The notes under the pieces are model-generated. The model was not told the DNA's origin and did no database searches. It saw only the letters and a program-made list of their open reading frames with translations. Made by a program: the position numbers and the translations under genes. Below, piece by piece: positions 1 through 28,797 of a DNA stretch of 28,797 nt (position 1 is its first letter; every line of letters starts with the position of its first letter). This stretch comes from a virus, in the IMG/VR virus record IMGVR_UViG_3300035034_001538, positions 1-28,797 of that record; one strand, given 5' to 3'.

Positions 1-1890
1 GCCCTCAAACACCCAAGCTGGTCTACATACTCCTTCTATTCTAACCCCTGGTCTGCCACCATCAACGGCTCGACATCCAGCGACACATGGACGTACGACT
101 TTCGATCTGTCTCCTCTGTCACCCTAGGCTCCGGAACCCGCACCGTCGCGCACAGCGCGGATGGCACCAAAACGATTGCCGTTTCGGCCTCCGCCACGGG
201 AAGTTCCATCGGCTCCGCGAGCGTTAGCGGCACCCTTGCACTAACCACCATCCCGCGCGCCAGCACGGCCACATTCGATGTGGGCGGCTCGCCTGTCACT
301 GCCATCGATGCCGGAGACCCTATCGACATCAACACTAACCGAGCATCCTCCGGCTTCACACACACCATTCAGTATGGGATTGGGGCGGCCTCGGGGACTA
401 TCGACACCGGAGTAGGTGCTTCTACGTCGTGGACTCCCCCTTTGTCTCTTCTCAACCAAATTCCTAACTCGACCTCAGGTGTAGTTACGATCACAACCAA
501 GACCTACAGCGGTGCAACGCTCATCGGAACAAGTACGACTCCACTCACGCTAAGGGTGCCTACGGAGATTGTCCCTGACTTCACGACGGTCACTGTTTCT
601 GAGAACGTCGCGGCAGTGGACAGCCTCGTGGGCGCCTATGTCAAGTTGCTGTCGAAGCTCAACTTGGCCATCACCGGAGCCGCGGGAGATTACGGTTCCA
701 CCATCTCCTCGTACAAGATCACTCTTGCAGGCACAACGATCAATGCAATTTCTGGAGTTTCAAACTTCCTGACAGGAGCAGGAACGGTCACCATCACAGG
801 AACTGTCACAGACTCCCGTGGGCGAGTCAAAGTCAAGACTGTGGACATTACAGTCTTGAACTATGCGTACCCAGTCATCAACGCTCCTGGCTTCATTGTC
901 AGCCGGTCGGATGCCGCGGGCACTTTGGAGGAGGAGGGTACCTATCTTCGAGTGGACATTGATGCGTCGGTCTCCTCGCTCATCAACAGCACCGAGCGCA
1001 ACGAACTGACGTACATCATCTCGACGCGACCTCGGGGAGACTCCGTGTGGGACGTGATCGAGACGGTTGCGACAGGAAGTCTCACGTTCAATAGTTACTA
1101 CCTCATCTCTCCGTATGCGGTGGACTCCTCGTTCGAGTTGCGACTTCAAGTGCTCGATGAGTTCGCCACCGCTGTGATCGAGACCACGGTCGCCACCGCC
1201 ACCATCTTTATGCACTGGGGAACCGGACTAGGGGTAGGTAAGTTCTGGGAACAGGGTGGGGCGGACTTCCTAGGCCAGATATACCAGAACGACGGCAACG
1301 CCGTTGTGGACGTGACCGACACGGCTACGTCATCGGTCGCAGGAATCGTGGAACTCGCCACAAACGCCGAAACGATCACGGGCACAGCAACCGACCTGGC
1401 GGTCACCCCGGACGGGCTGGCCTCGCTTACAGCGTTGTCAACGCGGCGGGGACTCGTTGAGTTGGCGACCGACGCAGAGGCGCAAGCAGGGTCCGACGCT
1501 GAACGGGCAGTGACTCCTTCCGGCCTGGCGGCAAGATCGGTGTCTCTGTTCTCCGGCTCTGTTGACGGTGGGAGTAATTTTAGCCTGTCGCAAGGGATAG
1601 CAGACTTCACGCGAGTGACGATCTACTACAGCGACAATGATGACTACTTCGACTCTGTTGATATATACACGCCCGACACCGTCTTCAGCACAAATGCCTC
1701 GACTGCAACCAAATATCTTCTCTCCACGGTTGGAGGTGGAAATACTGGCTATCTCAAGCGTCGGATTATCTACTTCTCCTCAACCGCTTATCTGCGAACA
1801 CTTCGGACAGAGTATGTGGCCCTCAACGGCAACAGCTATGTCTCGGCCAACAACCAGATCGTCATCACTCGTGTCGTCGGGCACTACTAG
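1..1890 (+). CDS. Tail fibre / receptor-binding protein, DUF859-like, 5'-truncated
   Basis: The frame is open from base 1 to the TAG at 1888-1890, so the gene begins upstream and only its last 629 codons are here. The first internal ATG (280) is not the start. The N-terminal part has Ser/Thr/Gly-rich beta repeats with phrases such as AHSADGTKTIAVSA and LTTIPRAS, typical of the DUF859 family of phage tail-tip proteins. Two copies of a fibre repeat of the type VAGIVELATNAE...VTPDGLA lie at about 1336-1533; in other phages such repeats link a fibre shaft to a head domain. The last ~110 residues (from about 1550) are Tyr/Asn/Asp-rich and encoded by more AT-rich DNA, as expected of an exchangeable receptor-binding tip. 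The role is host recognition at the tail end; the exact receptor is unknown. It lies just upstream of the lysis genes. Confidence 0.75.
   Translation, partial: ALKHPSWSTYSFYSNPWSATINGSTSSDTWTYDFRSVSSVTLGSGTRTVAHSADGTKTIAVSASATGSSIGSASVSGTLALTTIPRASTATFDVGGSPVTAIDAGDPIDINTNRASSGFTHTIQYGIGAASGTIDTGVGASTSWTPPLSLLNQIPNSTSGVVTITTKTYSGATLIGTSTTPLTLRVPTEIVPDFTTVTVSENVAAVDSLVGAYVKLLSKLNLAITGAAGDYGSTISSYKITLAGTTINAISGVSNFLTGAGTVTITGTVTDSRGRVKVKTVDITVLNYAYPVINAPGFIVSRSDAAGTLEEEGTYLRVDIDASVSSLINSTERNELTYIISTRPRGDSVWDVIETVATGSLTFNSYYLISPYAVDSSFELRLQVLDEFATAVIETTVATATIFMHWGTGLGVGKFWEQGGADFLGQIYQNDGNAVVDVTDTATSSVAGIVELATNAETITGTATDLAVTPDGLASLTALSTRRGLVELATDAEAQAGSDAERAVTPSGLAARSVSLFSGSVDGGSNFSLSQGIADFTRVTIYYSDNDDYFDSVDIYTPDTVFSTNASTATKYLLSTVGGGNTGYLKRRIIYFSSTAYLRTLRTEYVALNGNSYVSANNQIVITRVVGHY
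1336..1533 (+). repeat. Tandem fibre repeat (two copies) inside the tail fibre gene
   Basis: Two consecutive ~30-residue units share the pattern (A/R)G(I)VELAT(N/D)AE...AVTP(D/S)GLA(S/A). The first is at about 1336-1431 and the second at about 1447-1533. This unit recurs in many phage fibre and collar proteins. The similarity is clear in protein but diverged in DNA. Confidence 0.7.
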
Positions 1891-1912
1891 ATCACCGACT
1901 CGGGTGACAAGC

Positions 1913-1918
1913 TATAAT
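1913..1918 (+). promoter_or_regulatory. Promoter -10 element (P1) before the lysis genes
   Basis: A perfect TATAAT stands in the 52-nt gap between the fibre stop (1890) and the endolysin start (1943), in the context AGCTATAATGATC. No good -35 is visible 16-19 nt upstream. The short inverted repeat TCACC/GGTGA (1892-1907) lies between the fibre stop and the -10. The context resembles the other four -10 sites in the window (3562, 8904, and on the minus strand 14402 and 26808). Confidence 0.55.
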
Positions 1919-1942
1919 GATCAAGACAGAAAGGAACACCTA

Positions 1943-3136
1943 ATGGGCATGTTTGACTGGGCTCCGTTCACCGACAAGGTGATCGACAAGGGCTTCGGGA
2001 AGTCCCGAGACGGCTGGAAGATTGATGGCTGCGTACCACACCACGGAGCGGGTACGAACGTGCTCGGCTACGTGGCGAACTCCAACACTCGGAACTCACA
2101 CCCCACCTACCACATCGCGAACGACGGCACCCTCACTGGTATCGTCCACCCCTCTCGGCGACCGTTCTCGACGGCGCACGAGATCGACCGACAGTCGATC
2201 ACCGTCGAGATCGACAACTCTGGTGGTGCTCCGAACTGGCCGATCTCTGCGAAGGCTCAGGCCACGCTGGAACGACTGATTGCGTGGCAGGCTGCACAGA
2301 ACCCCACGCGGAAGCCCATTGCCAAGAACATTCCGGGCAAAAAGCAGTCGGAGTTCTTCGTCGGCTGGCACAGCCAGTACAAGGCGACGGCGTGTCCAGG
2401 TCCTTACGTCTTGGGACGGCTGAACACGATCATCGCCAACTCCAACAAGCTGAACGCTCCAGCACCTCCTCCCCCTGCACCGACACCTCCGGCTCCTCCG
2501 CGCATCCCGTGGCAGAACATCACTCCTGTCACGATGTATAACTGGGAGGAGGTCTTCGTCGTTGACCCACTCACGAAGACGACGAAGGGCTCTGTGGAGG
2601 CTGGTCAGGCTCTCGACATCGCGAGCTCAGTCATCATCGACAAGGTGCTCTACTACCGCACTGACTGGTCGACTCGTCAGGGCAACGACAGTGGCATCGA
2701 CGCCGGAGACCTGTACTTCCACCCGAAGCCTGCCCCAGAGCCCGAGCCAACGCCCGAGCCCGAGCCAACGCCGGACCCTGAACCACAACCAGAACCACAA
2801 CCAGAACCGGAGGAACCACCCGTGACAGTCCCCAGTCCGCCGCTCGTGAAGCCTGACGCTGCGGAGGTCGAGAGAGCACTCTCGACTCTCGGCAAAGAGT
2901 TCGGCGTCTTCATTCCGAAGGCTCTTCGCAAGAAGATCTATGTCCGTGTCAAGTACGGTTCCAGCCTGATCCTCGCACTGTCGGCCACTGGCCTGGCAGT
3001 CGCACCCGCAGTGGGTGGAGAGATCGGTGGTTGGATCGCCGTTGGATCAGCGATCGCCGGCATTGTCGGCACAGGCCTCGGCGCACTCGCCGCTCAGCTC
3101 GCGGATGCCAACACAGACACCAGTCTCGACGCCTAG
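1943..3136 (+). CDS. Endolysin: N-acetylmuramoyl-L-alanine amidase with holin-like membrane tail
   Basis: 397 aa. ATG 1943 is chosen because AAGGA (1931-1935) lies 7 nt upstream; the open frame continues to 1637 but overlaps the fibre gene. Residues ~1-160 form an Amidase_2/PGRP-type domain: VPHHGAGTN (His33/34), the HPTYHI and VEIDNSGG strands, and GWHSQYKATACPGP (His143, Cys151). The His/His/Cys set fits the zinc site that cuts the MurNAc-L-Ala bond of peptidoglycan. A Pro-rich linker (~162-178) leads to a small domain (~180-250) with YYRTDWSTRQG...GIDAGDL, probably cell-wall binding. An acidic Pro/Glu repeat linker follows (~251-294). The last ~100 residues carry two Gly/Ala-rich hydrophobic segments (~338-358 and ~360-387), unusual for an endolysin. 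An internal start may make this tail separately (see 2822-3136). It is transcribed from P1 and lyses the host. Confidence 0.85.
   Translation: MGMFDWAPFTDKVIDKGFGKSRDGWKIDGCVPHHGAGTNVLGYVANSNTRNSHPTYHIANDGTLTGIVHPSRRPFSTAHEIDRQSITVEIDNSGGAPNWPISAKAQATLERLIAWQAAQNPTRKPIAKNIPGKKQSEFFVGWHSQYKATACPGPYVLGRLNTIIANSNKLNAPAPPPPAPTPPAPPRIPWQNITPVTMYNWEEVFVVDPLTKTTKGSVEAGQALDIASSVIIDKVLYYRTDWSTRQGNDSGIDAGDLYFHPKPAPEPEPTPEPEPTPDPEPQPEPQPEPEEPPVTVPSPPLVKPDAAEVERALSTLGKEFGVFIPKALRKKIYVRVKYGSSLILALSATGLAVAPAVGGEIGGWIAVGSAIAGIVGTGLGALAAQLADANTDTSLDA
2822..3136 (+). CDS. Possible in-frame internal holin product of the endolysin gene
   Basis: Inside the endolysin frame, GGAGGA (2809-2814) is followed 7 nt later by GTG at 2822, in the same reading frame. 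Initiation there would give a 104-aa protein beginning MTVPSPPLVKPD. It has a short charged N-terminal region including a basic ALRKKIYVRVK stretch, then two hydrophobic Gly/Ala-rich segments and a short polar end. That size and layout fit small actinophage holins. The SD could be a by-product of Glu-Glu codons in the acidic linker, so independent translation is an inference. If it is real, one gene encodes both the soluble-domain enzyme and a pore former. The alternative is a single membrane-anchored endolysin. Confidence 0.4.
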   Translation: MTVPSPPLVKPDAAEVERALSTLGKEFGVFIPKALRKKIYVRVKYGSSLILALSATGLAVAPAVGGEIGGWIAVGSAIAGIVGTGLGALAAQLADANTDTSLDA

Positions 3137-3142
3137 GTTTGG

Positions 3143-3463
3143 GTGCCTGATATGCCGACTACACTCGAACACCCTGGTCCAGAACCTACAGGTTGGGAGC
3201 TGCTCCGAGCGATAGGTGGGCTTCGGAGTGACATCCACGAAATCTCAGAGAAGGTCGTACCCCTCGCCCTCTACACGGCAGAGAAGCACGCTCACGAAGA
3301 GCGGCAGAGTCGAGCAGAGGCTCGACTCAAGAACCTCGAGGGTGGACTCATTGAAGCTGAGAAGCTCCGTCGACAGCAGCGCCTGACCATCACTCTCGCG
3401 ATCGCGGCGCCCGTCGTCGCCTTCACTTTCACCCTACTCAGGGACTACTTCCCAGCAGGCTAA
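3143..3463 (+). CDS. Small membrane protein of the lysis cassette, holin-like
   Basis: 106 aa from GTG 3143; ATG 3152 (103 aa) is an equally possible start, as both have only weak G-rich upstream sites. The N-terminal ~75 residues are charged and helical, probably a coiled coil (heptad-like ISEKVVPLALYTAEKHAHEERQ, then RAEARLKNLEG). One hydrophobic segment follows at about residues 82-103 (LTITLAIAAPVVAFTFTLL), with only a few residues after it. It lies 6 nt after the endolysin stop, a usual place for a holin or holin partner. No conserved holin family signature is recognised, so a lysis role rests on topology and neighbours. It could instead be an antiholin or a virion membrane protein. Confidence 0.65.
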   Translation: MPDMPTTLEHPGPEPTGWELLRAIGGLRSDIHEISEKVVPLALYTAEKHAHEERQSRAEARLKNLEGGLIEAEKLRRQQRLTITLAIAAPVVAFTFTLLRDYFPAG

Positions 3464-3474
3464 GGAGGCAACAC

Positions 3475-3546
3475 TTGAACGACCCACACGAGTACACCGT
3501 ACCGCAAGACCCGATGGACGACCTCCAGTGCGATAGTTGCCAGTAG
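3475..3546 (+). CDS. 23-codon mini-ORF with near-perfect ribosome site
   Basis: A TTG at 3475 lies 6 nt after AAGGAGG (3462-3468), an SD that overlaps the stop codon of the preceding membrane protein gene. The frame runs 23 codons to TAG (3544-3546) and would give MNDPHEYTVPQDPMDDLQCDSCQ, acidic and ending in a CxxC motif. The SD is among the strongest in the window and no other start uses it, which is the main argument that it is translated. Promoter P2 lies immediately downstream. The function is unknown; it could be a small lysis-timing peptide or a translated leader. Confidence 0.45.
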   Translation: MNDPHEYTVPQDPMDDLQCDSCQ

Positions 3547-3561
3547 TGCAGCGATTCGCGC

Positions 3562-3567
3562 TACAAT
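3562..3567 (+). promoter_or_regulatory. Promoter -10 element (P2) before the first virion-like gene
   Basis: TACAAT in the context CGCTACAATAGAGAC lies 23 nt before the GTG at 3591. A TTGCCA at 3537-3542 could be a -35 but has a long 19-nt spacer. The segment TAyAATAGAGAC is identical in form to the minus-strand promoter at 26808-26803, which supports both being real promoters. Confidence 0.55.
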
Positions 3568-3590
3568 AGAGACAACAGAGGAGAACACCA

Positions 3591-4679
3591 GTGTCATTCT
3601 GGGATCTGAAAACACCTCGCTTGGGAGCCAGTAATTCCGCCCCCGCGAGGATCTCCTCAACCCCGCAGACCCCCCGGCCTGCGGCTGCGGACGAGACTCC
3701 TGACTTCCTGGAACAGATGGGTCAGGGTCTCGTCCGCAACGGTCTTGGAGGTCAGGAGCCTCCGAACCCCTTTGGCATGGCTGCCGTCTCAAACGAGCTC
3801 GACCGCTTCCAGAACGTCGAACAGGCAGAGCAGGAAGCTCAGCAGGCAAGAGTACAGCAGTACACAGACGCTCTCGGAAACACAGAGGGCACTCGTCGTC
3901 TCTCGTGGGACGAGTACAACGGATTGTCCCCGAGACAGCAGGCTGCGATCGATGCCAACACTGCTCTCTATGACGCGATCGTCGCAGACCAGCAAGCCCC
4001 CTCCACAGAGGAGCGGATCCCCGGCTACGACGACGCAGTCATGTCTCTGTTCGGAGAGAACGGCGGTAGTGAGACGTACGCGCCTCGGACGGTGGCACTG
4101 CTCAGCGAACTAGGGCTCGAGCAGCTCCCGAGTAGGAACCTTGATCAATTCCTCGGACTGAACGCTCTGCTCCGCGAGGAAGACCTCGACACCGTGAACC
4201 GGACAACCGGCGCCGGCACAGAGGGTGTGGCTGGACCCGTGGACGCTCGCGCTCAGCACGTCCTCAGCTTCAGCAACTCGTCCCTGGAGGCGATGAGTCG
4301 TGTCCTTGCTCAGGGTCAGACACTGCTCGATGCTGCTCGGACCAACTCCGGCGATGCAGGCACTCAGCTCTTTGGTGAGGCACCTACCAGTCTGACAGAT
4401 CAAGACCCTCAAAACAGATGGTTAAAAAATCTCTTTGAGAAGATGTCTCGCAGAGAGGGAGGGCTCTCCAGCGAGGAGCTCGGGGAAGTCATCTACGGCA
4501 TGGAGCAGGAATACCAGCTCTCTCAGCAGCAGATCTATGACTACCTCGAGGGCCGACTTCGAGCAACCACCTACGGGAACGCCGCCGGCGGTCCTGGAAC
4601 GATCTCGGGCTGGGCCGACGACGTTGACTATCTCACCCCGGAAGAGTTCCGGTCGCGCTACTACACTGGAGGTTCATAA
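3591..4679 (+). CDS. Unknown virion-block protein (362 aa), helical
   Basis: GTG start with GAGGAG (3578-3583) 7 nt upstream. I recognise no domain. Residues 1-40 are Pro/Ala/Ser-rich and probably disordered. Residues ~70-95 are a Gln/Glu/Ala-rich helix (ELDRFQNVEQAEQEAQQARVQQ). The rest is mostly helical and acidic, ending in a Gly/Tyr-rich tail. It stands first in a transcription unit behind P2 and overlaps the next gene by one base (TAATG). Position ahead of the tail adaptor and nozzle suggests an internal virion or ejection protein, but this is inference. It contains LGNTEGTRR at about residues 95-103, a motif shared with the 197-aa protein at 9677-10270. Confidence 0.75.
   Translation: MSFWDLKTPRLGASNSAPARISSTPQTPRPAAADETPDFLEQMGQGLVRNGLGGQEPPNPFGMAAVSNELDRFQNVEQAEQEAQQARVQQYTDALGNTEGTRRLSWDEYNGLSPRQQAAIDANTALYDAIVADQQAPSTEERIPGYDDAVMSLFGENGGSETYAPRTVALLSELGLEQLPSRNLDQFLGLNALLREEDLDTVNRTTGAGTEGVAGPVDARAQHVLSFSNSSLEAMSRVLAQGQTLLDAARTNSGDAGTQLFGEAPTSLTDQDPQNRWLKNLFEKMSRREGGLSSEELGEVIYGMEQEYQLSQQQIYDYLEGRLRATTYGNAAGGPGTISGWADDVDYLTPEEFRSRYYTGGS
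3873..3892 (+). repeat. 20-nt segment repeated in two virion-block genes
   Basis: This 20-nt stretch matches 9752-9771 at 19 of 20 positions, and both copies are read in the same frame as LGNTEGT followed by R/K-R. The two host genes are otherwise unrelated by eye. Confidence 0.6.
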
Positions 4680-5707
4680 TGGTAGGACTACTCGGCGGTG
4701 GGGGGATCCTCAAGGATGGCCCTGGGTTGACCACGCAAAAGCCGCCGATGACTGCGGCACAGCTCTCGCAGATGATGCGAGGTCTGATGGGCGGAGGCAC
4801 TACCTCGGGCTCCCCCGGACTGTTGCGTCCCGGCGACGGCAGCCCCGAGACTCTCCCTGACGGGACACCTCCGGGCGACGGCCCCCCGGCGCCGGACCCG
4901 ATGGCAGCGGTGAACGCTGCAGGTCGAGCCTCTGCTCAAAGGCAGAACGAGAACACGCGAGCCCTCGTTGACGGTCAGTACAAGCTGTTGGACAGCTTCG
5001 GAAAGCAGCGAGACACCAAGCTCACGAACATCGAAGCTACCCTGAAGCAGGGCCGAGAGCTCCTGCTCGGCAACTACAAGGTTGCTCTTGGGGGACTCGA
5101 GAGTACAGGTGACGACAACGATAAGGCCCAGGCAGACCTGAGCTTCTCGAACATCGCGAACGCAACCCGTGAGCGTTCTGACCTTCTCAGTCAGGTTGCG
5201 AGCCAGGGTGCCGGCGAGACAGACCTCATGCGAGCCACCATGCAGTCTCTTCGTAACTATGCGGACAATGAGAATCAGGGCAGCAGAGCCTTCTTCGACA
5301 CGCTGCGTAGCGTCAACAACGCGATCGGCTCGTTGAACAACGACACTTCCACTGGTAAGGCAAACCTGTGGCAGCAGGCAGAGTCAGACAAAGAGTCTGC
5401 ATACTCGAACTACTGGAACCAGCTGTCAGACACCTGGACTCAGATCATGAACATCGAGAACTCGAACACTAACGTGAACTCTGCTAGCAGCGTCGGATAC
5501 GACGCAAAGTACAAGAACGCAGGTGACGAGGCGGCAAACGCTGCAGCGCAGTCCTACGCGAAGCAGATGCTGCCGAGCAACTACCTCGACTGGGCAGGGA
5601 AGGGTGAGCAGAAGGAGCGAACCCTCACCAGTACCAACCGTGCAGCCACCGTGAATCTTGGTGGCAAGCAGAAGAGGCCTGAGGGCGCGACACTGAGGAA
5701 GTGGTAG
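4679..5707 (+). CDS. Unknown virion-block protein (342 aa), long helical; internal virion protein candidate
   Basis: ATG 4679 overlaps the preceding TAA (TAATG), and GGAGG (4668-4672) serves as SD. Residues 1-75 are Gly/Pro-rich and flexible (GLLGGGGILKDGPG, DGTPPGDGPPAPD). From ~80 to ~270 the protein is rich in Ala, Gln, Asn, Glu, Lys and Leu with few aromatics, as in long helical bundles; examples are ASAQRQNENTRALVDGQY and LRNYADNENQGSRAF. The C-terminus is basic (GGKQKRPEGATLRKW). No family is recognised. Composition and position before the tail adaptor resemble internal core proteins that short-tailed phages eject into the cell, but this is inference only. Confidence 0.75.
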   Translation: MVGLLGGGGILKDGPGLTTQKPPMTAAQLSQMMRGLMGGGTTSGSPGLLRPGDGSPETLPDGTPPGDGPPAPDPMAAVNAAGRASAQRQNENTRALVDGQYKLLDSFGKQRDTKLTNIEATLKQGRELLLGNYKVALGGLESTGDDNDKAQADLSFSNIANATRERSDLLSQVASQGAGETDLMRATMQSLRNYADNENQGSRAFFDTLRSVNNAIGSLNNDTSTGKANLWQQAESDKESAYSNYWNQLSDTWTQIMNIENSNTNVNSASSVGYDAKYKNAGDEAANAAAQSYAKQMLPSNYLDWAGKGEQKERTLTSTNRAATVNLGGKQKRPEGATLRKW

Positions 5708-5708
5708 A

Positions 5709-6482
5709 GTGGGCAATCCTGATGTCGAGCTCACCCTCGACGACGCAGTAGCTGAGGTTCTCGGCATCCTCACCGGGCTCGATCTAGAGTATGAGCCCGA
5801 CATGGACCGGTACCGAGCCATCACGAGGCAGCTGAATCGTGCTCTGCGCTCCAATGCTCTGGAAGCAGAGTGGAGCTACTACGCCTCTGTCGAAGAAGTC
5901 GGGCGCACGCACGCTGGCGACTCGAGCTTCTTCTTGCGAGCCACAGTGAGGCCGCGTATCATCAACGATGATGCTGTCCGACTGGTGACTGACGACGATC
6001 GAGTCGTGGTCTGGGCGTACTTCCTACCCCGCGACGCTCTCCACAAGTACGACGGACGAGGAGGGCTCTGGGTCGCCCACACCAGGAGCGAGCTCAAGTT
6101 CTCCCGCCCGCTGTTCCAGGCAGAGGACAACCTTCGCATCCTGGTTCCCGTGATGCGCGAGCCACAGATGTTCCGACTCCCGGAGGACGCCCTGACTGCT
6201 GTGCCTCAGGCCATCAGAGAACAGACGGTTGACTTTGCCAATCCTGACGTCGTCGTGCTGCGAGCAGCGTACTACTACGCGCAGGCTGATCCGATCATGC
6301 AGCCGCGATCGATGTCCCTGGAAGCCCAGTACAAAGATCTGATGTATCAGCTGATCGAGCGTGACCAGCGGAACACGGACGCGCCGTTCATGAACGACTT
6401 CTTCGTTCCCATCACAAACAGCATCAACGGTCCATCAACGATGAGGCACCGACACCCACACTCGGACGAACGTAGGTTCTAG
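5709..6482 (+). CDS. Tail adaptor (head-to-tail connector), T7 gp11-like
   Basis: 257 aa, GTG start 1 nt after the preceding TAG, with GAGGAAG in the 3' end of the upstream gene as SD. The N-terminus (LTLDDAVAEVLGILTGLDLEYEPDMDRYRAITRQLNRALR) is a helical opening typical of podovirus adaptors. The C-terminal half has VVLRAAYYYAQADP...MSLEAQYKDLMYQLIERDQ, a pattern I associate with gp11-type tail tubular A proteins. Length is near the usual ~200-260 aa. It would sit between portal and nozzle. The next gene, 3 nt downstream, is the nozzle candidate, which strengthens the call. No structure search was possible. Confidence 0.6.
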   Translation: MGNPDVELTLDDAVAEVLGILTGLDLEYEPDMDRYRAITRQLNRALRSNALEAEWSYYASVEEVGRTHAGDSSFFLRATVRPRIINDDAVRLVTDDDRVVVWAYFLPRDALHKYDGRGGLWVAHTRSELKFSRPLFQAEDNLRILVPVMREPQMFRLPEDALTAVPQAIREQTVDFANPDVVVLRAAYYYAQADPIMQPRSMSLEAQYKDLMYQLIERDQRNTDAPFMNDFFVPITNSINGPSTMRHRHPHSDERRF

Positions 6483-6485
6483 CCC

Positions 6486-8879
6486 GTGGCACCCAAGACC
6501 AAGATGCAGCAGCCGATCGACCGGCCGCTGTCCAAGGCGTATCTCAGAGAGTTCAGCGGCTGGAGCACGGCCTATCCTCCAGGATTGAGTGAGCCAACGA
6601 GTCTGCGACTCATGGAGAACATTCTGATCTCGCGTGACGGCTCGGCGAGGATTCGACCTGCACTGAGCTCGGTACTCACTGAGGACATCTGGCTCGACGC
6701 CAACTATGCGAGCACAATGGTCGGCGGGTTTGAGCACTTCTTCTTGAACGACGGGCGCAAGGCTCTCTTGTTTGCTACCCGCCAGACTAGCGGCGTTGTC
6801 TCCTTCAAGGTGGCTGTCTACAACTCCACTACCCAGCGATTTGATGTGAACAGTCTCTCCAGCACAGGAGTAGAGTTTGACGTACCGCAAGGCGAGTCGA
6901 CTCTGAACTTCTCGAGCGCGACAAAGTTCGTCAAGTACCTCCAGATCGACAACAAGATCTTTGCACTGTCAGATGCTGGAGAGGATCTCCGCCTGTTCTT
7001 CGTTGGAGCAGACAAGAAGGCTCGGAAGGTCACGTCGATCACTGTCCCAGAGTGGGACATTGCGGATGCGCTCACTATCTTGCACCCCGAGGCGGCTTGG
7101 ATCAACGGGCCTGTCAAGGTTACTATACCGACGGCAGAGACGCCCACATCAGAAACTCTGATCAGTGACACTTCTGCCGACAACCTCTACTCGTTCGGGT
7201 ACTTCTACACCTTTGAGAATGAGGTGGGGGAGAGTGCTGCAAGCCAGATCACTCTGCTCAAAGAGGCCCGCTCATGGAGTCAATGGCGCTTCCTCAAACC
7301 TGCAGCCAACGGCAACGAGACAACCACCAGTGTTACAGACCCTGCAATGGCGATGGACCAGCTCGTTGCGATCCTCCCGAGTGCAGTCTTTACAGAGGCA
7401 GTTGCTCAAGGCGCACTGCGTTGGAACCTCTACATGTTCACGTGGAGCGACCAGGCAGCTGTGCCACCCGAGGGGGTGCTCGTTGGCTCCCGGAGTCTGG
7501 AAGGCTCCCCCACATACGCGACACACGGCTGGGTCCAGAATACGGCTGCGATCGACGTGAGTTCCGCTGCGAGTATTCTTCCGACTCTCGACAACCGCTT
7601 CAACTACTCAGACCCCTCGAGTGCCGGCCAAGGGCTCGTGGCAGGGGACCGTCTGGTTCTCGTGAACGACGGTGACAATGGCGCCCTGATTCGCTGGAGC
7701 AGCAACCAGGTCGGCGAGTACACGAACTTCACCCCCACCAAGGGTGGAGGATTCAAGACACTCACGAGCGGAAACCTGCTCATCCCTTCCGCTGTGAAGC
7801 TCTGGCAGAACCCGCAATCGGTCGACACGATCACGATCCTCTGTTCAGGTGTCGATGGCTACTCCACCTCGTACTACATGGCCCCTGCTGAGGTGTCAGG
7901 ACAGAGCCAGAGCACGATCATCATGGGCTTCGAGGAGACCACGGCGACGCCTGGAACGGTGAGCCCGTACGGTGTCGAGGTGCTGAACAACGCTCTCTAC
8001 CACCCGCTCGATACCGAGCTGATGAAGAGTACAGCCAGCAACTACAACATCAACCACTCGACGATGAGCACGGACATCGCGAACAAATGGACGGAGCTGC
8101 TCGACAAGCGTCAGATCGTCTCTAGTCAGCACGACAACAGGCTGTACTACCTCGTCCACAACCCTGACGGCGAAGAGCTTATTGAGGGGTGCAGTGGCAA
8201 CGAGATCTGGGTCTACGACGCCCAGAAGGAGGCAGGTCGCTGGAGCCGCTGGCTCGTGCAGGGCATCGCTCTCTCCAAGCTGCAGATCGGGAGCAAGCTG
8301 TACGTGGCCCTCAGCCGGCCAGAAGGCATCTTCGTGTTTGATGATCTCAAGGTCACAGACGACGTCTCGAGCTCTGGCGGTACTGTTCAGCGAGCGATCC
8401 CGTGGAAACTCGAGACCAACACGCAGGGCGCCAACAGGGCGCACGATGCCTGGTCGTATCTGCAGCAGCTCGAGATCACCCTCGGCGAGTGGCAGGGCAC
8501 TCTCAAGTACGGTGTCAGAGGTCACGACGTCAACGGTATCCCGATCAACGTGAGCAAGATCTATCACGCTCAGCAGGCTGTGCCGACAGAGCCTCGACCG
8601 CTCCCGTATGACACGTACGACTACGCACTGGTCAAGCGACACATGAAAGAGTGGTTTTTCTACGCAGAGAGTGTGCCTGACCCGAACGATGAGTCATTGG
8701 TCCAGGACAGTTTCGGACGCATCAGTCTGATACAGTACCGCTACGCTCCCGCGAGCGTCAACGTAGGCTACGAGTACGGCTCGATCGAGACCTTCGAGTA
8801 CGGCCGCTCTGTTGCAGAGCTCCCGACGAACACGAATGCTGGCGTCCCTCAGCCGTATATCGAGACTTCTCGACCGTAG
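6486..8879 (+). CDS. Tail nozzle / tail tubular protein B-like
   Basis: 797 aa, GTG start; the SD is poor (TAGG about 10 nt upstream), so translation is probably coupled to the adaptor gene. The opening YLREFSGWSTAYPPGLSEPTSL and the following DGSARIRPALSS resemble gp12-type nozzle proteins, which begin with a 'genes/starts plus receptor-like' strand motif and are of similar length (~750-850 aa). The body is beta-rich with many Tyr/Trp/Thr strands (YFYTFENEVGESAASQITLL; WSSNQVGEYTNF; LYYLVHNPDGEEL). No transmembrane segment is present. The product would form the distal tail tube that binds fibres. The call rests on size, composition, N-terminal pattern and its position directly behind the adaptor. 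Confidence 0.6.
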   Translation: MAPKTKMQQPIDRPLSKAYLREFSGWSTAYPPGLSEPTSLRLMENILISRDGSARIRPALSSVLTEDIWLDANYASTMVGGFEHFFLNDGRKALLFATRQTSGVVSFKVAVYNSTTQRFDVNSLSSTGVEFDVPQGESTLNFSSATKFVKYLQIDNKIFALSDAGEDLRLFFVGADKKARKVTSITVPEWDIADALTILHPEAAWINGPVKVTIPTAETPTSETLISDTSADNLYSFGYFYTFENEVGESAASQITLLKEARSWSQWRFLKPAANGNETTTSVTDPAMAMDQLVAILPSAVFTEAVAQGALRWNLYMFTWSDQAAVPPEGVLVGSRSLEGSPTYATHGWVQNTAAIDVSSAASILPTLDNRFNYSDPSSAGQGLVAGDRLVLVNDGDNGALIRWSSNQVGEYTNFTPTKGGGFKTLTSGNLLIPSAVKLWQNPQSVDTITILCSGVDGYSTSYYMAPAEVSGQSQSTIIMGFEETTATPGTVSPYGVEVLNNALYHPLDTELMKSTASNYNINHSTMSTDIANKWTELLDKRQIVSSQHDNRLYYLVHNPDGEELIEGCSGNEIWVYDAQKEAGRWSRWLVQGIALSKLQIGSKLYVALSRPEGIFVFDDLKVTDDVSSSGGTVQRAIPWKLETNTQGANRAHDAWSYLQQLEITLGEWQGTLKYGVRGHDVNGIPINVSKIYHAQQAVPTEPRPLPYDTYDYALVKRHMKEWFFYAESVPDPNDESLVQDSFGRISLIQYRYAPASVNVGYEYGSIETFEYGRSVAELPTNTNAGVPQPYIETSRP

Positions 8880-8903
8880 GTAGCGTAACCCGGCAAAACG
8901 CGT

Positions 8904-8909
8904 TATACT
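8904..8909 (+). promoter_or_regulatory. Promoter -10 element (P3) before the 242-aa gene
   Basis: TATACT in the context CGTTATACTAGTCAC lies in the 66-nt gap after the nozzle stop (8879) and 37 nt before the TTG start at 8946. The upstream CGCG and downstream ACGGGCA elements echo P2 and the minus-strand promoter at 26808-26803. No convincing -35 is present. Confidence 0.5.
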
Positions 8910-8945
8910 AGTCACGGGCAACCGCCCGCGACCACGGAGGACACG

Positions 8946-9674
8946 TTGAGCCAAACTGAAAAGGCTGCGTACTGGGCGGAGCTCAAGGCTGCCGGCATCC
9001 AGTTCCCGCAGCACTACCGAGACTACACGACCGAGACGCTCAAGGCGGCGACTCTCAAGCTACGGGAGGGATCTCAGGCCCAAGGCTCTGTCGTTACTGC
9101 CGAGTCTGCGCCGTCGCCCGAGACACAGAGGCCGGCGAGCCCGCCCCCTCGACAGGACCCTGCAGCCCCTCGATTTGGCGGTACGCCAGATGAGATGGCC
9201 GGTATGCGTCTCAACACTCACGATGAGGATGAGCCTCTGCGAGTGGAAGAGAGCGGCCGAATCGTCTATCAGGACGAAGTCAAGAAGTCAGGCTCTCCCA
9301 AGCCGCGAGGTCGTCGAGTCCTGAAGTACATCGACACCGGCTTCAAGACTCAGACAGTCAAGCAGGGTGAGTTCTCGGAGACGTTCGAGATGCCCGGCTC
9401 TGAGGCTGGTCGACCGGCAGAGGCACGAATCACCATGCCGTCCTTCCAGGATGCCATCTACAAAGATCCTCAGTACCCGTTCAAGATTCACGAGTACGCG
9501 GGCAAGCGAGGCTTCGACCTGTTCGAGGTCCGCAAGTTCTACGGTGACAAGAACCTCGTGCCACCCGAGATCGAGACCACATACGTCGGCATGTCGCTGG
9601 CCTACGACATGCGCACCACCATCCGAGCCATCGAAACGGAGTACCGTGAAAAGGTACTTCGGAAGGAGATTTAA
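8946..9674 (+). CDS. Unknown virion-block protein (242 aa)
   Basis: TTG start with GGAGG (8936-8940) 5 nt upstream; no ATG or GTG fits better. Residues 1-45 form a helical start (AAYWAELKAAGIQFPQHYRDY). Residues ~55-80 are Pro/Ser/Ala-rich and probably disordered. The C-terminal half is more ordered, with basic and aromatic residues (GRRVLKYIDTGFKTQTVK; KIHEYAGKRGFDLFEVRKF) and a charged helical end (TIRAIETEYREKVLRKEI). No family is recognised. It is first gene behind P3 and its stop lies 2 nt before the next start, so it is co-expressed with the 197-aa and 369-aa proteins and terminase. A head-assembly or DNA-packaging accessory role is possible but unproven. Confidence 0.7.
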   Translation: MSQTEKAAYWAELKAAGIQFPQHYRDYTTETLKAATLKLREGSQAQGSVVTAESAPSPETQRPASPPPRQDPAAPRFGGTPDEMAGMRLNTHDEDEPLRVEESGRIVYQDEVKKSGSPKPRGRRVLKYIDTGFKTQTVKQGEFSETFEMPGSEAGRPAEARITMPSFQDAIYKDPQYPFKIHEYAGKRGFDLFEVRKFYGDKNLVPPEIETTYVGMSLAYDMRTTIRAIETEYREKVLRKEI

Positions 9675-9676
9675 TC

Positions 9677-10270
9677 GTGAACGAAGACCCTCAGGAGACT
9701 GAAGAGTTCGACGCCCCGCTGTCCCCGCAAGACGTGGCAGACCTCGCCTCGCTCGGAAACACCGAGGGCACGAAGCGAACGCTGCTCGAGATCTGGACCG
9801 AGGTGCTCACGAACATCGAGCCCTCCCGAGACCAGAAGCACATCGCGCCGACGATCGCAAACAAGATCGTCAGCTCGTGGCCTCAGCTCTCGTTCCAGGA
9901 CGTGCGTCACTACCACCTGGAGTACCACGGCAAGCTCATCGAGCTGCGTGACATCCTCGAGAACCTCATCAAGAACAACAAGGACGCTCTCGAGAACACC
10001 GAGGACGAGGCCGAGGACAACCACGGTCTCTACGTCGAGCTGGTCTCCCGCTGGCACGAGCGTGTCGCCAAGTGGGAGCGCGAGTGGGACGTTGATGCTC
10101 CCGACTCGCACGTGCAGCTCGCTGCGATCGCAGACGCTGCGTCGTTCTTCACAGGGCCTCAGGGCCTCGCGGCGCACTTCTCCGACATCGGAATGAGCTT
10201 CTCCGACGAAGACCGTGAGACGCTGACGAAGCGCCTGATCACGGCTGCTGAGGAGGGCGAGGGTGAGTGA
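9677..10270 (+). CDS. Unknown acidic helical protein (197 aa)
   Basis: GTG start with AAGGAGA (9663-9669) upstream. The protein is strongly acidic at both ends (MNEDPQETEEFDAP; AAEEGEGE) and helical, with a central charged stretch (LENLIKNNKDALENTEDEAEDN). Residues 24-32 read LASLGNTEG followed by TKR, the motif shared with the 362-aa protein at 3591. The last 8 bases overlap the next gene. I recognise no domain. Its position upstream of a low-complexity acidic protein and terminase suggests capsid assembly or packaging, as inference. Confidence 0.7.
   Translation: MNEDPQETEEFDAPLSPQDVADLASLGNTEGTKRTLLEIWTEVLTNIEPSRDQKHIAPTIANKIVSSWPQLSFQDVRHYHLEYHGKLIELRDILENLIKNNKDALENTEDEAEDNHGLYVELVSRWHERVAKWEREWDVDAPDSHVQLAAIADAASFFTGPQGLAAHFSDIGMSFSDEDRETLTKRLITAAEEGEGE
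9752..9771 (+). repeat. Second copy of the 20-nt in-frame repeat
   Basis: Matches 3873-3892 with one mismatch (A to C, silent in a Thr codon) and encodes the same LGNTEGT peptide in a different gene. Confidence 0.6.
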
Positions 10271-11372
10271 CGCAGTCACCGGCTCTCAAGAGGAGCCTCA
10301 GGAGCGCAGTCTCGACATTCCTCGTGGAGGTGAGGCAGCGTTTGCGGATCTCATGGACGTCCTCGTCTCTGAGGAGGAACAGCAGAACTCTGGCGAGGGC
10401 GGAGAAGCGACTGGCTCTGCTGGCCCTGGAGACGGACCTGCAGCACCTCCGAGTGAAGGAGCTGCAGGAAGTGCGCCAGGTTCTGCTGCATCGACAGGAG
10501 GAGACGCAGGCAGCGACGGAGTACAGGCTCCAAAAGAAGGAGCTCCCGAAGACGGAGCTACCGCCGGAACTGACGACGGAGATGCCGGCGCCGCCGGCTC
10601 TGCGGAGAGTAGTGGATCAGGGACTCCTGATCCAGCGAGCGGCGTCGGCACGCGCGACGCGTCCGAGTACTCTGCCAACTGGGGAGAAGTCTCCACAGCC
10701 CTAGAGAAGCGGCAATCCGAGAGTCTCGAGCGCGCTGCACTGATGGATGTCCGAAAGGACTACACCACCTACTTCGATGCGCTCGAGAAGCACCCTCGCG
10801 AACTGGTGGGCCAGAAGGTTCCCAAGCTCGATGGCTCCGGCCAGGACGAGGTGCTGCGAGACGCGACGGATGCTCAGTCATGGCAGGACGGTGTCAAGGT
10901 CCAGCTCAAGCGGGAAATCGAGTCTCGAGCGAGTGTCAAGGCCGACGAGGTCCGGCCGATGATGAATACTCTCGCGTCGAGCATCAAGTTGTTCCAGTCC
11001 AACGCTGACCTGGTTCCCAACTCGAAGCAGTTCGACTCTGAGCTCGCAACCCGCGTGGTGAACATCGCGAAGGCGTTCGAGCTCCGGATTGACGGCAAGC
11101 TCGTCGGGTGGAACATAGACATGCAGCCACTCGTGGAGCAGGAACGAGCGAGTCTCGTTGCCTCTCGAGCGGCAGCTGCAGCGTCTGGAAAGCAGGAGCC
11201 GGCAGAGCCTTCTGGTCAGCAGCAGCGCGCTGCAGAGCAGTCTCGCAACGACTCAGGTCAGTTCTCCGGCCCGCAAGCGGGGATCCCGAGCAGGGCAGGC
11301 TCCTCGTCCGAGGGGCAGGAGGACTTCTCCACACTGTTCGGTACACTGGGTCTCCCCGACCTTCGCGTCTGA
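10263..11372 (+). CDS. Low-complexity acidic protein (369 aa), scaffold-like
   Basis: GTG 10263 overlaps the preceding gene by 8 bp; SD-like GAGGAGGG (10252-10259) lies in that gene. Residues ~40-130 are almost only Gly, Ala, Ser, Glu, Asp, Pro and Thr (AGSAPGSAASTGGDAGSDG), clearly disordered and acidic. Residues ~140-290 are charged and helical (VRKDYTTYFDALEKHPREL; LVEQERASLVASRAAAAA). The last ~80 residues are Gln/Ser/Gly-rich, ending EDFSTLFGTLGLPDLRV. A disordered acidic N-terminus with a helical C-terminal half recalls phage scaffolding proteins, but the usual capsid neighbour is not beside it, so the function stays open. A second long frame over the low-complexity part is a composition artefact. 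Its stop overlaps the next start (TGATG). Confidence 0.7.
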   Translation: MSDAVTGSQEEPQERSLDIPRGGEAAFADLMDVLVSEEEQQNSGEGGEATGSAGPGDGPAAPPSEGAAGSAPGSAASTGGDAGSDGVQAPKEGAPEDGATAGTDDGDAGAAGSAESSGSGTPDPASGVGTRDASEYSANWGEVSTALEKRQSESLERAALMDVRKDYTTYFDALEKHPRELVGQKVPKLDGSGQDEVLRDATDAQSWQDGVKVQLKREIESRASVKADEVRPMMNTLASSIKLFQSNADLVPNSKQFDSELATRVVNIAKAFELRIDGKLVGWNIDMQPLVEQERASLVASRAAAAASGKQEPAEPSGQQQRAAEQSRNDSGQFSGPQAGIPSRAGSSSEGQEDFSTLFGTLGLPDLRV

Positions 11373-11491
11373 TGAGTGACGTAGCGATGGGTGTGGCGGG
11401 CATCATTGTGTTCGTCGCACTCGTCGCTGCTGTCATTTGGATAGCCGCTGACTACCACGACAAACATCCTACAGACTGGTTCTTCCACTGA
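11372..11491 (+). CDS. 39-aa single-span membrane protein
   Basis: ATG 11372 overlaps the stop of the 369-aa gene (TGATG), and its own TGA (11489-11491) overlaps the ATG of terminase in the same way. The product MSDVAMGVAGIIVFVALVAA continues with VIWIAADYHDK and ends in HPTDWFFH. Residues ~7-27 are one hydrophobic transmembrane helix; the C-terminus is short, aromatic and polar. Being held between two stop-start overlaps argues that it is translated by coupling. The function is unknown; small membrane proteins next to terminase sometimes act in lysis or DNA injection, but nothing here decides this. Confidence 0.6.
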   Translation: MSDVAMGVAGIIVFVALVAAVIWIAADYHDKHPTDWFFH

Positions 11492-12957
11492 TGCCTCGCT
11501 TCCCGGCCTTCTACCGGCCACGCCCGTACCAGGCCGAGCTCCACCAGATGTGGCGCACTCACCGTATCGGGGTGGCTGTGTACCCGCGCCAGTCTGGCAA
11601 GGACGTGGCTATGAGCATGGAGATGGTTGAGGGTCGTCTCAGAGAACCGAAGACCACTGGTGCCTACGTCTCACTGAACAACCCCATGATCCGAGACATC
11701 CTGTGGGACAAGACGTACCTCGACCAAGAGTCGGGGCAGTACGTCCAGATGCTGCAGGACAACGTTCCCAAAGAGCTCGCGGAGTGGAAGAGCACCATCA
11801 TGGAGGGGCGGTTCACGAACAAGAGCCGCATGAAGCTGCAAGGCTACTTCCAGAGTGGGCAGGACAAGAACGGTGTCGGTACGTCGTTCCAGGACTACGC
11901 GTTCACTGAGCTCGCTCTGTTCCAGCGGGAGGACCCCATCCCCCGACTGATGCCCATCATCATGGGTGAGCACGAGAAGAAGCGACTCATGGTCGCGAGT
12001 ACTCCTCGTGGGAAGCGGCGCAACAGCCTGTGGCAGCTGATGGAGTCGATGAAGGGCGATCCCCAGTATCAGGTGATCATCCGTGACATCGACGACTTGA
12101 ACACGATGATGACCCGCGAGGGACTGCCGGCTGTCATGACTCCTGGACAGCTCGAGAAGGTCCGAGAGAGCTACCTCCGCCGCTTCGGCAACGATCGCAT
12201 GTTCCTGCAGGAGTACTATGTCTCCTTCGAGGAGATGGACGCTGCAGCAGTGTATGGCGAGGCGTTCATGAAGCTCGTCGCGGAGCACCGCAACATTGAC
12301 TTCAACCTGGATACCGGCCACCTTGTCTACGTAGCCTTCGACATCGGCGCTTCCGGGATGCACTCTGACGCGACAGCGTGGATCGCGTTTCAGTGGATCA
12401 ACGGCCGAGTGTTTCTCTATGACTGTGGAGAGGGTCACGGTAAGGCACTCCCCGAGTACGTGGACGTGCTCAGGGAGAAGCCGTGGTTCAACAAGCTGGC
12501 GCTGATCATCCTGCCGTGGGACGGTGACCACCACGAGAAGGCGGTGAACACGACGCCGGCAGACATGATGCGGACGAAGTTCCCTAATGTGTCCGTCCTG
12601 GCGAAGAGCAACAAGGTCTACAAGATCCCTGGCTCACGGCAGGGTGACTACGACATGATCACGGACATCCAGCAGGTGAGGCTCGCACTCTACAACACGA
12701 TCATCCACGCGACAAACTGCGACTGGATGCTCGAGTGCATGGAGAACTACAAGTACGAGTTCAACAACAAGCTGCAGGAGTGGAGCGGGAAGCCGCTGCA
12801 CGACAAGTACTCGCACATGATGGATGCGCTGCGCTACGTGATTCAGTCCACCAAGGAGCTTGACTTCTTCGGTGGGAACATGTTCGACTCCACTGGTTCC
12901 GGGTCTAACAGAGTGTCGAACTACACAGAGGACTGGACAGGAGTGTGGAGGCGGTAA
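11491..12957 (+). CDS. terL: Terminase large subunit (DNA-packaging ATPase/nuclease)
   Basis: 488 aa, near the family's usual length, ATG coupled to the upstream stop. ATPase domain: RPYQ (Gln14) adenine motif, Walker A YPRQSGKD (31-38), acidic motif near DYAFTE (135-140), and coupling motif VASTPRGK (168-175). RNase H-like nuclease domain: AFDIGASG with Asp284, LPWDGD with Asp344/346, and HDKYSHMMDALRY with Asp445, giving the expected three-acid site. The enzyme cuts concatemeric DNA and pumps it into the prohead, docking on the portal, which must lie outside the window. It follows the tail genes, broadly as in T7-like phages where TerL is a late gene near the end of the structural block. 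One base overlaps the next gene (TAATG). Confidence 0.95.
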   Translation: MPRFPAFYRPRPYQAELHQMWRTHRIGVAVYPRQSGKDVAMSMEMVEGRLREPKTTGAYVSLNNPMIRDILWDKTYLDQESGQYVQMLQDNVPKELAEWKSTIMEGRFTNKSRMKLQGYFQSGQDKNGVGTSFQDYAFTELALFQREDPIPRLMPIIMGEHEKKRLMVASTPRGKRRNSLWQLMESMKGDPQYQVIIRDIDDLNTMMTREGLPAVMTPGQLEKVRESYLRRFGNDRMFLQEYYVSFEEMDAAAVYGEAFMKLVAEHRNIDFNLDTGHLVYVAFDIGASGMHSDATAWIAFQWINGRVFLYDCGEGHGKALPEYVDVLREKPWFNKLALIILPWDGDHHEKAVNTTPADMMRTKFPNVSVLAKSNKVYKIPGSRQGDYDMITDIQQVRLALYNTIIHATNCDWMLECMENYKYEFNNKLQEWSGKPLHDKYSHMMDALRYVIQSTKELDFFGGNMFDSTGSGSNRVSNYTEDWTGVWRR

Positions 12958-13280
12958 TGAAGAACAAGACGATCCCCGAGGCGCTGCAGTACATCGCAGA
13001 TCACTCTCAGCCGAGCTCGGACAATGCCCTGCTCATCCCCGCGTGGGAGCACGTCAGCAGAGCTCTCTTCGACATCGCGAACAGCCCTAACCCGAAGGTG
13101 AAGGGTAGCATGGCCCGAGCCACGAAGGCTCAGAAGATCATCCTGGACAGGCTGGTCGGTCGACGCCGGCCAGGCACCCACCCGGCACAGGTCAAGTCCG
13201 ACGAGATCGAGTTCGTTGACCTGACACAAGCTGTCATCCAGCTGCCTGAGCCAGAAGAGGAGAAGACAGATGGCGCGTGA
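12957..13280 (+). CDS. Unknown small protein after terminase (107 aa)
   Basis: ATG 12957 is chosen over GTG 12945 because GGAGG (12947-12951) lies 5 nt upstream and the ATG overlaps the terminase TAA. The first ~75 residues are helical and basic (KVKGSMARATKAQKIILDRLVGRRRPG), and the C-terminus is acidic (QLPEPEEEKTDGA). The basic helical part could bind nucleic acid. A small-terminase role is conceivable from position but not supported by a motif. It overlaps the next gene by 11 bp. Confidence 0.7.
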   Translation: MKNKTIPEALQYIADHSQPSSDNALLIPAWEHVSRALFDIANSPNPKVKGSMARATKAQKIILDRLVGRRRPGTHPAQVKSDEIEFVDLTQAVIQLPEPEEEKTDGA

Positions 13281-13443
13281 CGTAGAGCTTGGGTCGGTTA
13301 AGATCAAGCTGTTCCTAGGAGAGCAAGGGCCCTACGTCGCTCTCAAGCAAGAGGGTGATTTGGGTCTGGTGCAGCAGCTCGGGATGCTGGAACTAACGAA
13401 AGACACTCTTCTTCACAACGTCAGAGAGGCCGATGATGACTGA
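13270..13443 (+). CDS. Unknown 57-aa protein
   Basis: ATG 13270 with GAGGAG about 7 nt upstream inside the preceding gene. The frame overlaps that gene by 11 bp and the next by a few bases. The product begins MARDVELGSVKIKLFLGEQG and ends in acidic EADDD. Alternating hydrophobic and charged residues at the start suggest a small beta unit (VKIKLFLGEQGPYVALKQEG), followed by a helix. The beta pattern is reminiscent of small phage proteins that bind partner proteins, but no family is assigned. Tight packing in a rightward overlap chain supports it as real. Confidence 0.6.
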   Translation: MARDVELGSVKIKLFLGEQGPYVALKQEGDLGLVQQLGMLELTKDTLLHNVREADDD

Positions 13444-13717
13444 GATCGTTCGTCAGCACAACTACCGACACGAGATCCCGAAGGACCACCGGTTGAGCCT
13501 CGACACGAGACTCCGCTGGCTCTGGAATCAGCGCTTTGGCACTGTCCAGACGATTTGGAAGGACTCCCCCGACACGCTCGACAAGACTGCAGCGACGACG
13601 ATCCTGCAGGCGATCGCAGGGCAGGACCTCGAGAGCATCCTGCTCTTGTTCAGGCGTCTCGAGGGCGGCCCTGTGACGGACGATCGGGTTGCTGACGATC
13701 AGCCCTTGCGCGTCTGA
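13436..13717 (+). CDS. Last rightward gene, 93-94 aa, possible small terminase or DNA-binding protein
   Basis: Start at ATG 13436 (SD AGAGAGG at 13423-13429, 6 nt away); ATG 13433 is the immediate alternative. The first ~45 residues are basic and Arg/His/Trp-rich (HNYRHEIPKDHRL; RLRWLWNQRFG). The remainder is helical with a repeated Leu/Ile pattern (TTILQAIAGQDLESILLLFRRLEGG). A short basic-helical protein adjacent to TerL is the usual place for the small terminase subunit, but no definitive motif is seen. The stop lies inside a small stem (CTGAC/GTCAG, 13714-13727). Confidence 0.65.
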   Translation: MTEIVRQHNYRHEIPKDHRLSLDTRLRWLWNQRFGTVQTIWKDSPDTLDKTAATTILQAIAGQDLESILLLFRRLEGGPVTDDRVADDQPLRV

Positions 13718-13852
13718 CAGTCGTCAGTCTCCCGTCGTCTGCGAACGGGCGAGTGTCAGGCATGGCCCGATGATCGACAGGCCGGAACGGCGGGAGAGGC
13801 GGTTGCCGGCGCCAGCGAGACACACTCGAGTGCTGAGTGCCCGCGCGTCCCA
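13718..13852. other. Convergent intergenic junction between the two transcription blocks
   Basis: 135 nt between the last rightward stop and the last leftward stop. It holds weak stems (CTGAC/GTCAG over the rightward stop; CCCGT at 13731-13735 with ACGGG at 13745-13749) and the palindrome CACTCGAGTG at 13823-13832. None has a U-tract, so no convincing intrinsic terminator is visible for either direction. No supported gene is present on either strand. Confidence 0.7.
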
Positions 13853-14389
13853 CTACGCCTCCAGCACCTTCTGCTGGTACTCGAACCAGAGCTCGAGAGT
13901 CAGTGGCCGGTGTCGCTTGATGTAGTAGCCAGAAGGCACCTTGTAGGCTCTCGGAACTTTGCGTCCCATGATCCACGTGCTATACGGCTTACCAAAGTAG
14001 TGTCGAAGAACTTTACTAATCTTACGCAATTCAGGACTGGGCTGACCGCCCGAGGCCATAATACGAGCCACATTATCCCCTGTAGCCCATTCATATACCA
14101 TTACAGCCGAGACACGGTGTCCGTGTCGAGGCGAGAGGTGTCTCAAAAAGAGACGCGTCTCCCTCTCCCACGCCACGAGGTGTGGATCCTCCCGAACGAT
14201 GTACTTGTCCTTGGTGTAAGGCATCTTCGGTCTGTCCTGCACAGGCAGAACGAGCTTCTCCACCTGCTCCGAGCCTGACGGCGGTTGCGCGTTGCTGGGA
14301 ATCCCAGCGAGAGACTCTGCCGGCGGTGCCTTGGGCTGTTGGAGGATGCTCTCAACCTCTGACAAGAGGTCTGGCTGTGTATTGGTCAT
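13853..14389 (-). CDS. Unknown leftward protein (178 aa), winged-helix-like C-terminus; possibly leaderless
   Basis: The frame opens with two ATGs, 14398 and 14389. The first overlaps a perfect -10 TATAAT (14402-14397), whose expected transcription start lies at about the second ATG, so 14389 is preferred (MTNTQPDLLSEVESILQQ). Residues ~1-55 are Pro/Gln/Ser-rich and flexible. Residues ~60-175 look folded and basic: REDPHLVAWERETRLFLRHL, VSAVMVYEWATGDNVARI, ELRKISKVLRHYFGKPYS and VPRAYKVPSGYYIKRHR. The mix of short helices with a basic aromatic hairpin resembles a DNA-binding winged helix, but no family is recognised. It is separated from the replication genes by a strong terminator and has its own promoter, so it is regulated independently, perhaps as a regulator or replication accessory. 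Confidence 0.75.
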   Translation of the reverse strand: MTNTQPDLLSEVESILQQPKAPPAESLAGIPSNAQPPSGSEQVEKLVLPVQDRPKMPYTKDKYIVREDPHLVAWERETRLFLRHLSPRHGHRVSAVMVYEWATGDNVARIMASGGQPSPELRKISKVLRHYFGKPYSTWIMGRKVPRAYKVPSGYYIKRHRPLTLELWFEYQQKVLEA

Positions 14390-14396
14390 GCCTTTC

Positions 14397-14402
14397 ATTA
14401 TA
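14397..14402 (-). promoter_or_regulatory. Promoter -10 element (P5), leftward, directly on the start of the last gene
   Basis: Reading the minus strand, CGCTATAATGAAAG gives a perfect TATAAT immediately before GGCATG. Its position ~7 nt ahead of ATG 14389 predicts a leaderless transcript. The region 17 nt upstream reads CTCTTT, not a good -35. The CGCTAyAAT core matches P2. Confidence 0.5.
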
Positions 14403-14416
14403 GCGGGAACGATAGT

Positions 14417-14460
14417 AAAAAAGAGAGGCAGGAACGGTATATACCGTTCCCGCCCCTCTC
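14417..14460 (-). terminator. Rho-independent terminator ending the leftward replication series
   Basis: On the minus strand a GC-rich hairpin (14460-14423) has the perfect inner palindrome GGAACGGTAT/ATACCGTTCC (14431-14450) and outer GAGAGG/CCTCTC arms with a small internal loop. It is followed by six T (14422-14417). It begins 23 nt after the primase stop (14484). Confidence 0.9.
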
Positions 14461-14483
14461 TAGATAGTGACCGCTTTCGCTAC

Positions 14484-15332
14484 CTATCCATAGTTCTCGA
14501 TGTTCTCGATGATCTTCTGAGTCTCACCGATGTCGAGTCCGATCTCGGTCGAGCGACGTTTGATCTCTACGTCCCAGTTCTCGACCTGAGCCTGCTTCAT
14601 CTGACTGCCGATCGCGAACAGCGTGTTGTTGCGCGTGCCAGCCTTGATCGGCTTGTTGAGTTCCTCGATCAGATCTGTCTGCATGAGCATGATCTCCGTT
14701 TCGTCCATCGTTGTGAGTGTCTTCTGAATGTTGGCGGCTGCCAACACTCGTTGCTGCTTCTTGAGCAGCAGGCGGTTCTGTAACCAGTCAGGAATCGGAG
14801 TGAGCTTGCGCTCATTCCACCGCTGAGTCGAGTGATGGTACACACACCCGACTCCTCGGATGTCTACACCCTGAACGATGTTGATCTGATCTCCCACGAG
14901 AGCAAAGCCCTCTGTGGTTGACCACTCATCATCTGGAACAGAGTAGTACAGGTGATAGCCTGTCCCACTCTTGCTTGTCTCTGCGAGTGTCACGGGTAAC
15001 GGTCCCAGCTGAGCTGCGAACTGGTTACCACCGTTCTTCCCGTCGACATCGACACACACGACCTTGAAGGCACGCATTACGAGTGCTGCTGCGTGTTGAC
15101 CCTTCTCGTAGCCGTACTCTGTGCGCCGAGGAGCGAACTCTGTCCGCATGTAGCGATCCATGAACTCGTCTCCCCAGCCTCGCTGAGTAGACCCGTTCGC
15201 GAACGATCGCACGAGAGCCGGTCCCTTCGGACCGACAATCGCAGCTAGCTTGAGCTCGTCTGGAAGGATGACATCCGCTCCCGCGTAGTCCTCCCTCTCC
15301 CACCACTCATTCGTTGGCAGCTGTAGCGCCAC
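14484..15332 (-). CDS. DNA primase, bifunctional primase/polymerase (PrimPol) N-terminal type
   Basis: 282 aa; GTG 15332 has GGGAGG 5 nt upstream and overlaps the helicase gene by 26 bp, implying coupled translation. Prim-Pol (PF09250-type) signatures are clear: VDVDGKNGG (94-102, catalytic Asp95/Asp97), KSGTGYHLYY (121-130, catalytic His127), and VDIRGVGCVYHHS (156-168). The last ~90 residues are helical (LNKPIKAGTRNNTLFAIGSQ) as in primase C-terminal helical modules that follow this domain. It would synthesise primers at the fork for the A-family polymerase at 19395. In many phages and plasmids PrimPol is fused to the D5 helicase; here it is a separate gene directly downstream of that helicase. 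Confidence 0.9.
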   Translation of the reverse strand: MALQLPTNEWWEREDYAGADVILPDELKLAAIVGPKGPALVRSFANGSTQRGWGDEFMDRYMRTEFAPRRTEYGYEKGQHAAALVMRAFKVVCVDVDGKNGGNQFAAQLGPLPVTLAETSKSGTGYHLYYSVPDDEWSTTEGFALVGDQINIVQGVDIRGVGCVYHHSTQRWNERKLTPIPDWLQNRLLLKKQQRVLAAANIQKTLTTMDETEIMLMQTDLIEELNKPIKAGTRNNTLFAIGSQMKQAQVENWDVEIKRRSTEIGLDIGETQKIIENIENYG

Positions 15333-16698
15333 TGGGTCCTCCCTTCATGAGGTGTTGCAGTGCCATCTCAGTCTCCGGTCGGAAACCCTTGATGACCCGC
15401 TTGTTCTGTGGCTTGCCGTTCGACTGATCTCTGATGGTCTTCCAGTCGATCTGGAAAGCCGTCTTGAGGAGAGTGAGCAGATCACCGTCTGTCCTCTCGT
15501 GCATACCCTGTGTCTCCGCCCACGGCTTAAAGCTTGCCATGAACGCATCCACTGTGGCATTGCCAGCCTTGATTGACGTGAGAGCTTTCTGATCGTTGGC
15601 TGCAAGGTGCTCCAGGAACTGAAGTACCGGACTGCCAAGCCAGACCTGCTCGAGCTGGAGATCCAAGCTGTCTTGTGTCAGAGTGAGCTTGGCAGCTACC
15701 TCGTCTCGACGGACATAGTGATCTATGAGCAGTGCGAGCAGAGCACCCAGCATGGGCTCGCTCGACATCTTCTCAAAGAACTCACCGTCCTCAGCGTAGA
15801 CATTGGCGAAGTGAAACCGCACGAGTCTCTTCTGAAGAGCTGAGCTCTTGTCTCTCGTCTTCGGCTCGCTGTTGAGAGCCTCGAGAAAGAGTGCGTTGGT
15901 CTGCACTCGTGTTGTACCGCTCTCGTAGAGCATCCGTACAACACTGTCTTCTCCTGCGATGAGAGTCTTCTCCATTGAGCTGTCCTTGATGTAGGACATC
16001 TCGCCATCCATGATGACGTTCAGTAGCTTGTCGTTGAGCTCGACACAGGTGGGACTCCGCTCAGCCATAGACTGTCGCGTGATTTCACTCACGTTCTCAA
16101 TGCCGAAGAGCAGCTTGAGCATCGTGAGCAGAGTGCTCTTGCCGTTCCTTCCTTCTCCGAGGAGCAGGATGTACTTGACAGCACTCCAGCCTGGTGCCAG
16201 AGCTGTAGCGAGGTGGTACAGCAGAGACTTTGCTGACTCCTCGCTACCGACCCACTCTGCGATCGTGTTGAACACCTCGAGCTTGTCAGCCTCGCTCTCG
16301 TTGAGCTTTGGCCGGACAAAGTTCGGGGTGAACGATCCTGAGTGTTCGACGAGCTCACCTTTGCTGTTGAGAGCACGGAGACCTGCGTCGGTCTTGATCA
16401 AGATGGAGTCGTTCTTCGTAGGTCTCTGACTAGCGAGCTGTCGCAGCGTGAACGTGAAAGAGCGAAGCTCTCCATCGTTACTGAACAGAATCCCGCTTCT
16501 CTTGTTGGCGAGGTCCTGGATGTCGTCCCTCGACAACGGCAACCAGACTCTGTTTTCCAGGTCGGGTGCCGGCACGGGGCTCTCAGTTCTCCAGTCAACA
16601 GGGATGTAGATCTTGACACTGCGCTGGATGAGATCGAAGCTCGCTGACAGTTGCCTGGCGGCGTCTGCCATCTCGTGCTTTGTCTTGAGGTCGGGCAC
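15307..16698 (-). CDS. D5-like superfamily 3 replicative helicase
   Basis: 463 aa from GTG 16698, chosen because AAGGAG (16710-16705) lies 6 nt upstream; the open frame to 16764 runs across a hairpin and is not needed. The C-terminal ~300 residues carry the SF3/D5 ATPase: Walker A LLLGEGRNGKST (~179-190), Walker B IMDGEMSY (~229-236), then a conserved 'replace/motif C' stretch FLEALNSEPK. The N-terminal ~130 residues resemble the D5_N leader. C-terminally there is a helical winged-helix-like region (WKTIRDQSNGKPQNKRVIKGF). It would unwind DNA as a hexamer and pair with the adjacent PrimPol. Confidence 0.85.
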   Translation of the reverse strand: MPDLKTKHEMADAARQLSASFDLIQRSVKIYIPVDWRTESPVPAPDLENRVWLPLSRDDIQDLANKRSGILFSNDGELRSFTFTLRQLASQRPTKNDSILIKTDAGLRALNSKGELVEHSGSFTPNFVRPKLNESEADKLEVFNTIAEWVGSEESAKSLLYHLATALAPGWSAVKYILLLGEGRNGKSTLLTMLKLLFGIENVSEITRQSMAERSPTCVELNDKLLNVIMDGEMSYIKDSSMEKTLIAGEDSVVRMLYESGTTRVQTNALFLEALNSEPKTRDKSSALQKRLVRFHFANVYAEDGEFFEKMSSEPMLGALLALLIDHYVRRDEVAAKLTLTQDSLDLQLEQVWLGSPVLQFLEHLAANDQKALTSIKAGNATVDAFMASFKPWAETQGMHERTDGDLLTLLKTAFQIDWKTIRDQSNGKPQNKRVIKGFRPETEMALQHLMKGGPSGATAANE

Positions 16699-16727
16699 AG
16701 ACCTCTCCTTTCTCGTGGTCATGATGA

Positions 16728-16754
16728 GGGTAGCCTGCGAATAACAGGCTACCC
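16728..16754 (-). other. Stem-loop after the 45-aa gene, no U-tract
   Basis: Perfect 10-bp stem GGGTAGCCTG/CAGGCTACCC with a 7-nt loop, 6 nt downstream of the 45-aa stop (16761) and upstream of the helicase SD. No T-run follows on either strand. Confidence 0.8.
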
Positions 16755-16760
16755 CCGTGA

Positions 16761-16898
16761 TCACTCGGAGTTAGCGAGTGATCTGATGGTCGCGACCCTC
16801 TTCTCGAGTATCTGCAAGCCTTCCTCATCGAGGTCGTCTTTCAGAGCTCGTTCGAGAGTCTCTTGGATCCTTGTTTCAATGCGCTCGTTTGTCACCAT
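16761..16898 (-). CDS. Unknown 45-aa helical protein
   Basis: ATG 16898 (GTG 16895 has better spacing from AAAGGA at 16906-16901, giving 44 aa). The product MVTNERIETRIQETLERALK then DDLDEEGLQILEKRVATIRS is charged and amphipathic, almost entirely predicted helix with heptad-like Leu/Ile spacing, so a coiled coil or a small oligomer. It sits between the SF2 helicase and the SF3 helicase with a stem-loop on each side. It could be a helicase accessory peptide; no family is known to me. Confidence 0.65.
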   Translation of the reverse strand: MVTNERIETRIQETLERALKDDLDEEGLQILEKRVATIRSLANSE

Positions 16899-16915
16899 AG
16901 TCCTTTCCGTCTGCA

Positions 16916-16933
16916 GTCTGGCAGTAGCCAGAC
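16916..16933 (-). other. Short stem-loop after the SF2 helicase gene
   Basis: Stem GTCTGGC/GCCAGAC, loop of four, 17 nt downstream of the helicase stop (16951). No U-tract. It is the weakest member of the junction stem-loop series. Confidence 0.6.
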
Positions 16934-16950
16934 CCCACCCCGTTGAGCGG

Positions 16951-18153
16951 TTAGTTGTAGGTGAAACGATACGCGACCTTCTTGGAGTAGTCGGCGTCTC
17001 CTCCTCGTGGGAGGATTCGACCGATCAACTGACGACGTAATGAAGCGTCGTTAGTGTCGTCCAAGATGACCATGCAGTCGCAGACCTTATCGATCCCATC
17101 AGTTCCTGTTGCGATCGTTGCAGTCCCGACGAGCACATCGAACTGTCCAGCTATGAACCCAGCGACCAGCCTATCCTTCAGCTTGGGGGAGGTGTCCCCG
17201 TCGATGTAGGCGTATTGGACACTATTTCTCTCCAGAGACATCTTGAGCGCGAAAGCGATCGTAGAGTGCTCTGTGAAGATCATGATCGGTGCCGTAGCTT
17301 CTCCAGCAATTTGGATTAGTCTGTCGTAGACCTCATCCCACAACTCCCCTGTCCCTGGATTTACGATCTGTAGGTACCGAGTACGGTGAGTCTTCTCCAT
17401 CTGGCTCGACATGATGCGCGAGCGTGAGCGATCGAGATTGAGAGTGTCGAACTCCCAGCCGAGCTTCCGGCCGAGAGCAATGTCTACAATGATGTCTGGC
17501 GCCTCGTCAGGCAGGTACACCACTCCTGGCAGAGAGGCTAGTGCCTCCGCTGCGTCGGCGTGATGCAGGAACCCTGTAACGATAGGCTCTGCAGCGAACG
17601 GGTTCGGTTCTGTCAGGCAGTTCTGGTACAACCACTGGATGTAGTTGCCACCTGTCAAGAGAGGATTCAGGACGTACGCAATGCAGTAGACTCGCTCTGC
17701 ATCGTTGTAGTTCGGCGTAGCCGACCCGATGATGATCGGTGCCTGAAGACTCCTCGCCATGCGGCTGAACTTCTTCCAGCCTTGACCCTTGTGACCGCCG
17801 AGCAAGTGGAACTCGTCGACGATCACAGCCTGATCTCGGCTGACTCGGAAAATTTTCTGCCGAAATTTGGCGTGAGAGATCGTGAGAACACTGACGCCAA
17901 GTGCTGCAGCCACCTTCTTCCACCGAGGGTGAGTGACAGGTGGCGCTACTACGAGGACAGACTCGACTCCTCTGGTCGCCATGCAAGTGAGCATGGTCTC
18001 TGTCTTCCCTGTCCCCGTGGGGTAGTAGACACAGAGCCGCATGAGCGGATTCTCATGCGGGTCGTCCATCCTGTTCCAGGTCTCGAATGCTTCCAGCTGA
18101 TGCGGGAACCACTCGAAGCCTAGGAGCTCGGCTGCAGTTGTAATAGAGATCAT
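16951..18153 (-). CDS. Superfamily 2 DNA/RNA helicase
   Basis: 400 aa. ATG 18153 overlaps the preceding stop (ATGA). Motifs in order: Q-like FPHQLEAFETW (16-26), Walker A YPTGTGKTE (44-52), Ia-like VVAPPVTHPRWKK, Walker B VDEFH (112-116; DEFH instead of DEAD/DEAH), III GSATPNY (143-149), IV MIFTEHS (291-297), V GTATIATGTDG (343-353), and VI RRQLIGRILPRG (373-384). Two RecA-like domains are therefore complete. This resembles the DEAD-box/SNF2-like helicases found beside DUF2800, DUF2815 and PolA in other phages. Likely roles are fork remodelling or recombination in DNA replication. Confidence 0.9.
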   Translation of the reverse strand: MISITTAAELLGFEWFPHQLEAFETWNRMDDPHENPLMRLCVYYPTGTGKTETMLTCMATRGVESVLVVAPPVTHPRWKKVAAALGVSVLTISHAKFRQKIFRVSRDQAVIVDEFHLLGGHKGQGWKKFSRMARSLQAPIIIGSATPNYNDAERVYCIAYVLNPLLTGGNYIQWLYQNCLTEPNPFAAEPIVTGFLHHADAAEALASLPGVVYLPDEAPDIIVDIALGRKLGWEFDTLNLDRSRSRIMSSQMEKTHRTRYLQIVNPGTGELWDEVYDRLIQIAGEATAPIMIFTEHSTIAFALKMSLERNSVQYAYIDGDTSPKLKDRLVAGFIAGQFDVLVGTATIATGTDGIDKVCDCMVILDDTNDASLRRQLIGRILPRGGDADYSKKVAYRFTYN

Positions 18154-18746
18154 CGCTGCTCAATCTTGAACCAGGTTCCGAAGGGCTTGCCCTCTCGACC
18201 TGGTGAGAAGACGTGGTCAGCCATTTGATCGTAGATCGCGTAGCCTTTCTGCTCCAGCCAGTCAAGGAACTGCTCGAGCTGCTTGGCAGTGGGTTGATAA
18301 TTCTCAAGCTCGCTGATGAGACCAGGGTCCATACTCCGCCAGCGCTGATCGAAGTTGACCATTGCCTCTTTCTCGGCTGCAGCCTCAGGGTTGATGAGAC
18401 GATCGAACTCTGCCTCTTTGGTCGTCCTGTCTCGAGCTGCCTTGATGTCGAGATACTCCTCGACAGTACGGGCCTGCACCATGTCCTCTCCGATGACCTC
18501 TCGGAACATGAGCAGGTAGCCGTCGACGTCGTCGATGGTATCGCTGTAGTCAGGCGTGATGCCTGCACGATACATCTTGTACATCGCGAAGGCGAGAGGT
18601 ACCTGCCACGGTTGGACGGGGAAGTTGAACAGACCCTCCCACATCTTTGCGACTCGTACCATGTTTTCGACGCGATCGCCGTAGACAGAGAGTCGCTGGT
18701 CGACCAGCTTTTGCGCATCACTCTTGTTGTTTGTGCCGTCAGTCAT
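18150..18746 (-). CDS. DUF6378-like phage protein (198 aa)
   Basis: ATG 18746 with AAAGGAGGT 4-5 nt upstream, the strongest SD in the leftward block. Residues ~20-80 have the pattern VYGDRVENMVRVAKMWEG... LAFAMYKMYRAGITPDYSDTIDDVDGYLLM, which resembles the DUF6378 family found next to phage nucleotide and replication genes. The rest is charged and helical (EYLDIKAARDRTTKEAEFDRL) with an acidic middle and the aromatic C-terminal segment FGTWFKIEQR. The biochemical activity of this family is not known to me; a link with the polymerase module is from context. It overlaps the helicase start by 4 bp. Confidence 0.75.
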   Translation of the reverse strand: MTDGTNNKSDAQKLVDQRLSVYGDRVENMVRVAKMWEGLFNFPVQPWQVPLAFAMYKMYRAGITPDYSDTIDDVDGYLLMFREVIGEDMVQARTVEEYLDIKAARDRTTKEAEFDRLINPEAAAEKEAMVNFDQRWRSMDPGLISELENYQPTAKQLEQFLDWLEQKGYAIYDQMADHVFSPGREGKPFGTWFKIEQR

Positions 18747-18764
18747 GACGACCTCCTTTCATTG

Positions 18765-19331
18765 TTACAGCATTGGATTGTGCTCGCCCAGCTCTTCTGG
18801 GTGAGCCTTGTAGTACGCTCGGTAATCAGCTGCCGTTGGACGAGTTCGAACTTTGCGACTGAGGATTGCATCGATGATCTTGTAGACCACCTCGTTGAGT
18901 CTGGGATCCTTGAGAGCACCGTACAGCGCGATGCGTGCTGCTGCTCTCAGGTCTTGGTGGAACGACGGTGTTGAGAAGTCCCAGAGATTGAGGAGCTCCA
19001 GGAGCTCTTTTGTCACGACCTTCTTCATACCGGTGTTGTCGATCCACTGGATACCAGAGACCTTGGATCGAATCTCACCCTCGAGCTTGCTGATGCCTTG
19101 GTGAGTGTGAGTACCACGGTTGCGATACAGCTCTCCGAAGAGATGGATCTCGTTGTACGGGACACCGGTGTGGAGAACGTTACCCACCCAGTTCTTCACA
19201 GCCTCCGAGTCGTTTCCCGGTAGTGCCGCTGCCTCGTGACTGTGAGTGAGTAGTGTGTCGTTGAGATTGATTCTCACCGCACCGGTGTTTCGTGCTCCGG
19301 GGTCGATCCCCACGAGCGTTATGATTGTCAT
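18765..19331 (-). CDS. RuvC-like Holliday junction resolvase
   Basis: 188 aa. The opening LVGIDPGARNTGAVRI (catalytic Asp10), FGELYRNR (Glu67), and the C-terminal SFHQDLRAAARIAL (Asp127, with His125 in the HxxD-type position) give the RuvC/RNase H-like acidic site. One further acid expected before the last may be nearby (e.g. the ELLELLN region). The enzyme would cut branched DNA made by replication and recombination before packaging. The SD is GGAGG ~10 nt from the ATG, a slightly long spacing. It lies between polymerase and the DUF6378-like gene. Confidence 0.85.
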   Translation of the reverse strand: MTIITLVGIDPGARNTGAVRINLNDTLLTHSHEAAALPGNDSEAVKNWVGNVLHTGVPYNEIHLFGELYRNRGTHTHQGISKLEGEIRSKVSGIQWIDNTGMKKVVTKELLELLNLWDFSTPSFHQDLRAAARIALYGALKDPRLNEVVYKIIDAILSRKVRTRPTAADYRAYYKAHPEELGEHNPML

Positions 19332-19355
19332 GTGTGAGTGACCTCCAGAGGTAGG

Positions 19356-19389
19356 TCGGGGAGCGGCGAGTTGTTCCGCCGCTCCCCGA
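19356..19389 (-). other. Strong stem-loop after the DNA polymerase gene, no U-tract
   Basis: Perfect 13-bp stem TCGGGGAGCGGCG/CGCCGCTCCCCGA with an 8-nt loop, 5 nt downstream of the polymerase stop (19395). On the minus strand the sequence after it is mixed, so it is not a classic terminator. Confidence 0.9.
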
Positions 19390-19394
19390 GATGT

Positions 19395-21530
19395 TTACTT
19401 GATGTAGCGGTAGCCTTGCTTGATGTCAGCCACCAACGGGAAGTTCACGATGTCAGAGTGTGTCTTCGACATCGCTTGAGCCATCATCTCACGAACCTCA
19501 TCTAGAGGGTGAGAGCCAGGCACCCAGTCCACCACGATCTCGTCGTGGAACTGTCCTACGATCTTGACATTGGTGACACCCTCTAGCTCGAAGAGCTCTT
19601 TCATCTCCAGGAGAGATGCGAAGAACAGCTCTCGACAGAACGACTGAGTCAAGATGCCGGCCAGCTTCCCTCCGTAGAGCGTGTAGTAGACACGCTTCTT
19701 CAGCTTCGGGTCGTAGTGATTGTCAACCCACAGCGGCCCTGTCTTCCTCGGCGTTGGCTTGTAGTAGCAGATGTTCCTGCCCTTGCGGTAGACACCGTGA
19801 AAGACTCTGGTGAGGATGATGCGGTCAGTTGTCTTAGCCTTCAAGATCATAGAGACAGACCTTGCACCAGGATGAAGAGCCTGTAGACTCACCGGTGTAT
19901 CGTTTCCCTTGAACTCGAGTACGAGTCCATTACCCAGTTCCGTAGTCCTGGAATATTTGGACCCTGCCAAGAGCTCAGTGAGACAGGCTTCGATTGTCTC
20001 CCAGAGCTTGACAATCTCCGGGTTGGACTTTCTCCAGGCAGTAACGAGGTCGAGAGACTCTTCCTCCGTCATGTCTGCTCCCCATTTAAAGAGGAAGTTC
20101 TTGACGGCGACCGGCCCCGCCTGATAGCCACAGGACAGCTCACTGTACTTACCCTGGTTCCGCTGCTCCTTGGTGACTGTGTCGTAATTAGCACCGTAGA
20201 ACCTCTCGGCCAGGACCTTGTAGATGTCTTTGCCTTGATGGAACGCGTCGAGCTTCCACTGAGCGTTCGCAAGGAAGGCAAGCCCTCTGCTCTCCACGCT
20301 CGCGAAGTCACCTACGATCAGATACCCCTTCGGGTCGCTAGCCACGAACACCTGTCGGAGATTCTCTGACAGAGTGTTGTTGGTGAACGAGAGATCTTGG
20401 TCGTACATGGTCTCCATGTCCATCAGATCCTCCGTGTCAGACAACCTCTTGAGGTTCTGCATCTGAACACCTCGAGCACTGGTGCGGTACGTCTGACCCG
20501 CTCCGACGTGAACGTACTGGTTGCGGAGCCGACCGTCTGTTCCGACTGTGTCGAGGATGACCTGAAGCTTCTTCAGACTGGTACCGCCGAGCTCGATCTT
20601 TGTCCTGAGCATGGACTGTACTTCCCAGTACCCCTCGCGGAGAGGGTCATCGCTCAGCATGGTCGAGAGCTTTGTCGAGATCTTTCTCTCATACATCTTC
20701 ACCTTGTCAGCGTCGAAGCCTGTGAGTGCAATTCCACGCTCTGCACACCACTTCTTGAGCTGCTGAGGAGACGTGAGGTTGAGAGCAGGATCGACATTCA
20801 TCTTGAACCAGTGAAGCTCGTCCTCGAGATTCTTCTCGTAGCGGATCTTCATCTCGTGAACGAGGTCAAGATCGACTTTCCACCCGATCTCGTTCATGGA
20901 TGCAGTGAGCGGCTCGAGCTGTGATTCCACAGCTGTGGCAGCTCTCATGTGATCGTAGTGCAGCGCGATCTCTCGACCCGCTGCACTGTCACGACCACAG
21001 TATTCTGCGAAGCTCTTCCACTGCTTCATTGTCTCAGGGTCTGCGTTGAGGAGCTCCTTGGTAGGAGCCTGACCACCGTTCCACTGGTTCGGGATACAGA
21101 ACTTCTTGATGAGGTCGCTGCCCGTCTCGAGCTTGCTCAGGAGAGTCAGCTGAGGAGCTGCAGCCTCGAGATGGCTAGCAGCTCCCTGAGCTCGAGCGAT
21201 GACTGCCGAGTCGACGATGTTGGAGAGCCATTTGATTCTCTTGACTCCGAGGTGCTTGAGCACTCGCCTCTCGAAGCCAGCGTTGTGAGCGACAATCCAA
21301 GAGTTTGTCTCTTTGCTAACCTCGAAGAGGTATTCCAGGAGTTTGTCTACTTCGCTCTTACCGTTCTGAACGAAGTCGTAGATGTCAGGGAGAGTATCGT
21401 CTCTGATACTGACCCCCGCAATGAGAGGGGTGAAGCTGTCGTCGCTCGCATAGCGATCGAGACCGTGAACCTTGAGGTTCACTCTGCTGAAGGTCTCGAA
21501 GTCGAGACCGATGTAACCGTAATTGTCCAT
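19395..21530 (-). CDS. Family A DNA polymerase with 3'-5' exonuclease
   Basis: 711 aa, similar to T7 polymerase in length; ATG 21530 with AAGGA 5 nt upstream. Exonuclease motifs: GLDFETFS (Asp10, Glu12), AHNAGFERRV with a Glu where the family often has Asp (about residue 87), and YCGRDSAAG (~177-185, YxxxD). Polymerase motifs: a TYRTSARGVQMQNLKR segment, motif A VGDFASVESRG (~Asp408), motif B region with Arg457, Lys461 and SCGYQAG, and motif C QFHDEIVVD (~659-667). All catalytic residues appear present. It lacks a clear thioredoxin-binding loop, which I did not test further. It is the replicative polymerase, working with the SSB, helicase and primase encoded here. Confidence 0.95.
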   Translation of the reverse strand: MDNYGYIGLDFETFSRVNLKVHGLDRYASDDSFTPLIAGVSIRDDTLPDIYDFVQNGKSEVDKLLEYLFEVSKETNSWIVAHNAGFERRVLKHLGVKRIKWLSNIVDSAVIARAQGAASHLEAAAPQLTLLSKLETGSDLIKKFCIPNQWNGGQAPTKELLNADPETMKQWKSFAEYCGRDSAAGREIALHYDHMRAATAVESQLEPLTASMNEIGWKVDLDLVHEMKIRYEKNLEDELHWFKMNVDPALNLTSPQQLKKWCAERGIALTGFDADKVKMYERKISTKLSTMLSDDPLREGYWEVQSMLRTKIELGGTSLKKLQVILDTVGTDGRLRNQYVHVGAGQTYRTSARGVQMQNLKRLSDTEDLMDMETMYDQDLSFTNNTLSENLRQVFVASDPKGYLIVGDFASVESRGLAFLANAQWKLDAFHQGKDIYKVLAERFYGANYDTVTKEQRNQGKYSELSCGYQAGPVAVKNFLFKWGADMTEEESLDLVTAWRKSNPEIVKLWETIEACLTELLAGSKYSRTTELGNGLVLEFKGNDTPVSLQALHPGARSVSMILKAKTTDRIILTRVFHGVYRKGRNICYYKPTPRKTGPLWVDNHYDPKLKKRVYYTLYGGKLAGILTQSFCRELFFASLLEMKELFELEGVTNVKIVGQFHDEIVVDWVPGSHPLDEVREMMAQAMSKTHSDIVNFPLVADIKQGYRYIK

Positions 21531-21565
21531 TGGGTTCCTTCTCTTACAGTGACGGCGTTATGAAG

Positions 21566-21602
21566 CCTGGCCGACAGCACGCTCGTCTTGCTGCCGGCCA
21601 GG
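21566..21602 (-). other. Stem-loop after the DUF2800 gene, no U-tract
   Basis: Arms CCTGGCCG-A-CAGC and GCTG-C-CGGCCAGG pair over 13 positions with one A-C mismatch and an 11-nt loop. It begins 2 nt after the DUF2800 stop (21605). Confidence 0.85.
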
Positions 21603-21604
21603 TA

Positions 21605-22489
21605 CTACATGTTGAGTATCTCGTTCTCATCCACGATAGGTGGATACAGAACACTGAGCTGCTCAGGGCAGTACGGTCGTGCCTTGTCCCCGCGTGACCA
21701 CGGGTTCGCAGGACAGAACGTACAGTGATCGTTCGGAACGAGAGTCAGATCCTTGTTGATGATCTTCTCGTCCGTCTCGATGGCGAGCAGCATCCACTTC
21801 TCGAGCTCAGAGATCGGCGCCATCCACGACCCGAAGTTGTCGGGTTGGAAGATGTGAATGCCGAACTCTCTTGCCTGAGTAGCGAGGTGTTTCTTGCTCG
21901 CGACGTAGAACATACCTTGATAGTTGTCTTCGGGATGGACAGGGATCTTCCCTGACTTGAAGTCAATCGTCTCAAGGACCTTCGGCCCAACGAACATCAC
22001 GTCTGGAGTGGTACCCGGCTTGCTCGGTAGCCACTCGGCGATCATGGTCTCTTCTGTGGTGATCTGATACAGCTGACCATCCAGCCGAGCCTTGATGTCT
22101 CGGAGCTTGAGACAGCTCTTCGCTGAGAACATGAGCAGCTTGGGAGTGAATTCCCTGAACGCACAGAACCAGTCAACCCACCTCGAGTTGATGGAGTGGT
22201 TTGTCCAGAGCCAGACTTCCATCTCGCTCTCGTCCTCACACAGCGGCCAGCGCTTAGTGTAGTGCAGCCGGCTGAGTGCGAACAACGCTGTACCGATGAG
22301 GACGAGTGTATCCTCGTTGAGGTACGGCAGCTGCTGGAGCTGTTCGTGGAGTCTCGTACCCACTCCTTTTGCTCCAGCAGCGTCGTCTCTGACGGGAGCC
22401 TTCCATCCAGGAATGGCGAGCTCCAGGTTGGCACTACCAGGACAAGCCATGAGCTGTGCTGCGCTCGAGGCGCTGAACCGCTTAGGCAT
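21605..22489 (-). CDS. DUF2800 / PD-(D/E)XK nuclease with four cysteines
   Basis: 294 aa; ATG 22489 overlaps the preceding stop by 8 bp. The opening FSASSAAQLMACPGSANLE is the DUF2800 signature. A nuclease core is visible: TPDVMFVGPKVLETIDFKSGK (the PD...D-F-K acid-lysine pattern, around residues 161-181) followed by DNYQGMFYVASK (Q...Y motif). Cys16 at the N-terminus plus a C-terminal set in DHCTFCP and PYCPEQ fits a Cas4/AddB-like iron-sulfur cluster, so 5'-3' exonuclease activity is plausible. The family is usually found with DUF2815 SSB and PolA, as here. It is likely involved in recombination or end processing of phage DNA. Confidence 0.85.
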   Translation of the reverse strand: MPKRFSASSAAQLMACPGSANLELAIPGWKAPVRDDAAGAKGVGTRLHEQLQQLPYLNEDTLVLIGTALFALSRLHYTKRWPLCEDESEMEVWLWTNHSINSRWVDWFCAFREFTPKLLMFSAKSCLKLRDIKARLDGQLYQITTEETMIAEWLPSKPGTTPDVMFVGPKVLETIDFKSGKIPVHPEDNYQGMFYVASKKHLATQAREFGIHIFQPDNFGSWMAPISELEKWMLLAIETDEKIINKDLTLVPNDHCTFCPANPWSRGDKARPYCPEQLSVLYPPIVDENEILNM

Positions 22490-22946
22490 CTGGGTTCTCC
22501 CAGAGAGAGACGGTATCCCAGTAGTTATCGATGAACCCGATCTTGGTCTTGAGCTCTTCGAGACTAAGTTCGGGAGACTCTCTGAGCTCTTGAGGAACCA
22601 CGATGAATGGGTGTCCTTCGGGCATCCATTCGTCTAGACCACCTAGATCGTCTAGATCGTAGTCTAACAGCTGCTCGTAGATGTAGGGGTCTTTGTCCCA
22701 GTAGGGTCCCCAGTTAGACCAGCCGTACTGAATGACTTCGGACTTGGCATCCTGAGAGAGCGGAAGATCCTTACTCTCGTATGCCCAGTTAGCCTCCTCC
22801 GAGGCGATGCCGAAGACCCAACCAGGCCATTCAGCTACCTCGAATTCGACTGCTGTCTCGTAGACATCTTCGCCCTTGCTGTGCTCGTTGTTCCACGGCG
22901 TGTCTGCCTTGTAACGGCGATACGCTGTGAGCGTGTAAGCTGTCAC
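22482..22946 (-). CDS. Unknown Trp/acid-rich protein (154 aa)
   Basis: GTG 22946 overlaps the stop of the upstream gene (GTGA) and has GGGAGG as SD. The protein is acidic and unusually rich in Trp and Tyr (EVAEWPGWVFGIASEEANWA; WSNWGPYWDKDPYIYEQ; YDLDDLGGLDEWMPEG). No transmembrane segment or known motif is seen. The compact aromatic composition suggests a folded beta/alpha protein. It overlaps the nuclease start by 8 bp, so they are translationally coupled. A DNA-mimic or inhibitor function is possible from acidity but not shown. Confidence 0.75.
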   Translation of the reverse strand: MTAYTLTAYRRYKADTPWNNEHSKGEDVYETAVEFEVAEWPGWVFGIASEEANWAYESKDLPLSQDAKSEVIQYGWSNWGPYWDKDPYIYEQLLDYDLDDLGGLDEWMPEGHPFIVVPQELRESPELSLEELKTKIGFIDNYWDTVSLWENPDA

Positions 22947-23086
22947 GGTCGGCCTCCCATTTTGAGAATCCAGTTACGAAAGGCATTGGCCTCGCGCCGG
23001 CGTTGCAGCTCTACTTCACGGCGTCTCGCGATCTTAGCTGCGATGCGCTGCTCAGGTGTCCGGCGTTGCCGGCCTTTCTTTGACAT
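22943..23086 (-). CDS. Arg-rich small protein (47 aa)
   Basis: ATG 23086 with AAGGAG about 6 nt upstream (AAGGAGAATACC then ATG) is preferred to the further-upstream start at 23191, which would run through a stem-loop. The sequence MSKKGRQRRTPEQRIAAKIA then RRREVELQRRREANAF is very basic and helical, ending NWILKMGGRP. It probably binds nucleic acid, perhaps ssDNA or RNA. It is transcribed between the SSB and nuclease genes and overlaps the next start (GTGA). Confidence 0.7.
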   Translation of the reverse strand: MSKKGRQRRTPEQRIAAKIARRREVELQRRREANAFRNWILKMGGRP

Positions 23087-23113
23087 GGTATTCTCCTTGT
23101 CGTTGTCGGGTGG

Positions 23114-23154
23114 CCGGGTCGGCAGGAGGTTGTTAATCACCCCTGCCGACCCGG
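23114..23154 (-). other. Strong stem-loop after the SSB gene, no U-tract
   Basis: Perfect 13-bp stem CCGGGTCGGCAGG/CCTGCCGACCCGG with a 15-nt loop, 12 nt downstream of the SSB stop (23166). No T-run follows on the minus strand. Confidence 0.9.
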
Positions 23155-23165
23155 TGGTTCGGACG

Positions 23166-23879
23166 TTAGTCCATGAAGATCTCGTCCTCATCGATCTCGT
23201 AGCTACCGCCGAAGCGGTCGGCCTCGAGGTTGCCGAGGTAGATCGCTGCGTTGGCAGCGCCCGAGATCCCGTTGACCGCGTTGCTGACGGCGTACGCGTA
23301 GAGGTTCAGCGTCGCACCGACGTAGGCGCCGGGGTACATCTGGAACACGGTCTCGTTGATTGGCTTGACGGTCGGATACGTGAGCACGTCTCCGTCCGGC
23401 ACAGCCAGCTGCTGCTCGTTGAAGACTGACGCCATCAGCTTGACGTCGCCGCCCTTGACGCCGGTGATCTTGACACCGGCGACAGCCTCAGGAGCGGACT
23501 CCGCGTTCTTCTCGGAGACCTCCTTGAGCAAGAGAGTGGGAGGCGTGTCGCCCCACTCTTCGCTCTCGATCATGGCCTTGATCTTGGCCACGATCTTCGG
23601 CTCGAGAGCATCCCGCTTCTCGCCTGCAGCGTGCTGCGCCTCGGCGTAGGGCAGGAACACATCGAGGATGTGAGCCTTGATCTTGTCGAGCTGATCCTGT
23701 TCGATCAGCAGGTTGAACTCACTCGAGATGTCCTCGGGAGAGTTGGTCGCTGTCGACTTGATCTGCTGAATCGTGCTGCGCAGACCAGACTGAACCGCCT
23801 CCGCGTGCGTGAATCGCGGGAACGAGAGACGACCTCGGATCGTGACCTTCTTCGGGTCAACTGCAGTGCTGGTGGCCAT
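23166..23879 (-). CDS. Single-stranded DNA-binding protein, DUF2815 / T7 gp2.5-like
   Basis: 237 aa from ATG 23879 (MATSTAVDPKKVTIRGRL), chosen over 23948 because AGGA lies ~10 nt upstream (GGAAGGATGGTAGCC) and because the longer form crosses the terminator. The DUF2815 features are the N-terminal RGRLSFPRFTHAE strand, the conserved PGAYVGATLNLYAYAVSN, and GISGAANAAIYLGNLEADRFGG near the end. The C-terminus is acidic with a final aromatic (GSYEIDEDEIFMD), as in the partner-binding tails of T7 gp2.5-type SSBs. It would coat unwound DNA and recruit polymerase and primase. Its start lies behind a U-tract terminator, so expression may depend on readthrough. Confidence 0.85.
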   Translation of the reverse strand: MATSTAVDPKKVTIRGRLSFPRFTHAEAVQSGLRSTIQQIKSTATNSPEDISSEFNLLIEQDQLDKIKAHILDVFLPYAEAQHAAGEKRDALEPKIVAKIKAMIESEEWGDTPPTLLLKEVSEKNAESAPEAVAGVKITGVKGGDVKLMASVFNEQQLAVPDGDVLTYPTVKPINETVFQMYPGAYVGATLNLYAYAVSNAVNGISGAANAAIYLGNLEADRFGGSYEIDEDEIFMD

Positions 23880-23918
23880 GTGGCTACCATCCTTCCTGTT
23901 TGGATTTGGTCTTGTTGT

Positions 23919-23933
23919 CGGAAAATTTTTCCG
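23919..23933. promoter_or_regulatory. AT-rich perfect palindrome between terminator and SSB gene
   Basis: CGGAAAA-T-TTTTCCG, a 15-nt perfect inverted repeat around a central T. It lies 40-54 nt upstream of the SSB start. It stands out in this GC-rich region and could be an operator or a protein-binding site; no promoter -10 is recognised next to it. Confidence 0.4.
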
Positions 23934-23934
23934 G

Positions 23935-23975
23935 AAAAACCGGGCCACCCCCTCTTGTGAAGAGGGTGACCCGGT
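23935..23975 (-). terminator. Intrinsic terminator between VWA and SSB genes
   Basis: On the minus strand the arms ACCGGG-CCACCC-CTCT and AGAG-GGTG-CCCGGT (23975-23939) form a long GC-rich hairpin with a mismatch and a small bulge. It is followed by TTTTT (23939-23935). It starts 5 nt after the VWA stop (23980). Unlike the other junction stem-loops it has a U-tract, so it should terminate at least part of the transcripts inside the leftward series. Confidence 0.75.
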
Positions 23976-23979
23976 AGTG

Positions 23980-24930
23980 CTAGTCGATCAGGCCGTATCG
24001 CGTGCTCGCGATGAGCAGCGGCTTGATCTCCTCGGCGAGACGACCCACGCATTCTGCGAGGAATGTCGGGCGGTTTACGAGGCTGATGTCCAGCAACTGC
24101 TCGATGGAACCCGAGCACTTGCCGATGACATCTCCCGCGCTCCAGCTCGAGTCGTAGTCGGCGATCGTGATGACCGTGCCCCAACTACGGTCCTCGAACA
24201 GAGGCGCGAGCGTCTCGTAGTGCGTGCCTCCGAACTCCGCAAGGCGGAGGACGTCGTCGACACTATACGAGCCCGGCTCCCAGTAGAAGGCGTTGCTGCT
24301 GACGATTGCCAGGTGAGCGTCGGCCTTCCAGCTCAGAGCCACGACATCCTCGATGATCGTGTGGATCGTCTCGGAGGTCATGGACCCTGAGACATCCAGG
24401 ATCACGAGGTTGTTTGCCATCGGAGGGTGCTTGATCGACGGGTTGAACTGTCCCAGCGTGGGGCGCTGCTTGTTGAGCTTCGCCATGTGCGTGAACGTCA
24501 TCCTCCCCTCTTTAGAGGGAAGTCGATCGAGCGTCCCTGCCAGCTTGGCAGCGACCTCCTTCAGGCTGCTCGCGACCTGAAGCTCAGCTGCCTCCCAGAG
24601 TGCGGGGAGAATCTCCCCCTGAGGAGGCGGAGCGTTGTCGTCGAAGTTCAACGACTTGCCCTCCGGCAACAGGTGGTCGGGCACGGTCTCGACGATGTAG
24701 CTCTGCAGCGAGGTACTGTGTGTACCCTCGCTGAGAGCACGGACCACGTCCGAGTCGAACAAGCCGTAGATCAGCGAGCTCAATCGCTCGTAATTTAGGT
24801 CGTACGCCTTGGCGAAGAACAGTGCTGTCTCGACATCGGGCAGGAGCTTCTTCAGACTGTTCCAGGTTGCCTTGCGACCCGGACCAATCTCAAAGAGACT
24901 CAGTGACTTCTGGATCTCGTCATGCTTCAT
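23980..24930 (-). CDS. VWA-domain protein, partner of the MoxR-like ATPase
   Basis: 316 aa; ATG 24930 with AAGGAGGACACCGCAG upstream, overlapping the ATPase stop by 11 bp. The N-terminal ~160 residues are helical and charged with an acidic patch (GKSLNFDDNAPPPQG). The C-terminal half is a von Willebrand A domain: LVILDVSGSM (MIDAS Asp179-x-Ser181-x-Ser183), FGGTHYETL with Thr236, and ITIADYDSSW with Asp258. All MIDAS metal ligands appear intact. MoxR/VWA pairs act together as chaperone-like machines that load cofactors or remodel complexes. The CobS/CobT type and NorQ/NorD type are alternatives I cannot separate. Its target in the phage is unknown. Confidence 0.85.
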   Translation of the reverse strand: MKHDEIQKSLSLFEIGPGRKATWNSLKKLLPDVETALFFAKAYDLNYERLSSLIYGLFDSDVVRALSEGTHSTSLQSYIVETVPDHLLPEGKSLNFDDNAPPPQGEILPALWEAAELQVASSLKEVAAKLAGTLDRLPSKEGRMTFTHMAKLNKQRPTLGQFNPSIKHPPMANNLVILDVSGSMTSETIHTIIEDVVALSWKADAHLAIVSSNAFYWEPGSYSVDDVLRLAEFGGTHYETLAPLFEDRSWGTVITIADYDSSWSAGDVIGKCSGSIEQLLDISLVNRPTFLAECVGRLAEEIKPLLIASTRYGLID

Positions 24931-26278
24931 CTGCGGTGTCCTCCTTCTTGGACTCCTTGGTTGCTACTTCCATCTCGATGAGTTGGAGGTTGAGATCCAG
25001 GTTGATGCGCTGGACCTCTGTGAGTCGTGGATTTCCCACGAGACGCTGTGCATCCGCTTGGTACTGCGGAGGTAGCGACTTGTTGCCTGTCATGAGCAAG
25101 ACGTACTGCGCCTTGCCCTGCTGCATCGCCATCAGGTTGTTGATGGCAATGACTTCGGACAGAGCTTTGGACTGGACCTCGCGGAGCTTGGCCTGACCAA
25201 TGAGCTTACGAGCAGACTGTCCCCGGACAGAGGCAGTGGCTCCGATGTTGGCGCCGGAGCCGTGCTTGAACTGATCGAGCATGTCGTAGGTCGGATCGAT
25301 CTCTGTTGCGATCAAGGCTTCCATCTCTGGAATCTTGGCCGTCTCAGTCATGAGCCCGAGCTCGCTGACGATCAGGTCTTTCAGGTCCTGACGCGCTCGC
25401 TTGCTCGATCGGATGTCTGTGACAGGCATGTGGAGCAGCCTGTCGTCGAGTGCCTTGTCGTAGGTCGTGACCGAGTTGGACGCGGCTACGAAGAACACCT
25501 TGGGAAGGTTGAAGCCTGCAACGTGCCGGCTCGTCATGATGTCAAGCAGACCGTTGTAGACCTCGGGGAACCCTCGCAGGAACTCATCGAAGAGGACGAT
25601 ATCCCCTTCTTCGAGTGACTGCCAGAGAGTACTGGTCAGCATGTGCAGTCGATAGTCTCCGTCAGCGTGGTTACCCACGGGCATCTGAACACCCTCGAGT
25701 TCGAGGACGTTGATGCGAGAGACGTTGACGACGTGCAGCCGCTTTCCAGTGAGGTGAGCGAGTTGTTCCACGCTCAGGCTCTTGCCCACGCCGGGAGGAC
25801 CGACGAGGTGTGGCATGGGGCTACGCACGTCCTGAGCCATGTAGGTCGTGTACAGCCTGATGAGCTTGTCCAGCAAAGTTCTACCCCCTTCTAGGGCTAT
25901 GAGACCGTTGTCATTCCTGTCCCTGCGGATGTACTTGTCTGCGAGCTTATCGTAGATGTAGTGGCAGTTCACGAGCGACTGACCCGTGTACGGGTCTCGA
26001 TTAGCGATGAGTGCTTCTAGGTGCCGCAGCCTCAAGGTGTTTACAGCAACGAGATCCTCCTTGTAGATTACAGGAGGATACGAGTGGTCGTAGGTGTCTC
26101 CTGTTCTCTGATGGGAAGGAATGTAGTTGTTGATGTTGAAGCTGATGTTAGCAACGTTAGTTTTTACCCGCTTGCTAGCAGCAACGTTTGCCAGAGTACT
26201 AGGACGGTAGACCTGACTCTGAAGCTCATCTAGCCGGTTCTGAAGATAGACAGTAGCGTCTTCGTCGTTGGAACCCAT
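24920..26278 (-). CDS. MoxR/CobS-type AAA+ ATPase
   Basis: 452 aa; ATG 26278 with GGAGGG ~10 nt upstream. Residues 1-150 include a Ser/Asn-rich basic start and a helical region (TLRLRHLEALIANRDPYTG). The AAA+ core has Walker A LVGPPGVGKSL (158-168), Walker B IVLFDEF (227-233), sensor 1 AASN (265-268) and an arginine-finger candidate DDRLLHMPV (278-286). A Gly/Met-rich helical tail of ~150 residues (LIGQAKLREVQSKALSEVIAIN) follows. The order Walker A, then LELEGVQMP, then DEFLRGFPEVYNGLLDIM is typical of the MoxR/CobS group. It is paired with the VWA gene directly downstream, and so likely forms one machine with it. The length exceeds usual MoxR proteins (~320 aa) because of the N-terminal extension and C-terminal tail. 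Confidence 0.85.
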   Translation of the reverse strand: MGSNDEDATVYLQNRLDELQSQVYRPSTLANVAASKRVKTNVANISFNINNYIPSHQRTGDTYDHSYPPVIYKEDLVAVNTLRLRHLEALIANRDPYTGQSLVNCHYIYDKLADKYIRRDRNDNGLIALEGGRTLLDKLIRLYTTYMAQDVRSPMPHLVGPPGVGKSLSVEQLAHLTGKRLHVVNVSRINVLELEGVQMPVGNHADGDYRLHMLTSTLWQSLEEGDIVLFDEFLRGFPEVYNGLLDIMTSRHVAGFNLPKVFFVAASNSVTTYDKALDDRLLHMPVTDIRSSKRARQDLKDLIVSELGLMTETAKIPEMEALIATEIDPTYDMLDQFKHGSGANIGATASVRGQSARKLIGQAKLREVQSKALSEVIAINNLMAMQQGKAQYVLLMTGNKSLPPQYQADAQRLVGNPRLTEVQRINLDLNLQLIEMEVATKESKKEDTADEA

Positions 26279-26293
26279 GTGAGTGAACCCTCC

Positions 26294-26353
26294 TCTAGGA
26301 AGATGAGAAGGGGCTGGGCGAAACTACTCCCAGCCCCTCCATCTCAGCCTAGA
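26294..26353 (-). other. Large nested stem-loop between the 132-aa gene and the ATPase
   Basis: Core GGGGCTGGG/CCCAGCCCC (26310-26318 with 26329-26337) is extended by AGATG/CATCT (26301-26305 with 26340-26344) and TCTAGG/CCTAGA (26294-26299 with 26348-26353), separated by small internal loops. It begins 2 nt after the 132-aa stop (26355), and its distal arm abuts the ATPase SD (AGAGGAGGG). It may affect ATPase translation. No U-tract. Confidence 0.85.
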
Positions 26354-26354
26354 A

Positions 26355-26753
26355 TCAGGCTGCGGTGATCGCGAGCGTGTCGGCGTTGACCCACACGATG
26401 CGATCGGTGTTCGGGTCCTGCTCGATGAGACGCAGGATCGCCGAGTGCGCGTTGAGCTGGTAGGCCTCTGCACACGTGGACGGCGTGCCGGCCTCACCCT
26501 CGGTGATGACGACCGTGAAGAGCGGGTCGACAGCGGGGCCAGCGGCTGCTGCCTCCATCTTGTCGGCCGCCTCCGTCAGAGGAGCGTAGAACTCCTTGAC
26601 GGACTGGTCGTACTCCACCGTGGCGTCCTTGAACGCCATGCGGGACTGGACCTCAGCCCACTGGCTGCCGTCAAGCAGCGCCTGGTGCTTCGGCTTGTTG
26701 CTCTGAGTGACGAGGACGTCACCGTTTGCGAGTGGCTGGAGCTTGAACGTCAT
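26355..26753 (-). CDS. Unknown 132-aa protein
   Basis: ATG 26753, SD AAAGGA ~8 nt upstream. It has its own promoter (-10 at 26808-26803) and so may be highly or separately expressed. The N-terminus is beta-like (MTFKLQPLANGDVLVTQSN), the middle is a charged Ala-rich helix (LTEAADKMEAAAAGPAVDP), and the end is a mixed hydrophobic domain (AILRLIEQDPNTDRIVWVNADTLAITAA). Single Cys. No known family. It precedes the MoxR/VWA pair, separated by a structured junction. Confidence 0.75.
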   Translation of the reverse strand: MTFKLQPLANGDVLVTQSNKPKHQALLDGSQWAEVQSRMAFKDATVEYDQSVKEFYAPLTEAADKMEAAAAGPAVDPLFTVVITEGEAGTPSTCAEAYQLNAHSAILRLIEQDPNTDRIVWVNADTLAITAA

Positions 26754-26802
26754 GAGAACGTTCCTTTCTGGTTGGGTGTTCGGTACCGTTGTGCCCGTCT
26801 CT

Positions 26803-26808
26803 ATTATA
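26803..26808 (-). promoter_or_regulatory. Promoter -10 element (P4), leftward
   Basis: On the minus strand GGTATAATAGAGAC contains a perfect TATAAT (26808-26803), 50 nt upstream of the ATG at 26753. The AATAGAGAC tail is identical to that of P2, and the following GGGCA resembles P3. The -35 is not recognisable. It would supply the 132-aa, ATPase and VWA genes. Confidence 0.6.
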
Positions 26809-26847
26809 CCCCAGATTGGTCCTCTGGGCTACCTGATTTGGGCGTGA

Positions 26848-26875
26848 GTCGTGCAGCTTCCCAGCTGTACGCGAC
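26848..26875 (-). other. Stem-loop after the 76-aa gene
   Basis: CAGCT/AGCTG (26854-26858 with 26863-26867) with a four-base loop and an interrupted outer GTCG/CGAC, 8 nt after the stop of the 76-aa gene (26883). No U-tract. Confidence 0.6.
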
Positions 26876-26882
26876 CACTAGC

Positions 26883-27113
26883 TCAACCGGCTAGCGGAAA
26901 CTTGCCACCTTCGTACGCGGCTGCTCCTCCTCGGAGGAGGCCTTGAGCCTTTGCTCTACGAATGAGCTCTGCTGCCGAGGGTTGAGAGGCATCAGCGATG
27001 AGCTGGTCCTCTTGTACCTCGTTAAGGACTATATCTCCTGGTTGAGGGCAGTCACAGATCTCTTCGAGCTCAGGATCCTTGATGGCGGGACAGTTGTCGA
27101 GATGTTGTTTCAC
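26883..27113 (-). CDS. Unknown 76-aa protein
   Basis: GTG 27113 overlaps the upstream stop (GTGA), and GGAGG lies 7 nt upstream. The N-terminal part has three cysteines and acids (HLDNCPAIKDPELEEICDCPQPG), which could hold a metal but are too few for a clear finger. The rest is helical with Ala/Gly (SQPSAAELIRRAKAQGLLRG) and a Gly-rich end. It resembles short actinophage proteins of unknown role. It is probably co-translated with the nucleotidyltransferase-fold gene. Confidence 0.65.
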   Translation of the reverse strand: MKQHLDNCPAIKDPELEEICDCPQPGDIVLNEVQEDQLIADASQPSAAELIRRAKAQGLLRGGAAAYEGGKFPLAG

Positions 27114-27961
27114 TCGAGAGCCTCCATGATGGCATCGAGATCGTCGAGGAACAGGATCTCGCTACCGGCTTCCCGGAGCTTCTCCCACTCTTTCGACTCG
27201 ATGTGCATGGCGATGCACTGGTAAATCATACCCAGCTGGACCTTCTCCGGGTTGTCGGTCCGATCGATGAGGTACTCGGCGGCTTTCCAGTAGCCTAGGA
27301 GCAGGTCACCCTGCACCCGGCTCATGTTATAGCCGTAGTCTTTGTACTTCATGAAGCGGCCGACCTCCCTCAGTCCTTGATACTGACTGATGAAGCCGTT
27401 TCGCCACGCAGCCCTGCGAGCAGGGAGCAGTGGCAGAGGACCTTGAGGGTCCTCTCCGGGGAAGAAGTAATCTCGCATGTCCCGCCAGGTGTCTTGCTCA
27501 CAGTCGAAGCCGACTGCAAGCAGGCCGAAGTCGAATGACTCCAGTACCTGACCGAGAGAGGTGGTTGGGTGCCCATCCACCATCTTGTAGACGAGATTGA
27601 CCTTGATGAACGCCTTGCCTTGGGGGGTCTCGAGAGGCATCTCGAGCTTGAGAGAGTTGGTGTGCCAACCCTTGAATCCGTATCGGAGCCAACGCTGCCA
27701 GACGCGCTCCATGCGATCGTCAGGCAAAAAGCCTGCGTGCATGAGACGCTGAGCGGCTGCGACAAGGACCTCCCGGGTACCACAGAACGCATCGATGTCG
27801 TCGTAAGCCGTGTCATCGATGAATGGGTACTGCGTGAGTGCAGCGGCGCTACCAGCGATGTACACTGGTAGCGCCGCTACAGCCACTCGGACGGCCTCGA
27901 TCGCATCCGCAGCAGGGAGTCGATACAGACTAGATGCTGCCGGATCGTCGAGGGTCAGCAT
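27110..27961 (-). CDS. Nucleotidyltransferase-fold protein
   Basis: 283 aa, ATG 27961, weak SD (GAGG ~10 nt upstream). The key pattern is YIAGSAAALTQYPFIDDTAYDD followed by IDAF: Gly37-Ser38 then Asp55 and Asp57, as in NTase superfamily enzymes (GS...DxD). Downstream FIKVNLVYK and VLESFDFGLLAVGFD fit a later pair of strands seen in viral NTases, though the usual third Asp in the first of these is replaced by Asn122. Later helical regions (GYNMSRVQGDLLLGYWKAAE) suggest a C-terminal helical part. It would transfer a nucleotide to an RNA, protein or small molecule. Assignment to tRNA, toxin or other subclass is not possible here. Confidence 0.65.
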   Translation of the reverse strand: MLTLDDPAASSLYRLPAADAIEAVRVAVAALPVYIAGSAAALTQYPFIDDTAYDDIDAFCGTREVLVAAAQRLMHAGFLPDDRMERVWQRWLRYGFKGWHTNSLKLEMPLETPQGKAFIKVNLVYKMVDGHPTTSLGQVLESFDFGLLAVGFDCEQDTWRDMRDYFFPGEDPQGPLPLLPARRAAWRNGFISQYQGLREVGRFMKYKDYGYNMSRVQGDLLLGYWKAAEYLIDRTDNPEKVQLGMIYQCIAMHIESKEWEKLREAGSEILFLDDLDAIMEALE

Positions 27962-27964
27962 GGC

Positions 27965-28303
27965 TCAGGCGCCTCGGCGAACCCGTGTCGGGTCGACGTG
28001 GCCGACCTCAGGTGCGTCCTCGATGTCGAGTTCGACAGCGGTCTCGTCACGAACGTCGGCCTCGGCCGGCGTCTCGAGCTCTCCCTCGACAGCGTCGATC
28101 TCGTTCTCGAGAACCTCGATGCGAGCGTCGAGCTTGAGTCGGCGCTCTTGCGCCTTCCGCAGCTCGATCTTGTTGTTCTCGAGTCGAGCGGTGAGTCGTG
28201 CTGACTCCTTCGCCTGAGCTTCTTCGAGCTCCTGGCGGAGTCGTTCGACACGAGCGAGGCGGCGCTGTTCTCCGCGCTGCTGCTGCTCTTCCTTCTGGGA
28301 CAT
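27965..28303 (-). CDS. Coiled-coil protein (112 aa)
   Basis: ATG 28303 (AAGGAGGACTC upstream, 5-7 nt spacing) is preferred to the in-frame ATG at 28348. Residues ~5-80 are an uninterrupted charged helix rich in Arg, Glu, Gln and Leu with heptad-like spacing (RRLARVERLRQELEEAQAKE; IEVLENEIDAVEGELETP). The C-terminus is acidic and Pro/Val-rich, ending VRRGA. A long coiled coil suggests a structural adaptor or an oligomerisation partner. No family recognised. Its stop lies 3 nt before the next start. Confidence 0.75.
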   Translation of the reverse strand: MSQKEEQQQRGEQRRLARVERLRQELEEAQAKESARLTARLENNKIELRKAQERRLKLDARIEVLENEIDAVEGELETPAEADVRDETAVELDIEDAPEVGHVDPTRVRRGA

Positions 28304-28370
28304 GAGTCCTCCTTGTTGTGATTGGGTAGTGGTACCACGAACCGACAATTACTAGCTGCCGGCGAGTGCC

Positions 28371-28420
28371 GACCTCGGAACACTGAATGCTGAAAGCATA
28401 GAGTGATGGGGGCCGAGGTC
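28371..28420 (-). other. Nested hairpin in the leader of the coiled-coil gene
   Basis: Outer stem GACCTCGG (28371-28378) with CCGAGGTC (28413-28420); inner CACT/AGTG (28381-28384 with 28402-28405) and ATGCT/AGCAT (28387-28391 with 28395-28399). No T-run. With the next hairpin it makes a structured 5' leader in a 240-nt gap (28304-28543) that otherwise holds no supported gene. Confidence 0.75.
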
Positions 28421-28446
28421 GACACACGTCGGTGTCTAGTGAGAGA

Positions 28447-28488
28447 CTCGCTAGGCCCAGAGTTCGGGTGATCTCCAGGCCTAGCGAG
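28447..28488 (-). other. Second leader hairpin
   Basis: Perfect 10-bp stem CTCGCTAGGC/GCCTAGCGAG (28447-28456 with 28479-28488) around a 22-nt loop. No T-run on the minus strand. It is tandem with the hairpin at 28371-28420. Confidence 0.8.
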
Positions 28489-28543
28489 GTGGTGGCCGTT
28501 TTACCTGATGAGTGGGAGCTCTTCAGGCAGACGTAGTCATCGG

Positions 28544-28666
28544 CTACGACGTGGACCAACGCATTCCGACTCCCATCGGACAGTTGAGAGTGGCCCGGCT
28601 CCCCCGCGTAGTAGGGAACCGGGCCACTTTTGCGGAACGCCACCACGGCGTGTAGTCGTCACTCAT
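28544..28666 (-). CDS. Possible 40-aa protein across a hairpin
   Basis: ATG 28666 has AGGAGG (28678-28673) 6 nt upstream, a strong SD. The frame runs 40 codons to TAG (28546-28544), giving a basic product starting MSDDYTPWWRSAKVARFPTT. It overlaps the end of the upstream partial gene by 8 bp, which fits coupled translation. Against it, the middle codes through the stem-loop at 28589-28628, whose sequence seems under RNA rather than protein constraint, and the product has no recognisable fold. It could be a short leader peptide. Confidence 0.35.
   Translation of the reverse strand: MSDDYTPWWRSAKVARFPTTRGSRATLNCPMGVGMRWSTS
28589..28631 (+). terminator. Terminator-like hairpin, U-tract only on the plus strand
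   Basis: Stem AGTGGCCCGG/CCGGGCCACT (28589-28598 with 28619-28628) plus inner CCC/GGG pairing, followed on the + strand by TTTT (28628-28631). Read leftward, the way local genes run, it has no U-tract but lies ~30 nt after the stop of the upstream partial gene, as the other junction stem-loops do. Rightward termination would block antisense transcription leaving this region. Confidence 0.6.
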
Positions 28667-28797
28667 GGGGTGCCTCCTGGGCGGTCGGTGATGAAGGGCT
28701 GATCATGCGCCCCATCAACTGCACAGCGGAGTCTTGCACCTCTGCCACGGTTGGGGCTAGGAAATCCCGCGCCTCCGCCCCCGCCGCCGCCGCCCCC
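28659..28797 (-). CDS. C-terminal end of an Ala-rich protein, cut by the window end
   Basis: The minus-strand frame from 28796 to TGA (28661-28659) is open and gives GAAAAGAEARDFLAPTVAEV then QDSAVQLMGRMISPSSPTAQ and EAPHE. The last 45 codons have natural codon use and a helical segment. The other two frames either stop early or give Gly-only runs. The Ala-rich start corresponds to the GCC-repeat-like DNA at the window edge. The function is unknown; its stop overlaps the 40-codon frame by 8 bp. Confidence 0.5.
   Translation of the reverse strand, partial: GAAAAGAEARDFLAPTVAEVQDSAVQLMGRMISPSSPTAQEAPHE

Follow-up and report, generated by a model that had tools for sequence, protein, structure and literature searches.

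The window analysed here, the whole 28,797 bases of an IMG/VR virus record from an uncultured relative of Microbacterium phages, carries a gene of 397 aa in which an amidase-type endolysin and two predicted membrane spans share one reading frame. Judged from its sequence, this gene is best read as an endolysin-holin gene fusion of which the holin part is predicted. We assign a rough probability of 0.55 to the fused gene being read two ways, giving a 397-aa amidase that ends in a membrane hairpin as well as a free 104-aa two-span holin-like protein that would start at an internal GTG. This reading is supported because relatives keep their membrane genes separate, because the window is without another two-span gene, and because the start-like site inside the endolysin gene is exceptional. 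The features concerned are as follows.

1943..3136, + strand: fused endolysin-membrane protein gene, 397 aa, ATG start, Shine-Dalgarno (SD) AAAGGA at 1930-1935
2003..2497, + strand: amidase catalytic domain, residues 21-185 (PHROG 7698, E 1.8e-20)
2714..2821, + strand: Pro/Glu/Gln-rich linker with two tandem repeats (2738-2772 and 2780-2808)
2809..2814, + strand: internal SD GGAGGA (pairing -9.5 kcal/mol)
2816..2902, + strand: linker/helix segment, residues 292-320, matching the end of the L112 lysin (14/29 identities, local-shuffle p 0.0015)
2822..3136, + strand: proposed internal ORF, GTG start, 104 aa, predicted two-span holin-like product, put forward on start-site scores
2915..2953, + strand: basic patch PKALRKKIYVRVK, residues 325-337
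2957..3013, + strand: hydrophobic span 1, residues 339-357 (KD mean 1.68)
3023..3091, + strand: hydrophobic span 2, residues 361-383 (361-379 extending to 383, KD mean 1.62-1.84)
3152..3463, + strand: one-span protein, 103 aa, candidate second lysis membrane protein, with a predicted coiled-coil-like charged N-terminal part

For the terminase of the window (11491-12957), identity was 60-76% to the terminases of an Arthrobacter phage and of Microbacterium phages from the Burrovirus, Akonivirus and Tinytimothyvirus groups, and reached 81% for uncultured contigs. The Microbacterium phages of these three groups also share with the window the order of genes at the lysis locus. The lysis cassette of this group lies between the tail-fibre gene and a homologue of the gene at 3591-4679, with the lysin and membrane genes of relatives just upstream of that homologue, and the endolysin gene of the window occupies the same interval. 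A typical cassette of the group holds a lysin, a one-span protein and at least one small protein with two to four spans, all as separate genes, whereas in the window no separate two-span gene is found between the lysin and 3591. The first-pass annotation had raised the possibility that relatives carry the amidase and membrane genes apart, and this was borne out, the small membrane proteins being separate genes in the readable cassettes.

Across the cassettes of relatives L084-L126, lysin types and membrane proteins are freely swapped between otherwise syntenic genomes. Elsewhere in the window, the minus strand at 23980-26278 carries a phage-borne MoxR-vWA-like pair, in which a MoxR-type AAA ATPase (24920-26278; Pfam AAA_5 and a weak bpMoxR match) adjoins a protein (23980-24930) with a vWA-like DVSGSM motif.

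The long product is read in frame 0, set by the ATG at 1943, and its stop codon lies at 3134-3136. Residues 21-185 matched the PHROG 7698 endolysin family in a profile search, and a Pfam search of the endolysin gave no match. Across eight lysins, H33, H34, H143, T149 and C151 were invariant and the TACPG motif was aligned too; the zinc-site His/His/Cys residues are intact, consistent with a PGRP/Amidase_2-type enzyme. In its catalytic part, the protein shares 41% identity with lysin A of Microbacterium phage Schubert, the only lysin returned by the search for the same catalytic domain; closer relatives of the neighbouring gene were sought as well, and none were returned. Solved structures searched by sequence gave one spurious match only, and the AlphaFold2 model of the fused protein (mean pLDDT 44) was not used for fold comparison.

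After the amidase, the chain runs through a middle stretch, the Pro/Glu linker, a helix, the basic patch and the two hydrophobic spans, with patch and spans lying within the last ~75 residues. Both spans are rich in Ala, Gly and Ser and only moderately hydrophobic. A set of 33 lysins was compared, made up of that of the window, those of relatives and those of other phages with the same amidase. A hydrophobic C-terminal half was seen in the window's lysin only (maximum KD mean 1.84 vs ≤ 1.15 in the others), so that the earlier remark that endolysins rarely end in such segments held for the 32 other lysins. The first-pass annotation had also described two hydrophobic segments with a basic N-terminal patch. 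Both spans and the patch are present, but the patch, standing directly before span 1, is about half-way along the 104-aa product and not N-terminal in it.

If made, the 104-aa product would be small, with two spans, a short loop and charged ends, which is the predicted layout of a two-span holin. Homologues of this 104-aa tail were found neither in viral contigs, genome contigs or the phage collection nor by tblastn; Pfam, PHROG and NCBIfam searches, with E values of up to 10 admitted, yielded no convincing or significant match, and no sequence relationship to a known holin family was seen. Pairwise shuffle tests against 25 small membrane proteins gave best p values of 0.007 (L105) and 0.013 (L112), which were not significant after correction, and homology to these proteins is therefore not claimed. 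By position and topology, the tail is the counterpart of the separate two-span gene of relatives, and we infer that it is a holin. The earlier proposal of a long amidase plus a separate 104-aa holin thus stands as regards the two-span tail and the outstanding start-like site, and falls short as regards homology to known holins.

The point of fusion was located by a three-way alignment, in which the C-termini of the L112 and L135 lysins, both from relatives (PPVTPPPPAPVGPDADQVQVFLDWLKDSFTKRASS and PPPVAVPPVVDTDTLDEFFDWLKQEFKDRNK, respectively), match the proline-rich linker and helix of the window (residues 292-320) and then stop. The match to L112 is gapless, with p 0.002 for the helix alone. 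A separate two-span gene begins 36 nt downstream of the L112 lysin stop, and its product shows 80-82% identity to Arthrobacter phage membrane proteins and weak, distant similarity to annotated holins; the lysin stop of L135 overlaps with a one-span gene as GTGA. Because both lysin ends match residues 292-320 and then terminate, the endolysin's own C-terminus appears to extend to residue ~320, with the join, and the added membrane part, beyond it. The proposed 104-aa product would therefore begin inside the lysin linker. The notion of a holin simply inserted at the GTG was not upheld, since the first ~27 residues of the 104-aa unit match endolysin linker and helix in L112 and L135. The L126 lysin (4580-5578) has a very long EP-repeat linker and an amphipathic C-terminal helix (NWFLQLIQAIIKALTDWFTSNKKEK) and, taken with L112 and L135, suggests that C-terminal amphipathic helices recur in lysins of this group.

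The repeat units of the linker measure 6, 12 and 18 nt, and the coding signal of frame 0 is present upstream as well as downstream of the repeats. The second repeat, directly before the internal SD, is a 12-nt tandem repeat that uses codons rare in this phage (GAA, CCA and CAA) and is unfolded; the neighbouring 18-nt repeat encodes the same kind of protein sequence with GAG and CCC codons. An open frame +1 runs from about 2454 to a TGA (2823-2825) that overlaps the GTG as GTGA, the layout of adjacent coupled genes.

The arrangement of GGAGGA, 7 nt and GTG in the endolysin frame, on which the first-pass annotation had rested, was confirmed: a spacer ACCACCC (2815-2821) separates the SD from the GTG (2822-2824), which is in frame with the ATG at 1943. 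The GTG is placed between the amidase and the spans, outside conserved domains, and shares the stop of the long form. Pairing of the internal SD exceeds that of 15 of the 24 called starts in the window and is equalled by 8 of 358 in-frame internal NTG codons. An equally strong SD arose from synonymous recoding in 9% of trials at this codon, in 13% within residues 256-335 and in 56% within residues 181-335. On account of these internal codons and of the recoding frequency at and near the site (p about 0.09-0.13), the SD alone is weak evidence and was rejected as an argument for a start.

The local minimum free energy of the site (-35..+20) is -4.7 kcal/mol, a value matched by 4 of the 358 internal NTG codons and by none of the 24 called starts, and this openness had p = 0.015 under the synonymous-recoding null. 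SD pairing and folding were then merged into a combined score, obtained by subtracting local folding from SD pairing. This simple substitute for a full model of initiation was devised after the site had been seen, and by it the site (-4.8) ranked first among the 358 internal codons and ahead of all 24 called starts. Recodings reached this score at the same codon in 0 of 2000 cases and anywhere in residues 171-345 in 33 of 2000 (1.7%). Six annotated relatives provided 1,103 internal NTG codons, none of which reached the score under four window settings, and 105 annotated starts, 1-12% of which did; among the 33 lysins, the next best internal site scored -0.5. The GTG at 2822 is the best start-like site found and is probably used, on this scoring, to yield a free holin-like 104-aa product as well.

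Several points bear on how far the site can be read as a start. Its openness stems from one short tandem repeat, which could have spread for other reasons. The GTG and SD, whose conservation in homologues had been named as a check, are absent from the matching linker of L112 and L135, so that conservation gives the start no support; the other lysins compared, none of which has this tail, likewise have no comparable site. In-frame internal starts in other endolysin genes have been established by experiment, and internal starts are predicted in about half of the endolysins of phages that infect Gram-positive hosts, compared with 15% of the portal genes taken as controls (PMC9430671); prediction of a site is thus no proof by itself.

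The one-span protein at 3152-3463 has relatives that adjoin lysin A in Appavirus phages (31% identity, E 9e-5; Pickles13, Warren and Appa) and may be a holin or second holin. In mycobacteriophage Girr, a one-span protein without a two-span partner supports lysis (PMC13056207), so a separate two-span holin is not forced on the window. The gene might accordingly make the long form only, as an endolysin with a C-terminal two-helix anchor, with the one-span protein as holin and the SD and GTG as by-products of the Pro/Glu linker. Such a design is real in Enc34 and M4Lys, where the membrane part is needed for lysis (PMC8943055, PMC7143992); the GTG is a valine codon in a linker common to L112 and L135, both without the start, and the frequency of equally strong SDs among recodings points the same way. 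However, the site ranks first among the 358 and 1,103 internal codons once openness is counted, and it stands directly before the sole membrane tail among the lysins compared, and we regard this explanation as rather unlikely. It is less probable still, and in our view quite doubtful, that the internal start is used to make an antiholin-like regulator or a partner subunit of the long form while the lesion is the work of the one-span protein. Complexes are common among two-polypeptide endolysins (PMC9430671), and of the two Girr proteins the one-span one matters more as a holin, its two-span partner tuning the timing (PMC13056207); the known short products, however, are soluble lysin or wall-binding pieces, whereas the one predicted here is a membrane hairpin at a place occupied in relatives by small membrane genes.

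An assembly or sequencing error could also have produced the fusion, in which case the lysin would really stop and the two-span gene would be separate, possibly starting from the GTG at 2822. The record is a single uncultured one, its linker contains two tandem repeats, and the overlap of the frame +1 stop with the GTG would be ordinary for adjacent genes. Frame 0 nevertheless keeps its coding signal before and after the repeats, and downstream of the GTG residues 292-320 match the lysin ends of relatives in frame 0, as would not result from an error before the GTG; gain or loss of repeat units of the sizes found keeps the frame. We consider an error of this kind highly improbable. A sequencing frameshift, suggested by the frame +1 TGA at the GTG, was likewise judged unlikely in view of the coding signal and of how L112 and L135 align.

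Under the preferred reading, in which the fused gene gives two products, an endolysin gene and a neighbouring two-span membrane gene would have become one reading frame. Translation from the ATG at 1943 would give the 397-aa amidase with its membrane hairpin, and translation from the GTG at 2822, by way of GGAGGA in an unfolded stretch, the 104-aa two-span protein. By the positive-inside rule, the basic patch predicts that both ends of the hairpin lie inside the cell (N-in, C-in), so that the amidase of the long form would face the cytoplasm and act only after membrane failure. This is also the topology of the two-span LysF1a of mycobacteriophages (PMC13056207). The simple tethered design of enzyme plus pore put forward earlier has to be amended accordingly, since a later membrane event is needed. 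The free short form would make the membrane lesion late in infection, and the long form, its amidase on the cytoplasmic face, would join the membrane clusters of the short form and gain access to the wall at membrane failure. The long form may in addition delay the lesion and thereby serve as a timer. A more specific version, in which free holin and amidase-holin chimera co-assemble, lysis is timed by the ratio of the two starts and the enzyme is brought along to the rim of its own lesion, is offered tentatively and seems to us on the unlikely side.

Should the short product be made, one gene and one message would link enzyme and pore, and altering the internal start alone would separate their functions. 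Separate lysis genes could then fuse and still give a free membrane protein. To our knowledge, proof is lacking for most actinophage holins, and little is understood of how actinophages time lysis.

Known systems share parts of this arrangement. A described case of an in-frame internal start that releases a membrane protein from an endolysin gene was not found in the open-access papers that were searched. In Staphylococcus phage 187, a holin reading frame reportedly lies inside the ply187 endolysin gene, as proposed for the window; there it is in another frame, here in frame and fused. In gene layout, the window resembles Ms6 lysA (Lysin384/Lysin241) and other two-polypeptide endolysins, which also have a strong SD and GTG inside the endolysin gene, in frame and with a shared stop (PMC3111421, PMC9430671). 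The Ms6 start, TGGAGGT, 6 nt and GTG, is experimentally established (PMC3111421). The short product of these genes is a shorter lysin or wall-binding subunit, whereas that of the window is a predicted two-span membrane protein.

As regards the membrane part, the endolysins Enc34 ORF39, M4Lys and Siskin combine an N-terminal enzyme with a C-terminal two-helix membrane domain, as predicted in the window (PMC8943055, PMC7143992, PMC6498227). Their catalytic family is PHA02564, whereas the window's amidase belongs to PHROG 7698; they come from phages of Gram-negative hosts, keep a separate holin candidate and, in the accessible portions of these reports, are noted with no internal start. The Clostridium sporogenes TpeE-family fusion likewise has holin and endolysin in one chain; unlike in the window, the holin comes first and has one short span, and the accessible portion of the report describes no internal start (PMC9527704). 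Gordonia phage EpicDab resembles the window in having no free holin gene and a holin-like two-span hairpin fused to another protein, but there the hairpin is N-terminal and fused to the capsid protein, with release by a protease proposed (PMC9671378).
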